A model generated the notes under the pieces. It was not told where the DNA came from. It did not search any database and was given only the letters and a program-made list of their open reading frames with translations. From contig NZ_JACHNU010000001.1 of the NCBI RefSeq assembly GCF_014199525.1, forward strand, positions 1,342,182 through 1,406,181: a DNA stretch of 64,000 nt. The letters run 5' to 3'. Positions 1-64,000 of this stretch are shown one piece after another (position 1 is the stretch's first letter; every line of letters begins with the position of its first letter). Position numbers and translations under genes: made by a program. Source of the stretch: Conexibacter arvalis (GTDB lineage: Bacteria; Actinomycetota; Thermoleophilia; Solirubrobacterales; Solirubrobacteraceae).

Positions 1-146
1 CGAGCCGGCTCAACCGCCTGCGCGAGCTGGGCGAGCTGCTGGCGCAGGGCGGCGTGACGCCGGCGGGCGTCGTCGTGCTCGGGCGTGAGCGGTCGGCCGA
101 GACCGTCTACGAGGCCGGCCGGGACGTTGCGGGCGCCCCGGCCTGA
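1..146 (+). CDS. C-terminal end of a probable polysaccharide-biosynthesis tyrosine autokinase (partial)
   Basis: An open frame enters from the left edge and stops with TGA at 144-146, leaving 47 visible residues. The visible part reads like the last helix and strand of a BY-kinase/Wzz-type protein: a run of leucine-rich helix, then a hydrophobic strand containing GVVVLG where these kinases usually have GVVLN, followed by a short polar tail. No catalytic motif is in the window, so the assignment rests on this tail and on the neighbouring capsule/exopolysaccharide genes. It could be another P-loop or chain-length protein. Confidence 0.4.
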   Translation, partial: SRLNRLRELGELLAQGGVTPAGVVVLGRERSAETVYEAGRDVAGAPA

Positions 147-1533
147 GACGACCGCCGCCTGGGATCGGCTCGCCGGCGCGACCGGGCCGGCGATCGTCGG
201 CGCCGCGGCGGTCGCCGCGGTGCTCGCCGGCGCCGCCAGCGGCGCCGATCCGCGGCTCGCCGTGCTGCTGACGGTCGGCGTCGTGTTCGCGGCGGTCGTC
301 TTCGCCGACCTCTTCGCCGGCTTCGCGGTGATGGTCCTGTTCGCCTTCCTGGAGACGCTCTCGATGCTCGGCGGCGTCAGCCTCGCGAAGATGGCCGGGG
401 CGCTGCTGCTGCTCGCGTGGCTGGCGGCGATGACGACGCGCGGCCGCCGCTCGCGCAACTTCTTCGTCGAGCGGCCGGGGCTGGCCTACCTCGTGCTCGC
501 GTTCGTCGGGCTCAACGCGGTCTCGCTCGCGTGGTCGGAGGACGTCGGCGTCGGCATGTCGAGCGTCATGCGCTACGCGCTCAACGTCGCGCTGCTGCCG
601 ATCGCCTACACCGCGATCGACGACCGCCGCGACGCCGTCGGCATCCTCGCGACGATCGTCGTCGGCGCGGCGATCGCGGCCGTCTCGGGGATCCTCACCG
701 CGCCCGACGCCTCGGCCGGCAGCTACGTCCGCGCCGCCGGCAGCGTCGGCGACCCCAACGAGCTGGCCGCGGCGCTGGTCGTCGGGCTGGCGCTCGCGGT
801 CGCCTTCGCCGTCAACCGCGGCTTCGCGCCGCTCTGGCGCATCGCCGCCGCGGCCGTGGCGGGGCTGTGCATGCTCGGGGTGCTGCTGTCGCTGTCGCGC
901 GGCGGCCTGCTCGGCGTCTGCGCGCTGGTCGTGATCGCCGTCGCGATCGGCGGCCGCTGGCGCGGCCGACTGCTCGCCGGCGCGCTCGCGCTCGCCCTCG
1001 CCGGGGTCGGCTACTTCGCCTTCGTCGCGTCGCTGCCGGCGACCGAGCGCGTGCTGAACGTGGGCGGCGGGACCGGCCGCCTCGACCTCTGGACGGTCGG
1101 CGGGCGGATGGTCGAGGCCCAGCCGCTGACCGGCGTCGGCACCGGTCAGTTCCAGGTCGCCTCGATCCACTACCTGCTGCGGCCGGGAGCGCTGGAGCGC
1201 GGCGACCTGATCATCTCGACGCCGAAGGTGGCGCACAACACCTACCTCGAGGTCGTCGCGGAGGTCGGCATCGGCGGCGGGATCCTGTTCGGCGCGATCG
1301 CGCTCTTCTGCTTCGGCTGCGCCTGCGCCTCGATCGGCCGCTTCCGCGCGGCCGGCGACGAGCGGCTGGAGATCCTCGCGCGCGGGCTCGTCGCCGGGCT
1401 CGGCGCCTACTTCGTGACGATCCTGTTCATCTCCGAGAACTACTCGAAGCTGCTGTGGGCGCTGCTCAGCATCGGCCCGGCGCTGCTGGCGGTCGCGACC
1501 GCGGCGCGACGCGAACGGGAGGGACCGGCATGA
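85..1533 (+). CDS. O-antigen ligase / Wzy-type polymerase family membrane protein
   Basis: Integral membrane protein of up to 482 residues with about ten to twelve hydrophobic segments. The Wzy_C-type region is clear: the SLSRGG motif after the sixth or seventh segment, the loop GTGRLDLW...PLTGVGTGQF, and the HNTYLEVVAEVG motif before the last segments. These proteins polymerise or ligate lipid-linked oligosaccharides outside the membrane. The GTG at 85 overlaps the upstream gene by 62 bp. A TTG at 127 would reduce the overlap to 20 bp, and neither has a good ribosome site. The stop overlaps the next start (ATGA), so it is translationally coupled to the glycosyltransferase that follows. Confidence 0.85.
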   Translation: MSGRPRPSTRPAGTLRAPRPETTAAWDRLAGATGPAIVGAAAVAAVLAGAASGADPRLAVLLTVGVVFAAVVFADLFAGFAVMVLFAFLETLSMLGGVSLAKMAGALLLLAWLAAMTTRGRRSRNFFVERPGLAYLVLAFVGLNAVSLAWSEDVGVGMSSVMRYALNVALLPIAYTAIDDRRDAVGILATIVVGAAIAAVSGILTAPDASAGSYVRAAGSVGDPNELAAALVVGLALAVAFAVNRGFAPLWRIAAAAVAGLCMLGVLLSLSRGGLLGVCALVVIAVAIGGRWRGRLLAGALALALAGVGYFAFVASLPATERVLNVGGGTGRLDLWTVGGRMVEAQPLTGVGTGQFQVASIHYLLRPGALERGDLIISTPKVAHNTYLEVVAEVGIGGGILFGAIALFCFGCACASIGRFRAAGDERLEILARGLVAGLGAYFVTILFISENYSKLLWALLSIGPALLAVATAARREREGPA

Positions 1534-2720
1534 GCGAGCGGTCGCTCGTCCAGGTGACGCTGTGGAACAGCCCGTATCTGGGCAACGTGATGACGAGCCA
1601 GCTCGCGCTCGCCGCGACCGTGCGGCGGGAGCTGGGTCTCGGCACGCACTTCGTCCTCGCCGACGGCGCCGCCGGACAGCCGTGGCTGGCGGACCTGGAG
1701 GCGGCCGGGACCACCTGGTCGGTGCTGCCGCCGCGCCGCGGCTGGAAGGCGCACCTCGCCCGCGCGGTGCGCGACCACGACGCCGCGCTCGTGCACACGC
1801 ACTTCACCGCCGCCGACCTGGCAGGGGCGCGCGTCGCCACCGCCGCGGGGATCCCGTGCGTCTGGCACGTGCGCACCGGCTTCAACGGCTACCCGCCGCG
1901 CCAGCGGGCGAAGGACCTCGTGAAGATGCGGCTCGTCGCCCGCCGCGACGTGGCGCGGATCGTCGCCGTCTCGCCGTGGCTCGGAGAGCTGGTGAGACGG
2001 CGCGGCGCGCCCGCGGAGCGGGTCGAGGTGGTGCCGAACGCGATCGTCCTCTCGCGCTTCGACCGGATGCCGTCGCGCGCGGCCGCGCGCGAGCGGTTCG
2101 GCCTCTCGGAGGAGGCGTCGGTCGTCGTCGCGCTCGGCTGGTGGCCGGAGGTGAAGGGGGTCGACGTCCTGCTCGACGCGCTCGACGAGGTGCTCGCGCG
2201 GCGCGCCGACGTCGAGCTGCTGCTGGTCGGCGAGCAGCGGATGCGCGACTTCCTCGCGGCGCGCTCGCCGCGCGACCCGTCGTGGCTGCGCCGGTCGGGC
2301 TTCGTCGAGGACTCGGCGTGGCTGTTCGCCGCGGGCGACCTGTTCGTCAGCGCGTCGCGCCACGAGGGCCAGTCGTCGGCGATCGGCGAGGCGATCGGCT
2401 GCGGCCTGCCGGTCGTGATGTCCGACATCCCCGGGACGGCCGGGTGGGCCGCGGCGCCCGGCGTCGAGATCTTCCCGAGCGAGGACGCCGAGCTGCTCGC
2501 CACGCGGCTGGAGGAGCAGCTCGCGACGCCGCCGCCGGAGCGCGCCGCGATCGCGGACGCCAACCGCCGCTGGGCGCGCGAGACGGTCGGGATCGAGACG
2601 TGGTGCGAGCGCCTGTGCGGGCTCTACCGCGAGCTGCTGTGGAGCGGCCGGCGGCCGCCGATCAGCCGCCGGCGCGGCGGGCGATCGCCGCGCGCACGAC
2701 GGCGATGTCGGCGCGCGTGA
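1530..2720 (+). CDS. GT4-family glycosyltransferase
   Basis: A 396-residue two-domain GT-B glycosyltransferase that should transfer a sugar from an activated nucleotide donor to the growing surface polysaccharide repeat unit in the cytoplasm. The N-terminal Rossmann half carries the HTHF motif. The C-terminal half has the hinge VVPNAI, the strand LLLVGE and the donor-binding stretch ASRHEGQSSAIGEAIGCGLPVV, whose E-x7-E pair is typical of GT4. ATG at 1530 overlaps the stop of the upstream ligase. The last ~20 codons are Arg-rich and overlap the end of the convergent flippase gene by 59 bp, so the true conserved protein probably ends near residue 375. Confidence 0.85.
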   Translation: MSERSLVQVTLWNSPYLGNVMTSQLALAATVRRELGLGTHFVLADGAAGQPWLADLEAAGTTWSVLPPRRGWKAHLARAVRDHDAALVHTHFTAADLAGARVATAAGIPCVWHVRTGFNGYPPRQRAKDLVKMRLVARRDVARIVAVSPWLGELVRRRGAPAERVEVVPNAIVLSRFDRMPSRAAARERFGLSEEASVVVALGWWPEVKGVDVLLDALDEVLARRADVELLLVGEQRMRDFLAARSPRDPSWLRRSGFVEDSAWLFAAGDLFVSASRHEGQSSAIGEAIGCGLPVVMSDIPGTAGWAAAPGVEIFPSEDAELLATRLEEQLATPPPERAAIADANRRWARETVGIETWCERLCGLYRELLWSGRRPPISRRRGGRSPRARRRCRRA

Positions 2721-4146
2721 GCTCGCGCAGCAGGAACAGCGCGGCGACGTAGACCGCCGGTCCGACGACGGCGCCGAGCGCCATCACCTGCAGCGACACG
2801 TCGCCGGTCCCCAGCAGCGCCAGCGCGCCGACCATCGCGGCGCCGGCGACGCACGCCCGCACCGTCGTCGTCAGCAGCGGCCGCAGCGGCAGGTCGACGC
2901 GCCTGTGCATGATCCAGACGTGCGCCGGCACCCAGATCGCGTACGCGACGCTGGTGCCGATCGCGGCGCCGACGATCCCGATCCGCGGCAGCAGCACGAG
3001 GTTGAGCGCGACGTTGACGCTCAGCATCGCGAAGGCGATCGGGACGCGGCGGCGGGCCTCGCCGAGGTAGTTGACCGACAGCGTCGTGATCTGCGCGATG
3101 CCGCTGAGGAAGACGTACGGGACGAGCGCCAGCAGCACGTCGGGCGCCTCCGGGTAGCCGTGGCCGAACAGCAGCTCGACGATCGCCTCGGGCCAGATCA
3201 CCAGCGGCGCGGTGAACAGCATCTGCAGCGCGATCAGGTAGCGGGTGCTCTGCTCGAACAGCCGCACGTCCGATCTGCCCGCGCCGGCGAGCCGCGGCGC
3301 GACCGCCGAGGAGAGCGCCGCCGCGGGGTAGTCGAGGAAGACCGCCAGCTGCATCGCGAGGCCGTAGGCCGCGACCGGCGAGCCGGCGCCGACGATCGCC
3401 GAGATCAGCAGCACGTCGATGCTGGCGAAGACGCGGAAGGCGGCGTCGACGAGCAGCAGCGGGCCGGCGTAGGAGAGGATCCGCCGCTCGCTGACGGGGG
3501 GATGGCGGTGGGAGCGGTGGGCGCTGCGCGTGCGGATCCGCCCGATCACGTTCGAGGCGACGAGGAGGCCGACCGCGAGGCCGGCCGCGTAGCCGATCGC
3601 GCGCCCGAACGCCGCGCCGGTCGCGGCCGCGCCGAGCAGCACGAGCACGATCGCCGAGGCGACCTCGACGACGCTCTCGGCGGTCGCGAGGACGACGTTG
3701 TAGCGGATCACGCCGAGCGCGATGAAGGAGCCGAGCAGCAGCAGGAAGACGCTCTGCCCGAACAGCGCCAGCGACAGCCCGCGCAGCACCCACTCGGCGC
3801 CGCCGGCGCCGAACAGGTCGCAGATCGGGCCGGCGAGCCCGAACAGCGCGGCCGACGCGATCAGGCTGACGCGCAGCTTCAGCCGCAGCGCCGTGCGGAA
3901 GACCGCGGCGGCGCCCTCGGGGTCGTCGCGCCGCTCGGCGAGGAAGCGCCCGGTCGAGGAGGTGATGCCGAGGTCGGCGAACAGCGACGCGATCGTCAGC
4001 ACGCTCATCCCGAAGGTGAAGAAGCCGTACTGCTCCGGGGTCAGCGCGCGGGCGAGGAAGATCGTCAGCCCCGCCGTCAGGACCGCGCCGATCATCTGCG
4101 CGGCGAACGCGAAGGTGGCGTTGCGGCTGACGCGCTCGCGGCTCAT
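2662..4146 (-). CDS. Wzx-like polysaccharide flippase (MOP superfamily)
   Basis: 494 residues with about fourteen hydrophobic segments and the N-terminal signature of the oligosaccharidyl-lipid flippase group (GAVLTAGLTIFLARALTPEQYG, then LADLG-like FADLGITSS). It should move undecaprenyl-linked repeat units across the membrane, matching the polymerase/ligase and transferase genes beside it. The second half shows the usual repeated pattern of MATE-like proteins. Its stop lies inside the 3' end of the convergent glycosyltransferase. Start ATG at 4146. A -10-like TACGCT (4205 to 4200) predicts a leader of roughly 47 nt. Confidence 0.85.
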   Translation of the reverse strand: MSRERVSRNATFAFAAQMIGAVLTAGLTIFLARALTPEQYGFFTFGMSVLTIASLFADLGITSSTGRFLAERRDDPEGAAAVFRTALRLKLRVSLIASAALFGLAGPICDLFGAGGAEWVLRGLSLALFGQSVFLLLLGSFIALGVIRYNVVLATAESVVEVASAIVLVLLGAAATGAAFGRAIGYAAGLAVGLLVASNVIGRIRTRSAHRSHRHPPVSERRILSYAGPLLLVDAAFRVFASIDVLLISAIVGAGSPVAAYGLAMQLAVFLDYPAAALSSAVAPRLAGAGRSDVRLFEQSTRYLIALQMLFTAPLVIWPEAIVELLFGHGYPEAPDVLLALVPYVFLSGIAQITTLSVNYLGEARRRVPIAFAMLSVNVALNLVLLPRIGIVGAAIGTSVAYAIWVPAHVWIMHRRVDLPLRPLLTTTVRACVAGAAMVGALALLGTGDVSLQVMALGAVVGPAVYVAALFLLRELTRADIAVVRAAIARRAGG

Positions 4147-4198
4147 CGCCTCGCCTCGCCGGTGCCCGGCGCCCTCCGCTCACCGCTCCGCATTTCGG

Positions 4199-4205
4199 TA
4201 GCGTA
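4199..4205. promoter_or_regulatory. Overlapping divergent -10 elements between flippase and deacetylase
   Basis: The palindromic core TAGCGTA can be read as TAGCGT on the plus strand (4199-4204) and TACGCT on the minus strand (4205-4200). Both fit the TANNNT -10 pattern used elsewhere in this window. If both work, polymerase binding for the two divergent genes would be mutually exclusive. Confidence 0.4.
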
Positions 4206-4236
4206 CGTGCTCGCCCGCCGGAGCGGGCGAGATGCG

Positions 4237-5010
4237 ATGCGCGACCTGCTCGTCCTCTGCTACCACGCGGTCAGCCCGCGCTGGCCGGCGGCGCTGTCGG
4301 TGACCCCGGCGGCGCTCGACGCGCAGCTCGGTGAGCTGGTGCGCCGCGGCTACCGCGGCGCCCGCTTCACCGACGCGCTCGCGGCGACGCCGCAGGGGCC
4401 GACGGTCGTCGTCACCTTCGACGACGGCTACCGCTCGGTGCTCGAGCTGGCCAAGCCGATCCTCGACCGCCACGGGCTCCCCGGCACCCTCTACGTCCCG
4501 AGCGACTGGCCGGATGCCGGCCGGCCGATGCGTTGGCCGGGGATCGACCGCTGGCTCGGGACCGAGCACGAGCCGGAGCTGGAGTGCCTGGGCTGGGAGG
4601 AGCTGCGCGGCCTCGCGGCCGACGGCTGGGAGATCGGCTCCCACACCTGCTCCCATCCGAGACTGCCGCAGGTGCGCGACGACGCCGAGCTGGCGCGCGA
4701 GCTGCGCGCGTCGAAGGCGCGGATCGAGGCCGAGCTGGGCCGTCCGTGCAGCTCGCTCGCCTACCCGTACGGCGCCGTCGACGGGCGCGTCGAGGCGGCG
4801 ACCGCGGCCGCCGGCTACACGGCGGCGTGCACGATCCCGCGCGTGCTGGCGTCGCCGCGTCCGCTGAGCTGGCCGCGCACGCCGATCTTCCACGTCGACG
4901 ACCGGCGGCGCTTCGGCCGCAAGGTCTCGCCGCGGATCCGGCGCCTGCGGGCGTCGGCGGCGGGGAGGCGGCTGGACCGCCTCCGCGTCGCGCGTTCCGA
5001 GCGCCGGTAG
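4237..5010 (+). CDS. Polysaccharide deacetylase (NodB-like, CE4)
   Basis: 257 residues. Catalytic motifs of carbohydrate esterase family 4 are present in order: TFDDG (motif 1, metal and base Asp), HTCSH (motif 2, metal His pair), then the YPYG strand and the final helix AATAAAGYTAACT. It would remove acetyl groups from N-acetylated sugars of the locus product or of peptidoglycan. I see no signal peptide at ATG 4237; an in-frame GTG at 4207 would add ten residues but also no signal. The protein may therefore act in the cytoplasm or be exported by another route. It is divergent from the flippase gene. Confidence 0.85.
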   Translation: MRDLLVLCYHAVSPRWPAALSVTPAALDAQLGELVRRGYRGARFTDALAATPQGPTVVVTFDDGYRSVLELAKPILDRHGLPGTLYVPSDWPDAGRPMRWPGIDRWLGTEHEPELECLGWEELRGLAADGWEIGSHTCSHPRLPQVRDDAELARELRASKARIEAELGRPCSSLAYPYGAVDGRVEAATAAAGYTAACTIPRVLASPRPLSWPRTPIFHVDDRRRFGRKVSPRIRRLRASAAGRRLDRLRVARSERR

Positions 5011-5115
5011 CGAGCGCGCGCCAAGTCGGTCGTACAGCCGTCCACCGCTTCGACGGGCGGCTAACAGCGGCTTTCCGGAGCGACGAGGGACGGGCAGACG
5101 CCCCCGACGCCCGAG

Positions 5116-6768
5116 GTGCTGGTGCCCCGCTTCCCCCGCCATCGCCGTTCCCGCCGCTCCGTGCCCGCGTCGCCGGCCCTCCGGCTCGGCGCGGCCGCGC
5201 TGCTGCTCGGCGCCGTCGCCGCCGCGCCCACCGGAGCCGCGGCTGCGGCTGCCGGCGTCCCGGCGACCGCGGCCGGGGAGAGCTGCACCCGCTACGCGGC
5301 GCCGAGCGGCAGCGACGGCGCCGCCGGCAGCGCCGCGGCGCCGTTTCGCACGGCGCAGAAGCTGGTCGACTCGCTCGCGGCCGGCCAGGTCGGCTGCCTG
5401 CGGGCCGGCACCTACGTCCAGGACGTCGCGATCGCCCGGGCGCGCGTGACGCTGACGGCTGCCGCCGGCGAGCAGGCGACGCTGGTCGGCCGCCTCTGGG
5501 TCAAGCGCGGCGCCGACGGGGTGCTCGTCACCGGGCTGCGGCTGAACGGCCGCAACGCCGCGCTGCTGCCGTCGCCGACCGTCAACGGCAACGACGCGCG
5601 CTTCGTCGGCAACGACGTCACCAACGACAACAGCGAGATCTGCTTCCTGATCGGATCGAGCTGGGGGCGCGCGCAGCGCACGGTGCTGAGCGGCAACCGG
5701 ATCCATCACTGCGGCAAGCTGCCCTCCTCCAACCAGGACCACGGCATCTACGTCGCCGAGGCCGACGACACGCAGATCGTCGACAACGTCATCTACGCCA
5801 ACGTCGACCGCGGGATCCAGCTCTACCCCGACGCGCAGCGGACGGTCGTGCGCGGCAACGTGATCGACGGCAACGGCGTCGGGATCATCTTCTCCGGCGC
5901 CGACGGCGCCGCTTCCAGCCACACCGTCGTCGAGCAGAACGTGATCGCCAACTCGGCGATCCGCGCGAACGTCGAGTCGTGGTACCCGTCCGGCAACCCG
6001 ATCGGCGTCGGCAACGTCGTGCGCGGCAACTGCATCTCGACGGCGTCGGCCGCGCGCGCGTCGGTCGACGGCTCCGGCCACGGCTTCACCGCGACCGGCA
6101 ACACGATGGCCTCGTCGCTCGGCTACGCCGACCGCGCCGCCGCCGACTTCCGCCTCTCCCCGTCGAGCCCGTGCGCCGCCGCGCTCGCCGCCAGCCGGGC
6201 ACCGGCCGGCCCCGGCTGGGAGCCCCCGATCGCCGCCGCGACCCCGCCGCCGACCGAGCCCGGCCCGAGTGAGCCGGCGCCGAGCGAGCCGCCGCCGACC
6301 GAGCCGGCGCCGACCGGGCCGGGGCCGAGCGAGCCGCCGCCGAGCGAGCCGGCGCCGCAGGAGCCGAGCCCGACGCAGCCGGGTCCGACCGCGCCTGCTC
6401 CGGCTCCGACCGCGCCTGCTCCGGCTCCGACCGCGCCTGCTCCGGCTCCGACCGCGCCCGCCCCGGCTCCGACCGCGCCCGCCCCCGCCCCCGCGCCGAC
6501 CCCGCCCGCTCCGGCGCCCGCGCCGAGCGCTCCCGCGCCCGCCCCTGGCGGCGGCGCGACCACGGGCGGAGGGGCGAGAGCCCCGCGCAAGCCGTCGGGC
6601 GACAGGCAGCGGACCCGCAGCGCGCCCGCCACGCGCGCGGCCGTCCGGCGCTGCGTGCGGGCGGCGGCGAAGCGGGCGCGTGCGGGCGGCAAGCGCGCCC
6701 GGGCGGCGAGCAGACGGGCGCGCAAGCGGTGCGCCGCCGCAGCGGCGAAGCCGGCGCGCCGGCGCTGA
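5116..6768 (+). CDS. Secreted right-handed beta-helix protein with proline-rich and basic tail
   Basis: Up to 550 residues starting at GTG 5116 (another GTG at 5122). A twin-Arg-like basic N-terminus followed by an Ala/Leu-rich segment forms a signal peptide of about 40-50 residues. Residues ~55-340 show repeated G-N-x-I/V turns typical of parallel beta-helix proteins (pectate-lyase fold, Beta_helix/DUF1565 type). Residues ~375-480 are a Pro-rich stalk (PSEP, then seven-residue TAPAPAP repeats). The last ~60 residues are Arg/Lys/Ala-rich with two cysteines. It may be a lyase or binding protein acting on the exopolysaccharide; no catalytic residues can be assigned. Confidence 0.7.
   Translation: MLVPRFPRHRRSRRSVPASPALRLGAAALLLGAVAAAPTGAAAAAAGVPATAAGESCTRYAAPSGSDGAAGSAAAPFRTAQKLVDSLAAGQVGCLRAGTYVQDVAIARARVTLTAAAGEQATLVGRLWVKRGADGVLVTGLRLNGRNAALLPSPTVNGNDARFVGNDVTNDNSEICFLIGSSWGRAQRTVLSGNRIHHCGKLPSSNQDHGIYVAEADDTQIVDNVIYANVDRGIQLYPDAQRTVVRGNVIDGNGVGIIFSGADGAASSHTVVEQNVIANSAIRANVESWYPSGNPIGVGNVVRGNCISTASAARASVDGSGHGFTATGNTMASSLGYADRAAADFRLSPSSPCAAALAASRAPAGPGWEPPIAAATPPPTEPGPSEPAPSEPPPTEPAPTGPGPSEPPPSEPAPQEPSPTQPGPTAPAPAPTAPAPAPTAPAPAPTAPAPAPTAPAPAPAPTPPAPAPAPSAPAPAPGGGATTGGGARAPRKPSGDRQRTRSAPATRAAVRRCVRAAAKRARAGGKRARAASRRARKRCAAAAAKPARRR
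6388..6492 (+). repeat. 21-bp tandem repeat encoding TAPAPAP
   Basis: Five head-to-tail copies of a 21-bp unit (units start at 6388, 6409, 6430, 6451 and 6472). The first three are almost identical and the last two have T-to-C third-base changes. They encode the Pro-rich stalk of the beta-helix protein and should be prone to copy-number change by slippage. Confidence 0.85.
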
Positions 6769-6862
6769 TCCCGCCGGCCTGACAGGTCGGAAAGCGGTAC
6801 GACGACGCACCGAACCCAGGTCGACGAGGTACGATCACGGCGGTCGGCCGGCTCCGAGCACC

Positions 6863-8086
6863 ATGGCGCGCCAATCCGAACGCATCAACGTCGCCGTCTT
6901 CATCGACTACGCGGGCGAGACCGGCGGCGCCGAGACGCTCGCCGTGCAGCTCGTCGAGCGGCTCGACCCCGCGCGCTTCGGCCGCACGCTCGTCGTCTTC
7001 AGACGGATCGAGCGCGACGACCCGCTCGCCGACGAGCACGCGGCGGTCGCCGCGCGGCTGCGGCGCGGCGGCGTCGACGTGCTCGCGCTCGACCGCGACG
7101 GCCGCCTCGACCTCGCCGCGTGGCGGCCGTTCCTGCGCCGCCTGCGGGCGGGCGAGATCGACGTGCTCCACTCGCACAAGTTCGGCCCCAACGTGTGGGC
7201 GTCGCTGTTGGCCCGCCTCGCCGACGTGCCGGTCGTCGTCGCCCACGAGCACACGTGGTCGTTCGTCGGCGAGCCGCTGCGCAAGCTGCTCGACCGCTTC
7301 CTGATCGCCACCGGCGCCGACCTCGTCGTGGCCGTCTCCGAGCAGGATCGCGAGCGGATGGCGCGGATCGAGCGGATCCCGGCCGGCCGGATCCGCGTCC
7401 TCCCCAACGGCATCCCGCCGCCGGCGGTCGAGCGCGACGCCGCCGCGGTGCGGGCGGAGCTCGGCATCCCGGCCGGGGCGCCGCTGATCGGGACGATCGG
7501 GGTGCTGCGGCCGCAGAAGGACTTCGGCACGCTCGTCGCAGCCCATGCGCGGCTCCTGCGCTCTCGACCGGACGCCCGTCTCGCGATCGTCGGCGGCGGG
7601 CCGCTGCACGACGAGCTGGCGGCGCTGATCGCGCGCGAGGGCGTCGGCGAGCGGGTCCGCCTGCTCGGCCCGCGCGGCGACGCCGTCGAGCTGGCGGCGG
7701 CCTTCGACGTCGCCGTCAACAGCTCGCTGTACGAGGGCTCCTCGCTCGCGGTGATCGAGTACATGGCGCTCGGCCTGCCGATCGTCGCGACCGCGGTCGG
7801 CGGCAACCCCGACCTGCTCGACGGCGGCGGCGCCGGCCTGCTCGTCGAGCCGGGCGATCCGGCGGCGCTCGCCGAGGCGATCGGCTCGCTGCTCGCCGAC
7901 CCTGCGCGGGCGCGCGCGCTGGGCGAGCGGGCCCGCGCCCGCCAGCGGCAGCGGTACGACCTCGACCTGCAGGTCCGCCGCCTCGAGCAGCTCTACGAGC
8001 AGCTGTTCGCGGCTGCCACCTCGGCGGCGCCGCGCTCGCGGCTGAGCCGGGCGAGGCGCCCGCTGCCGCGGCTGCCGACCTCCTGA
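6863..8086 (+). CDS. GT4-family glycosyltransferase
   Basis: 407 residues. N-terminal GGAETLAVQLVERL motif (acceptor side), then HSHKFG, the linker VLPNGI, the start of the donor domain GTIGVLRPQKDFGTLV, and the donor-binding stretch YEGSSLAVIEYMALGLPIVAT with the GT4 E-x7-E arrangement. It probably adds a sugar to the same polysaccharide as the first GT4 gene. ATG 6863 lies 27 nt after a -10-like TACGAT (6830-6835), giving a short leader of about 21 nt with no convincing Shine-Dalgarno. It ends 7 bp from the end of the convergent sugar phosphotransferase gene. Confidence 0.87.
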   Translation: MARQSERINVAVFIDYAGETGGAETLAVQLVERLDPARFGRTLVVFRRIERDDPLADEHAAVAARLRRGGVDVLALDRDGRLDLAAWRPFLRRLRAGEIDVLHSHKFGPNVWASLLARLADVPVVVAHEHTWSFVGEPLRKLLDRFLIATGADLVVAVSEQDRERMARIERIPAGRIRVLPNGIPPPAVERDAAAVRAELGIPAGAPLIGTIGVLRPQKDFGTLVAAHARLLRSRPDARLAIVGGGPLHDELAALIAREGVGERVRLLGPRGDAVELAAAFDVAVNSSLYEGSSLAVIEYMALGLPIVATAVGGNPDLLDGGGAGLLVEPGDPAALAEAIGSLLADPARARALGERARARQRQRYDLDLQVRRLEQLYEQLFAAATSAAPRSRLSRARRPLPRLPTS

Positions 8087-8093
8087 GCGACCG

Positions 8094-9605
8094 CTACTCG
8101 GCCGACGTCAGCCCCAGCACCGCGGGGATCGTCAGGAGCAGGATCTTCAGGTCGAACCAGAGGCTCCAGTTCTCGATGTAGTAGTTGTCCCACTCGACGC
8201 GGTCGGCGAGCGAGGTCTGGCCGCGCAGGCCCTGCACCTGAGCCCAGCCGGTCAGTCCGGACTTGACGCGGTGCCGGTCGCCGTAGCGGTAGACGTCCTG
8301 CTCGAAGGTGCGCGCGTAGCTCGTCCGCTCCGGGCGCGGGCCGACGAGCGACATGTCGCCCTTCAGCACGTTCAGCAGCTGCGGCAGCTCGTCGAGCGAG
8401 GTGCGGCGCAGGAACTCGCCGACGCGCGTGCGCCGGTCGTCGCCCTCGACGCCGCCCGGCGCCATCCCGGCGGCGGGGACGAACTCGGGGACGTTCTCGG
8501 CCACCCGCATCGAGCGGAACTTGAGCATGTCGAACTCGCGGTCGTCGAGGCCGACGCGCCGCTGGCGGTAGAGGATCGGGCCGGGCGAGCTGAGCCGGAC
8601 CGCGATCGCGAGCGCGAGCATCAGCGGGGAGATCACGAGCAGCCCGATCGCCGCGACGATCCGGTCTATCGCGTACTTGACGGAGAACTGCCAGCCCTTC
8701 GGGTCGATGATCGGCGCGCGCAGCAGCGGCAGGCCGCCAAGGTGCTCGATCTCGACGCGGCTGTTGACCTCCTCGAACAGGCGCGGCACGACCGTCACCT
8801 CGACGCCGAGCTTGCGGCAGCGCCGGATCATGCTCAGCAGGACCGCATGCGGCGCGGTCGAGAAGGTGACGACGACCTGCGAGACGTCGTATCTCGCGAC
8901 GACCTCCTCGAGGTCCCAGCTCGCGCCGAGGACCGGCAGGCCCTCGCCCTCCGCGTCCTGCTCGATCAGCGGGTCCTTGTCGAGGAAGCCGATCGGCCGC
9001 AGCCCCATCTCGGGTCTGTCGAGGAGGCGCTGCGCGACGAGATGGCCGACGCTGCCCGAGCCGATGACCAGCGTGTTCAGCCCGGTCATGCCGCGGCGCA
9101 GGGCGCGCTGGCGGTCGAGCGTGATGCCGAGCCGGCCGGCGCCGAGGAAGACGAGCGCGAAGGCCCACAGCCGCAGCGTCTGCTGCATCAGCTCGGGGTC
9201 GTCGTAGAGGAGCGAGCGGGCGAAGGTCAGGACCATCGCGGCGATCGACGTCGCCGCGAAGATCCGGGCGACCATGTCGACGGCCGCCTCGTGCAGTCGC
9301 GGCCGGTAGAAGCCGCGCACCTGCAGGATCACGATCGTCAGCAGCGCGTAGACGAGGCCCCAGACGACGTTGCGGACGGTCGTCGGCGCCGGCGCCGCGA
9401 TCACGGCGGTCGTCGACGCGAGCAGCAGCATCGCCGTGTCGGCGATCCGGTACGTGCGCGTGCGCTGCTGGCTGATCAGCTTGCGCCGCTGCGACGCAGC
9501 GGCGGAGGGGACCAGCTTCAGGTGCGCTTCGCGAAGGGTGTCGGCGAGAAGAGAAGACACGGGCCTGTGATGCTTCTCGGCAGGTCGATCCTGGAGGTTG
9601 AGCAT
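8094..9605 (-). CDS. Polyprenyl-phosphate sugar-1-phosphate transferase (WbaP/WcaJ type)
   Basis: 503 residues. This is the initiating enzyme that links the first sugar phosphate to undecaprenyl phosphate at the membrane. N-terminal half: about four hydrophobic segments, then a CoA-binding-like Rossmann region (VIGSGSVGHLVAQRLL). C-terminal half: one more membrane segment, then the bacterial sugar transferase domain with RRVGLDDREFDMLKFRSM, RRTSLDELPQLLNVLKGDMSLVGPRP and VKSGLTGWAQV. These are the diagnostic motifs of the family. It is the start point for the locus. Upstream on its strand lie a perfect palindrome (9678-9691) and a 7-bp hairpin (9634-9650). Confidence 0.92.
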   Translation of the reverse strand: MLNLQDRPAEKHHRPVSSLLADTLREAHLKLVPSAAASQRRKLISQQRTRTYRIADTAMLLLASTTAVIAAPAPTTVRNVVWGLVYALLTIVILQVRGFYRPRLHEAAVDMVARIFAATSIAAMVLTFARSLLYDDPELMQQTLRLWAFALVFLGAGRLGITLDRQRALRRGMTGLNTLVIGSGSVGHLVAQRLLDRPEMGLRPIGFLDKDPLIEQDAEGEGLPVLGASWDLEEVVARYDVSQVVVTFSTAPHAVLLSMIRRCRKLGVEVTVVPRLFEEVNSRVEIEHLGGLPLLRAPIIDPKGWQFSVKYAIDRIVAAIGLLVISPLMLALAIAVRLSSPGPILYRQRRVGLDDREFDMLKFRSMRVAENVPEFVPAAGMAPGGVEGDDRRTRVGEFLRRTSLDELPQLLNVLKGDMSLVGPRPERTSYARTFEQDVYRYGDRHRVKSGLTGWAQVQGLRGQTSLADRVEWDNYYIENWSLWFDLKILLLTIPAVLGLTSAE

Positions 9606-9633
9606 TTCGCCGGGCGAATCGCCCTCGAACGCG

Positions 9634-9691
9634 CCGAGCGGGACGCTCGGTGCGGATGAGGGCAGCAGTCACCGAGCCCGTCTCGAGACGG
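9634..9691 (-). promoter_or_regulatory. Palindrome and hairpin upstream of the sugar phosphotransferase gene
   Basis: A perfect 14-bp palindrome CCGTCTCGAGACGG lies at 9678-9691, and a hairpin with stem CCGAGCG/CGCTCGG and a 3-nt loop lies at 9634-9650. Both fall in the 122-bp gap between the phosphotransferase start and the end of the LPXTG gene. The palindrome could be an operator and the hairpin part of the leader, or together they could end the upstream LPXTG transcript. The sequence alone does not decide. Confidence 0.35.
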
Positions 9692-9727
9692 ACCCGGTGC
9701 TATGCCGGTGCGTCCTTCGGCGTTGGG

Positions 9728-10063
9728 CTAGCTGAGCGGCCGCGCGAAGCGCCGCAGGCCCACGCCGACGCCGACGAGCACGATGCCGCCGACGGCAAGC
9801 AGGCCGAGGTCGAGGCCGGTGAACGGAAGCGAGCCGCTCTCCGACGCGACCTGCACCTGAGCGGCCGGGGCGGGCGCCGAGACGGGGACGTTGCCGCCGC
9901 CGTTGCCACCGCCGCCGTTGCCGCCACCGCCGTTGTTGACCGTGCCGAGAATGCCGCCACCGTTGCCGCCGTATGCGTCACCGACGGCGCTCTGTCCATA
10001 AGCGGGCGCCCCCGAGAAGCAAGCAACTGCGACCACAGCCAAAAGCAAGGCGAGTCGCTTCAT
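9728..10063 (-). CDS. Very short LPXTG-anchored, glycine-rich surface protein
   Basis: 111 residues from ATG 10063, which has AAGGA about ten bases upstream. It has a signal peptide (MKRLALLLAVVAVA... ending near AYGQ), a ~40-residue Gly/Asn-rich linker of NGGGG repeats, a short Val/Ala/Gln segment, then LPFTG, a ~20-residue hydrophobic helix and a positive tail. That is a complete sortase sorting signal. The mature protein would be only about 60 residues of flexible linker attached to peptidoglycan. No sortase gene is in the window. It lies inside the polysaccharide locus, so it may be a wall spacer or surface coat component; the function is not known. Confidence 0.75.
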   Translation of the reverse strand: MKRLALLLAVVAVACFSGAPAYGQSAVGDAYGGNGGGILGTVNNGGGGNGGGGNGGGNVPVSAPAPAAQVQVASESGSLPFTGLDLGLLAVGGIVLVGVGVGLRRFARPLS

Positions 10064-10113
10064 CGAACCAATCCTTCCCATCCTTGTACTGGCCGGCTCG
10101 AAACGCCCCGAAA

Positions 10114-10163
10114 GCGCCTCAAACCTGATTATCACGAGCAATAGTGGCGAATTGCGCCTCAAA
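10114..10163 (-). promoter_or_regulatory. 10-bp direct repeat flanking a -10 element upstream of the LPXTG gene
   Basis: The sequence GCGCCTCAAA (plus strand) occurs at 10114-10123 and again at 10154-10163, exactly 40 bp apart, in a stretch distinctly less GC-rich than its surroundings. Between them, on the gene's strand, is GATAAT (10133 to 10128), a good -10 hexamer. One repeat would lie near -38 and the other over the start point, a layout that suits a dimeric regulator. Confidence 0.4.
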
Positions 10164-10242
10164 GTAGCATCAACAGGCCGGACCCACAACCGGCGTGCGG
10201 TCGCTCATACCTGGCGCCTACGCGGTTTCGGCGCTGTTCGCG

Positions 10243-12426
10243 TCAGCCGGTCAGCTCGTCGACGTGCTCGCGCAGGCGGGCGAACGCCGTCGCCGCAGAC
10301 AGCGGTCTGCGGCCGTCGACACGGCGCAGCGCCTCCCGCACGAGCGGGTCGTGGGGGCTCAGGCGGCGGGCCTCGACGTAGTCGGCGCGAGCCGCCGCGG
10401 CATCGCCGAGCGCCGACTCGGCGAGGCCCCGTCCGAAGTGGCCGAACCAGTCGTCGGGATCGCGCTCGATCGCGCGGTCGAAGCGCAGCCTGGCGAGCTC
10501 GGGGCCGTTCAGCTCGAGCGCGATCACGCCGGCGGTCAGGTCGGCTCTGGCGCTCAGCGGGTTGAGGTCGGCGGCGCGGTTGAGGCGGCTCAGCGCGCCG
10601 GCCGGGTCCTCGTGCCAGCTCTGCGCCGCCGCGATCGTGTCGCGCTCGGCGAGCCACGGCAGCGCGAGCGCCAACGCGGCGAGCAGCCCCACCCCGCCGG
10701 CTGCCACCGCCAGCAGCGGCCGCCAGCTCTGGCGCGCGGCCGCGGCCGGTCTCGCGCCCGGAGCGGGTGGCACCGCGGCGCCCTCCGCGGCCGGAGGAGC
10801 GCCGGCGGGAGAGGCCTCCGACGGGGGCCCGACGGGGGAGGTCTCCGACGGGCGCGTCCCGCCGGCGACCACGGACGCGCGGGCCGGGGCGGGGCCGCGC
10901 GAGAGCGCGGTCGCGAGGCCGGCGAAGGCGAACGCCGACCCGCTCAGCGCGGGGACCTCCCAGAACCAGTCGATCGAGCCGTGCACGAACCAGACGACGA
11001 GCGGCAGCAGCGCGATCGCGGCGAGCGCCTGCGCGAGCGGGGAGGGGGACGCGACCGGCGATCGGCCGCGGCCGCCGCGTCCCCGCAGCGCCGCCGCGAC
11101 GACGGCGGCGAGGAAGGCGGCGATCAGCAGGAAGCCGACGGCGCCGGTGTGCGCGAGCAGGCGCAGCTGGAGGCTGTGGGTCCAGCGCGGCTGCTCGGTG
11201 CTGTCGCGCTCGCGCAGGTAGTAGTCGCCCCAGTTGTCCTGGCCGAGGCCGCCGATCGGACGGTCGGCGAAGGCGCTCAGCGAGACCTTCCAGAAGTCGG
11301 GCCGGTTGCTGCCGACCGAGCCGAAGCGCGACGAGCCGACCTCGGCCTGCTCGTAGCCCTGCGACCGATCCCAGTAGTCGGCGATCTTGCGGTCCGGGCG
11401 GCCGTCGGTGGCGGCGAAGCCGACGACGACGCCGCCGACCAGCGCAAGCGCCGTCAGCGCCGCGGCGGCCCTCCCCGCGCGCCGGGAGACCTGCGCCGGG
11501 ACCGCGACGCGACGGTCGAGCAGCGCCAGGCCGACGCCGACGGCGAGCGCGACGGCGACGAGCGGGAGCGCGACGCTCCCGGCGTGGGCGGCGGCGTCGA
11601 TCAGCGCCTGCCTCGCCGCCTCCGGCGACTCGAGGCCGGCCTCGTCCCGGCGCTCGAAGACGTCGAGCAGCGGGCGCAGCGCGGCGGCGCCGAGCACGGC
11701 GACCGGCAGCGTCCAGAGCGCCAGCCGCAGCCGTCCCGGGATCAGCGCGACGGCGACGGCGAGCACGATCGGCAGCGCGAACAGCCAGCCGCGGCTCTCG
11801 GCGAGGACCGAGACGAACAGCCCCGCGGTCGCGCCGGCCAGCAGCAGTCCGCGGACGACGGCCGGCAGCTCGCGGCGGGCGGCCAGCGCGATCGAGAGCG
11901 TCGTCCCGACGAAGAAGGCGGCGGCGGTCGCGTTGACGTAGCCGAGCGGCGTCTCCAGGCGGCCGCCGTTGAACATCGACGGGACCGCGTCGGCCGAGCC
12001 GAGCCGCGCCAGCAGGACGACGGCGATCACACCGAGCGCGAGCGCGAAGACGGTCAGCGCGGCGAGCGCCGTCCACTCGCGCCACGGCAGCAGCGCGAAC
12101 AGCGCGAACGCCAGCAGGTAGAGGAGCGTGCGGTTGCTGCCGTCGAGCGCGTCGCCCGGCGACGCCGACCACGCGATCGAGAGGTACGACCAGGCGGTGT
12201 AGGCGGTCAGGGCGCCGAGCGCGATCGCTCCCGCGCGCGTCAGCCGCAGCCGGTCGAAGCCGATGCCGACGACGGTCGCGGCCAGCAGGCCGAGCACGAC
12301 GAGCGACGACGGGCCCCAGGTCGTCAGCAGGTAGCCGCCCTCGTCGGCGGTCCACCAGACGAGCAACGCGACCGCCGCCAGGGCGGGCACGAGCACGATC
12401 CCACCCTCTCGGAGGCGCTCCGGCAC
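10243..12426 (-). CDS. O-antigen-ligase-like membrane protein with C-terminal TPR domain
   Basis: 727 residues from GTG 12426. The first ~510 residues contain about twelve membrane segments, with a large extracytoplasmic loop (DFWKVSLSAFADRPIGGLGQDNWGDYYLRER...H S L) that corresponds to the Wzy_C loop. A Pro/Ala-rich linker (~residues 515-560), another hydrophobic segment, and then three tetratricopeptide-like helix pairs (AxALxRLNRAADLNP, ARLRFDRAIERDPDDWFG, ARADYVEARRLSPHDP) follow. Probably a second polymerase/ligase of the locus. TATGCT (12438 to 12433) places the predicted transcription start exactly on the GTG, so it should be leaderless. Confidence 0.78.
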   Translation of the reverse strand: MPERLREGGIVLVPALAAVALLVWWTADEGGYLLTTWGPSSLVVLGLLAATVVGIGFDRLRLTRAGAIALGALTAYTAWSYLSIAWSASPGDALDGSNRTLLYLLAFALFALLPWREWTALAALTVFALALGVIAVVLLARLGSADAVPSMFNGGRLETPLGYVNATAAAFFVGTTLSIALAARRELPAVVRGLLLAGATAGLFVSVLAESRGWLFALPIVLAVAVALIPGRLRLALWTLPVAVLGAAALRPLLDVFERRDEAGLESPEAARQALIDAAAHAGSVALPLVAVALAVGVGLALLDRRVAVPAQVSRRAGRAAAALTALALVGGVVVGFAATDGRPDRKIADYWDRSQGYEQAEVGSSRFGSVGSNRPDFWKVSLSAFADRPIGGLGQDNWGDYYLRERDSTEQPRWTHSLQLRLLAHTGAVGFLLIAAFLAAVVAAALRGRGGRGRSPVASPSPLAQALAAIALLPLVVWFVHGSIDWFWEVPALSGSAFAFAGLATALSRGPAPARASVVAGGTRPSETSPVGPPSEASPAGAPPAAEGAAVPPAPGARPAAAARQSWRPLLAVAAGGVGLLAALALALPWLAERDTIAAAQSWHEDPAGALSRLNRAADLNPLSARADLTAGVIALELNGPELARLRFDRAIERDPDDWFGHFGRGLAESALGDAAAARADYVEARRLSPHDPLVREALRRVDGRRPLSAATAFARLREHVDELTG

Positions 12427-12491
12427 GGCGCAAGCATACGGCGAGGGGCGGCCCCTTCCGCGCCGTACCCGTGGGTAGACTGAGACGTCCC

Positions 12492-14696
12492 GTGTCCGCC
12501 GGCCCCTCGCTCTACCGTCGCCACCGTCCGCGCACCTTCGCCGACGTGGTGGGACAGACCCACGTCGTCCGCACGCTGCGCAACGCGGTCGAGCGTGACA
12601 AGGTCCACCACGCGTACCTGTTCGTCGGCACGCGCGGGACCGGCAAGACCTCGATGGCGAAGATCCTCGCCGCCTGCCTCAACTGCGAGCAGGGCCCGAC
12701 GACCTCGCCTTGCGGCGTCTGCGAGTCGTGCGTCTCGATCGCGAACGCGACCTCGCTCGACGTGATCGAGATGGATGCGGCGTCGAACAACTCCGTCGAC
12801 GACATCCGCGAGCTGCGCGACAAGGTCGCCTACGCGCCGGTCTCCGGGCGCAGCAAGGTCTACATCCTGGACGAGGCGCACATGCTCTCGTCGGCGGCCT
12901 GGAACGCCTTCCTGAAGACGCTCGAGGAGCCGCCGCCGCACACGATCTTCGTGCTCGCGACGACCGAGGCCAACAAGGTCCTGCCGACGGTCGTCGACCG
13001 CTGCCACCGCTTCGACTTCACGCGCCCGAACGTCGAGGAGATCGCCGGCGTCCTGCGCCGCGTCGCGGACAAGGAGGGGATCGAGATCCCCGACCAGGCG
13101 CTCGCGCTCGTCGCCCGCCACGCGACCGGCTCGTTCCGCGACGCGCTCGGCACGCTCGAGCAGCTGACGACCTACGGCGGCGCGACCGCCGACGGCCGCC
13201 CGGAGATCACGGTCGAGGACGTGCTCGCCGTGCTCGGCGTCGCCGACGCGGAGGCGCTCTTCGGCGCCGTCGACGCGGTCGCCGCGCACGATGCGCGCGC
13301 GGCGCTGCTGGCGGTGGCGCGGCTGGTCGACTCCGGCCGCGACGCCGGCGGGCTGGTGCGCGAGCTGGAGGCGCATGCGCGCGAGCTGCTCGCCGTCCAG
13401 GTGCTCGGCGAGGTGCCCGCGGAGCTGCGGCTGACGCCCGAGCGCGACGAGCGGCTGGCGGCGCAGGCGGCGCAGCTCGGCCGCCAGGACGTCGTGCGCC
13501 TGCTCGACCTGCTCTCCGACGCGCTCGACGCGCTCGCCAACGGCGCGCAGGCGCGGATCCAGCTGGAGCTTGCGCTGGTGAAGGCGGCGGCCCCCGAGAT
13601 CGACCCCTCCACGCGCGCCCTGCTCGCCCGCATCGACCGCCTCGAGCAGCAGCTCGCCGCCGGCCGCCCGGCCGCGGCTCCGGCCCAGCCGGCCGCCCCG
13701 GCCCAGCCGGCCGCGCCGCAGCCGCACGCCGCCGCGCCCGCGCAGTCCGCCGCCCCCGCCCAGCCGGCCGCGCCGCAGCCGCACGCCGCCGCGCCCGCGC
13801 AGCCGGCCGCCCCGGCCCAGCCGGCCGCGCCGCAGCCGCACGCCGCCGCGCCCGCGTCGCAGTCGCCTGCCGCCGCGCCCGCGCAGCCCGCACCGCCGCA
13901 GGCGGCGCACGAGCCGTCTGCGCCCGCTGCTGCGCCGCCCGTCCAGGAGACGTCGCCGTCGGGCGACGTCGGCGGGCCGCCGCCGGCGACCGCCGCCGCC
14001 CGCCCCGTCGAGCCGATCGCGCCGCCGCCCGCGCCGGCCGCGAACGGGCTGCCGGCGCCGACGACCGCCGCGGCCGTCGCCCAGCACGCGCCGCAGGGCG
14101 CGCAGGCCGTCGCCGAGCCGCCCGCCGTCGCTCCGGCGCCTTCCGCGTTCGAGCAGCCCGCGGCCGCCGCTCCGATGCCGGCCGCCGTCGAGCCGCCGGC
14201 GCCGCCCGCGCCGGCGGTCGAGCAGCCGGCCGTGCCCGCGCCGCCGCCCGCCGTCGAGCCCGCGCCGCCGGCGCCCGAGCCGGCGTTCGCGCCGGCCGGC
14301 GGCACGCTCGACGCGCAGGGGCTGCGCGAGCTGTGGCCGGCCGTCATAGACGCGGTTCGCTCCGAGAACGCGATGCTCGCCGCCGCGCTCGGCGAGGCGC
14401 GTCCGGTCGACGCGACCGCGACCGAGGCCGTCCTCGCCTTCCCGCCGAGCGCCGCCTTCTTCAAGCGCAAGGCCGAGGGCGAGGAGTGCAGGCGGCTGGT
14501 CGCGCAGGCGCTGCGCGAGCTCGGCGGCGTCGCGCTGAAGCCGGTCTACGAGCTGCGCGAGGTCGTCGCCGAGGAGCCGGCGGCCTCCGGCGCGGCGCCG
14601 GTCGCGCTGACCGACGAGGAACTGGTCTCCCGCTTCGTGGCAGAGTTCGACGCCGAGGAGCTGATCGACGAAGACGACGAGGAAGGCGGCGCCTGA
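12492..14696 (+). CDS. dnaX: DNA polymerase III subunits gamma/tau
   Basis: 734 residues. Clamp-loader ATPase: [17 protein letters not shown] opening, Walker [10 protein letters not shown], four zinc-binding cysteines (CLNCEQ...CGVCESC), Walker B-like ILDEAHML, sensor-1 region [17 protein letters not shown]. Residues ~390-605 are a long Ala/Pro/Gln linker built partly from repeats, followed by a conserved C-terminal tau-like domain ([23 protein letters not shown]...). I chose GTG 12492 rather than GTG 12471 because TAGACT (12476-12481) is a -10 element 10 nt before it. The stop overlaps ybaB (TGATG), giving the common dnaX-ybaB-recR operon. Confidence 0.95.
13710..13855 (+). repeat. 57-bp tandem repeat in the dnaX linker
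   Basis: Two full copies and one partial copy of a 57-bp unit starting at 13710, 13767 and 13824, encoding [19 protein letters not shown]. The copies are nearly identical at DNA level, including third positions, which points to recent expansion. The repeat is in frame and lengthens the disordered linker between the ATPase and the C-terminal domain. Confidence 0.8.
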
Positions 14697-15037
14697 TGCC
14701 CCAGCCGAACATGCAGAAGATGCTCAAGCAGGTCCAGAGAATGCAGGCCGACATGATGGCCGCGCAGGAGAGACTCAAGGACGAGGTCGTCGAGGCGACC
14801 GCGGGCGGCGGCATGGTGACGGTGAAGATCAGCGGCGACCTCGACGTCAAGTCGATCACGATCGATCCCGAGGCGGTCGACCCCGAGGACGTCGACATGC
14901 TGCAGGACACGATCCTCGTCGCCGTCAACGAGGCGATCCGCAGCGCCCAGGAGATGGCCGAGAGAAGACTCGGCAGCGTCACCGGCGGCCTCGGCGGCCC
15001 GGGCGGCCTCGGCGGCCTGGGGCTCCCCGGCTTCTAG
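14696..15037 (+). CDS. ybaB: YbaB/EbfC family nucleoid-associated protein
   Basis: 113 residues. Two-helix, three-strand fold of the family is recognisable: the N-terminal helix [22 protein letters not shown], the strand core [28 protein letters not shown], and the C-terminal helix [23 protein letters not shown] Gly/Leu-rich tail follows. The family binds DNA as a dimer and is almost always encoded between dnaX and recR, as here. The ATG overlaps the dnaX stop by one base. Confidence 0.95.
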
Positions 15038-15073
15038 GCGAGCACCGACGACCGGAGCGAGCGCGCACCGCCG

Positions 15074-15700
15074 ATGTCCACCTTCGCGCCACCCGTCCAG
15101 CGGCTGATCACCGAGCTCGGCAAGCTGCCGGGCATCGGCGGGCGCACGGCGCAGCGGCTCGCCTTCCACCTGCTGCGCGCCTCCGAGGAGGACGCGCTCG
15201 CGCTCGCCGACGCGATCCGCGAGGTGAAGTCGCGGATCGGGCTGTGCGAGGTCTGCTTCAACCTCGCCGACGGCCCCCGCTGCCGGATCTGCTCCGACGA
15301 GCGCCGCGACGCCGCCGTCGTCTGCGTCGTCGAGGAGCCCTCCGACATCATCCCGATCGAGCGCACCCACGAGTTCCACGGCCGCTACCACGTCCTCGGC
15401 GGCGCGCTGTCGCCGATCGACGGGGTCGACCCCGAGGATCTGCGGATCGCCGAGCTGTACCGACGCGTCACCGGCGAGCCGGAGGAGGGACGCGATCCGA
15501 TCCGCGAGGTCGTGCTCGCGACCAACCCGACGACGACCGGCGAGGCGACCGCGCTCCACATCGCCGAGCAGCTGCGCGAGAAGGCTCCGCAGGTGACCGT
15601 CACGCGCCTGGCGAGCGGCCTGCCGGTCGGCGCCGACCTGGAGTACGCCGACGAGCTGACGCTCGGCCGTGCGCTTGCAGGCCGCCGCGCGCTGTCGTAG
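15074..15700 (+). CDS. recR: Recombination mediator protein RecR
   Basis: 208 residues, the usual length. Order of parts: N-terminal HhH region ([20 protein letters not shown]), a four-Cys zinc finger (CEVCFNL...CRIC), a Toprim domain ([29 protein letters not shown]) and the C-terminal hook ([23 protein letters not shown]). It works with RecF/RecO in loading RecA at gaps. It sits 36 bp after ybaB and is probably co-transcribed with dnaX. Confidence 0.96.
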
Positions 15701-15717
15701 CCGGTTACCCTAGACCC

Positions 15718-16983
15718 GTGTCAGGAACCGTGGTCATGAAGTTCGGCGGGACCTCCGTCGCCGACGCCGAACGGCTCAAGCGCGCCGCGCGGCGGATCGT
15801 CGCCGCGCGCGAGGAGGGCAACAACGTCGTCGCCGTGCTGTCGGCGCGCGGGAAGACGACCGACGAGCTGGTCGGCCTCGCCGCCGAGATGTCGGACAAT
15901 CCCGACCCGCGCGAGATGGACATGCTGCTGTCGACGGGCGAGCGGATCTCGTGCGCGCTGTGCGCGATGGCGATCAACGACCTCGGCCACAGGGCGATCT
16001 CGCTGACCGGCTCGCAGGCCGGCATCGTGACCGACACCTCCCACACGAAGGCGCGGATCCTCGACGTGAGGGCCGAGCGCATCAAGACCGCGCTCGACGA
16101 GGGCCTGATCGTGCTCGTCGCCGGCTTCCAGGGCGTCTCGACCGCCCAGGACGTGACGACGCTCGGCCGCGGCGGCTCCGACACGACCGCGGTCGCGCTC
16201 GCCGCCGCCGTCGGCGCCGACGTCTGCGAGATCTACACCGACGTGCCCGGCGTCTTCAGCGCCGACCCGCGGATCGTCTCCGACGCGCGGAAGCTCGACG
16301 TCGTCTCGTTCGAGGAGATGCTGGAGATGGCCTCCTCGGGCGCGAAGGTCCTCCAGCTGCGGTCGGTCGAGTACGCGCGCAACCACGGCGTCCGCATCCA
16401 CTGCCGGTCGAGCTTCGACGACTCCACCGGTACCTTTGTCGTCGGAGAGCAGGAGACCATGGAGCACCCCCTCATCACCGCCGTCGCCCACTCGACAGAC
16501 GAGGCCCGTCTGTCGCTCGTCGGCGTCCCGGACGAGCCGGGCGCCGCCGCCAAGATCTTCTCCGCGCTGGCCGACGCCAACTGCAACGTCGACATGATCA
16601 TCCAGAACGAGCCGCTCGAGGAGGGCCGCAAGGCCGAGGTCTCGTTCACCGTCCCGCGCGGCGACCTGCGCGCCGCCCAGGAGGCGCTGCAGCCGATCGC
16701 CGCCGAGCTCGGCGTCGAGTCGATCGACGCCGTCCCGGAGATGGGCAAGGTCTCGATCATCGGCGCCGGCATGAAGTCCCATCCCGGCGTCGCCGCGAAG
16801 GTCTTCCAGGTGCTCGCCGAGGAGCGGATCAACATCGAGATGATCTCGACCTCGCCGATCAAGATCTCGTGCGTGATCGCCGCCGGCCAGGTGCCGACCG
16901 CCGTCAGGGCGCTGCACGGCGCCTTCGAGCTCGGCGCCGACGGCATCGTCGCCGAGGCTCCGATCGGGGAGCAGGCGCGATGA
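15718..16983 (+). CDS. lysC: Aspartate kinase
   Basis: 421 residues. First enzyme of the lysine/threonine/methionine and diaminopimelate pathway. Kinase domain: KFGGTS at residues 8-13, the STGERIS substrate loop, and GRGGSDTTA. Two C-terminal ACT domains (start ~residues 260 and 340) would bind lysine/threonine for feedback control. GTG 15718 lies 6 nt after TACCCT (15706-15711), so transcription should begin on the start codon itself. An internal in-frame ATG (16459) could yield a separate ACT-only beta subunit. The TGA overlaps the first of two small ORFs in the downstream repeat. Confidence 0.95.
16444..16461 (+). promoter_or_regulatory. Possible internal translation start for an aspartokinase beta subunit
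   Basis: In-frame ATG at 16459, preceded by GGAG at 16444-16447 and AGGAG at 16451-16455, just before the first ACT domain. The position matches the internal start that makes the small beta subunit in Corynebacterium and Bacillus aspartokinases. That parallel is known for those organisms; its use here is inference. Confidence 0.5.
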
Positions 16984-17040
16984 GCTGCGGCCTGCGGCCT
17001 TGCTCATCGCCGCGAGAACTCGCCTGCGGCTCCTTCTCGC
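16979..17040 (+). repeat. Double-hairpin element, copy A1 (lysC-asd)
   Basis: Hairpin 1: outer stem GATGAGC (16979-16985) with GCTCATC (17002-17008), inner stem GGCC/GGCC around triloop TGC. Spacer of 3 nt. Hairpin 2: outer stem GCGAGAA (17012-17018) with TTCTCGC (17034-17040), inner stem GCC/GGC around triloop TGC. Total 62 nt, the same size and plan as the copy before rsmA. It begins inside the lysC stop codon and is followed by GTGGAGG. It belongs to a 77-bp unit (16978-17054) that is tandemly duplicated. It also spans a 26-codon ORF starting at ATG 16980. Confidence 0.8.
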
Positions 17041-17055
17041 CTGTGGAGGTGACTC

Positions 17056-17117
17056 GATGAGCTGCGGCCTGCGGCCTTGCTCATCGCCGCGAGAACTCGC
17101 CTGCGGCTCCTTCTCGC
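17056..17117 (+). repeat. Double-hairpin element, copy A2 (lysC-asd)
   Basis: Exact second copy of A1, shifted by 77 bp (unit 17055-17131). The duplication also copies the GTGGAGG ribosome site and the CGATGAGCT at the join, so asd itself begins as if it were a third copy before diverging. The 26-codon ORF is repeated (ATG 17057, stop 17135-17137), overlapping the asd start. Because 77 is not a multiple of three, the three successive ATGs are in three different frames. Confidence 0.8.
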
Positions 17118-17133
17118 CTGTGGAGGTGACTCG

Positions 17134-18168
17134 ATGAGCTCGGGCTACCGCGTCGCCGTCGTCGGCGCGACCGGGCAGGTCGGCACCGTCATGCTGGAGC
17201 TGCTGAGAGAGCGCGGCTTCCCGGCCGCCGAGATCGTCCCGTTCGCCTCGGCGCGCTCGGCCGGCAAGGTGCTCGACGGCGGCCTGACCGTCCAGCCGCT
17301 GACCGACGAGACGATCAAGGGCTTCGACGTCGCGATCTTCTCGGCCGGCGGCTCCACCTCCGGCGAATGGGCGCCGAAGTTCGCCGCGGCCGGCGCGGTC
17401 GTGGTCGACAATTCGTCGAAGTGGCGGATGCAGGAGGACGTGCCGCTGGTCGTCTCCGAGGTCAACCCGGATGCGCTCGACGGCCACCGCGGCATCGTCG
17501 CCAACCCCAACTGCTCGACGATGCAGCTGATGGTCGCGCTCAAGCCGATCCACGACGCGGCTGGGATCGAGCGGCTCGTGATCTCGACCTACCAGGCCGT
17601 CTCGGGCACCGGCAAGGTCGGCGTCGACGAGCTGCTCGGTCAGGCGAAGGCGATCGTCGACGGCGGGACGGTCCCGGCGCCGCAGGCCTACAAGCACCAG
17701 ATCGCCTTCAACGCGCTGCCCCATGCCGGCAACTTCGCGCCGGGCGACGACCACACCGACGAGGAGCGCAAGCTCATCAACGAGACGCGCAAGATCCTTG
17801 GCGACCCGTCGATCCGGATCAGCGCGACCTGCGTGCGCGTGCCGGTCGTCAACGGCCACTCGGAGGCGGTCAACGTCGAGACGCGCGAGCCGCTGTCGCC
17901 CGAGGCGGCGCGCGAGCTGCTGCGCAGCGCCCCCGGCGTGACGGTGCTCGACGAACCCGACGCGAACCGCTACCCGCTCGCGATCGACGCCTCCGGCCAG
18001 GACGACGTCTTCGTCGGCCGGATCCGCCGCGACCCGGGCAACGACAAGGCGCTCGACATGTGGGTCGTCGCCGACAACCTGCGCAAGGGCGCGGCGCTCA
18101 ACGCCGTCCAGCTCGTCGAGCTGCTGCACGAGCGCGGCCTGATCGGCAGCGGCGCCCCCGCCGCGTAG
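17134..18168 (+). CDS. asd: Aspartate-semialdehyde dehydrogenase
   Basis: 344 residues. Reduces aspartyl phosphate to aspartate semialdehyde with NADPH, the step after LysC. NADP-binding GATGQVG at residues 10-16, active-site Cys in NPNCST, substrate-binding stretch HQIAFNALPHAG and the late HSEAVNVE histidine. ATG 17134 is chosen because GTGGAGG ends nine nt upstream; it follows the two tandem double-hairpin elements, which separate it from lysC by 150 bp. Convergent with the fumarate reductase operon. Confidence 0.95.
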   Translation: MSSGYRVAVVGATGQVGTVMLELLRERGFPAAEIVPFASARSAGKVLDGGLTVQPLTDETIKGFDVAIFSAGGSTSGEWAPKFAAAGAVVVDNSSKWRMQEDVPLVVSEVNPDALDGHRGIVANPNCSTMQLMVALKPIHDAAGIERLVISTYQAVSGTGKVGVDELLGQAKAIVDGGTVPAPQAYKHQIAFNALPHAGNFAPGDDHTDEERKLINETRKILGDPSIRISATCVRVPVVNGHSEAVNVETREPLSPEAARELLRSAPGVTVLDEPDANRYPLAIDASGQDDVFVGRIRRDPGNDKALDMWVVADNLRKGAALNAVQLVELLHERGLIGSGAPAA

Positions 18169-18201
18169 GCGCGGCGACCCGTCGCGGAACCCCGCCGCGC
18201 C
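18168..18201. terminator. Hairpin between convergent asd and fumarate reductase operon
   Basis: Perfect 9-bp stem GGCGCGGCG (18168-18176) with CGCCGCGCC (18193-18201) and a 16-nt loop. It fills the 39-bp gap between two convergent stop codons, so it probably ends both transcripts. No T-run follows on either side. Confidence 0.5.
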
Positions 18202-18207
18202 GGCCGC

Positions 18208-19122
18208 TCAGGCCGGCGCGGGCGCGGCGACGACCGCCGCCGACCAGTCGATCACCGCGGTCGGCTTGACGACGTGCTTGGACATCCCGAGCTGCTTCGG
18301 CTCCAGGCCCAGTGCGAGGCCGAGCAGCTGCGGGAGGTGCAGGACCGGCATCGCCAGCGGCCGGCCGACGACCTTGGCCGCCTGCGGCTGCTGCAGGTCG
18401 AGGTTGAGGTGGCAGAGGGGGCAGGGGACGACGAGGCAGTCGGCCTCCGCGTCGGTCGCGTCGCCGAGGTGGGTGCCGGCCTGCCGCAGCGACGCCGTCT
18501 TGTTCATCGTCACGATCGGAAAGCCGCAGCACTTGTACGTGCCGGCGTAGTCGATCACGGTGCCGCCGAGCGTTTCGATCACCTGGTGCAGGTAGCGGTC
18601 GCGCGGGTGCTCGGCGTCGATGCCGAGGCGCGCCCGCGGGCGCACGATGTAGCAGCCGTAGAACGGCCCGACGCGCAGGTTGGTCAGCGGCCGGCGCACC
18701 TTCGCCCGCAGCGCGTCGAGCCCGAGCTCCTCGACCAGCAGCCACAGCAGGTTCTTGTTCGTCAGCCCCTTCTCGTAGCGGAGCCCGGGCTCGGCGTCGT
18801 CGAGCGTCGCGTTGACCCGCGCGCGGTAGGCCGAATTGGCGTCGAGCCGCTCCTGGCATTCGCTCTGGGCCCCCTGGCAGGTCGAGCAGATGTTCATCAT
18901 CAGCTCGGCGCCGTCGACCTGCTGGGCGAGCGCGAAGGTGCGCGCGTTGAGCGTGTCGGCCAGCTCCTGGTTGTGCTCGGCGATCACGCCGGCACCGCAG
19001 CAGGCGGCGCGGTCGAGCGGGACCAGCTCGAGGCCGAGCAGCGGCGCGACCGCCTCCATCGAGCCGTGCAGCTCGGGGGTGAAGCCGCGGCTGACGCAGC
19101 CCGGCCAGTAGGCGACCCTCAT
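18208..19122 (-). CDS. HdrB-like (CCG-domain) subunit of a non-classical succinate dehydrogenase/fumarate reductase
   Basis: 304 residues with two cysteine-rich CCG domains. The first contains GCVSRGF, CCGAG and ICSTCQG. The second contains YGCYIVRP, KCCGFP and CPLCHLNLD. This is the pattern of heterodisulfide reductase subunit B and of SdhE in type-E succinate dehydrogenases, where it replaces the membrane cytochrome b and binds non-cubane iron-sulfur clusters. It starts with ATG 19122, overlapping the stop of the iron-sulfur subunit. No membrane segment is visible, so anchoring would be by amphipathic contact, as in the known type-E complexes. Confidence 0.82.
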   Translation of the reverse strand: MRVAYWPGCVSRGFTPELHGSMEAVAPLLGLELVPLDRAACCGAGVIAEHNQELADTLNARTFALAQQVDGAELMMNICSTCQGAQSECQERLDANSAYRARVNATLDDAEPGLRYEKGLTNKNLLWLLVEELGLDALRAKVRRPLTNLRVGPFYGCYIVRPRARLGIDAEHPRDRYLHQVIETLGGTVIDYAGTYKCCGFPIVTMNKTASLRQAGTHLGDATDAEADCLVVPCPLCHLNLDLQQPQAAKVVGRPLAMPVLHLPQLLGLALGLEPKQLGMSKHVVKPTAVIDWSAAVVAAPAPA

Positions 19123-20204
19123 GGTGCCGGAGCCTCCTCCTCGACGCCTGACAGGTACAGGTTGAGCTCGTGTCGTCTCGCGTCGCCCTCGACGCGCTCG
19201 AAGATCGCGTGCACGGCGTCGAGGTCTCTTCTCGCCAGTCTGTGGCCGCGCAGCGCCTGCGTCGGCTTGACCTTGCGGCGCGCGACCGCCCGCGCGATCG
19301 ACGGCAGCGAGTCGACCAGCTCCAGCCCTGCCGCCGGGTGGAACTTGCCGAACCACGAGTTGCCGCCGTAGGAGCGCGGCAGCAGCTCGGCCTCGTGCAG
19401 CAGGCCGTAGTCGCGCACGAGCGTCGTGAACGCCTCCTCGTGGCGCTCGCCGTTGTTGCGGTCGACGATCTGGTGGTCGCTGCCGGAGATCCGCCGCAGC
19501 CGCATGATCTGGCTCATCGGCGCGACCCCCTTCGGGCAGGCGTCGATGCACATGAAGCAGTGGGTGCAGTCGTAGATCCCGTGGGGGTCCTCGGCGAGGT
19601 CGCGCAGCCGCTGCCGCTGCTCCGCGTCGCGCGGGTCGCCGACGAAGCGGTATGCCTTCGCCGCGGCGGCCGGGCCGACGAACTCGGGGTCGACCTCCAT
19701 CGAGAGGCAGTCCGAGACGCAGGCGCCGCACTGGATGCACGCCATCGTCTGCGTGACGTCGACCATGTCCTCGTGGGGGACGACGTACTCCCGCTCGGGC
19801 ACCGGTCTGCGGTTGAGCAGCCACGGCGTGACGCGGTGGATCTTCTTCCAGTGGACCGCGTCCATGTCGACGATCAGGTCCTTCAGCACCGGCATGTTGC
19901 CCATCGGCTCGACCGTCACGGTGGCGGTGGAGCCGTCGGCGGCGGGGCCGGCGTCGGTCGCGTCGCGCAGGTGGGTGTTGCACGCGAGCGCCGGTCTGCC
20001 GTTGACGCGCACGCCGCAGGAGCCGCAGATCGCGGCGCGGCAGGAGCAGCGGATCCCGAGCGAGCCGTCGAGCTCCTCCTTGGCGGTCAGGATCGCGTCG
20101 AGCACCGAGCGGTGCGGCTCCAGCTCGACCGCGAACTCCTGCCAGTACGGTCCGCTCGTCTGCTCGGGGTCGAAGCGGCGCACTCTCAGCGTGTAGTCGG
20201 CCAT
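19119..20204 (-). CDS. Iron-sulfur subunit of succinate dehydrogenase/fumarate reductase (non-classical operon)
   Basis: 361 residues. Plant-type [2Fe-2S] domain at residues ~55-80 (CSCRAAICGSCGVRVNG...C). Two further cysteine clusters: CIQCGACVSDC (~residue 170), whose last Cys is not followed by Pro, and CTHCFMCIDACPKG (~residue 235). The usual SdhB/FrdB length is 230-260, so there is a C-terminal extension of ~100 residues (from DRNNGERHEEAF onward), presumably the docking surface for the CCG-domain subunit. The ATG overlaps the flavoprotein stop by one base (TGATG). Confidence 0.88.
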   Translation of the reverse strand: MADYTLRVRRFDPEQTSGPYWQEFAVELEPHRSVLDAILTAKEELDGSLGIRCSCRAAICGSCGVRVNGRPALACNTHLRDATDAGPAADGSTATVTVEPMGNMPVLKDLIVDMDAVHWKKIHRVTPWLLNRRPVPEREYVVPHEDMVDVTQTMACIQCGACVSDCLSMEVDPEFVGPAAAAKAYRFVGDPRDAEQRQRLRDLAEDPHGIYDCTHCFMCIDACPKGVAPMSQIMRLRRISGSDHQIVDRNNGERHEEAFTTLVRDYGLLHEAELLPRSYGGNSWFGKFHPAAGLELVDSLPSIARAVARRKVKPTQALRGHRLARRDLDAVHAIFERVEGDARRHELNLYLSGVEEEAPAP

Positions 20205-21898
20205 CAGTACGTCCTCTCCTGCGGTTGCCAGCGCGTGATCGCGACCGGTTCGGTCCCGGTCCGCGGCACCTCCTGGCCGTTGCGCGAGACCGTGATGTGG
20301 TGCAGCCAGCCGGCGTCGTCGCGTCTCGGGTAGTCGACGCGGAACTGGGCGCCGCGCGACTCGCGCCGCTCCTGGGCGGCGAGCACGATCGCCTCGGCGA
20401 CGTCGAGCATGTAGCCGAGCTCGAAGGCGGCGAGCACGTCCTGGTTGAAGACCGCGCCGCGATCGTCGATCGCCGCCCGCGGCGCCTCCTCCTTCAGCCG
20501 CCGCACGACCTCGTGGGCGGTCGCGAGGCCGGCGGCGTCGCGGTAGACCGCGACGTATCTGTTCATCGTCTCGCCCAGCTCGCGCTTCAGGTGCGAGATG
20601 CGGCGAGACCCCGGCGCCGGCACGCGCGCGACCAGCGCGTCGATCTCGGCCTGCGCGTCGCGCAGCCGCGCCGCTTCGATCCGCGGCATCGGCAGGCCGA
20701 CGGCGTGGTGGGCGGCGTGCTCGCCGGCGCGGCGGCCGAAGATCAGCGTGTCGAGCAGCGAGTTGGCGCCGAGCCGGTTGCCGCCGTGGACCGAGACGCA
20801 GGCGACCTCGCCGACGGCGTACAGCCCCGGCACGGGCGTGCGGCCGTCGGTCCCGGCCCGCACGCCGCCCATGATGTAGTGCATCCCCGGCTTGATGTGG
20901 ATCGGCTCGCGCGTGATGTCGACGCCGGCGAAGTCGCGGCCGATGTTGACGATCTCGCGCAGCGCCTCGAGCGTGCGCTTGCGCGGCACCTTCGTGATGT
21001 CGAGCGCGATCGTGCCGTCCGGGAAGCCCCGCCCCTCGTCGATCTCGGTCTGCTCGGCGCGGCAGACGACGTCGCGCGAGGCCAGCTCCAGCTTGTTGGG
21101 CGCGTACCGCTCCATGAACCGCTCGCCGCGGGCGTTGAACAGCTGCGCGCCCTCGCCGCGCGCCCCCTCGGTGATCAGGAAGCCGTTCTCGGCGAGCGTC
21201 GTCGGGTGGTACTGGATCATCTCCATGTCCATCAGCGGCGCGCCGATCCGGTACGCCTGCGCCATCCCGTCGCCGGTGCAGATCAGCGCGTTGGTCGTCG
21301 GGCGGAAGACCTGCCCGGCGCCGCCGGAGGCGAGGACCACCGCCTTCGCGCGGAACGCGTCGAGGTGGCCGCTGCGGACGTCGCGCGCGATCGCCCCGCA
21401 GCAGCGGCCGCCGTCGTCCTGCACCAGCTCGGTCGTGAACCACTCCTCGAAGCGGTCGACGCGCTCGTGGTGCTTCATCAGCTGCTCGTAGAGCACGTGC
21501 AGGATCGCCTGGCCGGTGATGTCGGCGACGTAGTACGTGCGCGCCGCCGAGGCGCCGCCGAAGGCGCGCGTGCCGAGCCGGCCGGCCTCGTCGCGGTGGA
21601 AGGTGACGCCGGCGTGCTCGAGCCACAGGATCTCGTCGGGCGCCGCGCGGCACATGATCTCGATCGCGTCCTGGTCGCCGAGGTAGTCGGAGCCCTTGAC
21701 GGTGTCGAAGGCGTGCGACTCCCACGAGTCGCCGGGGTTGAGCGCCGCGTTGATGCCGCCGGCGGCGGCGACCGAGTGGGAGCGCACGGGATGGACCTTG
21801 CTCACGATCGCGACCGACGCGCCCGCCTGCGCGGCGGCGAGCGCGGCACGCTGGCCGGCCAGGCCAGCGCCGATGATCAGCACGTCATGAGCTGGCAT
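20204..21898 (-). CDS. Flavoprotein subunit of succinate dehydrogenase/fumarate reductase (non-classical operon)
   Basis: 564 residues. FAD-binding GAGLAGQRAALAAA near the N-terminus, the covalent-FAD histidine context VRSHSVAAAGGINAAL, substrate loop HPTTLAENGFLITEGARGEGA, and GGNRLGANSLLD. Interconverts succinate and fumarate. First gene of a three-gene operon with single-base overlaps. TAGGCT (21911 to 21906) lies 7 nt before the ATG, so the mRNA should be almost leaderless. Two inverted repeats lie immediately upstream. A second, classical sdhCAB set exists at 39.5-43 kb, so the two complexes may work in opposite directions or under different conditions. Confidence 0.92.
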   Translation of the reverse strand: MPAHDVLIIGAGLAGQRAALAAAQAGASVAIVSKVHPVRSHSVAAAGGINAALNPGDSWESHAFDTVKGSDYLGDQDAIEIMCRAAPDEILWLEHAGVTFHRDEAGRLGTRAFGGASAARTYYVADITGQAILHVLYEQLMKHHERVDRFEEWFTTELVQDDGGRCCGAIARDVRSGHLDAFRAKAVVLASGGAGQVFRPTTNALICTGDGMAQAYRIGAPLMDMEMIQYHPTTLAENGFLITEGARGEGAQLFNARGERFMERYAPNKLELASRDVVCRAEQTEIDEGRGFPDGTIALDITKVPRKRTLEALREIVNIGRDFAGVDITREPIHIKPGMHYIMGGVRAGTDGRTPVPGLYAVGEVACVSVHGGNRLGANSLLDTLIFGRRAGEHAAHHAVGLPMPRIEAARLRDAQAEIDALVARVPAPGSRRISHLKRELGETMNRYVAVYRDAAGLATAHEVVRRLKEEAPRAAIDDRGAVFNQDVLAAFELGYMLDVAEAIVLAAQERRESRGAQFRVDYPRRDDAGWLHHITVSRNGQEVPRTGTEPVAITRWQPQERTY

Positions 21899-21922
21899 GG
21901 CGGCTAGCCTAGTCCGGCGTTG

Positions 21923-21960
21923 GTGGCATATGCCACATGATGTCACCGCAAAGTGGTAAC
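21923..21960 (-). promoter_or_regulatory. Two inverted repeats upstream of the non-classical sdh/frd operon
   Basis: A perfect 14-bp palindrome GTGGCATATGCCAC lies at 21923-21936, centred about 30 bp upstream of the predicted start point at 21899. A second, imperfect repeat GTCACC...GGTAAC spans 21942-21960; its centre is about two helical turns further up. The first overlaps the -35 region, which suits a repressor. Confidence 0.55.
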
Positions 21961-22002
21961 GGGTTTCGCCGTCGCCTGTGACGGGGAAACCGGCTGGTCG
22001 CG

Positions 22003-23178
22003 CTACGGCCGCGTCGCGACGGCGGCCTGGACGGCGCGGCGCAGCCGGCCGACCGTCACGACGCCGCGCAGCACTCCGGCGCGGTCGACCGCCATGATCG
22101 CGCCGAGCGTGCGCAGGCCGTCGGCCTCCAGCAGCTCGCGCAGCGACCGGTCCTCGTCGATCTGCCAGGCGTCGCGCTCGTCGCGTTCCATCAGCTCGGC
22201 GACGGGAATCACCGGGCGGCCCGACTCGATCGCGTCGCGGGCGCCCTCCTCGCGCAGGACGCCGACGAAGCGGCCGGCCCCGTCGACGACCGGGAACCAC
22301 GGCCAGCGGTAGCGCAGGAAGAACTCGTCGAGCGCGCGGTCGGCGCTCAGCGCCTCGGGCACGCTCACCGGCTGCTCGTCCATGATGTCGGCGACCCGCA
22401 CGTCCTCGAGGCGCTCGGTGAAGACCGTCTGCGCCAGCAGCGCCCGCGCCGAGCCGCTGATCATGAAGCCGACCAGCAGGCACCAGATGCCGATGAAGGG
22501 GTCGAAGTCGATCAGCGCCCAGAGGCCGAGGCCCATCAGCACGATCCCGAAGCCCTGGCCGAGCCGCGCCGCCGCGCGCGAGCCGCGCTCGCGGTCGCCG
22601 GTCAGCTTCCACACCAGCCCGCGCGCGATCCGCCCGCCGTCGAGCGGGAAGGCCGGGATCAGGTTGAAGACGAGCACGATCGCGTTCATCGTGAACAGCC
22701 AGCCGAGCGTCAGCGAGACCGGCGTCGTGTCGTCGAGACCGCTCCGGAGCGTGGCGGCGTCGACGAAGGCGCCCGGGCCGTAGACGGCCATCCCGACCAG
22801 CACGCACAGCACGAGGATCGCGGCGGTCGCGAGCGGGCCGGCGCCGGCGACCTCGAGCTCCTCGCGCGGGGTGCGGCTCTCGCGGCTCATCATCGCGAAG
22901 CCGCCGAGCGGCGAGAGCGTGATCCCCGACACCTCGATCCCGTGGCGGCGGGCGGTCAGCGCGTGGCCGAGCTCGTGGACGATCACCGACCCGAACAGCA
23001 GCAGCGCGCTCACGACCGCGGTCACGTACGCCTCCGTCTGGGTGCCGCCGAGCGAGCGCTGGAACTCGTCGGAGAGCCAGAAGATGACGATGAAGAGGAC
23101 GACGAACCAGCTGAAGTCGACCCCAACGCGGATGCCGAAGAGGCGGGCGAGCTGGATCGAGCCGGAGCGGCCGAACAT
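22003..23178 (-). CDS. Site-2 protease family membrane metalloprotease with CBS domains
   Basis: 391 residues. M50B-type intramembrane zinc protease: HELGH in the third hydrophobic segment, the second metal motif NLIPAFPLDGGR, and about five to six membrane segments up to residue ~245. A CBS pair follows (VADIMDEQPVSVPEAL...FPVVDGAGRFVGVL and VAELMERD...), which in SpoIVFB/S2P-like proteins usually senses an adenyl nucleotide. The substrate is unknown and no anti-sigma gene is adjacent. ATG 23178 has no Shine-Dalgarno. It is divergent from the M32 peptidase across 63 bp. Confidence 0.88.
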   Translation of the reverse strand: MFGRSGSIQLARLFGIRVGVDFSWFVVLFIVIFWLSDEFQRSLGGTQTEAYVTAVVSALLLFGSVIVHELGHALTARRHGIEVSGITLSPLGGFAMMSRESRTPREELEVAGAGPLATAAILVLCVLVGMAVYGPGAFVDAATLRSGLDDTTPVSLTLGWLFTMNAIVLVFNLIPAFPLDGGRIARGLVWKLTGDRERGSRAAARLGQGFGIVLMGLGLWALIDFDPFIGIWCLLVGFMISGSARALLAQTVFTERLEDVRVADIMDEQPVSVPEALSADRALDEFFLRYRWPWFPVVDGAGRFVGVLREEGARDAIESGRPVIPVAELMERDERDAWQIDEDRSLRELLEADGLRTLGAIMAVDRAGVLRGVVTVGRLRRAVQAAVATRP

Positions 23179-23241
23179 GCTGGAATGGTGGCACAGCACG
23201 TCGCCGCGCTCCGGGCGCGCGCGAACCGACCGAGGAGGCCC

Positions 23242-24765
23242 ATGACCCAGGCACTGCCGGAGCTGCGCCAGCGGCTCGCCGAGATCGCCGACCTCAGCAG
23301 CGCCGCGGGGCTGCTCGGCTGGGACCAGCAGACGATGATGCCCGCGGGCGCGAACGAGATCCGCGCCGAGCAGATGGGGACGCTGTCGGGGATCGTCCAC
23401 GAGCGCTTCACCGACGACGCGATCGGCCGCCTGCTCGGCGAGCTGGAGGGCGAGGAGGAGCGTCTGCGCGACGCCGATCCGGACTCCGACGACGCCGCGC
23501 TGATCCGCGTCGCGCGGCGCGACTACGAGAAGGCGAAGCGGGTCCCGGGCGAGCTGGCGGTCGAGATCGCGCGCGCGGGCGCGCTCGGCCACCAGGCATG
23601 GGTCCTCGCGCGCGAGAGATCGGACTTCGCCTCGTTCCTGCCGTACCTGGAGAAGAACGTCGAGCTGAAGCGGCGCTACGTCGCGCTGTTCGAGGACGAC
23701 GGCTTCGACGATCCCTACGACGTGCTGCTCGACGACTACGAGGAGGGGATGAAGACGGCGGAGGTCGCCGCCCTCTTCGCCGACCTGCGCGCCGAGCTGG
23801 TGCCGCTGATCGCCGCGATCGCCGAGCGCGCCGACGCCGTCGACGCCGCGCCGCTGCACGGCGACTTCGACCCGGCCGGGCAGCAGCGGGTCGTGCGCGC
23901 GGTGCTGGAGCGGCTCGGCTGGTCGCCCGACGGCTGGCGCCTCGACGAGGCCGAGCATCCCTTCGCGACCAGCTTCGGCCCGACCGACGTGCGGCTGACG
24001 ACCCGCTACGACCGCTCCTACGTCGGCACGGCGCTGTACGGCGCGATCCACGAGATGGGCCACGGCCTCTACGAGGCCGGCGTCGCGCGGTCGCTCGCGC
24101 GCACGCCGCTGGGCTCCGGTGCCTCGCTCGGCCTGCACGAGTCCCAGAGCCGCCTGTGGGAGAACGTCGTCGGCCGCGGCCGGCCGTTCGCCGGCTTCCT
24201 CCACGGCCGCCTGCGGGAGGCCTTCCCCGACCGGTTCGGCTCGGTCGACGCCGAGGCCTTCTACCGCGCCGTGAACAAGGTCGAGCCGTCGCTGATCCGC
24301 GTCGAGGCCGACGAGGCGACCTACGGCCTCCACATCATCCTGCGCTTCGAGCTGGAGCGCGAGATGATCGCCGGCACGCTGGCGCTGCGCGACCTGCCGG
24401 AGGCGTGGAACGCGCGCATGCGGGAGTACCTCGGCGTCGAGGTGCCCGACGACGCCCGCGGCGTGCTGCAGGACGTCCACTGGGCGGCCGGCGAGATCGG
24501 CTACTTCTCGACCTACGCGCTCGGCAATTTGATCGCCGCGCAGCTGTGGGAGCGAGCGCGCGCCGAGCTGCCCGACCTCGAGGCGTCGCTGGCGGTCGGC
24601 GACGGCGCCCCGCTGCGCGACTGGCTCGGCGAGCGCCTCCACCGCCACGGCCGCAAGTTCCCGCCGAAGGAGCTGGTCGAGCGGATCGTCGGCGGCCCGA
24701 TCGCCGTGCGGCCGTTCGCCGACTACCTGCGCGGGAAGCTGACGCCGCTCTACGGGCTCGACTGA
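23242..24765 (+). CDS. Carboxypeptidase M32 (thermostable carboxypeptidase family)
   Basis: 507 residues, the standard family length. Catalytic zinc motif HEMGH (~residue 273) with the third ligand glutamate in GLHESQSRLWEN, and the family signature QQTMMP near the N-terminus. It would remove C-terminal residues from short peptides in the cytoplasm. A strong ribosome site GAGGAGG (23232-23238) precedes ATG 23242. Mostly alpha-helical; no signal peptide. Confidence 0.94.
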   Translation: MTQALPELRQRLAEIADLSSAAGLLGWDQQTMMPAGANEIRAEQMGTLSGIVHERFTDDAIGRLLGELEGEEERLRDADPDSDDAALIRVARRDYEKAKRVPGELAVEIARAGALGHQAWVLARERSDFASFLPYLEKNVELKRRYVALFEDDGFDDPYDVLLDDYEEGMKTAEVAALFADLRAELVPLIAAIAERADAVDAAPLHGDFDPAGQQRVVRAVLERLGWSPDGWRLDEAEHPFATSFGPTDVRLTTRYDRSYVGTALYGAIHEMGHGLYEAGVARSLARTPLGSGASLGLHESQSRLWENVVGRGRPFAGFLHGRLREAFPDRFGSVDAEAFYRAVNKVEPSLIRVEADEATYGLHIILRFELEREMIAGTLALRDLPEAWNARMREYLGVEVPDDARGVLQDVHWAAGEIGYFSTYALGNLIAAQLWERARAELPDLEASLAVGDGAPLRDWLGERLHRHGRKFPPKELVERIVGGPIAVRPFADYLRGKLTPLYGLD

Positions 24766-24810
24766 GGCGGGCGAGGAGGCGACGGCCGGGCGCCGCGGCG
24801 AGGCGCGATT

Positions 24811-24825
24811 GTCTGACCGGCAGAC
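24811..24825 (+). promoter_or_regulatory. Inverted-repeat motif upstream of mdh, shared with the sdhCAB promoter
   Basis: GTCTG-N5-CAGAC, perfect arms, in the interval between the carboxypeptidase gene and mdh. The 11 bases ATTGTCTGACC (24808-24818) recur identically at 39435-39445 in front of sdhC. A -10-like TAGCAT follows at 24847-24852, so the motif covers roughly -48 to -34. Confidence 0.5.
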
Positions 24826-24896
24826 GCGTCGGCCGCCGCCCGGCGATAGCATCGCCGCCGGTCCTCCGGGGCCGCCATCCGTTTCGACGACTCTGA

Positions 24897-25928
<1,032 letters not shown>

Positions 25929-25996
25929 GCCGGAGCAGTCGCGGTCGGACGCGGCCCCGGGGCGGGCCGCTCGACCGTGCTCGCCGCCGGCAGGGA

Positions 25997-26025
25997 GCAT
26001 CGGCGCGGAGGGGGCGCGCCGATGC
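25997..26025. terminator. Strong hairpin between convergent mdh and AT-hook gene
   Basis: Perfect 11-bp stem GCATCGGCGCG (25997-26007) with CGCGCCGATGC (26015-26025) and a 7-nt G-rich loop. It lies in the 129-bp gap between two convergent genes, so it probably serves both directions. There is no T-tract. Confidence 0.65.
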
Positions 26026-26057
26026 GCCGCGGGGCCTGCGGCGTGGGGCGTCGGCCG

Positions 26058-26435
26058 TCAGGCCGGCAGCCACCCCTTGTCCTCGCGCCGGACCTTGCCC
26101 TCCTCCTCGAGCTGGGGGAGGATCCGGTAGAGGTAGTTGGGCTTGATGCCCATGTGCTCGGCGAGCTCCGGGATCGTGATGCCGGGGCGGGCGCGCACCA
26201 GCTCGACCGCCTGCGCCGCGCGCGTGTTCTCGCCGCGCGCGCCGCGCGGCCTGCCGCGCCGGCTCCCGTTCGCGCGCGCCCCCGCGCCCCGGCCGCGCCC
26301 GCGCGTGCCATGTCCATCGACGCCGTTGAGCGCGGCGGCGGCCGCCTCCAGGCGGTGGTACTCCTCCAGGAGCGGGCGCAGCTCCTTCAGGCGCCCTTCG
26401 ATCTCCTTCACCTTTGCATCGAGAAAGTCAGCCAC
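26058..26435 (-). CDS. Coiled-coil, AT-hook, winged-helix DNA-binding protein
   Basis: 125 residues from GTG 26435 (chosen because AAAGGA lies about 11 nt upstream; an ATG at 26495 would add 20 unrelated residues). N-terminal ~35 residues form a coiled coil (AKVKEIEGRLKELRPLLEEYHRLEAA). Then comes a basic Gly/Arg linker with an AT-hook-like RRGRPRG motif, and a C-terminal winged-helix-like domain (AVELVRARPGITIPELAEHMGI...LYRILPQLEEEGKV). This layout is like small nucleoid-associated or global regulators of Actinobacteria. The targets are unknown. It is preceded by an unusually long non-coding region. Confidence 0.65.
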   Translation of the reverse strand: MADFLDAKVKEIEGRLKELRPLLEEYHRLEAAAAALNGVDGHGTRGRGRGAGARANGSRRGRPRGARGENTRAAQAVELVRARPGITIPELAEHMGIKPNYLYRILPQLEEEGKVRREDKGWLPA

Positions 26436-26741
26436 GTCGTATCCGGTCCTTTCTCCTGTCGACTCGGCGGAGGGTGGAAAAACACAAACGTCCACGATTC
26501 GGCGCGCTGGCCTCGAGCCGCATCGCGAGCCCCCTGAATTCCCCCTACGTTATGTGTTCAAAAGCGGCCGGACCGCGTGGTTCAGCCGGCTGATCCGGAT
26601 CTTAGCGCGGCGCCGCGTCACCGGGTTCACCCACTGACGTGAAATGGCGCGGTCGGCCTGCCGGGGCGCCCGCGCGTCACTCAAAGTTGACGGATCGCGC
26701 CGTGTCGTCTCACCTCGGCGCCGGTCCGCCGCCGCTCACTG
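26436..26741 (-). other. 306-bp non-coding region upstream of the AT-hook gene
   Basis: No convincing gene on either strand. Base composition drops well below the flanks in 26476-26570. On the minus strand TAAGAT (26604 to 26599) is a candidate -10, giving a leader of about 157 nt that contains a T-rich run near 26480 and several short inverted repeats. The region may hold an autoregulatory site or a structured 5' leader for the AT-hook gene. Confidence 0.4.
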
Positions 26742-27191
26742 TCAGCGAGCCTCCACCAGCGCCTTCAACCGCTCCAGCGACCGCTGCGCCTCCCGCTCGG
26801 AGAGGCCGCCGACGAGCACGCGTCCGGCGACGGCGCCGAGCGGGCCGCCGGGCGCCTTGAACTCGTTGACGTAGTCGAAGCGCGTCGCCGCGCCGCCGTC
26901 GCGCTCCTCCAGCTCGTAGACGATCGAGGCGTGCGAGTGGACCGGTCCGCGACCGTGCCAGACGGCGCGCCGCGGCGGGTCGATCTCGACGATCGTCCAC
27001 TCGACGTGGAGGTGGGCGCCGCGCAGGGTCAGGACCTGCTCGAAGGTCGAGCCGCGCTGCAGGCGGGCCGGCGCGTCGCCGAGCGAGCGGTGGATCGTCA
27101 CCCAGTCGGCGAGCCGGCGCGGGTCCATCACGACCTCCCACACGCGCTCCGGCGAGGCGGCGATCTCGATCCCCGAGCGGACGACCGTCAT
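26742..27191 (-). CDS. SRPBCC (START/polyketide-cyclase-like) family protein
   Basis: 149 residues. The helix-grip fold is apparent: opening strand GIEIAASPERVWEVVMDPRRLADWV, central strands with HVEWTIVEIDPPRRAVWHGRG, and the long C-terminal helix REAQRSLERLKALVEA. Members bind small hydrophobic molecules; the ligand is unknown. ATG 27191 is preferred over GTG 27200 because TAGGGT (27204 to 27199) is 7 nt upstream, predicting a leaderless mRNA that starts one base before the ATG. Confidence 0.82.
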   Translation of the reverse strand: MTVVRSGIEIAASPERVWEVVMDPRRLADWVTIHRSLGDAPARLQRGSTFEQVLTLRGAHLHVEWTIVEIDPPRRAVWHGRGPVHSHASIVYELEERDGGAATRFDYVNEFKAPGGPLGAVAGRVLVGGLSEREAQRSLERLKALVEAR

Positions 27192-27258
27192 GGCCGGCAC
27201 CCTACCCGCCGCGGACGGCGCGCGGGCCCGGCGGAGGCGGCGGGGCGGCGCGCGCGGC

Positions 27259-28197
27259 TCACCGCGCCGCCAGCGGCTCGTCGCGCTCCCATTCGGCGAG
27301 CGCGTGCTCGATCGCCGCGTCGAGGCGGTGGAGGCGGACGCCGAGCAGCTCGGCCGTGTCGCCGCCGCGCGGCAGCAGGTCGGTCCCGAGGCCGGCCATC
27401 AGCGGCCCGACGAGCGCGTGCTGCTCGCCGGCGATCGCGGCGGCGAGGCGGCTGGTGACGCTGAGCGGGGCCGGCGGGTCGAGCGCGACCACCGGGCGGT
27501 CGAGCATCAGCAGGTCGCGGATCCGCTCGATCAGCTCGCGATAGGTGACGACGTCGGGGCCGGCGACGTCGAGCGAGCGCTCGCGGCCGGACGGCAGCCG
27601 CGCGGTCGCCGCGGCGGCGAGCAGCTCGACGACGTCGCGCTCGTCGACCGGCTGGGTGCGGTGGTCGCGCCATGCCGGCAGCGCCAGCACGGGCAGCCGC
27701 TCGATCAGGCGCACGAGGAAGCGGAACGAGCGCGAACGGGCGCCGATCACGATCGAGGCGCGCAGCGCGATCGCGTCGGGGACGGCGTCGAGCAGGACGC
27801 GCTCGACGGCGAGCCGGCTGGAGAGGTGCGGCGACGGCGGCGCGTCGGCCGGCACGAAGCCGCCAAGGTAGACGATCCGGCGCACGCCGGCCGCCCGTGC
27901 GGCGTCGGCGAAGCGCTCGGCGGCCGCCAGCTCGCGCGCCGGGAAGCCCGCGTCGGTCCCGTCCGCCCCCTCCGGCGGCGGCTCCATCGAGTGGATCAGG
28001 TAGTAGGCGACGTCGATCCCCGCGAGCGCCGCGTCGAGCCCCTCGCCGGTGACGGCGTCGCCGAGCGCGAGCGGCACGTCGACCTCGACACGGCCCGCGT
28101 CGCGCGCGAAGCCGCGCAGCTCGTGACCCTCGCGCCGGAGCCGCGGGACGAGCCGCGACCCGACGAATCCGCTGACGCCCGTTATCAGGATTCGCAT
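27259..28197 (-). CDS. NmrA-like NAD(P)-binding protein (atypical short-chain dehydrogenase)
   Basis: 312 residues. N-terminal Rossmann motif TGVSGFVGSRLVPRL, then YYLIHSMEPP, RRIVYLGGFVP, and SRLAVERVLL in place of the usual YxxxK. This matches the complex-I-NDUFA9/NmrA type of atypical SDR, which often binds NAD(P) without a known dehydrogenase activity. The C-terminal third (ELIERIRDLL...) is helical. ATG 28197 is preceded 9 nt upstream by a CATGCT -10-like hexamer. Confidence 0.8.
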   Translation of the reverse strand: MRILITGVSGFVGSRLVPRLRREGHELRGFARDAGRVEVDVPLALGDAVTGEGLDAALAGIDVAYYLIHSMEPPPEGADGTDAGFPARELAAAERFADAARAAGVRRIVYLGGFVPADAPPSPHLSSRLAVERVLLDAVPDAIALRASIVIGARSRSFRFLVRLIERLPVLALPAWRDHRTQPVDERDVVELLAAAATARLPSGRERSLDVAGPDVVTYRELIERIRDLLMLDRPVVALDPPAPLSVTSRLAAAIAGEQHALVGPLMAGLGTDLLPRGGDTAELLGVRLHRLDAAIEHALAEWERDEPLAAR

Positions 28198-28250
28198 CGT
28201 CTGAGAAGCATGACGGGCGCCCGATCGCGAAACGTCCGCAAAGAGCGGGG

Positions 28251-28317
28251 AGTTCCTTCTCCCCATAGCATTTTTCCGCGGATTTGCAGGAGTTCCTCGA
28301 CGGAAGAGAAAGTTCCT
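28251..28317. promoter_or_regulatory. Phased AGTTCCT direct repeats in a low-GC divergent promoter region
   Basis: AGTTCCT occurs at 28251, 28291 and 28311, that is 40 and 20 bp apart, so all three lie on the same face of the helix. The first is the loop side of a hairpin GGGGAG/CTCCCC (28247-28264). The region (28198-28427) separates the divergent NmrA-like gene and the small Cys-rich gene and is AT-richer than its surroundings. Confidence 0.45.
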
Positions 28318-28427
28318 GCGTTTTGCGAGATTCGGCGTTGAGCCCCCTCCGCGCATTTGTTTCACTGCGCGCCTCCCAGTTGTCAGCAAGCGGTCGAGAG
28401 GCCGAGCGAAGGAGGTCGACGGGCAGG

Positions 28428-28658
28428 ATGGCGAAGGGTCGTGGGAACGGGCGGAGAGTCGGATGCGATGACTGCTTCTTCCGCCAGAACCTGCTCTGCG
28501 CGCTCGCGGACGCCGAGCCGTGCGCGACCTTCCGGCCAGCCCATCCCGACGGCCTGCGCCCGCCCCGCCAGCTGCGCTTCCAGTTCCGTCAGGAGCGCCG
28601 CACGCATGCCGTCTGGGCGATGCCCTCGGCGCAGGAGCAGGCCGCCCTCCACGCCTGA
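28428..28658 (+). CDS. Small conserved-looking cysteine protein, function unknown
   Basis: 76 residues from ATG 28428, with AAGGAGGT (28409-28416) eleven bases upstream. Four cysteines near the N-terminus (GCDDCFFRQNLLCAL, then EPCATFRP) could bind zinc or an iron-sulfur cluster. The rest is rich in Arg, Gln and Pro. No membrane segment or signal. It has its own long AT-richer promoter region with phased repeats, so expression is probably regulated. I do not recognise the family; a WhiB relationship is conceivable but the spacing and the lack of a WhiB turn motif argue against it. Confidence 0.6.
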   Translation: MAKGRGNGRRVGCDDCFFRQNLLCALADAEPCATFRPAHPDGLRPPRQLRFQFRQERRTHAVWAMPSAQEQAALHA

Positions 28659-28765
28659 CCGGGCGCCCCGCGAGCGTCCCCTCCGGGAACGGCCCGGAGG
28701 GGAGGTGAGCGCCGAGAGCTGGCCGCACGGCTAGAGTGTCCCACCCAGGTGGGAAGGCCCCAGGC

Positions 28766-29527
28766 GTGAAGATCACCGTGCTCGGCAAGTCGCCGGCCTG
28801 GCAAGACCCGGGCGGCGCATGCAGCGGCTACCTCGTCGAAGAGGAGGACTGCTGTCTGCTGCTCGACTGCGGCAACGGCGTCTTCGGCAAGCTGCGCGAG
28901 CGGCGCGACTACGAGGAGGTCGACGCGGTCGTCGTCTCCCATCTCCACTCCGACCACTGCTTCGACCTGATCCCGTACGCGTACGCGCTGTCGTACTCGC
29001 CGCGGGCGAGAGAGTTCCCCAACCCGCGCCCGACGCTGTACGCGCCGCCCGGCGGCCAGGAGTCGTTCCGTGCCGTCACCGGCACGTGGGGGCTCGCGGA
29101 GCTGGTCGAGCAGGCCTTCTGCCTGATCGAGTACGAGCCGGAGACGACGATCGACCTCGGCCCGCTGCAGATCCGCTTCCACGAGGTCCCGCACTTCATC
29201 CGCACCTTCGCCGTCCAGGTCACCAGCAGAGCGGGGAGCTTCACCTTCGGCGCCGACTGCTGCCCCAACGACGCGCTCGTCGAGTTCGCGCGCGGGACCG
29301 ACCTGCTGATGCTCGAGGCGACGCTCGAGCACCCGGAGCCGGACGGCCAGCGCGGCCACCTCACCGCCGCCGAGGCGGGCGCCCACGGCCGCCGCGCCGG
29401 CGCCGGGCAGCTGGTGCTGACCCACTTCGAGCAGGGCGACCACGCCGAGCGCTTCCGCGCGCAGGCGGCGGCCGAGTTCGGCGGCCCGGTCGAGCTCGCC
29501 GTCGAGGGCGCGGTCTACACTGTCTGA
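28766..29527 (+). CDS. Metallo-beta-lactamase-fold hydrolase (RNase Z-like group)
   Basis: 253 residues. HLHSDH metal motif at ~residue 66, further ligands in EVPHFIRTFAV, FGADC and the final LTHFEQGDH. The order follows small RNase Z/ElaC-like or cyclic-nucleotide phosphodiesterase-like proteins, but the substrate is not predictable. GTG 28766 is chosen for the GGAAGG ribosome site (28752-28757) and the TAGAGT -10 (28732-28737), which imply a 22-nt leader. Unusually for this window, this gene has a proper leader with a ribosome site. Confidence 0.82.
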   Translation: MKITVLGKSPAWQDPGGACSGYLVEEEDCCLLLDCGNGVFGKLRERRDYEEVDAVVVSHLHSDHCFDLIPYAYALSYSPRAREFPNPRPTLYAPPGGQESFRAVTGTWGLAELVEQAFCLIEYEPETTIDLGPLQIRFHEVPHFIRTFAVQVTSRAGSFTFGADCCPNDALVEFARGTDLLMLEATLEHPEPDGQRGHLTAAEAGAHGRRAGAGQLVLTHFEQGDHAERFRAQAAAEFGGPVELAVEGAVYTV

Positions 29528-29597
29528 GCCGCGCTCGCGCCGACGCGCCAATCACACCGGCTGTCAGCTCGCCGCGCAGATGGGTAGATTCCGGCAC

Positions 29598-30097
29598 ATG
29601 GCGCCGGAACGCGACCTCTTCGCGAACTTCGAGCGGATGCGGCGAGAGATGGACGAGCTGTTCGGAGACGTGCTCCAACGGCCGGGCATCGCGCCGCGCA
29701 AGCGCGGCGGCTTCTCGCCCGCGGTCGACGTCTACTACGCCGACGACCCGGCTCGTGCCGTCGTGACCGCCGAGCTGCCGGGGATCGACGCCGACAGACT
29801 GTCGCTGGAGATCCAGGGGCGCGAGCTGGTGCTCTCCGGCCACCGCCACCCGAACGAGGCCGAGGGCCGCGTCTACCAGCAGGTCGAGATCGAGCACGGC
29901 CCCTTCCGGCGCGTCGTGCAGCTCGGCGCCGAGGTGCGCGGCGAGGAGGCCAAGGCGATCTACGAGGACGGGCTGCTGCGCGTCGAGCTGCCGCTCGCGC
30001 AGCCCGAGCCGCGGCGCCGCAGCGTCCCGATCGAGGTGCCACACCCCTCGTCGAAGCCGACCCCGCGCCGCGGCCCCGATCCGGACGGCGGCTCGGC

Positions 30098-30101
<4 letters not shown>
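29598..30101 (+). CDS. Hsp20/alpha-crystallin small heat-shock protein
   Basis: 167 residues. Alpha-crystallin domain from ~residue 37 to ~130 (SPAVDVYYADDPARAVVTAELPGIDADRL...LVLSGHR...GPFRRVVQL...AIYEDGLLRVELPL), followed by a Pro/Arg tail. It holds unfolding proteins. ATG 29598 lies 7 nt after TAGATT (29585-29590), predicting a one-base leader. Its stop overlaps the lon start (ATGA), so chaperone and protease are made from one message. No CIRCE or HAIR element is visible upstream. Confidence 0.93.
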
Positions 30102-32518
<2,417 letters not shown>

Positions 32519-32593
32519 GCGCCAGCGTGGCGGTGCGGGGCAGGGGGTATGCTCGGATCGCACCAGAGCAAGCGGACCAAGGGAGCACCTCGC

Positions 32594-33037
32594 ATGGCAG
32601 CACGCAGCAAGAAGGCGAAGAAGGCGGCGACCGCGGCGGCTGCGACGACGAGCCCGTGGGTGCAGCGCCTCGTCGACGACGAAGACCTCCGCGACAACTT
32701 CCGCGTCGCCTTCGAGGCGGCGAAGGACGCCTACGAGCGGATCTCCTCCGACGGCAAGAGCCCGAAGGCGCTCGTCGAGGACAAGAAGCTGAAGAAGGAT
32801 CTGAACAAGGCCGCCGACGCGCTCAAGGACGCCGGCGCCGCCCTCAAGGAGGGCCCCAAGCCGAAGAAGAAGAAGGGCGGCTTCGGCAAGAAGCTGATGC
32901 TCCTCGTCGTCGGCGCGGCCATCGCGCTCGCCGTCAGCGAGGACCTGCGCACGAAGGTGCTCGACCTCCTGTTCGGCAAGGAGGAGGAGTTCGAGTACAC
33001 CTCCACCACCTCGCCGGGCACGCCGCCCGCGGCGTAG
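32594..33037 (+). CDS. Small Lys-rich protein with one membrane segment, function unknown
   Basis: 147 residues. Basic Lys/Ala-rich start, a helical middle (WVQRLVDDEDLRDNFRVAFEAAKDAYERI, then a Lys-rich helix), a PKPKKKKGGFGKK linker, one hydrophobic helix (LMLLVVGAAIALAVSEDL) and an acidic-to-polar tail. Probably a membrane-tethered cytoplasmic helical protein. ATG 32594 has GGGAG nearby and a -10-like TATGCT at 32548-32553, giving a ~34-nt leader. It is followed by a strong terminator, so it is a single-gene unit after lon. Confidence 0.6.
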   Translation: MAARSKKAKKAATAAAATTSPWVQRLVDDEDLRDNFRVAFEAAKDAYERISSDGKSPKALVEDKKLKKDLNKAADALKDAGAALKEGPKPKKKKGGFGKKLMLLVVGAAIALAVSEDLRTKVLDLLFGKEEEFEYTSTTSPGTPPAA

Positions 33038-33062
33038 CCGGCGCCAGCGACGACGCGATGCC

Positions 33063-33090
33063 GAGAGGGCGCCCGGTCGGGCGCCCTCTC
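33063..33090 (+). terminator. Transcription terminator hairpin
   Basis: Perfect 12-bp stem GAGAGGGCGCCC (33063-33074) with GGGCGCCCTCTC (33079-33090) and loop GGTC, right after the small membrane protein gene. The following TGCGTTCT is a weak T-tract. Confidence 0.8.
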
Positions 33091-33135
33091 TGCGTTCTGC
33101 AGGCCTTTGGCCGTCGGGCCAGCTACGATCGGGGC

Positions 33136-33771
33136 ATGTCCGCAGCCGATGCGATCACCGCCGGTGCCGAGGCGCCGACGCGCGCGCTCGAGAGCGACAA
33201 GGCCAAGCGGATCGTCGACGCGATGCGCGCGAGCGTCGCCGCCCGCGGCGCCGCCGGCTCGACCTTCGACCACGTCGCGCGCGAGGCCGGCGTCTCGCGC
33301 GGGCTGCTGCACTACTACTTCGGCACGAAGGAGCGGCTGCTCGTCGAGGTCGTGCGGCGCGACTGCGACATCCGCATCGCGGCCCTCGCCGCCTCGCTCC
33401 AGGACGCCCACACCGCGGACGATTTCATCGACGGCCTCGTGCGCGGCCTCGACGACCTCGTGCGCGGCGACTCGGCGCTCGTCACGCTGATGTTCGAGCT
33501 GTTCACGCTCTCGCGCCGCAACGAGGAGATCGCCGGCGCGCTGGCCGAGCTGTGCCGGCAGATGCGCGGCCACCTCGCCGCCTCGCTGCAGGCGAAGCAG
33601 GACGAGGGCGTGGTGCGGCTCGGCGCCGAGCCCGACGCCGTCGCCGGCGTCCTGCTGGCGCTCGCCGACGGGCTGGCGCTGCGCTTCCTGACCGAGCCCG
33701 ACCGCGACCAGCGCCCGACCGTCGGCGCCGCGGTCGCCGCCGCGCGCACGCTGATCGCCGACCCGGCGTAG
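33136..33771 (+). CDS. TetR-family transcriptional regulator
   Basis: 211 residues. N-terminal helix-turn-helix (IVDAMRASVAARGAAGSTFDHVAREAGVSRGLLHYYFGTKERLL) at ~residues 24-68, then the variable ligand-binding helices. Probably a repressor; no target is obvious because both neighbours look unrelated. ATG 33136 lies 6 nt after TACGAT (33124-33129): the predicted transcription start is the A of the ATG, a clean leaderless case. Convergent with glyS across 222 bp of non-coding DNA. Confidence 0.9.
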   Translation: MSAADAITAGAEAPTRALESDKAKRIVDAMRASVAARGAAGSTFDHVAREAGVSRGLLHYYFGTKERLLVEVVRRDCDIRIAALAASLQDAHTADDFIDGLVRGLDDLVRGDSALVTLMFELFTLSRRNEEIAGALAELCRQMRGHLAASLQAKQDEGVVRLGAEPDAVAGVLLALADGLALRFLTEPDRDQRPTVGAAVAAARTLIADPA

Positions 33772-33793
33772 CCGACAGCGCACGGCGACGCCG

Positions 33794-33830
33794 CGCTCGC
33801 CCAGCCGCGGCGAGAGGCGCTCGGCGAGCG
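33794..33830. terminator. Possible hairpin in the 222-bp gap between convergent tetR and glyS
   Basis: Stem CGCTCGCC (33794-33801) with GGCGAGCG (33823-33830) and a 21-nt loop. A second small hairpin GCGGC-TTC-GCCGC sits at 33862-33874. The rest of 33772-33993 is GC-rich with no supported gene. Confidence 0.35.
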
Positions 33831-33993
33831 TCGTGCCGACGCTGGATCGGCGCGGTCGCTGGCGGCTTCGCCGCTCCGCCCGCCTGCGCCGGGACGCTCG
33901 AGCTCGACCGCCGCTGAACGTCGTGGGCGCCGCCGCGGCTGCGCTCGCGCGCGCGGCGGGATGGCGCCCGCCCGCGGCGACCCGGCCGGCGCC

Positions 33994-35370
33994 CTACGAC
34001 GCGGGAGCGAGCTTCGGGCTGGTCCAGGGCGCCGCGAGGCGGCGCTCCAGCTCCGGCGCCAGCTCGTCGATCGCGATCCGCACCTGCTCGAGCGTGTCGC
34101 GGTCGCGCAGCGTGACGGTGCGGTCCTCGAGCGTCTGGTGGTCGACCGTCACGCCCCACGGCGTGCCGATCTCGTCCTGGCGGCGGTAGCGCTTGCCGAT
34201 CGAGCCGCCCTCGTCGTACTCGGCCTGCATCCGCCGGCGGAGGTCGTCGAAGATCTCTCTGGCGACCTCGGGGTGGCCGGCCTTCTTCAGCAGCGGCATC
34301 ACCGCGACCTTGACCGGCGCGAGCTTCGGGTGCAGCCGCAGGACCGTGCGCGTCTCGCCCTCGACCTCCTCCTCGTCGTAGGCGTCGACGAGGAAGGCGA
34401 GCGTCGCGCGGTCGGCGCCGGCGGCCGGCTCGATCACGTGCGGCGTGTAGCGCTCGCCCGTGCCCGGGTCGAGGTACTCGAGCTTCTCGCCGGAGGCGTT
34501 TCTGTGCGCCGTCAGGTCGTAGTCGCCGCGGTTCGCTATCCCCTCCAGCTCCGACCAGCCGATCGGGAAGAGGTACTCGACGTCGCTCGTGCCGGAGGAG
34601 TAGTGCGACAGCTCGTCCTGCTCGTGGGGGCGCAGCCGCAGGTGGTCGGGCCGGATGCCGAGGTCGGTGTACCAGCGCTCGCGGGCGGCGAGCCAGTGGG
34701 CGAACCAGCGGTCGGCCTCGGCCGGCGGGACGAAGAACTCCATCTCCATCTGCTCGAACTCGCGCGTGCGGAAGATGAAGTTGCCGGGCGTGATCTCGTT
34801 GCGGAACGACTTGCCGATCTGCGCGATCCCGAACGGCGGCTTTCTGCGCGCGAACTGGAGCACGTTCTTGAAGTTGATGAAGATGCCCTGGGCCGTCTCG
34901 GGGCGCAGGTAGACGGTCGAGCCGGCCTCTCTGACGGGGCCGACGGTCGTCTCGAACATCAGGTTGAAGGCGCGCGGCTCGCTCAGCTCGCCGCCGCAGG
35001 TCGGACAGCGCACGAGCGCCGGGTCCTCGCCGTTCTCGACGGCGGCCTCCTGCAGGTGGTCGAGCCGCCACCGTCTCTTGCACTCGCCGAGGCACTGGAC
35101 GAGCGGGTCGCTGAAGCCGGCGAGGTGGCCGCTCGCCTCCCACACGCGGGGGCTCTGGATGATCGCCGAGTCGATCGCGACGACGTCGTCGCGCTCCTGC
35201 AGCATCGAGCGCCACCACTCGTTCTTGACGTTCGTCTTGAGCAGCACGCCGTAGTGGCCGAAGTCGTAGGTCGACCCGACTCCGCCGTAGATCTCGGAGG
35301 AGGGGAAGATGAAGCCGCGCCGCTTGCAGAGCGCGACGATCTTGTCCATGGTCACGATGTCGCTCGTCAT
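33994..35370 (-). CDS. glyS: Glycyl-tRNA synthetase, homodimeric type
   Basis: 458 residues. Class II synthetase: N-terminal YGGVGSTYDFGHYGVLLKTNVK, a CPTCGGELSEPR zinc-like insertion, motif 2 GKSFRNEITPGNFIFRTREFEQMEMEFF, the GIANRGDYDLTAH stretch, and a C-terminal anticodon-binding domain (LAPVKVAVMPLLKK...). ATG 35370 is chosen because TAGCAT (35386 to 35381) lies 10 nt upstream, implying a 4-nt leader. An ORF extension to 35475 would run through the CIRCE element and is not credible. No T-box leader can fit. Confidence 0.95.
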   Translation of the reverse strand: MTSDIVTMDKIVALCKRRGFIFPSSEIYGGVGSTYDFGHYGVLLKTNVKNEWWRSMLQERDDVVAIDSAIIQSPRVWEASGHLAGFSDPLVQCLGECKRRWRLDHLQEAAVENGEDPALVRCPTCGGELSEPRAFNLMFETTVGPVREAGSTVYLRPETAQGIFINFKNVLQFARRKPPFGIAQIGKSFRNEITPGNFIFRTREFEQMEMEFFVPPAEADRWFAHWLAARERWYTDLGIRPDHLRLRPHEQDELSHYSSGTSDVEYLFPIGWSELEGIANRGDYDLTAHRNASGEKLEYLDPGTGERYTPHVIEPAAGADRATLAFLVDAYDEEEVEGETRTVLRLHPKLAPVKVAVMPLLKKAGHPEVAREIFDDLRRRMQAEYDEGGSIGKRYRRQDEIGTPWGVTVDHQTLEDRTVTLRDRDTLEQVRIAIDELAPELERRLAAPWTSPKLAPAS

Positions 35371-35421
35371 CCGGCCCGTGATGCTAGCCGGGCGCGCCCG
35401 GTCGGCGCTGAGAGAGCCGTT

Positions 35422-35448
35422 TTGGCACTCTCGCGCCGAGAGTGCCAA
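35422..35448 (+). promoter_or_regulatory. CIRCE element (HrcA operator)
   Basis: Perfect 9-9-9 inverted repeat: TTGGCACTC (35422-35430), 9-nt spacer, GAGTGCCAA (35440-35448). It matches the CIRCE consensus TTAGCACTC-N9-GAGTGCTAA except for one symmetric change that is common in Actinobacteria. It lies just upstream of the TATACT -10 (35458-35463) of the FmdB-like gene and 48-74 bp upstream of the predicted glyS start point. Confidence 0.9.
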
Positions 35449-35473
35449 GCAACTGCCTATACTCTCCCGGACC

Positions 35474-35815
35474 ATGCCGATCTACGAGTACCGCTGCGAG
35501 AACGGACACACCTTCGAGACGCTTCAGCGGATGGTTGACGACCCGCTCGACGCGTGCGAGATCTGCGACGCGCCCGCCCAGCGCGTCCTTCACGCTCCCG
35601 CGGTTCACTTCAAGGGCTCTGGCTTCTATAACACCGACTACGGCACGAAGAAGCGTGCCCGTGAGCTGAAGAGCGCGGGTGAGGGCAAGAGCGGCAGCGA
35701 TGGCACGAGCAGCGACAGCAAGAGCAACGGCGACGGCAAGCCGTCCTCCGACGGCGCCTCGGCCGCCAAGAGCGGCGGCGACACCGCCGCCAAGAGCGGC
35801 ACGGCGTCGTCGTAG
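35474..35815 (+). CDS. FmdB-family zinc-ribbon protein under CIRCE control
   Basis: 113 residues. N-terminal MPIYEYRCENGHTFE followed by CEICDAPAQRVLHAP: a zinc ribbon in which the usual second Cys is replaced by His (C-x3-H...C-x2-C). The last ~55 residues are a low-complexity Ser/Gly/Lys/Asp tail. TATACT (35458-35463) lies 10 nt before ATG 35474, so the leader is about four bases, and the CIRCE element overlaps the promoter. This makes it a probable heat-shock protein. The family's molecular role is poorly known. Confidence 0.85.
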   Translation: MPIYEYRCENGHTFETLQRMVDDPLDACEICDAPAQRVLHAPAVHFKGSGFYNTDYGTKKRARELKSAGEGKSGSDGTSSDSKSNGDGKPSSDGASAAKSGGDTAAKSGTASS

Positions 35816-35819
35816 CGCC

Positions 35820-36239
35820 GTGCGCGCGGCGGCGCTGACCGCCGCGCTCGCCGTGCTGGCCCCGGCCGCGCCCGCGGCCGCCGCCGACCGCTTCGCCGGC
35901 CAGGTCACCGACGCGCTGCGCACGCCGGTCAGAAAGCTCGCCGCCGGCCCCTCGGGCCGCGCCGTCGCCGACCTGGTCTTCCTCGACCGCGAGCGCGCCG
36001 GCACCACCTACCGCACCTGCGTCGTGCGGCGGGCCGCGCGCGGCGCGAGAGGCGCGAGAGACGCCCGCGGGATCCGCGGCGCCCGCGGCGCGAGAGCGGT
36101 CAGGACCTGCTTCAAGGCGACCAGCGGGGCGGCCGGCGCGGCGACCGTCACGCCGCTGCGCTTCAAGCGCGGCCGCTACGTCGTCCGCTGGATGGTCGCC
36201 GGCGAGGTCGTCGCCCGCTGGCGGTTCGCCGTCGTCTGA
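35820..36239 (+). CDS. Small secreted protein of unknown function
   Basis: 139 residues from GTG 35820, four bases after the fmdB stop, so likely in the same heat-shock transcript. Signal peptide (AAALTAALAVLAPAAPAAAA, cleavage near ADRF). The mature part has one basic Arg/Gly/Ala-rich insertion (residues ~70-95) between two cysteines (CVV... and CFK...), then beta-strand-like LRFKRGRYVVRWMVAGEVVARWRF. It looks like a small extracellular beta-sandwich with one disulfide. No family recognised. Confidence 0.6.
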   Translation: MRAAALTAALAVLAPAAPAAAADRFAGQVTDALRTPVRKLAAGPSGRAVADLVFLDRERAGTTYRTCVVRRAARGARGARDARGIRGARGARAVRTCFKATSGAAGAATVTPLRFKRGRYVVRWMVAGEVVARWRFAVV

Positions 36240-36260
36240 GCGGCGCGCCGCCGACGGCGC

Positions 36261-37526
36261 TCAGCCGTCCATGAACGCCTGGACGGCCGCCTGCTTGTCG
36301 GCGTCGGAGACGACGAGGCCCGAGCCGCCGTCGGGCAGCGTCTCCGCGCCCGACGGTCTCAGCACCCGCACCGGCGGCGTGCCGCCGATCGCGCTGGCGG
36401 CGAAGAAGCCGAGCAGCGTCGGGCCGCCCATGTCGGTGCGGATCGCCTTCGGCGCCGCCCACGACACCCACGGCAGGCGGAAGAAGGTCCCCGGCGAGGT
36501 CAGCTGGTCCTTGATCCCGCTGAGGATCTCCTGCTGGCGTCTGGCGCGGGTGAGGTCGTCCTCGGCCGGGTTGCAGTCGTTCTTGCGCGTGCGCGCCAGC
36601 GTCAGGGCGTCCTCGCCGTTCAAGTGGTGGGTCCCTCTTCTCAGCCGCAGCGTCCAACCGCCGTTGGACTTGCCGCCGCTGATCTCCGAGCAGACCCGTC
36701 CGGTCGTGACGTCGATGCCGCCGAGCGCGTCGATCAGCTTCGGGAAGTTCTCGAAGTCGACCTCGATCAGGTGGTTGACCGGGATGCCGAGGTACTGCTC
36801 GATCGTGTCGATCGACAGCGCGGCGCCGCCGTAGGCGTAGGCGGCGTTGATCTTCTGGCGCCCGTGGCCGGGGATGTCGACGACCGTGTCGCGCGGGATC
36901 GACAGCCGCGCCGACTCGCCCCCGCCGACGCGCCACAGCATGATCGTGTCCGAGCGGCTCGGCCCGCTCGTGCTCGCGCCGGGCTCCTTCGTCCCCGCGG
37001 GGCGCTGGTCGGAGCCAAGGATCAGCACGTTGTTGGGCGAGGTGAGCGGGTAGCCGGCATCGGTCAGCGCCGCCTTCGCCTCGTCGGAGACCTTGCCCTT
37101 CTGGATCTGCGCGCTGACCAGGAACAGCGCGAGCGACAGCACCAGCCAGCCGCCGACCGCCAGCAGCAGCCACTTGACGACCCGCCCCGGCGTGATCCCG
37201 CTGCCGCCGCGCCGCCGGCCGGGCAGGCGCAGGCCGCGGCGGGCGCGCTGACCGGGCTCGAAGCGGTCGCCGCCGGGCGCGGCGCCCGGGGCGCCGAGGT
37301 CGTCGCCGCCGCGCCCGAAGCGCTCGCGCAGTCCGCGCGGCTTCGAGCGGTAGCGCGTGTACTCGGGCTCGCCGTCGCCGGGCGCGCGGCCGCCGGAGCC
37401 GGCTCCGTCGGCGTCGCGCCCGCCGCGCTCCCCGCGGCGTCCGGCGTACCGGTCCTCGCCGGCGCGGTAGATGCGGTAGGAGGGCTCCCCGCCGGGCCGG
37501 TCGGGCTCGTCTGGGTGATCGGGCAT
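36261..37526 (-). CDS. LytR-CpsA-Psr (LCP) family protein
   Basis: 421 residues. Long charged cytoplasmic N-terminus (~120 residues, many Arg/Gly), one membrane helix (VVKWLLLAVGGWLVLSLALFLV), then the extracellular LCP domain: NVLILGSDQR, RSDTIMLWRV, SIPRDTVVDIPGHG, KINAAYAYGG, FENFPKLIDALGGIDV and LARTRKNDCN. LCP enzymes transfer polyprenyl-linked polymers onto peptidoglycan, so this one may attach the polysaccharide made by the 1-12 kb locus. ATG 37526 is 10 nt after CACTAT (37542 to 37537), sharing promoter sequence with the divergent glucokinase. Confidence 0.9.
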   Translation of the reverse strand: MPDHPDEPDRPGGEPSYRIYRAGEDRYAGRRGERGGRDADGAGSGGRAPGDGEPEYTRYRSKPRGLRERFGRGGDDLGAPGAAPGGDRFEPGQRARRGLRLPGRRRGGSGITPGRVVKWLLLAVGGWLVLSLALFLVSAQIQKGKVSDEAKAALTDAGYPLTSPNNVLILGSDQRPAGTKEPGASTSGPSRSDTIMLWRVGGGESARLSIPRDTVVDIPGHGRQKINAAYAYGGAALSIDTIEQYLGIPVNHLIEVDFENFPKLIDALGGIDVTTGRVCSEISGGKSNGGWTLRLRRGTHHLNGEDALTLARTRKNDCNPAEDDLTRARRQQEILSGIKDQLTSPGTFFRLPWVSWAAPKAIRTDMGGPTLLGFFAASAIGGTPPVRVLRPSGAETLPDGGSGLVVSDADKQAAVQAFMDG

Positions 37527-37535
37527 GCCGCGGTC

Positions 37536-37542
37536 TATAGTG
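37536..37542. promoter_or_regulatory. Shared divergent -10 region (LCP / glucokinase)
   Basis: The palindromic core CTATAG gives TATAGT on the plus strand (37536-37541, 7 nt before the glucokinase ATG) and CACTAT on the minus strand (37542-37537, 10 nt before the LCP ATG). The two start codons are only 22 bp apart, so both messages should be essentially leaderless. Confidence 0.5.
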
Positions 37543-37548
37543 CCGACG

Positions 37549-38517
37549 ATGTCGCCCGAGTGCGTTATCGGCGTCGACCTCGGCGGCACGAAGGTGCTCG
37601 CCGGGGCGCTCGACGACGACCTGACCGTCCATCACCGCGTCTACAAGACGGTCCACGGCCTGCCGCAGCGCGAGCTGATCGACGTGATCGTCGCCGCGGT
37701 CGAGGAGGTGCGCGCCACGGCGCCGCACGAGGTCGCCGCGGTCGGCTTCGGCATCCCCTGCCTGATCGACCAGCGGACCGGCGTCGCGACGATGGCCGTC
37801 AACCTGCCGATCAGAGACATGCCGTTCCGCGACGTGATGGCCGAGCGGCTCGGGCTGCCCGTCCACGTCGACAACGACGCCAACGTCGCCGCGCTCGCCG
37901 AGTTCAAGGCCGGCGCCGCGCAGGGCGTCACCGACGCGGTCGTGCTGACGCTCGGGACCGGGATCGGCGGCGGGCTGATCCTCGACGGGAAGGTCTACCG
38001 CGGCGCGATCGGCTCCGGCGCCGAGCTGGGCCACATGGTGATCGACCGCGACGGGCCCCGCTGCCAGGGCAACTGCCCCAACCACGGCTGCCTGGAGGTG
38101 ATGGCCTCCGGCACCGCGCTGATGCGCGAGGGGACGCGGATCGCGACCGAGCGGCCCGGCTCGCTGCTGGGCAGAGCGCTCGCCGGCGGCCGCGAGGTGA
38201 CCGGCGCGCTGATCACCGAGCTGGCCCACGACGGCGACGAGGCGGCGATCGACACGCTGGCGCTGATCGGGAGCAACCTCGGCGTCGGGATCGCCAACTA
38301 CCTCAACATCTTCAACCCCGACGTCGTCGTGATCGGCGGCGGCGTCGTCGCGGCCGGCGACCTGCTGCTGGAGCCGGCGCGCAGGGAGGTCGCCGCGCGC
38401 GCGCTGCCGACGATGCGCGACCACGCGCGGATCGTCGTCGCCAGCTTCGGCCCGGAGGCCGGCATGGTCGGCGCCGGCGCGCTCGCGCTCGACGAGCTCC
38501 GCCGCGAGGTCGCGTGA
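37549..38517 (+). CDS. glk: ROK-family glucokinase
   Basis: 322 residues. N-terminal phosphate loop GVDLGGTKVLAGAL, VDNDANVAALAE, LGTGIGGGLI, and the zinc motif GHMVIDRDGPRCQGNCPNHGCLE that marks the ROK kinases. Phosphorylates glucose (or another hexose) with ATP. The last helix region VVIGGGVVAAGDLL is standard. ATG 37549 has a one-base predicted leader. Its TGA falls just before the first arm of double-hairpin copy C. Confidence 0.88.
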   Translation: MSPECVIGVDLGGTKVLAGALDDDLTVHHRVYKTVHGLPQRELIDVIVAAVEEVRATAPHEVAAVGFGIPCLIDQRTGVATMAVNLPIRDMPFRDVMAERLGLPVHVDNDANVAALAEFKAGAAQGVTDAVVLTLGTGIGGGLILDGKVYRGAIGSGAELGHMVIDRDGPRCQGNCPNHGCLEVMASGTALMREGTRIATERPGSLLGRALAGGREVTGALITELAHDGDEAAIDTLALIGSNLGVGIANYLNIFNPDVVVIGGGVVAAGDLLLEPARREVAARALPTMRDHARIVVASFGPEAGMVGAGALALDELRREVA

Positions 38518-38576
38518 GAATGCTCGCGCAGAGCGCTCGATTCCCATGCGAGAGCTCGCCAGAGGCTCCCTCTCGC
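38516..38576 (+). repeat. Double-hairpin element, copy C (glk-rsmI)
   Basis: Hairpin 2 is perfect: outer stem GCGAGAG (38548-38554) with CTCTCGC (38570-38576), inner stem GCC/GGC around triloop AGA. Hairpin 1 is weaker: GAGAAT (38516-38521) against ATTCCC (38540-38545) with one mismatch, and an inner stem GCGC/GCGC again around triloop AGA. Same order, spacing and position (between a stop codon and the next ribosome site) as copies A and B. Confidence 0.7.
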
Positions 38577-38602
38577 GCGGAGCGGACGAACCGGAGCGGG
38601 GC

Positions 38603-39412
38603 ATGGCCGGGCGCCTGATCGTCTGCCCGACGCCGATCGGCAACCTCGAGGACGTCACGCTGCGCGTCCTCTCGGCGCTGCGCGAGGCCGACCTGATCGC
38701 CTGCGAGGACACCCGCCGCACGCGCGTGCTGCTCGACCGCTACGGCGTCGGCGGCGAGCTGCTCAGCTACCACGAGCACAACGAGCGCGACCGCGCCGCC
38801 GAGCTGGTGAGACGGATGCAGGCGGGCGCGAACGTCGCGCTCGTCTCCGACGCCGGCATGCCGCTCGTCTCCGATCCCGGCTTCGTGCTGGTGCAGGCGT
38901 GCGTCGCCGCCGGCCTCGCCGTCGAGGTGCTGCCGGGCCCGAGCGCGGCGCTGGCGGCGCTGGTCGCCTCGGCGCTGCCGTCGGAGCGGTGGCGCTTCGC
39001 CGGCTTCCTGCCGCGCAAGCGCGGCGAGCTGCGGGCGGCCTTCGAGACCGACGAGACGCTCGTCGCGTTCGAGTCGCCCAACCGCCTCGCCGCCTCGCTG
39101 GCGGTCCTCGCCGAGCTCGATCCCGAGCGGCCGGTCGCGGTCTGCCGCGAGCTGACGAAGCTGCACGAGGAGGTCGTCCGCGGCAGCGCGTCGGAGCTGG
39201 CCGAGCGGTACGCTGCCCAGGAGCCGCGGGGAGAGGTCGTGCTCGTCGTCGGCGCCGCGACGCCGGTCGCCCCGGAGCTGGGGCCGGCGCTGGCGGCGCT
39301 GCGGAGCGTGGTCGAGGCCGGCGCGAAGCCGCGACCCGCGGCGGCCGCGATCGCCGAGCTGACCGGGGTCGGCGCCAACGCGCTTTACCGGGCGCTTACC
39401 GAGCAGGGGTAG
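38603..39412 (+). CDS. rsmI: 16S rRNA (cytidine-2'-O)-methyltransferase RsmI
   Basis: 269 residues. SAM-dependent tetrapyrrole-methylase fold: CPTPIGNLEDVTLRVLSALREADLIACEDTRRT, SYHEHNE, VSDAGMPLVSDPG, LPGPSAALAALVASALP and FLPRKRGELR. Methylates C1402 of 16S rRNA in the known members. ATG 38603 is chosen over an in-frame ATG at 38546 because the latter would translate hairpin 2 of copy C and is not conserved in the family. GGAG lies ten bases upstream. Confidence 0.93.
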   Translation: MAGRLIVCPTPIGNLEDVTLRVLSALREADLIACEDTRRTRVLLDRYGVGGELLSYHEHNERDRAAELVRRMQAGANVALVSDAGMPLVSDPGFVLVQACVAAGLAVEVLPGPSAALAALVASALPSERWRFAGFLPRKRGELRAAFETDETLVAFESPNRLAASLAVLAELDPERPVAVCRELTKLHEEVVRGSASELAERYAAQEPRGEVVLVVGAATPVAPELGPALAALRSVVEAGAKPRPAAAAIAELTGVGANALYRALTEQG

Positions 39413-39434
39413 TCATCGGCGCTGAGAACGCGCT

Positions 39435-39485
39435 ATTGTCTGACCATCGGACGATCCGAGTCCGATAGGGCCGGGCGCGAGGCCC
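39435..39485 (+). promoter_or_regulatory. sdhCAB promoter and hairpin leader with motif shared with mdh
   Basis: ATTGTCTGACC (39435-39445) is identical to bases upstream of mdh; the extended motif GTCTG-N5-CGGAC runs 39438-39452. TATTGT (39434-39439) is a possible -10. The message would start at about 39446, directly on a hairpin ATCGGAC/GTCCGAT (39446-39466), followed by a second, GGGCC/GGCCC (39468-39485). The leader is about 70 nt. Confidence 0.45.
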
Positions 39486-39515
39486 CGAAACGGCGCCCCT
39501 GACTTTTCTCGGAGA

Positions 39516-40280
39516 ATGCTCGTCACCGACAGCAAACGCGCGCGACGGACGGGTCTGCGCGAACTGTGGGACTCGTCGATCGGCAAGAAGATCGCCGTGG
39601 CGGTCTCCGGCGCGATCCTCGTCGCCTACGTGGTCCTCCACATGCTGGGGAACCTCAACTCGCTCTACGGTCCCGGCGGCGGCGACGCCCGCGTCGACGA
39701 CTACTCCCACTGGCTGCGCGACTTCGGCGAGCCGCTGCTGCCCCACGCCTTCGTGCTGTGGGCGATCCGCGTCCTGCTGCTGGCCGCGCTCGTCATCCAC
39801 GTCACCGCGATCGTCCAGCTGAGAGCGCGCAACCGGGCCGCCCGCGGCGGTCACCAGGCGCGCCGCATCGGCCGCACCTTCTCCTCCGCGACGACGATGG
39901 TCACCGGCACGCTGCTGCTGGCCTTCGTCGTCTTCCACATCATGCAGTTCACGACGTTGACGATCGACGTCACGCCGCTGGAGGAGGGCGCCGTCTACGC
40001 CAACCTCTACCACGCCTTCCAGGAGTGGTACTTCGTGCTGCTCTACGTCGCAGCCGTCGGCGCGCTCGGCTTCCATCTGCGCCACGGCGTCTGGAGCGCC
40101 TTCCAGACGCTCGGCCTCGACCGGCCGGAGCGCAACCAGCAGCTGCGCCGCGGCGCCGGCGCGCTCGCCGTGATCGTCGTGCTCGGCTTCATCCTCGTGC
40201 CGATCTGCTTCTGGACCGGCGTCCTCGACGCGCCCGCCGAGGCGAGCGCGCAGGCCTCTGCTGTGGTGGTGAACCGATGA
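39516..40280 (+). CDS. sdhC: Succinate dehydrogenase cytochrome b558-type subunit
   Basis: 254 residues with five membrane segments and conserved heme-ligand histidines in [25 protein letters not shown] and [13 protein letters not shown]. This is the single large anchor subunit (type B, diheme) found in Bacillus, Actinobacteria and Bacteroidetes. It passes electrons from the iron-sulfur subunit to menaquinone. ATG 39516 has GGAG only one base away, which is too close for a normal ribosome site; no better start exists downstream. It overlaps sdhA (ATGA). Confidence 0.93.
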
Positions 40281-42196
40281 GCAGCATCACGCTCGACGCG
40301 AAGATCCCTGCCGGTCCGATCGAGGACAAGTGGCAGACCTGGCTCGACGCCCACAGACTGGTCGGGCCGCGCAACCGCCCGGCGCACACCGTGATCGTCG
40401 TCGGCACCGGCCTCGCCGGCGCCAGCGCGGCGGCCTCGCTCGCCGCGCAGGGCTACCACGTCAAGTCGTTCTGCTTCCAGGACACCGCGCGCCGCGCCCA
40501 CTCGATCGCGGCCCAGGGCGGCATCAACGCCGCGAAGGACTTCGCCAACGAGGGCGACTCGGCGCGGCGCCTGTTCGTCGACACGATCAGAGGCGGCGAC
40601 TTCCGCGCCCGCGAGGCGAACGTCTGGCGACTGGCGCAGCTGTCGGCCAACATCGTCGACCAGGCGGTCGCGCAGGGCGTGCCGTTCAACCGCGAGTACG
40701 GCGGCGCGCTCGCCACCCGCTCGTTCGGCGGCGTGCTCGTGCAGCGCACCTTCTACTCGCGCGGCCAGACCGGCCAGCAGCTGCTGCTCGGCGCCTACAG
40801 CGCCCTCCAGCACCAGGTCGCCAGCGGCAACGCGAGAATCTACAACCGCCACGAGATGCTCGACGTCGTGCTCGTCGACGGCGAGGCGCGCGGCATCATC
40901 GCCCGCAACCTCGTGACCGGTGAGCTGGAGCGCCACGCCGCCGACGCGGTCGTGCTTGCCTCCGGCGGCTACACGAACGTCTACTACCTGTCGACGAACG
41001 CGATGAACTCCAACGTCACCGCCGCGTGGCGTGCGCACAAGCGCGGAGCGCTCTTCGCCAACCCCTGCTACACGCAGATCCACCCGACCTGCATCCCGCA
41101 GAGCGGCGAGTACCAGAGCAAGCTCACGCTGATGTCGGAGTCGCTGCGCAACGACGGCCGCGTCTGGGTCCCGCGCAGACCGAGAGATCCGCGCAAGCCC
41201 AACGACATCCCCGAGGCGGAGCGGTTCTACTTCCTCGAGGAGCGCTATCCGTCGTTCGGCAATCTCGTGCCGCGCGACGTCGCCTCGCGCGCCGCGAAGG
41301 TCGTCTGCGACGAGGGGCTCGGCGTCGGCGGCACCGGCCGCGGCGTCTACCTCGACTTCCGCGACGCGATCCGCGAGAGAGGCAGAGCGGTCGTCCAGGG
41401 CAAGTACGGCAACCTGTTCGACATGTACCACCGCATCACGGCGGACGACCCGTACACGACGCCGATGATGATCTACCCCGCGCCGCACTACGCGATGGGC
41501 GGCCTGTGGGTCGACTACGAGCTGCAGACGACGATCAAGGGCCTGTTCGCGATCGGCGAGGCGAACTTCTCCGACCACGGCGCCAACCGCCTCGGCGCCA
41601 GCGCGATGATGCAGTGCCTCGCCGACGGCTACTTCATCGTCCCGCACACGGTCACCGACCACCTCGCCAGACAGTCGGCGAGAGTCGACGAGAGCCATCC
41701 GGCCTTCGACGAGACGCTCGGCGAGGTCCGCGGCCGCATCGACAGACTGATGAACGTCGGCGGCACGATCGCACCGCAGGCGCTCCACCGCGAGCTGGGC
41801 GAGGTCATGCTCGACAAGTGCGGCATGTCGCGCGACGCCGAGGGCCTCACCGAGGCGATCTCGACGATCCAGCAGATCAAGGCGAAGTTCTGGAGCGAGC
41901 TGAAGGTCGACGGCAAGCCCGACGAGCTCAACCAGAGCCTCGAGCTGGCCGGCCGCGTCGCCGACTTCATCGAGCTCGGCGAGCTGATGTGCCTCGACGC
42001 GCTGCGGCGCGAGGAGTCGGCCGGCGGCCACTTCCGCGAGGAGCACCAGACCGGCGACGGCGAGGCGCTGCGCGACGACGACAGATTCGCCGTCGTGACC
42101 GCCTGGGAGCACGGCGGCGAGGGCGCGATGCCGATCGCCCACGACGAGCAGCTCACCTTCGAGAACGTCAAGCTCGCGACCCGGAGCTACAAGTGA
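40277..42196 (+). CDS. sdhA: Succinate dehydrogenase flavoprotein subunit
   Basis: 639 residues. FAD motif [16 protein letters not shown], covalent-FAD histidine in [15 protein letters not shown], catalytic region [48 protein letters not shown]. The insertion around residues 290-340 is typical of the b558-type enzymes and clearly different from the shorter flavoprotein at 20.2-21.9 kb. TCA-cycle oxidation of succinate. Translationally coupled to sdhC and sdhB. Confidence 0.96.
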
Positions 42197-42963
42197 ATTT
42201 CACACTGGAGATCTGGCGTCAGGACTATCCGGGCGACGAGGGCCGCTACGAGCGGATCGAGGCGACGGAGATCGACGCCGAGGCCTCGTTCCTGGAGATG
42301 CTCGACCAGGTCAACGAGCGCCTGATCGCGCGCGGCGGCCGCGCGGTCGCCTTCGACAGCGACTGCCGCGAGGGCATCTGCGGCGCCTGCTCGCTGACGA
42401 TCGACGGGCTGCCGCACGGTCCGCAGCAGGTCACCACCTGCCAGACGTACATGCGCGACTTCGAGGACGGCCAGACGATCAGAGTCGAGCCGTTCCGCAA
42501 CAACTCCTTCCCGGTGCTGAGAGACCTCGTCACCGACCGCTCCGCGCTCGACCGGATCATCGAGGCCGGCGGCTTCATCTCGACGACGACCGGCCCGCAG
42601 CCGGACCCGAACTCGATGCCGGTCAACCCGGAGACGCAGCAGAAGGCGATGGACGCCGCGATCTGCATCGGCTGCGGCGCCTGCGTCGCCGCCTGCCCCA
42701 ACGGCGCGGCGATGCTGTTCACCGGCGCGAAGGTCACCCACCTCAACCTGCTGCCGCAGGGTCAGGCCGAGCGCGGGGAGCGCACCCGCTCGATGGTCCG
42801 CCAGATGGACGAGGAGGGCTTCGGCGGCTGCACCAACTTCGGCGAGTGCTCGCGCGCCTGCCCGCAGGAGATCTCGATCGACGTGATCGGGATGCTCAAC
42901 CGCGAGTACCGCAGAGCCGTGCGCGACGAGAAGAAGGCTCGCGCGAAGATGATCGCGCAGTAG
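42193..42963 (+). CDS. sdhB: Succinate dehydrogenase iron-sulfur subunit
   Basis: 256 residues. [2Fe-2S] domain [18 protein letters not shown]...TCQ, then [14 protein letters not shown] and [16 protein letters not shown] for the [4Fe-4S] and [3Fe-4S] clusters. The arrangement is the canonical SdhB set, in contrast to the longer iron-sulfur protein of the non-classical operon. The GTG at 42193 overlaps the sdhA stop (GTGA). Confidence 0.95.
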
Positions 42964-43045
42964 CGCGGCACCCGATCGCTCGGAGCCACGCTGCCGGCCG
43001 GCGTTCCGCGATCGCGGCGCGCCGGCCGCTACTGTTCTCGACCGC

Positions 43046-44548
43046 GTGCCCTACTACGTCACCACCCCGATCTACTACGTCAACGCGCAGCCGCACCTCG
43101 GCCACGCGTACACGACGATCGCCGCCGACGTGCTCGCGCGGCACATGCGCCAGCGCGGCGAGGAGGTCTTCTTCCTCACCGGCACCGACGAGCACGGCGA
43201 GCCGGTCGCGCTGGCCGCCGAGAGACTCGGCGTCACGCCGAAGGAGCTGGCGGACAGGAACGCCGCCCGCTTCGAGGCGATGATGCCGCGGCTGAACGTC
43301 TCCAACGACTTCTTCATCCGCACCTCCGACCCGCGCCACGTCAGACGGGTGCAGGAGGTGATGCAGCGCATCCACGACAACGGCCACACCTACCTCGGCA
43401 ACTACGAGGGCTGGTACTGCCCCCGCTGCGCCGACTTCAAGGGCGAGAACGAGATCGCCGCCGGCAACACCTGCCCGATCCACAGAATCCCGCTGACGCG
43501 CGAGCAGGAGGAGAACTGGTTCTTCCGCCTCTCGACCTTCCAGGAGCCGCTCGAGCGGCTCTACGAGGAGCAGCCCGAGTGGGTCAAGCCCGGCTCGCGC
43601 CGCAACGAGGCGCTCGCCTTCATCAGATCGGGGCTGCGCGACGTCTCGCTCTCGCGCGGCACCTTCACCTGGGGCGTGCCGGTCACGTGGGACCCGTCGC
43701 ACGTCTTCTACGTCTGGTTCGACGCGCTGCTCAACTACTACACGGCGCTCTCGTTCGCCCGCGACGGCGAGGACCTGACCGACACCTTCTGGCCCGCGAA
43801 CCTGCACCTGATCGGCAAGGACATCCTCAAGTTCCACGCCGTCTACTGGCCGGCGATGCTGATGGCGGCGGGGATCGAGCTGCCGCGCGCCGAGGTGGTC
43901 CACGGCTACCTGCTGATGGACGGCGAGAAGATGTCGAAGTCGCTCGGCAACGTGCTCGACCCGTTCGAGGTGATCGACAGATTCGGGACCGACGCGCTGC
44001 GCTACTACTGCCTGCGCGAGGTCTCCTTCGGCCAGGACGGCTCGGTCTCGACGACCGGCTTCGAGGGGCGCTACGAGAGCGAGCTGGCCAACGACTACGG
44101 CAACCTCGCCAGCCGCACGATCGCGATGATCGGCCGCTACCGCGACGGCGTCGTCCCGGAGGCCGCGACCGACGCCGGGCTGGCGGGCGACTTCGCCGGC
44201 CTCTGCGACGAGGTCGGCGGGCTGCTCGACAGAGCCGAGCCGAGCCAGGCGCTCGAGGCGATCTGGCAGCGGGTCCGCCGCCTCAACAGATATGTCGAGG
44301 AGCGGACGCCGTGGAAGCTCGCGAAGGACCCGGAGGCGGCCGGCGCGCTCGACGAGACGCTCGCCTCGCTCGCCGAGGGGCTGCGCGTCGTGACCGTCCT
44401 GCTGCACCCGTACATGCCGCAGACGACCGAGAAGCTGCTCGCCGCGCTCGGCCGGACGGAGCTGGCGCTCGCCGGCGCCGAGTTCGCGGAGCGGGGATGG
44501 GGCGGCCGGGTCGAGGCGATCGAGCCGCTGTTCCCGAAGACGAGATGA
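43046..44548 (+). CDS. metG: Methionyl-tRNA synthetase
   Basis: 500 residues. Class I signature AQPHLGHAYTT (HIGH-type) near residue 14, KMSKSLGN near residue 295, and the zinc knuckle CPRCADF...CPIH (with His as fourth ligand). The anticodon-binding helical domain follows, and the protein ends there without the C-terminal tRNA-binding extension. GTG 43046 lies 10 nt after TACTGT (43030-43035), so the message is nearly leaderless and no methionine or T-box riboswitch can precede it. First gene of metG-tatD-rsmA-ispE. Confidence 0.95.
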   Translation: MPYYVTTPIYYVNAQPHLGHAYTTIAADVLARHMRQRGEEVFFLTGTDEHGEPVALAAERLGVTPKELADRNAARFEAMMPRLNVSNDFFIRTSDPRHVRRVQEVMQRIHDNGHTYLGNYEGWYCPRCADFKGENEIAAGNTCPIHRIPLTREQEENWFFRLSTFQEPLERLYEEQPEWVKPGSRRNEALAFIRSGLRDVSLSRGTFTWGVPVTWDPSHVFYVWFDALLNYYTALSFARDGEDLTDTFWPANLHLIGKDILKFHAVYWPAMLMAAGIELPRAEVVHGYLLMDGEKMSKSLGNVLDPFEVIDRFGTDALRYYCLREVSFGQDGSVSTTGFEGRYESELANDYGNLASRTIAMIGRYRDGVVPEAATDAGLAGDFAGLCDEVGGLLDRAEPSQALEAIWQRVRRLNRYVEERTPWKLAKDPEAAGALDETLASLAEGLRVVTVLLHPYMPQTTEKLLAALGRTELALAGAEFAERGWGGRVEAIEPLFPKTR

Positions 44549-45294
44549 TCGACAGCCACACCCACCTCACCTCCTGCCGCGAGCCCGAGGCGGAGCTGGT
44601 GGCGCAGGCCGAGCGCAACGGCGTGCGGCGGATGCTGACGATCGGCACCGACGCCGACTCCTGTCGCGCCGCGCTGCGGCTGGCGGAGGACTTCCCGCAG
44701 GTCTACGTCGGCATCGGCCGCCATCCCAACTCGGCGACCGGCTTCGACGCTGCCGACCTCGCCGACCTGCGCGCGCTCGCCGCCCACCCGCGCTGCCGCG
44801 CGATCGGCGAGACCGGCCTCGACTTCTACCGCGACAACGCGCCGGAGGCCGACCAGCGGCGCGCCTTCTCCGCGCACGTTGCGCTGGCGCGGGAGACCGC
44901 CAAGCCGCTCGTCATCCACACCCGCGCCGCCGACCAGCAGACGCTCGACCTGCTCGGCGCCGAGGCCGACGGCGTGCGCGTGATCATGCACTGCTTCTCG
45001 ATGCCCGACCGGCTCGACGAGTGCGTCGAGCGCGGCTACTGGATCTCGTTCGCCGGCAACGTCACCTACCCGGCCAACGCCGAGCTGCGCGCCGCCGCCG
45101 CGCGCGTGCCCGAGGACCGCATCCTCGTCGAGACCGACGCGCCGTACCTCAGCCCGCAGCCGGTCCGCAAGGAGCGCAACGTGCCGGCCAACGTCGTGCT
45201 GACGGCGGAGGCGATCGCGACCGAGCGCGGCGTCTCCTACGCCGAGCTGGAGCGCGCGGTCGAGCAGAACGCCGCCGAGCTGTTCGGCTGGTAG
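44545..45294 (+). CDS. tatD: TatD-family metal-dependent deoxyribonuclease
   Basis: 249 residues. Metal motifs of the amidohydrolase-like TatD family: DSHTHL (start), GETGLDFYRD, VIHTRAAD, HCFS and ETDAPYLSP. Known members are 3'-5' exonucleases acting on damaged DNA or D-aminoacyl-tRNA. ATG 44545 overlaps the metG stop (ATGA). The stop is immediately followed by double-hairpin copy B. Confidence 0.92.
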   Translation: MIDSHTHLTSCREPEAELVAQAERNGVRRMLTIGTDADSCRAALRLAEDFPQVYVGIGRHPNSATGFDAADLADLRALAAHPRCRAIGETGLDFYRDNAPEADQRRAFSAHVALARETAKPLVIHTRAADQQTLDLLGAEADGVRVIMHCFSMPDRLDECVERGYWISFAGNVTYPANAELRAAAARVPEDRILVETDAPYLSPQPVRKERNVPANVVLTAEAIATERGVSYAELERAVEQNAAELFGW

Positions 45295-45295
45295 T

Positions 45296-45357
45296 GGAAT
45301 GCTGCGGCCTGCGGCCTTGCATTCCATTGGAAGAACTCGCCGGAGGCTCGTTCTTCC
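45296..45357 (+). repeat. Double-hairpin element, copy B (tatD-rsmA)
   Basis: Hairpin 1: outer stem GGAATGC (45296-45302) with GCATTCC (45319-45325); the 16-nt inner part is identical to copy A (GGCC/GGCC around TGC). Spacer of 3 nt. Hairpin 2: outer stem GGAAGAA (45329-45335) with TTCTTCC (45351-45357), inner stem GCC/GGC around triloop GGA. Compared with copy A, both outer stems differ at several positions but remain fully paired. GTGGAGG follows at 45362-45368. Confidence 0.8.
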
Positions 45358-45380
45358 GCGGGGTGGAGGCTCCTTCTGCC

Positions 45381-46211
45381 GTGACTGAACCGACGCAACC
45401 CAGCCTGCGGCGCTTGCGCGCCTTCGGGATCAAGCCCAACCGCGAGCTGGGCCAGAACTTCCTGATCGACTCCAACATCCTCGACGTGATCGAGCGCGCC
45501 GCGGAGCTGGAGGCCGACGACGTCGTGCTGGAGATCGGCGGCGGCCTCGGCGTCCTCTCCGAGCACCTCGCGGAGCGCACCGCGCACGTCCACGTCGTCG
45601 AGGTCGACCGCGGGCTGGAGGAGCCGCTGCGCGACGCGCTCGACCCGTTCGGCGAGCGCGCGACGCTGCACATGGGCGACGCGATGGCGGTCGACCTGGC
45701 GGCGATGGCGCCTGCGCCGACCAAGGTGGTCGCCAACCTCCCGTACGGGATCGCGTCGGGCGCGATCCTGCGCACGATCGAGGAGCTGCCGGAGGCGACG
45801 CGCTGGGTCGCGATGGTGCAGAAGGAGGTCGGCGAGCGGCTGGCCGCCAGACCGGCGACCGACGCCTACGGCATCCCGTCGGTGATCGCCCAGCTCGCCT
45901 GCGACGTGCGCGTCGTGCGGCCGGTCTCGCGGCGCGTCTTCTTCCCGGTCCCGAACGTCGACTCGGTGCTCGTCGGCCTCTCGCGCATCGGCCCGGCGGC
46001 GCCGAAGGCGCTGCGCAGCTTCGTGCAGGGCGCCTTCGCCCATCGCCGCAAGACGCTCGCGAAGTCGGCGGGGATCGCCGGCGTCGCCTCGCCCGAGCGG
46101 GTGCGCGCCGCGCTGGAGGCGCTCGGCCACCCGCCCGACGTGCGCGCCGAACGGCTCTCGCCCGAGCAGCTGCGCGAGCTGTGGGCGCGGCTCCAGGAGC
46201 CGGCGAGATGA
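45381..46211 (+). CDS. rsmA: 16S rRNA adenine dimethyltransferase RsmA (KsgA)
   Basis: 276 residues. SAM-binding domain: GQNFLIDSNILDVIERA, VLEIGGGLGVLSEHLA, and the NLPYGIAS catalytic motif; the C-terminal all-helical domain ends with SPEQLRELWARL. Dimethylates the two adenines in helix 45 of 16S rRNA. I chose GTG 45381, preceded by GGTGGAGG, after the double-hairpin element. The open frame extends upstream through the element, but family alignment starts near here. Confidence 0.94.
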   Translation: MTEPTQPSLRRLRAFGIKPNRELGQNFLIDSNILDVIERAAELEADDVVLEIGGGLGVLSEHLAERTAHVHVVEVDRGLEEPLRDALDPFGERATLHMGDAMAVDLAAMAPAPTKVVANLPYGIASGAILRTIEELPEATRWVAMVQKEVGERLAARPATDAYGIPSVIAQLACDVRVVRPVSRRVFFPVPNVDSVLVGLSRIGPAAPKALRSFVQGAFAHRRKTLAKSAGIAGVASPERVRAALEALGHPPDVRAERLSPEQLRELWARLQEPAR

Positions 46212-47158
46212 CGGAGGTCCTGCGCGCGCTCGCGCCCGGCAAGACCAACCTCTGCCTCTTCCTCGGCCCGACGCGGCCCGACGGCCTGCACGAGCTGGTC
46301 TCGGTGATCGAGCCGCTGTCGCTCGCCGACGAGCTGACGCTGGAGCCGCTGGAGGGCGGCGCGCTCGTCGCGGCCGGGCCTCCGCTGGCCGGCGAGACGT
46401 GCGCGGCCGGCGCCGACGAGGTCGTCTGCGCCGGCGTCGAGGGGCCCAACCTCGCCGCAGCGGCCCTCGCCCGCTACCGCGCCGCGACCGGCTGGGAGGG
46501 CCCGCCGCGCCGGCTGACGATCGTCAAGCGCGTCCCCGTCGCCGCCGGGATGGGCGGCGGCTCGGGCGACGCCGCCGCGACGCTGCGGCTCGCCGCCCAC
46601 GCCGCCGGGCGGCCGGGCGACCCGGCGATCGCCGCGCTCGCGCCGCAGCTCGGCGCCGACGTGCCGAGCCAGGTCGAGCCGCGGCCGGTGCTCGTCCACG
46701 GGGCCGGCGAGCATGTCGAGTCGTTCGCGCCGCCTCCGCCGCATGGCGTGCTCGTGCTGCCCTCGCGCGAGCGGCTGTCGACCCCGGACGTCTTCCGGGA
46801 GGCCGACCGCCTCGGGATCGGCCGCGACGCCGGCGAGCTGGCGGCCCTGCGCGAGCGGCTGCGGGACGGCCTGGCGCCGGCGCTGATCGCCAACGACCTG
46901 CAGGACGCGGCGCGATCGCTCTGCCCCGCGATCGACGACGCGCTCGCCGCCGCGCGCGACGCCGGCGCCGAGCAGGCGCTCGTCAGCGGGTCGGGGCCGA
47001 CCGTCGTCGGGCTGTTCTGGGGCGCGGACGGCGAGGAGCGCGCGGCGGCGGCCGCCGCGGCGCTGTCGGGCCGCTTCCCGGGCGCGGTCGCGGCGCGCCC
47101 CGTGGGCCCTGATTTCGCGGCCGTCGTCGGAGTACGCGACAATGGTGGCTCGTCATGA
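46208..47158 (+). CDS. ispE: 4-diphosphocytidyl-2-C-methyl-D-erythritol kinase
   Basis: 316 residues. GHMP kinase of the non-mevalonate isoprenoid pathway: LAPGKTNLCLFL start, ATP loop PVAAGMGGGSGDAAATLRL and the late VSGSGPTVVGLF. The substrate loop and LGADVP motif fit IspE. ATG 46208 overlaps the rsmA stop, the usual ksgA-ispE arrangement of Actinobacteria. Confidence 0.95.
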   Translation: MTEVLRALAPGKTNLCLFLGPTRPDGLHELVSVIEPLSLADELTLEPLEGGALVAAGPPLAGETCAAGADEVVCAGVEGPNLAAAALARYRAATGWEGPPRRLTIVKRVPVAAGMGGGSGDAAATLRLAAHAAGRPGDPAIAALAPQLGADVPSQVEPRPVLVHGAGEHVESFAPPPPHGVLVLPSRERLSTPDVFREADRLGIGRDAGELAALRERLRDGLAPALIANDLQDAARSLCPAIDDALAAARDAGAEQALVSGSGPTVVGLFWGADGEERAAAAAAALSGRFPGAVAARPVGPDFAAVVGVRDNGGSS

Positions 47159-47376
47159 GCAACGACGCGATCGTCCAACTCGTCGCGATCTGCGCCGGCG
47201 TCGTCGGTCTCGCGGCCTTCGTCAGCCTCGTCACGGTGCCGGTCGTCGCCTCCTACCAGCGGCTGTGGGAGCGCTTCGTCGCCGGGCTCCTGTCGCTCTG
47301 GGTGCTGGCCGCGCTGGTCGGCGTCGGGGTCCTCGCCGGCGGCGCCGTCATCTACTACTGGCCGAAGCTCTTCTAG
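47155..47376 (+). CDS. Small two-helix membrane protein, function unknown
   Basis: 73 residues. Two hydrophobic helices (AIVQLVAICAGVVGLAAFVSLV and LLSLWVLAALVGVGVLAGGAVIYYW) joined by a short polar loop with SYQRLWERF. The ATG overlaps the ispE stop (ATGA), so it is translated with the isoprenoid gene. The codon pattern looks like that of its neighbours. No family recognised. Confidence 0.7.
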   Translation: MSNDAIVQLVAICAGVVGLAAFVSLVTVPVVASYQRLWERFVAGLLSLWVLAALVGVGVLAGGAVIYYWPKLF

Positions 47377-47424
47377 CGCCGCGCCGCAGCCAGGGTCGCG
47401 TCGCCTCGTAGAATCGAATCTCCG

Positions 47425-48669
47425 ATGACGCCCGGCGAGACGACCGCTCCCGACTTCCGCGCGCTGGATGCGATCACGGAGGCGATCGCAGGCGGCGCCG
47501 GCCTGCCGGAGATCGTCCGCGCCGCCGCCAGAGCGCTCGACGCCAGCCTCGTGCTGATCGACCGCACGAGCGTCGTGCTCGCCGTCGCGGCCCGCTCGCC
47601 GGCGGAGGAGCGCGCGCTGCTGCGGGAGGCCGAGGGCGTCGAGCGGATCGAGCTGCGCGTCGCCGACGCGATCGTCGGCCAGCTGAGGCTGCGCGCTCGC
47701 GACGGGCGGGCGGGGCCCGATCCGGCGATGCTGCGGCTGGTGACGACGCTGATCGCCTCCGAGGTCGAGCGCGTGCGCGGCCCCGAGCGCGCCTCCAAGG
47801 AGGCGGCCGCGGCCTTCGTCCACGCCGTCCTGGCGCGCGAGATCCAGGACCGCGACGACCTCGTCGCGCGCGGCAAGGAGCTCGGGATCTCGCTCGAGCG
47901 CGGGGGCAGCGTGATCGTCGCGCGCGCCCATCCCCGCTCGCCGACCGACGACGACTGGCGCTCGCGCCTGCTCGCGCTGGCGGAGCGCGGCGCCCGCTCG
48001 ATCGCCCCGGGGGCGATCGCGGCGCCGGCGAGCGCGGGCGACGGCGACGAGGTCGTCGTGCTGGTCGCTGACGCCGACGGCGACGCCGGCAGGCGCGTCG
48101 GCGCGACGGTCCTGCGCGAGCTGGAGGCCAACCTCAGCGGCTTCGCCTTCGCCGTCGGCCGCAGCCGCGTCGCGAGAGATCCGGGCGACCTCCATCGCGC
48201 CGGCAACGAGGCGCTGCTGGCGGCCAACGTCGTCGAGGGCGATCCCGACGAGTCGCTGCTCGCCTACGACGAGACCGGCACCTACCAGCTGCTGCTGCCG
48301 CACATGAGCGATCCGGCCGAGCTGCGCAGGTTCTACGACGAGACGGTCAGCAGGATCGTCGCCTACGACGAGCAGTACGAGACCTCCGACCTCGTCGGCA
48401 CGCTCGAGACCTTCCTCGAGTGCGACGGCAACGTCAACGCGACGGCGGCGCGGCTGATCACCCACCGCCACACCGTTCGCTATCGCTTCGAGCGCGTGCG
48501 CGAGATCACGGGCCTCGACGTCGGCTCGACCGACGGCCGCGAGAGACTGTCGTTCGGCCTCAAGGCGATGCGCGTGCTCGGCATCGCGGCGCCGCGCGGG
48601 CCCGCGACCGAGCGCGGCTCCGAGGGCGGTCGCGTGCGTCGCGAGGCGCCGGACCGCTCGTCGCGCTGA
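47425..48669 (+). CDS. PucR/CdaR-type transcriptional regulator
   Basis: 414 residues. C-terminal PucR helix-turn-helix: LVGTLETFLECDGNVNATAARLITHRHTVRYRFERVREITGLDV. The middle carries a GGDEF-like fold of the CdaR type, and the N-terminus a GAF-like region. Members activate catabolic genes in response to small metabolites; the target here is unknown, with no catabolic operon directly adjacent. TAGAAT (47409-47414) is 10 nt before ATG 47425. Confidence 0.87.
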   Translation: MTPGETTAPDFRALDAITEAIAGGAGLPEIVRAAARALDASLVLIDRTSVVLAVAARSPAEERALLREAEGVERIELRVADAIVGQLRLRARDGRAGPDPAMLRLVTTLIASEVERVRGPERASKEAAAAFVHAVLAREIQDRDDLVARGKELGISLERGGSVIVARAHPRSPTDDDWRSRLLALAERGARSIAPGAIAAPASAGDGDEVVVLVADADGDAGRRVGATVLRELEANLSGFAFAVGRSRVARDPGDLHRAGNEALLAANVVEGDPDESLLAYDETGTYQLLLPHMSDPAELRRFYDETVSRIVAYDEQYETSDLVGTLETFLECDGNVNATAARLITHRHTVRYRFERVREITGLDVGSTDGRERLSFGLKAMRVLGIAAPRGPATERGSEGGRVRREAPDRSSR

Positions 48670-48790
48670 GCGGCGCGGCCGCGCCCTCTGATCTGACGCG
48701 CGCGCTTGCCGCAGCCGCGATCTTGTGCCACCCGGAGGTGGTCAGAGCACGCGGCACTCGGACAGCCGTCCTATGCCTACGATTAGGCGC

Positions 48791-49969
48791 GTGGCGGGAA
48801 TCGACGGAGCGGGGAGAAGGCCGGTCGAAAGCGACGCCGACGCGGTCGCGATCTCCCACCTGATCGATCGGCGCGGCCGCTGCCGGCTCGCCTTCGAGCC
48901 GATCGCCGACCTCGCGCGCGGGGTCGTCTGCGGCTACGAGGCGCAGGCGCGCTTCCCGCAGGCGATGAGCCGCGAGCGGTGGGCGCGCGAGGCGGGGGAG
49001 CACGGGCTGGAGCGCGATCTCGACGCCTTCGTCGTCGGGTCGGTGATCGCGGCGCGGGAGATGCTGCCCGACGACTGCTTCCTCTCGTTCGACCTGCCGA
49101 TCGACCGGCTGCTGGGCGAGCGCGTCCAGCGGGTCCTGCGCGACGCCGGCCGGCTCGACCGGCTCGTCGTCGAGTTGGCGGCCGGCAGCGCGGCGGTCGA
49201 GGAGCGCGACCTGCTCGAGGCGATCCGCCGCCTGCGCGACGACGGCGCGACGATCGCCGTCGACGGCGTCGGCAACGGCCACGCGACGCTGCGCCAGATC
49301 GCGGTCCTGCGCCCCGAGTTCGTGAAGCTCGACCCGCGGCTCGTCGACGACATGCACCGCGACGACGCCAAGTTCGTGATCGTCGACACGCTCGGCCATC
49401 TCGCCAGCCAGCTCGACGCGTGGGTCGTCGCCCAGGGCGTGACGCGGATCGAGGAGCTCGACGCGCTGATGCGCCTGCGCACGCCGCTCGCCCAGGGCTC
49501 GCTGATCGGGGTCAGAGCGAAGACGCTGACGAGCGTCGGCTTCCCGCTCGCCTCCTACGTGCGCGAGCGCGGCGGCGCCGCGACCGAGCCGGGCGTGCTC
49601 GTCGCGCTGCTGGAGCGGCCGCGCGCGGTCGAGGCGGAGACGGAGCGCGCGCAGCTGGCGGCGCTGTTCGCGGGCGATCCCGGGCTGCTCCACCTGCCGC
49701 TGGTCGACGCCCGGCGCCGCCCGGTCGGCCTGCTCAGCCGCGCCGCCTTCGAGCGCGGCGAGCGTCCGGTCGGCGAGCTGCTCGTCGTCTCGCCCGCGGC
49801 GCGCGTCCCCGAGGTCGCGCAGCGGGCGGTGCTGCGGCCGCCCGCGACCCGCTTCGACCCGGCCGTCTGCTGCGACGGACGGGGGCGCTACATCGGCCTC
49901 GTGCGGATCGAGCGGCTGGTCGCGGCGCTCGCGCTCGCGCACGAGGCCGAGCCGGTCGCGGCCGGGTGA
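48791..49969 (+). CDS. Degenerate EAL-domain protein with C-terminal CBS-like region
   Basis: 392 residues from GTG 48791, 7 nt after TACGAT (48778-48783). Residues ~30-245 follow the EAL fold: AFEPIADL...GYEAQARF at 35-55, ELAAG in place of the ExT/E motif, VDGVGNG at 157-163 where active enzymes have DDFGTG, KLDPRLV, and AQGVT at 214-218 where AEGVE is expected. Several metal and catalytic acids are lost, so c-di-GMP hydrolysis is unlikely. It may bind the nucleotide or a protein instead. The last ~130 residues (GLLHLPLVDARRRPVGLLSRAAF...YIGLVRIERLV) resemble a pair of CBS motifs. Confidence 0.78.
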   Translation: MAGIDGAGRRPVESDADAVAISHLIDRRGRCRLAFEPIADLARGVVCGYEAQARFPQAMSRERWAREAGEHGLERDLDAFVVGSVIAAREMLPDDCFLSFDLPIDRLLGERVQRVLRDAGRLDRLVVELAAGSAAVEERDLLEAIRRLRDDGATIAVDGVGNGHATLRQIAVLRPEFVKLDPRLVDDMHRDDAKFVIVDTLGHLASQLDAWVVAQGVTRIEELDALMRLRTPLAQGSLIGVRAKTLTSVGFPLASYVRERGGAATEPGVLVALLERPRAVEAETERAQLAALFAGDPGLLHLPLVDARRRPVGLLSRAAFERGERPVGELLVVSPAARVPEVAQRAVLRPPATRFDPAVCCDGRGRYIGLVRIERLVAALALAHEAEPVAAG

Positions 49970-49985
49970 GCGGCCACCGGGGTCG

Positions 49986-50162
49986 CTACTCCACGTCGCG
50001 AATCTGGGCGCGCACCGCCTCGACCACGCTGTCGGGCACGTGCTCCATGCCGTGGTCGTCGTGCGCGTGGGTGGCGACCTGGGTCAGGATCGCCTCCTCC
50101 GTCTCCCCTTCGAAGCGGGCCGTGCAGTCAGGCACGACCGCTCCGCAGAAGAACTCCTTCAT
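49986..50162 (-). CDS. DUF1059 small protein
   Basis: 58 residues, starting MKEFFCGAVVPDC and continuing with F-x-G-x-T-E-E-A-I-L, HAHDDHGMEHVP and a final helix. This matches the DUF1059 pattern: two N-terminal cysteines, a conserved Glu pair and an H-x3-H-G histidine cluster. GGGGAGG lies six bases before the ATG. The ATG overlaps the stop of the AraC regulator gene (ATGA), so the two are translationally coupled. Function unknown; perhaps metal or small-molecule binding. Confidence 0.8.
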   Translation of the reverse strand: MKEFFCGAVVPDCTARFEGETEEAILTQVATHAHDDHGMEHVPDSVVEAVRAQIRDVE

Positions 50163-51307
50163 CGACGCCTCCCCTCTCGCTTGGGCCTGGGAGAGGCGAT
50201 CCTACGCGCGTTCGGGGTCGCGCTGCGCGGGTTCGCCCGGCTGCGGTTCAGCGTCGCCGACGGCAGCTCGCCGAAGCGGCGGGCGTAGCTGCTCGAGAAG
50301 CGGCCGAGGTGGGAGAAGCCCCAGCGCAGCGCGACGTCGGTCACGTGCACGCCGAGCGCGGGGTCTGCGGCCGACAGCTCGGCGTGGACCCGGTCGAGCC
50401 GCAGGTCCCGCACGTACGCGGACGGCGAGCAGCCGAGCTCGCGGGCGAAGCCGGCCTGCAGCGTCCGCACGCTGACGCCGACCGCGGCGGCGAGCGAGGC
50501 GACCGTCAGCGGCGCGGCGAGGTTGGCGCGGGCGTGCTCCAGCGCGCGCCGCACGTACGGGCTGGGCGCCGGCGCGACCGGGTTGCCGAGCGCGGCCGAG
50601 TGGCTGCCCGGGTGCCACAGCAGCAGCGCGTTGAGCACCAGCTCCTCGATCGTCGCGGCGCTCGGTGCGAGCGGGTCCTCAGCGGCCGCCGGCGTGTCGC
50701 GCCGCTGCTCGATCTCGGCCTGCAGCAGGTCGATGATCGGGAACCAGCGCCGGCCGGGCCGGTCGGTCAGGTCGCGGCCGATCTCGAGCGTCAGCGGACC
50801 GCTCGGCGGCGCGCCGGTGAGCGCGGCGAAGTGGCGCTCGAGCACGGCCTGCTCGACGCAGACGACCAGGTAGGCCGCCTCGGCGGTCCAGCGCAGCGCC
50901 ATCGGCTCGCCCGGCGAGGTGACGGCGGCCATGCGGCGGTTGGCGAAGACGGTGCGGGGACCGCTGCGCGCCTGGCCGTGGCCGGCGAGCGGGAGGTGGA
51001 GGCAGAAGCACGTGGCGTCGGTCGCGGTGATCTCGACCGCGGCGCCGTAGCTGAGGTATGAGAGCGTCACCTCGCCGACGCGCGCGGCGAACTGGCGCAC
51101 GTCGAGGTCGGTGCCGCCGTCGCGCACGCGCAGCGTGTGCGGGTTGATGACGCTGCTGACCGCCTCGCGCGTGTCGTCGACGTCGCGCCCGGCGAAGACG
51201 AGGTGCTCGGCGAGCGAAGGCGGGACGCCGTCGGTCGGCACGCGCGCATCGTCGATCAGCGGGCGCACGCCATGCGCAAAGTGGATAGCGACCGATTGAG
51301 GTGACAC
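50159..51307 (-). CDS. AraC-family transcriptional regulator
   Basis: 382 residues from GTG 51307. N-terminal AraC_binding_2/cupin-like domain (residues ~30-200) as in regulators of aromatic catabolism (XylS/AlkS-type arrangement), and C-terminal two-HTH AraC domain (LAAPLTVASLAAAVGVSVRTLQAGFARELGCSPSAYVRDLRL...VTDVALRWGFSHLGRFSSSYARRFGELPSATL). Divergent from, and so probably controlling, the dioxygenase/molybdenum hydroxylase operon. TACACT (51336 to 51331) is its likely -10. Confidence 0.9.
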   Translation of the reverse strand: MSPQSVAIHFAHGVRPLIDDARVPTDGVPPSLAEHLVFAGRDVDDTREAVSSVINPHTLRVRDGGTDLDVRQFAARVGEVTLSYLSYGAAVEITATDATCFCLHLPLAGHGQARSGPRTVFANRRMAAVTSPGEPMALRWTAEAAYLVVCVEQAVLERHFAALTGAPPSGPLTLEIGRDLTDRPGRRWFPIIDLLQAEIEQRRDTPAAAEDPLAPSAATIEELVLNALLLWHPGSHSAALGNPVAPAPSPYVRRALEHARANLAAPLTVASLAAAVGVSVRTLQAGFARELGCSPSAYVRDLRLDRVHAELSAADPALGVHVTDVALRWGFSHLGRFSSSYARRFGELPSATLNRSRANPRSATPNARRIASPRPKREGRRR

Positions 51308-51321
51308 ATAGCCTCGCTTTA

Positions 51322-51371
51322 CGAGAGGAAAGTGTATTCAGTCGTCTGCCTCCAGGCAGATGCGAGAGGAA
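51322..51371. promoter_or_regulatory. Candidate operator in the AraC / dioxygenase divergent promoter
   Basis: A near-perfect palindrome TCTGCCT-CC-AGGCAGA (51345-51360) is flanked by two copies of CGAGAGGAA (51322-51330 and 51363-51371), 41 bp apart. The arrangement (direct repeats about four turns apart with a dyad between) suits an AraC-type dimer and a second regulator. It lies between the two divergent start codons (51307 and 51415). Confidence 0.5.
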
Positions 51372-51414
51372 GGATCTCACGTCCGATGTGCTTCGTCACG
51401 GGTCTTCCGGTCCG

Positions 51415-52185
51415 ATGAGCCCCGTCGCCATCGTCACGGGCGCCGGGCGCGGCATCGGCCGCGCGATCGCGCAGCGGCTGGCGCGCGACGGGTTCGCCGT
51501 CGCGGTCGCCGATCTCGACGCCGCCGCCGGCGAGGCGGTCGCCGCGGCGATCGCGGCTGGCGGCGGTCGGGCGCTCGCCCATCCGGTCGACGTCGCCGAC
51601 GCCGACTCCGTCCGCGCACTGGTCGCGGCGACGACCGAGCGGCTCGGCCCGCTCGACGCGATGGTCGCCAACGCCGGGATCGCGCATGTCGCGCCCCTGG
51701 CCGAGGCGACCGCCGCCGACCTCGAGGCGCTCTTCCGCGTCAACGTGGTCGGCACGCTCCATTCGATCCAGCAGGCCGCGGCGGCGATGGGCGAGCACGG
51801 CAGGGGCGGGCGGATCGTCGTCGCCTCCAGCGTCACCGGCCGGCAGGGGATGCCGCTGTTGGGACTCTATTCGGCGACGAAGTTCGCGATCGTCGGGCTG
51901 GTGCAGGCGGCCGCGAGGGAGCTGGCGCCGGCCGGGATCACGGTGAACGCCTACTGCCCGGGGGTCGTCGAAACGCCGATGAACGACGGCGTCAGCGCCG
52001 GCCTCGACGCCCAGCTCGGCGTCGCGCCCGGCGTCGCGGTGAGCGAGTTCGCCAAGACGATCGCGCTCGGCCGGCTCGCGCAGCCGGACGAGATCGCGGG
52101 CCTGGCCGCCTTCCTCGCCTCCAACGACGCCCGCTACATGACCGGGCAGTCGATCGCGATCGACGGCGGGCTGGTGTTCGTCTGA
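51415..52185 (+). CDS. Short-chain dehydrogenase (possible cis-dihydrodiol dehydrogenase)
   Basis: 256 residues. Classical SDR: TGAGRGIG cofactor motif at 8-15, NAG strand, catalytic Ser in VASSVTG, and YSATK. Opens the dioxygenase operon, so oxidation of the cis-diol product to a catechol-like diol is the most natural role, though SDR sequence alone cannot fix the substrate. ATG 51415 gives a clean N-terminus (MSPVAIVTGAG); the open frame extends upstream into the promoter and is not used. Confidence 0.88.
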   Translation: MSPVAIVTGAGRGIGRAIAQRLARDGFAVAVADLDAAAGEAVAAAIAAGGGRALAHPVDVADADSVRALVAATTERLGPLDAMVANAGIAHVAPLAEATAADLEALFRVNVVGTLHSIQQAAAAMGEHGRGGRIVVASSVTGRQGMPLLGLYSATKFAIVGLVQAAARELAPAGITVNAYCPGVVETPMNDGVSAGLDAQLGVAPGVAVSEFAKTIALGRLAQPDEIAGLAAFLASNDARYMTGQSIAIDGGLVFV

Positions 52186-52577
52186 TGGAGCCGACCGTCC
52201 CGTTCGCGTCACTGGAGCCGGGCAGCTGCGTCGTGCACCAGATCGGCGCGGCGAAGGTGCTGATCGCCCGCATCGGCGACACCGTCCACGCGACCAGCGC
52301 GATCTGCACCCACGCGCGCGTCGAGCTGGCCGCCGGGCCGCTCGCGCCCGGCTGCCTCGTCGAGTGCCCGATGCACGGGGCGCTGTTCTCGCCGGTCGAC
52401 GGCTCCGTCCACGAGGGGCCGGCGGTCACCGCGCTCAAGACCTACCCGGCGCGGGTCGTCGACGGCGTCGTCCACGTCGACGTCGGCGAGGACGGCGCAG
52501 CCAGACCGGCAACGCCGAGCCCCTCGACGCCCGGCGCCCGCCCGTCGCTCGCAAGCTGGGGTCGGCCCGCGCGCTGA
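52185..52577 (+). CDS. Rieske-type ferredoxin of the ring-hydroxylating dioxygenase
   Basis: 130 residues. Rieske [2Fe-2S] ligands CTH (residues ~42-44) and CPMHG (~60-64), with the usual loop between. Soluble, no membrane helix. It should shuttle electrons from the reductase at 55.4 kb to the oxygenase. The last ~25 residues are a Pro/Ser tail. The ATG overlaps the SDR stop (TGATG). Confidence 0.9.
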   Translation: MEPTVPFASLEPGSCVVHQIGAAKVLIARIGDTVHATSAICTHARVELAAGPLAPGCLVECPMHGALFSPVDGSVHEGPAVTALKTYPARVVDGVVHVDVGEDGAARPATPSPSTPGARPSLASWGRPAR

Positions 52578-52619
52578 GCCGCGCGCGGACGTCAACGAAA
52601 CCAAGGAGAGAGGACCACC

Positions 52620-53966
52620 ATGGCTGTGAACCCGGCAGGACTGCTCGACCTCTCGCTCGCCGACGGCGTCGAGCTGACGCAGCTGATCGACGAGCCCGGC
52701 GCGCACATCTCGCGCCGCATCTACGGCAACGACGAGATCTTCGAGCTGGAGCAGGACCGGATCTTCCGCCGCGCCTGGAACTTCCTCGGCCACGTCAGCG
52801 AGCTGCCGAACCCCGGCGACTACGTCACGCGCGACCTCGCCGGCGAGCCGGTCGTGCTGATCCGCGGCGACGACGGCGAGATCCGCGCCTTCCTCAACTC
52901 CTGCCGCCACCGGGGCATGCGCGTCTGCCGCGCCGACCGCGACAACGTCTCCTACATGCGCTGCGTCTACCACGGGTGGTCGTACTCGCGCTCGGGCGAC
53001 CTCGTCACCGCCTTCGCCGAGGAGCTGTACGACCCCGGCCGGCTCAGAAAGGAGGAGCTCGGGCTGATCCCGGTCACGCAGGTCGCGATCTACCGCGGCG
53101 TGATCTTCGGCACGTGGGACGCGGAGGCGCCGCCGCTGGAGGAGTACCTCGGCGACATGCGCTTCTACCTCGACCTGTTCCTCGGCCGCACCGACGGCGG
53201 GACCGAGGTCGTCGGCGCGCCGCAGGTGTGGGACGTCAGCACCGACTGGAAGTTCTGCGCCGACAACTTCACCGGCGACAACTTCCACCTCTACACCGCC
53301 CACGGCTCGGTCGTCGACCTCGGGATGCTCCCGCCCGACCCGATGTCGCTCTCCTACGGCTACCTCGTGCGGGCGCAGGGCGGCCACGTGCTCCACCTCG
53401 TCCCCGGCCCGCCCGACCCGTCGTTCGAGTACTTCGGGCTGCCGCGCGACCTCGTCCCGCAGTTCGAGCGCAACCTCGACTCCGTCCAGCTGGGCCTGCT
53501 GAAGGACCACGCCTGGAGCGTCGGCACCGTCTTCCCGAACCTCTCCTTCATGCAGGTGATGGTGCAGGGCGACATCGGCGGCCCGAACGTCACCTTCCTG
53601 TCGCTGCGCGCGTGGATGCCGACGAGCGCGACGACGACGCGCGTCTTCTCCTACCTGCTGCTCGACCGCGACGCGCCCGAGCAGTTCCGCAGAGACAGCT
53701 ACGAGGCGTACGTCCGCACCTTCGGCCCCTCGGGGATCTTCGAGCAGGACGACATGGAGAACTGGGAGGACTGCACGCGCGTCAACAAGGGCAAGATCGC
53801 GCAGCGCCACGGCCTCCACCACGGGATGGGCCTCCACCTCGAGCCCGACCCGAGCTTCCCCGGGCCGGGGCAGGCATGGCCCGGCAGCTACGGCGAGCGC
53901 ACCCAGCTGTCGTTCTACGGCGAATGGCTCAAGTGGATGACCCACGAGCGTCCGTGGGCGAGCTGA
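52620..53966 (+). CDS. Ring-hydroxylating dioxygenase alpha subunit
   Basis: 448 residues. Rieske centre CRHRG...CVYHGW (residues ~95-122) and the C-terminal catalytic domain with the bridging Asp and iron histidines in CADNFTGDNFHLYTAHGS (~residues 220-237). Inserts both atoms of O2 into an aromatic ring. The overall pattern is like the large-subunit PAH/phthalate/benzoate group, but the substrate pocket cannot be assigned. ATG 52620 has AAGGAG at 52603-52608. Confidence 0.93.
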   Translation: MAVNPAGLLDLSLADGVELTQLIDEPGAHISRRIYGNDEIFELEQDRIFRRAWNFLGHVSELPNPGDYVTRDLAGEPVVLIRGDDGEIRAFLNSCRHRGMRVCRADRDNVSYMRCVYHGWSYSRSGDLVTAFAEELYDPGRLRKEELGLIPVTQVAIYRGVIFGTWDAEAPPLEEYLGDMRFYLDLFLGRTDGGTEVVGAPQVWDVSTDWKFCADNFTGDNFHLYTAHGSVVDLGMLPPDPMSLSYGYLVRAQGGHVLHLVPGPPDPSFEYFGLPRDLVPQFERNLDSVQLGLLKDHAWSVGTVFPNLSFMQVMVQGDIGGPNVTFLSLRAWMPTSATTTRVFSYLLLDRDAPEQFRRDSYEAYVRTFGPSGIFEQDDMENWEDCTRVNKGKIAQRHGLHHGMGLHLEPDPSFPGPGQAWPGSYGERTQLSFYGEWLKWMTHERPWAS

Positions 53967-53980
53967 GAGGAGCAGCAGAG

Positions 53981-54514
53981 ATGTCCGAGACCACCACCGC
54001 CGCCGAGCTGCTGCCCGTCGGCAGCGACGACTACTCGCGTGCCGCGCTGTTCCTCTACCGCGAGGCGCAGCTGCTCGACGACGCCCGCTTCGAGGACTGG
54101 CTGGAGACGCTCCACGACGAGCTGGTCTACGAGATGCCGGTGCGCCAGTCGGTGATGCCGAAGGACGGCACCGGCTTCGTCGACGGGATGACCTTCCTGA
54201 CCGAGACGCGCAACTCGCTGCTGACGCGCGTGCGGCGGCTGCAGACCGAGCAGGCGTGGGCCGAGCAGCCGGGGTCGCGCACCCGCCACCTCGTCGCCAA
54301 CGTGCTGGTCGAGCGGGGCGCGGCGGAGGGGGAGCTGAACGTCACGAGCGCCTTCCTCGTCACGCGCACGCGCGCCGACCTGCCCTACGACTTCTTCAGC
54401 GGGGAGCGCCGCGACGTGCTCGCCCGCGACGGCGAGCGGCTGCTGCTGAAGCGGCGGCAGATCCTGTTCGACCAGACGGTGATGAAGTCCTACAACCTCA
54501 GCATCTTCCTCTGA
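53981..54514 (+). CDS. Ring-hydroxylating dioxygenase beta subunit
   Basis: 177 residues. NTF2/SnoaL-like fold typical of the small oxygenase subunit: helical start (YSRAALFLYREAQLLDDARFEDWLETLHDELVYEMPV), strand-rich core and a C-terminal LLLKRRQILFDQTVMKSYNLSIFL, which is the conserved end of these subunits. Structural partner of the alpha subunit in an alpha3-beta3 enzyme. Follows it by 14 bp with GAGAGGAG as ribosome site. Confidence 0.93.
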   Translation: MSETTTAAELLPVGSDDYSRAALFLYREAQLLDDARFEDWLETLHDELVYEMPVRQSVMPKDGTGFVDGMTFLTETRNSLLTRVRRLQTEQAWAEQPGSRTRHLVANVLVERGAAEGELNVTSAFLVTRTRADLPYDFFSGERRDVLARDGERLLLKRRQILFDQTVMKSYNLSIFL

Positions 54515-55356
54515 TGGTCGTCCTGCTGACGGGCAGCCGCGGGCGGCTCGGCCGGCGGATCGGACCGGCGCTGGAGGCGGCCGGCCACGAGGTCGTGCCG
54601 TTCGACCTCGCGCACGGCGACGACGTGACCGACGCGGCGGCGGTCGCCGCCGCCGCGCGCGGGGTCGACGCGATCGTCAACGCGGCGGGGATCCCCGACG
54701 ACGACGCCGACTGGGAGCTGGCGCCGGTGACGATGCCGGTCAACCTCCTTGGCACCTGGAACGTGCTGCTGGCGGCGCGCGCCCACGGCGTCGGCCGCGT
54801 CGTCCACCTCTCCTCGGGCAAGGCGCTCGGCATGCTCGAGCGCGACCCCGACCAGCTGCCCGTCGACGACCGCCACCGCGGCCTGCCGTCGCTGCCGTAC
54901 GCGCTGTCGAAGTGGCTGGCGGAGGAGATGTGCGAGGCGTTCACGCGCGAGACGGGCGTCTCGACGATCTGCCTGCGGCCGGTGCTCGTGCTCGATTCGA
55001 CCCGCTACCCGGCGCTCGCCGCCGGTCCCGAGCTGCCGCCGGTGCCCGGGATGAGATGGCACCTCGGCGTGTGGGTCGACGTCGACGACGTGGCCCGCGC
55101 CGCGGTCGCCGCCGTCGACTGCCCGGATCCCGGCCATGCGCGGCTGCTGCTGTGCGCCGACGAGATCGCCGCCGAGCGCCCGACCGCCGAGCTGGTCGCC
55201 GAGCACCTGCCCGACGTGCCGTGGGTCGGCCCGCCGCTGGAGCCCGGGTCGCGGCGGGCGCTGGTCGACTGCACGCCGGCGCGGGAGCTGCTCGGGTGGG
55301 AGCCGCGCGTGCGCTGGGCCGACCGCGCCAGGCTGGTCGCCGAGGCGGCGCGATGA
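54514..55356 (+). CDS. NAD-dependent epimerase/dehydratase family protein
   Basis: 280 residues. Extended SDR: TGSRGRLGRRIG, HLSSGKALG and the active-site YALSK. Membership in the operon (ATG overlaps the beta-subunit stop) suggests a step on the pathway after ring hydroxylation or handling of a sugar/acid side chain. The reaction is not predictable from sequence. Confidence 0.82.
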   Translation: MVVLLTGSRGRLGRRIGPALEAAGHEVVPFDLAHGDDVTDAAAVAAAARGVDAIVNAAGIPDDDADWELAPVTMPVNLLGTWNVLLAARAHGVGRVVHLSSGKALGMLERDPDQLPVDDRHRGLPSLPYALSKWLAEEMCEAFTRETGVSTICLRPVLVLDSTRYPALAAGPELPPVPGMRWHLGVWVDVDDVARAAVAAVDCPDPGHARLLLCADEIAAERPTAELVAEHLPDVPWVGPPLEPGSRRALVDCTPARELLGWEPRVRWADRARLVAEAAR

Positions 55357-56546
55357 GCGGCCGCGAGCGGATCGTCGTCGTCGGCGCGTCGCTGGCCGGC
55401 TACCACGCGGCCCGCGAGCTGCGCGCGCTCGGCTTCGACGGCGAGGTGACCGTGGTCGGCGCCGAGCCCCATCGGCCCTACGACCGACCGCCGCTGTCGA
55501 AGGAGCTGCTCGCGGGCAGGCGGACGGCGGCGGAGATCGCGCTGGCGCTCGACGACGCCCCCGACGTCGAGTGGCTGCTCGGGACCGCGGCGACCGGCCT
55601 CGACCTCGATCGCCGCGTCGTGCTCGCCGGGGCGCGCGAGGTCGCCTTCGACGGACTCGTGATCGCGACCGGCGCGCGGCCGGCGACGCTGCCCGGCCTG
55701 CCGGAGCTGGCGCCCGGCCGTCCCGGCGTCCACGCGCTGCGCTCGCTCGACGACGCGCAGCGGCTGCGCGGCGACCTGCGGCCGGGGGCGCGGCTGCTGA
55801 TCGTCGGCGCCGGCTTCGTCGGCGTCGAGGTCGCGACCGTCGCCGCGGCGGCCGGCTGCGAGGTGGCGATCGTGACGCTCGATCCGCCGCTCGCGGTCGC
55901 GGGGCCGCAGGCGAGCGCCGTCTGTCGCGGGCTGCTGGAGGAGGCAGGCGTGCGCCTGCTGAGCGGACGGACGGTCGCCTCCGTGGAGGAGCGCGGCGGC
56001 GAGCGCGTCGCGCTGCTCGACGACGGCGCGCCGGTCGCCTTCGACGCGGCGCTCGTCGCGATCGGCGCGCGGCCGGCGGTCGACTGGCTGGAGGGCTCGG
56101 GGCTCGTGCTCGAGGACGGCGTCGTCTGCGACGCCTCGCTGGCGGCGGTCGGCGCCGTCGCGGTCGTCGCCGCCGGCGACGTCGCGCGCTGGCCGAACGC
56201 CGCGACCGGCGGCGCGCTGACGCGCGTCGAGCACTGGGGCAACGCCGTCGAGCAGGGGGCGGCGGCGGCGCGCACGCTGCTGGAGGGGCCCGGGCCGCAC
56301 ACCGCGCACGCCGCGGTGCCGGAGGTCTGGTCCGACCACCTCGGCGCGCGCCTGCAGACGGTCGGCGAGCTGCGCGGGGCCGCCCGTTTCGAGGTCGTCG
56401 CGGGCGCCGTCGAGGAGCGGCGCTTCGCGGCGGCCGCCTACGACGCCGGCGAGCGGCTCGTCGGTGCGGTCGCCTACGACATGCCGCGCGAGCTGACCCG
56501 CTGGCGCGAGCAGCTGACGGAGCCGGTCGCGGCGGTGGGGCGATGA
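55353..56546 (+). CDS. NAD(P)H-dependent ferredoxin reductase (FAD)
   Basis: 397 residues. Two Rossmann motifs (VVVGASLAGYHAARELR for FAD, LLIVGAGFVGVEVA for NAD), the PYDRPPLSKELL stretch and the C-terminal reductase domain (VPEVWSDHLGARLQTVG). This is the BphA4/rubredoxin-reductase-like type that feeds electrons to Rieske ferredoxins, completing the three-component dioxygenase. ATG 55353 overlaps the previous stop. Confidence 0.92.
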   Translation: MSGRERIVVVGASLAGYHAARELRALGFDGEVTVVGAEPHRPYDRPPLSKELLAGRRTAAEIALALDDAPDVEWLLGTAATGLDLDRRVVLAGAREVAFDGLVIATGARPATLPGLPELAPGRPGVHALRSLDDAQRLRGDLRPGARLLIVGAGFVGVEVATVAAAAGCEVAIVTLDPPLAVAGPQASAVCRGLLEEAGVRLLSGRTVASVEERGGERVALLDDGAPVAFDAALVAIGARPAVDWLEGSGLVLEDGVVCDASLAAVGAVAVVAAGDVARWPNAATGGALTRVEHWGNAVEQGAAAARTLLEGPGPHTAHAAVPEVWSDHLGARLQTVGELRGAARFEVVAGAVEERRFAAAAYDAGERLVGAVAYDMPRELTRWREQLTEPVAAVGR

Positions 56547-56605
56547 GCCCGCTCGACGCGATGACGGGCTCGGAGCCGGCGGTTCGCCGCGGAGGTGCGT
56601 CGTGA
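56543..56605 (+). other. Tiny coupled ORF between reductase and CoxM genes
   Basis: A 20-codon frame (ATG 56543, stop 56603-56605) overlaps the reductase stop at one end and the coxM-like GTG at the other. It contains CGGAGG just before the next start, so its translation may carry ribosomes across a 55-bp gap. Probably a coupling device or chance rather than a functional peptide. Confidence 0.25.
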
Positions 56606-57486
56606 AGCCCAGCCCGGTCACCTACCACGCGCCCGCGACGGTCGCCGAGGCGGTCGGCCTGCTGGCCGAGCACGGCGACGACGCGAAGGTGCTCGGCGGT
56701 GGGCAGAGCCTCCTGCCGCTGATGAACCTGCGGCTCGCCGCGCCCGCTCGCCTCGTCGACGTGACGCGGATCGACGGGCTCGGCGCGATCGAGCGGCGCG
56801 ACGGCGCCTTCGAGCTGGGCGCCGCGGTCCGCCAGGCGCAAGCCGAGGACGACGCGGCGCTCGCCGCCGCCTGCCCGCTGCTGGCGGCGGCGCTGCCGCA
56901 CATCGCCCATCGCGAGATCCGCAACGCCGGGACGGTCTGCGGCAGTCTCGCCCACGGCGACGCGGCGGCGGAGCTGCCGGCGGTCGCGCTGGCGCTCGAC
57001 GCCGAGCTGGTCGTCCACGGCCCGCGGGGGGTTCGCACGGTCGCGGCCGACGGCTTCTTCCGCTCGTTCCTGGAGACGGCGCTGGAGCCCGACGAGCTGC
57101 TCGCGGTGGTGCGCCTGCCGGTCGCTCCGCCCGGCAGCGGCGCTGCCTTCCACGAGCTGGCGCGGCGTGCCGGCGACTTCGCGATCGCCGGGGTCGGCGC
57201 GCAGCTGACGATGCGCGACGGCACGGTGACCGAGGCGCGCGTCGCCTGCATCGGCGTCGGCGCGGCGCCGGTGCGCGCTCGCGCCGCCGAGCAGGCGCTC
57301 GCCGGCGGTCGCGCCGACGAGCGCACGATCGCGCAGGCGGCGCGCGCCGCGGCGGCCGAGCTGGAGCCGTCCGAGGACCTGCACGCGAGCGCGGCGTTCC
57401 GCCGGCACGCGGCCGAGACGCTGATGCGCCGCGCGCTGCACGAGGCTGCGGCGCGCGCCGAGAGCAACGGAAGGGAGGCATCGTGA
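56602..57486 (+). CDS. Molybdenum hydroxylase FAD-binding subunit (CoxM-like)
   Basis: 294 residues. FAD motif GGGQSLLPLMNLRLA (~residues 33-47), the flavin loop NAGTVCGSLAHGDAAAELP, and the C-terminal CO-dehydrogenase-flavoprotein domain. First of a CoxM-CoxS-CoxL set (medium-small-large) of the xanthine dehydrogenase family. GTG 56602 is preceded by GGAGG. Confidence 0.93.
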   Translation: MKPSPVTYHAPATVAEAVGLLAEHGDDAKVLGGGQSLLPLMNLRLAAPARLVDVTRIDGLGAIERRDGAFELGAAVRQAQAEDDAALAAACPLLAAALPHIAHREIRNAGTVCGSLAHGDAAAELPAVALALDAELVVHGPRGVRTVAADGFFRSFLETALEPDELLAVVRLPVAPPGSGAAFHELARRAGDFAIAGVGAQLTMRDGTVTEARVACIGVGAAPVRARAAEQALAGGRADERTIAQAARAAAAELEPSEDLHASAAFRRHAAETLMRRALHEAAARAESNGREAS

Positions 57487-57980
57487 AGATCACGCTGACC
57501 GTCAACGGCAGCCGGCGCGAGCTGGAGGTCGACGACCGCCGGCTGCTCGCCGACGTGCTGCGCGAGGAGCTCGGCCTGACCGGCACGAAGGTCGGCTGCT
57601 CCCACGGCGTCTGCGGCAGCTGCACGGTCCATGTCGACGGCCGCGCCGTCCGCTCCTGCATCATGCTGGCCGTCCAGGCCGACGGGCGGGCGGTTCGGAC
57701 GGTCGAGGACCTGGCGGCGCCCGACGGGACGCTCCACCCGCTGCAGCAGGCGTTCTCGGAGGAGCATGCGCTTCAGTGCGGCTTCTGCACGCCGGGGTTC
57801 CTGATGACGGCGCTGCCGGCGGTCGAGGCCGGCGCGCCGCTCGACGCCGGGCAGGCGCGCGAGCTGGTCTCCGGCAACATCTGCCGCTGCACCGGCTACG
57901 ACGGGATCGTCGGCGCGGTCGTGCGGGCGTCGGCGATCTGCGCCGGCGCGGCGGCCTCCGGCGCGGAGGCCGAGCGATGA
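57483..57980 (+). CDS. Molybdenum hydroxylase [2Fe-2S] subunit (CoxS-like)
   Basis: 165 residues. Two iron-sulfur domains: CSHGVCGSCTV...C in the plant-type ferredoxin part, then CGFCTPGFLM...CRCTGY in the helical part. It links the molybdenum centre to the FAD subunit. The GTG overlaps the CoxM stop (GTGA). Confidence 0.95.
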   Translation: MKITLTVNGSRRELEVDDRRLLADVLREELGLTGTKVGCSHGVCGSCTVHVDGRAVRSCIMLAVQADGRAVRTVEDLAAPDGTLHPLQQAFSEEHALQCGFCTPGFLMTALPAVEAGAPLDAGQARELVSGNICRCTGYDGIVGAVVRASAICAGAAASGAEAER

Positions 57981-60340
57981 GCGTCGTCGAGCAGGCCCCC
58001 GAGCGGGGTGAGGAGGCGCAGGGCCTGATCGGCGCGCGCGTCCGCCGGCGCGAGGACGGGCGGATGGTCACCGGCGCCGCCCGCTACGTCGCCGACGTCG
58101 AGCTGCCGCGCTGCTGCGAGGCGGCCTTCGTCCGCTCGACCGTCGCGCACGCGCGGATCGCCGCCGTCGACGTCGAGGCGGCCCGCGCGGCGCCGGGCGT
58201 GCTGGCGGTGCTGACGGCCGCGGAGCTGGCGGCGGTCAGACCGCTCGCCGACCTGCTGGAGATCGAGTCGATCAAGACGCCGCGTCCGCCGCTGGCGACC
58301 GACCGGGTCCGCTACGTCGGCGAGCCGATCGTCGCCGTGATCGCCGAGGATCGCTATGCGGCCGAGGACGCCGCCGAGCTGGTCGTCGTCGACTACGAGG
58401 AGCTGGAGCCGGTGCTCGACGTCGACGTCGCGATCGCGCGCGGGCCGCTGCTGCACGACCACGTGCCGGAGAACGTCTACTTCCGCAGCGAGTTCCGCAG
58501 CGGCGGCGCCGAGGAGGCGTTCGCCGGCGCCGACCTCGTCGTCGCGCGCACGCTGCGCGTCAACCGCCAGCTCGCCTCCTCGATGGAGACGCGCGGCGTC
58601 GTCGCGCAGGCCGAGCCCGACGGCCTGCTGACCGTGTGGCTCTCCTCGCAGGCGCCCTTCCAGCAGCGCTACCTGTTCGCGCTGGCGCTCGGCCTGCCGG
58701 AGTCGCGCATCCGCGTCGTCGTGCCCGACGTCGGCGGCGCGTTCGGCCCGAAGGACTTCGTCTTCCCGGAGGACCTCTGCGTCGCCCACGCGGCGTTGAC
58801 GCTCGGCCGGCCGGTGCGCTGGATCGAGGATCGGCAGGAGAACCTGATGGCCGGCTCGCATTCCAAGGAGCAGAAGCTGACGGTCGAGCTGGCCTTCGCC
58901 GACGACGGCAGGTTGCTGGCGATGCGCGGGCGGTTCGTCGGCGACACCGGCGCCTTCGCCTATTCGGCGCCGGCCGGGCTCGTCGACGTGATGTTCACCG
59001 CCCAGTCGCTGCCCGGGCCCTACGTCGTGCCCGCCTACGACTACGACGTGCTCGGCGTGCTGACGAACAAGACGCCGGTCGCGCCCTACCGCGGCGTCGG
59101 CATCACCGCCGCGCAGACGGCGCGCGAGCTGCTGCTCGACGAGGCGGCGGAGCGGCTCGGGATCGACCGCGTCGAGCTGCGGCGGCGCAATCTGCTCGGC
59201 GACGAGCCGACGAGGTCGATCACCGGCCAGGAGTACGACGGCGGCAGCTACCGGACGTCGCTGGAGCGGGCGCTGGAGCGGATCGACTGGGGAGGCTTCC
59301 CGGCCCGCCAGGCGGCGGCCCGCGCCGAGGGCCGCCATCTCGGGATCGGCGTCAGCCCGTTCATCGAGGGCACCTCGCTCGGGACGATGGCGCAACTGCA
59401 GAGCGGCTTCCCGATGCCGTCCCACGACCACGCCTGGGCGGCCGTCGACCTGACCGGGACGGTCGCCGTCGGCGTGCCGACCTGCAACCACGGCCAGGGC
59501 CACGCGACCGCCTTCGCGCAGGTCGCCGCCGAGGTGCTCGGCGTGGGCGTCGACGACGTGCGCGTCGTCGAGCGCGACACCGAGTCCTCGCCGTGGGGGA
59601 TGGGCACCTACGCCAGCCGCAGCGCGGTCTTCGGCGGCGGCGCCGTGCTGAAGGCGGCGCGGCTGCTGCGCGAGCGGATCCTGCGGGTGGCGAGCCTGCT
59701 GCTGGAGGCGCCGCCGGAGGCGCTCGCGCTGGAGGACGGCTTCGTCGGGATCGCCGGCGTGCCGGACGCCAGGATCCCGTTGGCCGGGATCGCCGGGGCC
59801 GCACATTTCGATCCCGGCGTGCGCGCGGCGCTGGGCGACGCGGGCCTGCGCGTCGGCGTCTTCCACGACGCGCCGCCGGCCTACTCGAACGGCTGCATCG
59901 CCGTCGAGGTCGAGGTCGACGTCGAGCTGGGGACGGTGCGGCTGCTGCGGACGGTCGCCGTCGAGGACTGCGGCACGATGCTCAACCCGACGATCGTCGA
60001 GGGCCAGGTCCGCGGCGGGCTCGTGCAGGGGATCGGGGCGGCGCTGCTGGAGCACGCCGTCTACGACGACGACGGCCAGCCGCTGACGACGACCTACATG
60101 GACTACCTCGTGCCGCGCTCCAGCGACGTCTCCGCGATCGAGGTCGACCACGTCGTCACGCCCTCGCCGCGCACGCTCGGCGGGATGAAGGGGATGGCCG
60201 AGGGCAGCTCGATCGCCACCCCGGCGGCGGTCCTCAACGCCGTCGCCGACGCGCTCTCGCCGTACGGCTTCCGCGTCGAGCGGCTGCCGCTCGGCCCGCA
60301 CGCCGTCTGGGAGGGCCTCAGGTCGGGGCGCGCCGGCTGA
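57977..60340 (+). CDS. Molybdenum hydroxylase large (molybdopterin-binding) subunit
   Basis: 787 residues, standard length. Molybdopterin-cytosine-dinucleotide-type domains; residues 369-375 read APYRGVG, so the CO-dehydrogenase loop AYxCSFR is absent and this is not CO dehydrogenase. The catalytic Glu lies in the C-terminal GMKGMAEGS. Likely hydroxylates a (hetero)aromatic or aldehyde carbon with water as oxygen source. Last gene of the AraC-controlled operon; no MCD-insertion chaperone is in the window. Confidence 0.92.
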   Translation: MSVVEQAPERGEEAQGLIGARVRRREDGRMVTGAARYVADVELPRCCEAAFVRSTVAHARIAAVDVEAARAAPGVLAVLTAAELAAVRPLADLLEIESIKTPRPPLATDRVRYVGEPIVAVIAEDRYAAEDAAELVVVDYEELEPVLDVDVAIARGPLLHDHVPENVYFRSEFRSGGAEEAFAGADLVVARTLRVNRQLASSMETRGVVAQAEPDGLLTVWLSSQAPFQQRYLFALALGLPESRIRVVVPDVGGAFGPKDFVFPEDLCVAHAALTLGRPVRWIEDRQENLMAGSHSKEQKLTVELAFADDGRLLAMRGRFVGDTGAFAYSAPAGLVDVMFTAQSLPGPYVVPAYDYDVLGVLTNKTPVAPYRGVGITAAQTARELLLDEAAERLGIDRVELRRRNLLGDEPTRSITGQEYDGGSYRTSLERALERIDWGGFPARQAAARAEGRHLGIGVSPFIEGTSLGTMAQLQSGFPMPSHDHAWAAVDLTGTVAVGVPTCNHGQGHATAFAQVAAEVLGVGVDDVRVVERDTESSPWGMGTYASRSAVFGGGAVLKAARLLRERILRVASLLLEAPPEALALEDGFVGIAGVPDARIPLAGIAGAAHFDPGVRAALGDAGLRVGVFHDAPPAYSNGCIAVEVEVDVELGTVRLLRTVAVEDCGTMLNPTIVEGQVRGGLVQGIGAALLEHAVYDDDGQPLTTTYMDYLVPRSSDVSAIEVDHVVTPSPRTLGGMKGMAEGSSIATPAAVLNAVADALSPYGFRVERLPLGPHAVWEGLRSGRAG

Positions 60341-60368
60341 CAGGGTCGGCGCGGCGCGCCGCGGAGAG

Positions 60369-60439
60369 CTGGGGGGCCGGGACTCGAACCCGGATAGCCG
60401 GCTCCAAAGGCCGGAGTCTTGCCATTAGACGACCCCCCA
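60369..60439 (-). tRNA. tRNA-Gln (anticodon TTG)
   Basis: 71 nt. Acceptor stem TGGGGGG (60439 to 60433) with CCCCCCA (60376 to 60370), D-arm with TCTAATGGCAAGA, anticodon loop CTTTGGA flanked by CCGGC/GCCGG, and TTCGAGTC T-arm. Discriminator G at 60369; the 3' CCA is not encoded. Antisense to the flanking genes. Confidence 0.96.
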
Positions 60440-60534
60440 AGGCGGTCGACGACGATTGTATGCGGCCGCGGCGGCACGCCGGCTCCGGCCGTCTGGCAGC
60501 GCGCCCCGGCCCGACGCGGCTACGATGCACGCTT

Positions 60535-61938
60535 GTGACCGCGCCGGTCGTCGTCATCCTCGCCGCGGGGCAGGGCACGCGCATGCGCTCCGCCACGCCG
60601 AAGCTGCTCCACCCGCTCTGCGGCCGACCGCTGCTCGCATGGACGGTCGATGCCGCCCGGGCGGCGGGGGCGGCGAAGGTCGTCGTCGTCGGCGGTCCCG
60701 ACCGCGCGCTCGCGCCGGGGCTGCCGGAGGAGGTCGTCCTCGCCGTCCAGCAGGAGCCGCGCGGCACGGCTGACGCCGTCCTCGCGGCGGCCGGGGAGAT
60801 CGACCGCGCCGCGCCGGTCGTCGTCCTCAACGGCGACGTCCCGCTCGTGACGGGGGAGACCCTGCGCGAGCTGGTCGCGGCGCACGAGCGCGCCGGCGCC
60901 GCGGCGACGATGCTGACGACCGTCCTCCCCGACCCGTCCGGCTACGGCCGCGTCGTGCGCGGCGCCGACGGCGCCGTCGAGCGCGTCGTCGAGACGAAGA
61001 AGCCCGGCGACGCGACGCCGCAGGAGCTCGAGATCCGCGAGATCAACGGCGGCGTCTACGCCTTCGCCGGCGGCGACCTGCTCGACGCGCTCGGCGAGGT
61101 CGGCTGCGACAACGCGCAGGGCGAGCTGTACCTGCCCGACGTGCTGCCGATCCTGCGCGCGAGAGGCCGCACGGTCGCGGCCCACCTGGTCGACGATCCC
61201 GCGATCGCGCTCGGCGTCAACGACCGCGGCGACCTCGCGAGGGTGCGCGCCGAGGCCCAGCGGCGGATCCACGCGCGGCTGATGGCGGCCGGCGTGACGA
61301 TCGTCGACCCCGGCTCGACGGTGATCGACGCCGGCGTCGAGATCGGCGCCGACACCGTCGTCGAGCCGTTCTGCACGCTGCACGGCGCCACGCGCGTCGG
61401 CGGCGGCTGCCGGATCGGGCCGCAGACGACGCTGATCGACACGACGCTCGGCGACGGGGTCACCGTTCCTCACTCCTACCTGACCTCCGCCACCGTCCAC
61501 GACGGCGGGAGCGTCGGACCGTACGCCTATCTGCGCCCGGGGGCGCTGCTGCGCGAGGGCGCGAAGGTCGGCACGTTCGTCGAGGTCAAGAACTCGGACG
61601 TCGGCGCGGGCACGAAGGTCCCGCACCTGTCCTACATCGGCGACGCCGACATCGGGCCGGGCTCGAACCTCGGAGCCGGCACGATCACGGCGAACTACGA
61701 CGGCGCCAGAAAGCACCGCACCGTGATCGGGGCGCGTGTGAAGGGCGGCGTCGACACGGCATTCGTCGCACCGGTGACGGTCGGCGACGACGCGTGGACG
61801 GCCGCAGGGTCGGTCATCACGCAGGACGTGCCGGACGGAGCGCTCGGGATCGCCCGGTCGCGCCAGCACACCGTCGAGCGGTACAACGAGCGCAAGAGCA
61901 ACAAGGAGATCGAGGAACAGTGGCCCCGCAAGTCGTGA
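60535..61938 (+). CDS. glmU: Bifunctional N-acetylglucosamine-1-phosphate uridyltransferase / acetyltransferase
   Basis: 467 residues. Makes UDP-GlcNAc for peptidoglycan and surface polymers. N-terminal uridyltransferase: ILAAGQGTRMRS, LNGDVPL; C-terminal left-handed beta-helix acetyltransferase with hexapeptide repeats and LGAGTITANYDGARKHRT. GTG 60535 lies 8 nt after TACGAT (60521-60526), nearly leaderless. Confidence 0.96.
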   Translation: MTAPVVVILAAGQGTRMRSATPKLLHPLCGRPLLAWTVDAARAAGAAKVVVVGGPDRALAPGLPEEVVLAVQQEPRGTADAVLAAAGEIDRAAPVVVLNGDVPLVTGETLRELVAAHERAGAAATMLTTVLPDPSGYGRVVRGADGAVERVVETKKPGDATPQELEIREINGGVYAFAGGDLLDALGEVGCDNAQGELYLPDVLPILRARGRTVAAHLVDDPAIALGVNDRGDLARVRAEAQRRIHARLMAAGVTIVDPGSTVIDAGVEIGADTVVEPFCTLHGATRVGGGCRIGPQTTLIDTTLGDGVTVPHSYLTSATVHDGGSVGPYAYLRPGALLREGAKVGTFVEVKNSDVGAGTKVPHLSYIGDADIGPGSNLGAGTITANYDGARKHRTVIGARVKGGVDTAFVAPVTVGDDAWTAAGSVITQDVPDGALGIARSRQHTVERYNERKSNKEIEEQWPRKS

Positions 61939-61979
61939 CCCCGGCACCGTCGTCCGCAGGGCGTAGACTCGTGCACGAG

Positions 61980-63002
61980 ATGAGCTCGGCCGTTCCTCGG
62001 GAGAACCCCGACAGCCACCTCGAGATCGGCTACGGCAAGCAGCTGATGCTGTTCAGCGGCCGCGCGCACCAGCAGCTCGGCGCCGACATCGCCGGCAAGC
62101 TCGGCGTCGAGCTCGGCGGCGTGACGCTGAAGACCTTCTCCAACGGCGAGGTCTACTGCCGCTACGACGAGTCGATCCGCGGCGCCGACGTCTTCCTCGT
62201 CCAGCCGATCTGCGGCAACCCGCGCACCGGCCTCTCCGCCAACGACGCGCTGATGGAGCTGCTGATGATGGTCGACGCCGCCGTCGGCGGCTCGGCCCAC
62301 CGCGTCGTCGCCGTCTGCCCCTGGTACGGCTACTCGCGCCAGGACAAGAAGTCGGCTCCGCGCGAGCCGATCTCGGCCCGGCTCGTCGCGCGGATGCTGG
62401 AGACGGCGGGGATCGACCGCATCCTCACGATGGACCTCCACTCGGGCCAGATCCAGGGCTTCTTCCAGAAGCCGTGCGACCACATGACCGCGATGTGGAT
62501 GCTGACCAGATACTTCGCCGACCAGAGCCTCGAGGACCTCGTCGTCGTCTCGCCGGACGCCGGCCGGGTGAAGCTGAACAAGAAGTTCGCGGCGACGATC
62601 GGCGCCGAGCTGGCGATCCTCAACAAGGAGCGCCCGGCCCAGCAGGTCGCCGAGATCGGCTACGTGATCGGCGACGTGAAGGGCAAGACGGCCGTCATCG
62701 TCGACGACATCATCGACACCGCCGGCACGCTGAAGGCGGCCGCCCAGACCGTCCGCGACGCCGGCGCCACGCGCGTGCTGGCCGCCGCGACCCACGGCGT
62801 CTTCTCCGGCAACGCGTGGGAGAACCTCGCCGCCGCCGCCTTCGACGAGATCGTCGTGACCGACACGATCCCGCTCGGCGACGGCGCGCCGGACAACATC
62901 ACGGTGCTGCCGTGCGCCGACCTGCTGACCAGCTCGATCCGCCAGATCTTCACGGACGGCTCGGTCTCCGAGGTCTTCCGCGGCGAGAACCAGCTGTTCT
63001 AG
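61980..63002 (+). CDS. prs: Ribose-phosphate pyrophosphokinase
   Basis: 340 residues. Makes PRPP from ribose 5-phosphate and ATP. GYSRQDKK, TMDLHSGQIQGFF, VVVSPDAGRVKL flexible loop region and the PRPP-binding VIVDDIIDTAGTL. ATG 61980 is 10 nt after TAGACT (61964-61969); an in-frame GTG at 61971 would leave almost no spacing, so ATG is preferred. Paired with glmU as in many Gram-positives. Confidence 0.96.
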   Translation: MSSAVPRENPDSHLEIGYGKQLMLFSGRAHQQLGADIAGKLGVELGGVTLKTFSNGEVYCRYDESIRGADVFLVQPICGNPRTGLSANDALMELLMMVDAAVGGSAHRVVAVCPWYGYSRQDKKSAPREPISARLVARMLETAGIDRILTMDLHSGQIQGFFQKPCDHMTAMWMLTRYFADQSLEDLVVVSPDAGRVKLNKKFAATIGAELAILNKERPAQQVAEIGYVIGDVKGKTAVIVDDIIDTAGTLKAAAQTVRDAGATRVLAAATHGVFSGNAWENLAAAAFDEIVVTDTIPLGDGAPDNITVLPCADLLTSSIRQIFTDGSVSEVFRGENQLF

Positions 63003-63042
63003 GCCGCCTCCGACCGTCGCCAGGGCCGACCGCCAGCCGCGC

Positions 63043-63357
63043 ATGGCACGCGACGCCGCCCACCTGATGGAGCTGCTCGGCCTCTCCGAGGACGAGCTGT
63101 GCGCGCTGCTGGCCGTCGATCCGCTGACGCTGCTGTCGGGCCAGCTCGACCATCGGCCGGAGCTGCCGATCCTGCTCGACCTGCTGGCCGAGGCCGAGGA
63201 GCGCGCCGGGTCGCCGGTGCTGCGTCGCTGGGTGCGTGCGACGGGGCCGGCCGGTCGCCCGCTCGACGCGCTGCTGGCGCGCGACTTCGGCCGCTTCGAG
63301 GACCAGCTCGGCGAGCTGGCGCAGCACGGCTTCGTGCTGCGCGGCGGCGGCGCCTGA
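63043..63357 (+). CDS. Hypothetical 104-residue helical protein
   Basis: Mostly Leu/Glu/Ala-rich helices. The first ~45 residues (AHLMELLGLSEDELCALLAVDPLTLLSGQLDHRP) look like a helix-turn-helix of the XRE/MbcA-like kind, followed by a helix pair (LPILLDLLAEAEERAG...). Could be a small DNA-binding or antitoxin-like protein, but no partner toxin is adjacent. Separated from prs by 40 bp and followed by a strong terminator. Confidence 0.5.
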   Translation: MARDAAHLMELLGLSEDELCALLAVDPLTLLSGQLDHRPELPILLDLLAEAEERAGSPVLRRWVRATGPAGRPLDALLARDFGRFEDQLGELAQHGFVLRGGGA

Positions 63358-63379
63358 CTCGCCCGCGCCGCCGCCGGCC

Positions 63380-63413
63380 GGGGTGCGTCGACCGGACCCG
63401 CTCGACGCACCCC
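63380..63413 (+). terminator. Terminator hairpin after the 104-residue gene
   Basis: Perfect 12-bp stem GGGGTGCGTCGA (63380-63391) with TCGACGCACCCC (63402-63413) and a 10-nt loop; the stem extends further with a bulge (CCGGCC/GGCCGG). No T-tract. Confidence 0.75.
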
Positions 63414-63488
63414 GTCGGCCGGGCGCCGGGCAAATGCTGGGGTGGCGCCCCGATGCGGCAGGGGCCCACCGCCGCCAAGCTCGCCGGC

Positions 63489-64000
63489 ATGTTCCGACCG
63501 ACTTCCAGAGCGCGGCGGCGCGGCCGGTCGGCCGCCGCGCTGATCGCCACCCTCGCCGCGCTGCTGCCCGCGCTCGCCGCCGTCTCCGCCGCGCCGGCCG
63601 CGGCCGCCGAGGCGCCGCTCGTCCCGCTCCTGACCGGCGGCCTGTTGACCTACCGCGGCGTCGCCGACGTCGACTACCGCTGGGAGTGGGAGACGCCCGG
63701 CTACGTGAAGGCGTTTCAAGGCGCGGAGGCGACGGCCGCCCGCACCGCCCACGTCGACTTCGAGACGGCGTGGCTGGTCGAGGGCCGCTACGCCGACGCG
63801 CCGGTCGTCAGACCGATCGAGGAGATCGCCCGGGCGTGGGAGCACCGCGCCGAGATCGGCAGCGGCACCGCCCGGCGCACCCAGCAGGTCTACGACAGAG
63901 GCAGGCTCGTCGCGACCGTCGACGCCTCCTGCGCGTGGGAGATCGCGCTCGACGCCGAGCCGCTCTCCGCGCCGCTCGACGAGACCGGCCGCGCGCTCCA
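63489..64000 (+). CDS. Secreted protein of unknown function (partial, continues beyond window)
   Basis: Open from ATG 63489 through the right edge, 170 residues visible. Basic N-terminus, then a signal peptide (AALIATLAALLPALAAVSAAPAAAA). The mature part begins LVPLLTGGLLTYRGVADVDYRWEWETPG, rich in aromatic residues and beta-strand pattern, perhaps an extracellular beta-sandwich. No family recognised. Confidence 0.7.
   Translation, partial: MFRPTSRARRRGRSAAALIATLAALLPALAAVSAAPAAAAEAPLVPLLTGGLLTYRGVADVDYRWEWETPGYVKAFQGAEATAARTAHVDFETAWLVEGRYADAPVVRPIEEIARAWEHRAEIGSGTARRTQQVYDRGRLVATVDASCAWEIALDAEPLSAPLDETGRAL

What the first reader, a model, noticed from the sequence alone, without database searches (positions are those of the whole stretch)
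35422..35476. CIRCE operator controlling an FmdB zinc-ribbon protein
A perfect CIRCE-type repeat (35422-35448) sits directly upstream of the -10 of a 113-residue FmdB-like gene and a following secreted protein. HrcA/CIRCE normally governs groESL and dnaK. Placing a small zinc ribbon under it suggests a heat-shock role for this poorly understood family. It is also near glyS, which starts divergently.
Basis: partly seen in the sequence, partly recalled or inferred. Interest (0 to 1): 0.58.

Follow-up and report, generated by a model that had tools for sequence, protein, structure and literature searches.

The report
Heat-shock switch on Ruc-like chaperone gene
This actinobacterium carries the heat-shock repressor's DNA switch in front of a small zinc-ribbon gene whose relative in the tuberculosis bacterium is a known stress chaperone, so the switch is real and its meaning largely known, but relatives of this bacterium show two unexpected variations of it.

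Summary
TTGGCACTC-N9-GAGTGCCAA at 35422-35448 is a CIRCE operator, one of only three in the genome; the other two precede groES. hrcA is present. The operator overlaps the -35 position of a near-leaderless promoter (-10 TATACT, start codon 10 nt on) of a 113-residue FmdB-family gene.

The heat-shock idea is supported but not new: M. tuberculosis Rv0991c (Ruc), a zinc ribbon with a disordered tail, is HrcA-repressed, heat-induced and an oxidation-activated holdase (PMC7448276). The window protein is Ruc-like, but its ribbon has three Cys plus a His, so Ruc's four-Cys feature is not met.

Beyond that: (1) in the window's family 47 of 101 genomes with a ruc-like gene have CIRCE at it. (2) It sits in two registers: as in the window (32 genomes), or compact (15), with the -10 box inside the operator spacer and the operator running into the ATG. 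All 27 strict compact sites in 399 class genomes are at ruc starts. (3) 56 of the 101 genomes encode a ribbon without Cys; M. tuberculosis Cys-to-Ser mutants are constitutively active, so these may be switched by transcription alone. No expression or binding data were available.

The parts
35422..35448 (.). CIRCE operator, TTGGCACTC-N9-GAGTGCCAA (register I)
   Evidence: shuffles 0; genome control 0; same register in 32 of 101 family genomes with a ruc-like gene
35436..35441 (+). -35 position (CCGAGA, weak), inside the operator; TTGAGA at this place in 10 of 32 register-I relatives
   Evidence: no consensus promoter
35458..35463 (+). -10 box TATACT, 10 nt before the start codon; transcript predicted to be nearly leaderless
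35474..35815 (+). ruc-like FmdB-family gene, 113 aa: ribbon with C8, H12, C28, C31, then FKGSGF motif and hydrophilic tail
35820..36239 (+). small gene with signal-peptide-like start (GTG), 139 aa, probably co-transcribed; found only in this genus among the family loci searched
33994..35370 (-). glyS, glycine--tRNA ligase, divergent neighbour; 51 bp lie between its start and the operator

Best explanation
HrcA binds the CIRCE at 35422-35448 at normal temperature and covers the -35 side of the promoter, keeping the ruc-like gene and its small partner off. When heat or misfolded protein takes HrcA out of action, groESL and this gene are released together. The product is a Ruc-like holdase: a small zinc ribbon with a long disordered tail that holds unfolded proteins for the folding machines and is probably activated when the metal site is lost. 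Shown here: the operator, the hrcA gene, the groES sites, the conserved promoter layout, family membership and the tail. Inferred: HrcA binding, heat induction, metal binding by C8/H12/C28/C31, chaperone activity and its redox control.
For: Operator beyond chance; hrcA present; other two sites before groES; operator at ruc in 6 of 6 ruc-bearing genomes of the genus and 47 of 101 of the family; constant 9-10 nt from -10 to ATG in most; the operator stays with ruc where glyS lies 1.3 kb away; M. tuberculosis Ruc is HrcA-repressed, heat-induced and a chaperone (PMC7448276).
Against: 53 of 101 family genomes have a ruc-like gene without CIRCE although hrcA is nearly universal. The strict CIRCE-FmdB pattern is in only 26 of 399 class and 11 of 296 phylum genomes. 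The -35 is weak. Ruc's four-Cys feature is not met (three Cys and a His), so the redox switch may differ. No expression or binding data.
Confidence: 0.75

Rival explanations
1. The operator serves the divergent glyS, or both genes, and the ruc-like gene is a bystander.
For: glyS is the divergent neighbour in most family loci, and its start is 51 bp from the operator.
Against: In genus g9, where glyS could be placed, it lies about 1.35 kb upstream, yet the operator is 37-45 nt before ruc. Register II fuses the operator to the ruc start codon. Named relatives of other orders have CIRCE at ruc-like genes. Family genomes without CIRCE often keep the same glyS-ruc pair.
Confidence: 0.06
2. The gene is HrcA-controlled, but the protein is not a Ruc-like holdase: it does some other zinc-ribbon job, for example binding nucleic acid or another protein.
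For: The ligand set differs from Ruc (C8, H12, C28, C31); the nearest solved folds include RbpA, an RNA polymerase-binding ribbon, but with no E-value under 0.001; more than half of the family's genomes have no ribbon Cys.
Against: Same family model, same FKGxGF motif and hydrophilic tail, same regulator as Ruc (PMC7448276), and a mycobacterial relative with CIRCE and the same motif (L079).
Confidence: 0.2
3. The repeat is a chance palindrome or a relic that HrcA no longer uses.
For: 53 of 101 family genomes have a ruc-like gene without CIRCE.
Against: Perfect match, shuffles 0, genome-wide control 0, 6 of 6 in the genus. In the 104 genes the scores have two peaks: 45 genes with 0-2 mismatches, one with 4, 58 with 6-9.
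Confidence: 0.03

Closest known systems
M. tuberculosis Rv0991c (Ruc), HrcA-repressed redox-regulated chaperone (PMC7448276)
   Same: FmdB-type ribbon at the N-terminus, disordered hydrophilic tail, HrcA operator overlapping the promoter
   Different: Ruc has four zinc Cys; here three Cys and a His. Ruc also has SigH control and is followed by Rv0990c; here a genus-specific secreted-type gene follows, and SigH control was not tested
HrcA/CIRCE regulon (groESL, dnaK)
   Same: operator sequence, 9-bp spacer, hrcA present, two further sites before groES
   Different: target is a ruc-like gene; only three sites in the genome
FmdB of the amidase (FmdA) neighbourhood
   Same: same Pfam family Zn_ribbon_8; this genome has one beside an FmdA/AmdA gene
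   Different: that paralogue has four Cys, no FKGxGF motif and no CIRCE; the window's gene is the other branch

Membership tests
HrcA/CIRCE regulon | TTAGCACTC-N9-GAGTGCTAA-type inverted repeat | tested here: met
   2 symmetric differences from consensus
HrcA/CIRCE regulon | hrcA in the genome | tested here: met
   E 7.4e-43
HrcA/CIRCE regulon | operator at a promoter | tested here: met
   operator next to a -10 at a conserved distance from the start codon
HrcA/CIRCE regulon | HrcA binding and heat induction | not testable with these tools
   needs footprint and expression data
FmdB family (Zn_ribbon_8, TIGR02605) | score above the curated cut-off | tested here: met
   50.8 bits against 34.4; 56.8 against 31.3
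Ruc | four zinc-coordinating Cys in the N-terminal ribbon | tested here: not met
   C8, C28, C31 and H12 in place of the second Cys
Ruc | hydrophilic C-terminal tail without predicted structure | tested here: met
   (low pLDDT from about residue 50; one short predicted helix at 58-67)
Ruc | HrcA operator at the gene | tested here: met
Ruc | oxidation-activated holdase activity | not testable with these tools
   needs purified protein

The most novel reading that the evidence does not exclude
In this order of actinobacteria the control of Ruc-like chaperones has shifted from the protein to the gene. Many members have lost every ribbon Cys and should be permanently active holdases, so their activity would be set by transcription alone. 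In one form this is done with an ultra-compact switch in which a single 27-bp CIRCE contains the -10 box and ends in the start codon. The window's own gene (three Cys and a His, operator over the -35) would be an intermediate design.
Probability: 0.3. Interest if true: 0.62.

Novelty: new variant of a known kind. Interest (0 to 1): 0.42.

Why it matters
It ties the widespread label 'FmdB family zinc ribbon' to the Ruc chaperone branch and to the heat-shock regulon beyond mycobacteria. No held paper has 'FmdB' together with 'CIRCE', or with both 'HrcA' and 'regulon'. The Cys-free natural relatives allow a clean test of whether zinc and redox gating are needed for Ruc function at all, or only set when it is active. 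The compact operator is a small, testable model of repression by covering the -10 of a near-leaderless gene.

Tried and rejected
glyS as target: rejected as the main reading because CIRCE follows ruc, not glyS.

HspR/HAIR control: the best matches in the genome have 2 mismatches and are no more than the backward control, 2 against 2.

A link between Cys loss and CIRCE, which would have supported the novel case: not found. CIRCE (2 mismatches or fewer) is at ruc in 29 of 56 Cys-free genomes, 18 of 41 with three or more ribbon Cys, and 0 of 4 with one Cys.

Several independent gains of the operator: the glyS tree, of 69 of the 101 genomes, needs 12 changes for three states (I, II, none), and registers I and II need 3 changes each against each other; but well-supported branches force only one, so the number of origins is open.

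My first upstream scan stopped at the start codon and missed the compact operators; one search corrected it. A plain sigma-70 scan found no promoter. PDB sequence matches are weak, and the fold search gave nothing under E 0.001.

Rows dropped before counts: of 134 distinct CIRCE-plus-start hits, 11 failed the FKGxGF test: 5 are cut by the end of the stretch held (L025/L136, L042, L078, L088, L116), 1 looks frame-shifted (L058), 1 has a variant motif (L123), and 4 (L050, L085, L124, L132) are not FmdB. In one search no gene was read from 3 of the loci (L254, L258, L259).

Full report
WHAT IS THERE. The repeat at 35422-35448 is a CIRCE operator: one match with up to 3 mismatches in the 64-kb window and none in 100 shuffles. 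The whole genome (5.2 Mb, 99% complete) has three sites, with 0 for the backward pattern. The other two lie in tandem, 72 bp apart, before groES; I read the GroES start by eye. hrcA is present. Downstream of the operator come TATACT (35458-35463) and an ATG at 35474, 10 nt on, without an evident ribosome-binding site. The gene encodes 113 aa and belongs to Zn_ribbon_8 / FmdB. A structure model gives a confident ribbon (residues 1-40, pLDDT about 94) and a low-confidence tail. A small gene with a signal-peptide-like start follows 4 bp downstream. It lies next to ruc in 6 of 6 ruc-bearing genomes of the genus, within about 50 bp, and was found in none of the other family loci searched.

WHICH BRANCH OF FmdB. 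The genome has two TIGR02605 matches. The other one lies beside an FmdA/AmdA amidase gene, the classic FmdB setting (recalled); it lacks the FKGxGF motif and has no CIRCE. The window's gene carries HFKGSGFYNTDYG after the ribbon; F46, K47, G48, G50 and F51 are invariant in 32 CIRCE-linked proteins.

WHAT IS KNOWN. I read the abstract, sections 6, 8, 9, 10 and 13 and search passages of PMC7448276. M. tuberculosis Rv0991c, named Ruc, is directly repressed by HrcA, rises strongly at 45 C, binds one zinc with four Cys, is disordered, prevents luciferase aggregation when oxidised, needs its tail for that, and promotes refolding by the Hsp70 system. Paired Cys-to-Ser mutants lose zinc and are active even when reduced. 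Ruc homologues are reported from many bacterial lineages and near chaperone genes. The main text uses neither 'FmdB' nor 'CIRCE'.

SPREAD OF THE ARRANGEMENT. A pattern joining CIRCE to an FmdB start hits 26 of 399 genomes of the class, backward control 0; a similar one hits 11 of 296 genomes sampled across the phylum, control 0. Together with the loci, 134 distinct hits remained, 123 of them with the FKGxGF motif. Of the 97 of these counted by record title, 77 are Actinomycetota, 8 Chloroflexota, 2 Vulcanimicrobiota, 2 Myxococcota, one each Rifleibacteriota, Ignavibacteriota, Deinococcota, Acidobacteriota and Pseudomonadota, and 3 unassigned. Some titles look wrong: the Vibrio cholerae record carries a protein like those of the Arthrobacter records. 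A Conexibacter record (L044) and genome G407 of the window's genus share the same 118-aa protein over the stretch printed, so the window is probably Conexibacter (inference).

TWO REGISTERS. In the window's family a ruc-like gene was found in 101 of 111 genomes. I read 111 such genes from these 101 genomes. By genome, 32 have the operator as in the window (register I: starts 50-72 nt before the ATG), 15 have it 25-26 nt before the ATG (register II), one has a decayed copy in the register-II place (4 mismatches), and 53 have none. In register II the 9-bp spacer holds the -10 box (TATACT or TATAAT), and the right arm ends in the start codon (GAGTGCCAATG or GAGTGCCATG in most). A class-wide scan for this form gave 27 matches in 27 of 399 genomes, control 0: 12 in the family, and 15 of the 26 genomes (my count of the listing) of a second family of the order. 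All 27 lie at a ruc start (three of them read by eye). In register I the operator covers the -35 position in 26 of 32 genomes, with TTGAGA in 10 of 32; the 6 exceptions are all in genus g9, where the operator lies further upstream. Both designs should block RNA polymerase, at different parts of the promoter (inference). Genus g3 holds both. hrcA was found in 108 of 111 family genomes and a strict CIRCE anywhere in 98 of 111 (where one genome also has a control hit), so a ruc without CIRCE does not mean a genome without HrcA.

CYSTEINES. The window's ribbon has C8, H12, C28 and C31. In the family, 56 of 101 genomes have a ruc-like ribbon without Cys, 41 have three or four, and 4 have one (per genome, the gene with the best operator). 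Typical Cys-free ribbons read YEYRRPDGTTF...DPETG where the ligands were, while FKGxGF stays. By NCBIfam, 3 of the 4 Cys-free proteins tested still score as FmdB family; L071 does not. Cys-free forms with CIRCE also occur under other actinobacterial titles and in one Deinococci-titled record. A Cys-free ribbon is predicted with the same fold at similar confidence, but 7 of the 17 rows of that alignment have Cys, so this is weak evidence. On the M. tuberculosis mutant data such proteins would be constitutively active; that is inference. Cys loss and CIRCE are not associated (29 of 56 against 18 of 41).

MECHANISM AND LIMITS. Most likely HrcA represses the promoter by occlusion and heat releases it together with groESL; the protein then acts as a Ruc-like holdase. 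The regulatory half is well supported by sequence. The protein's activity is inferred from one studied relative, and the ligand change means that its redox behaviour may differ. The literature searches cover only the held open-access library. In PMC545781 and PMC4245973 I saw search passages only; those passages place CIRCE upstream of promoters, or at 45-99 nt before the start, and show no operator fused to a start codon.

Noticed in passing
window 29580-32518: An hsp20 gene directly followed by lon, about 3-6 kb from the operator; no CIRCE there and no convincing HAIR site in the genome.
   Followed up: partly
L219, L230, L245, L246, L251, L252: Tandem pairs of ruc-like genes in genus g9: the first copy has the CIRCE, the second has none of its own.
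   Followed up: partly
L006:79-1812: Second FmdB paralogue of this genome, beside an FmdA/AmdA amidase gene, with four Cys but no FKGxGF motif.
   Followed up: yes
window 35474-35599: The closest solved folds to the ribbon include RbpA, an RNA polymerase-binding zinc ribbon of actinobacteria, but no match has an E-value under 0.001.
   Followed up: no
L039, L094, L126: Record titles (Bifidobacterium breve, Vibrio cholerae) look wrong for the ruc-like proteins found there.
   Followed up: no
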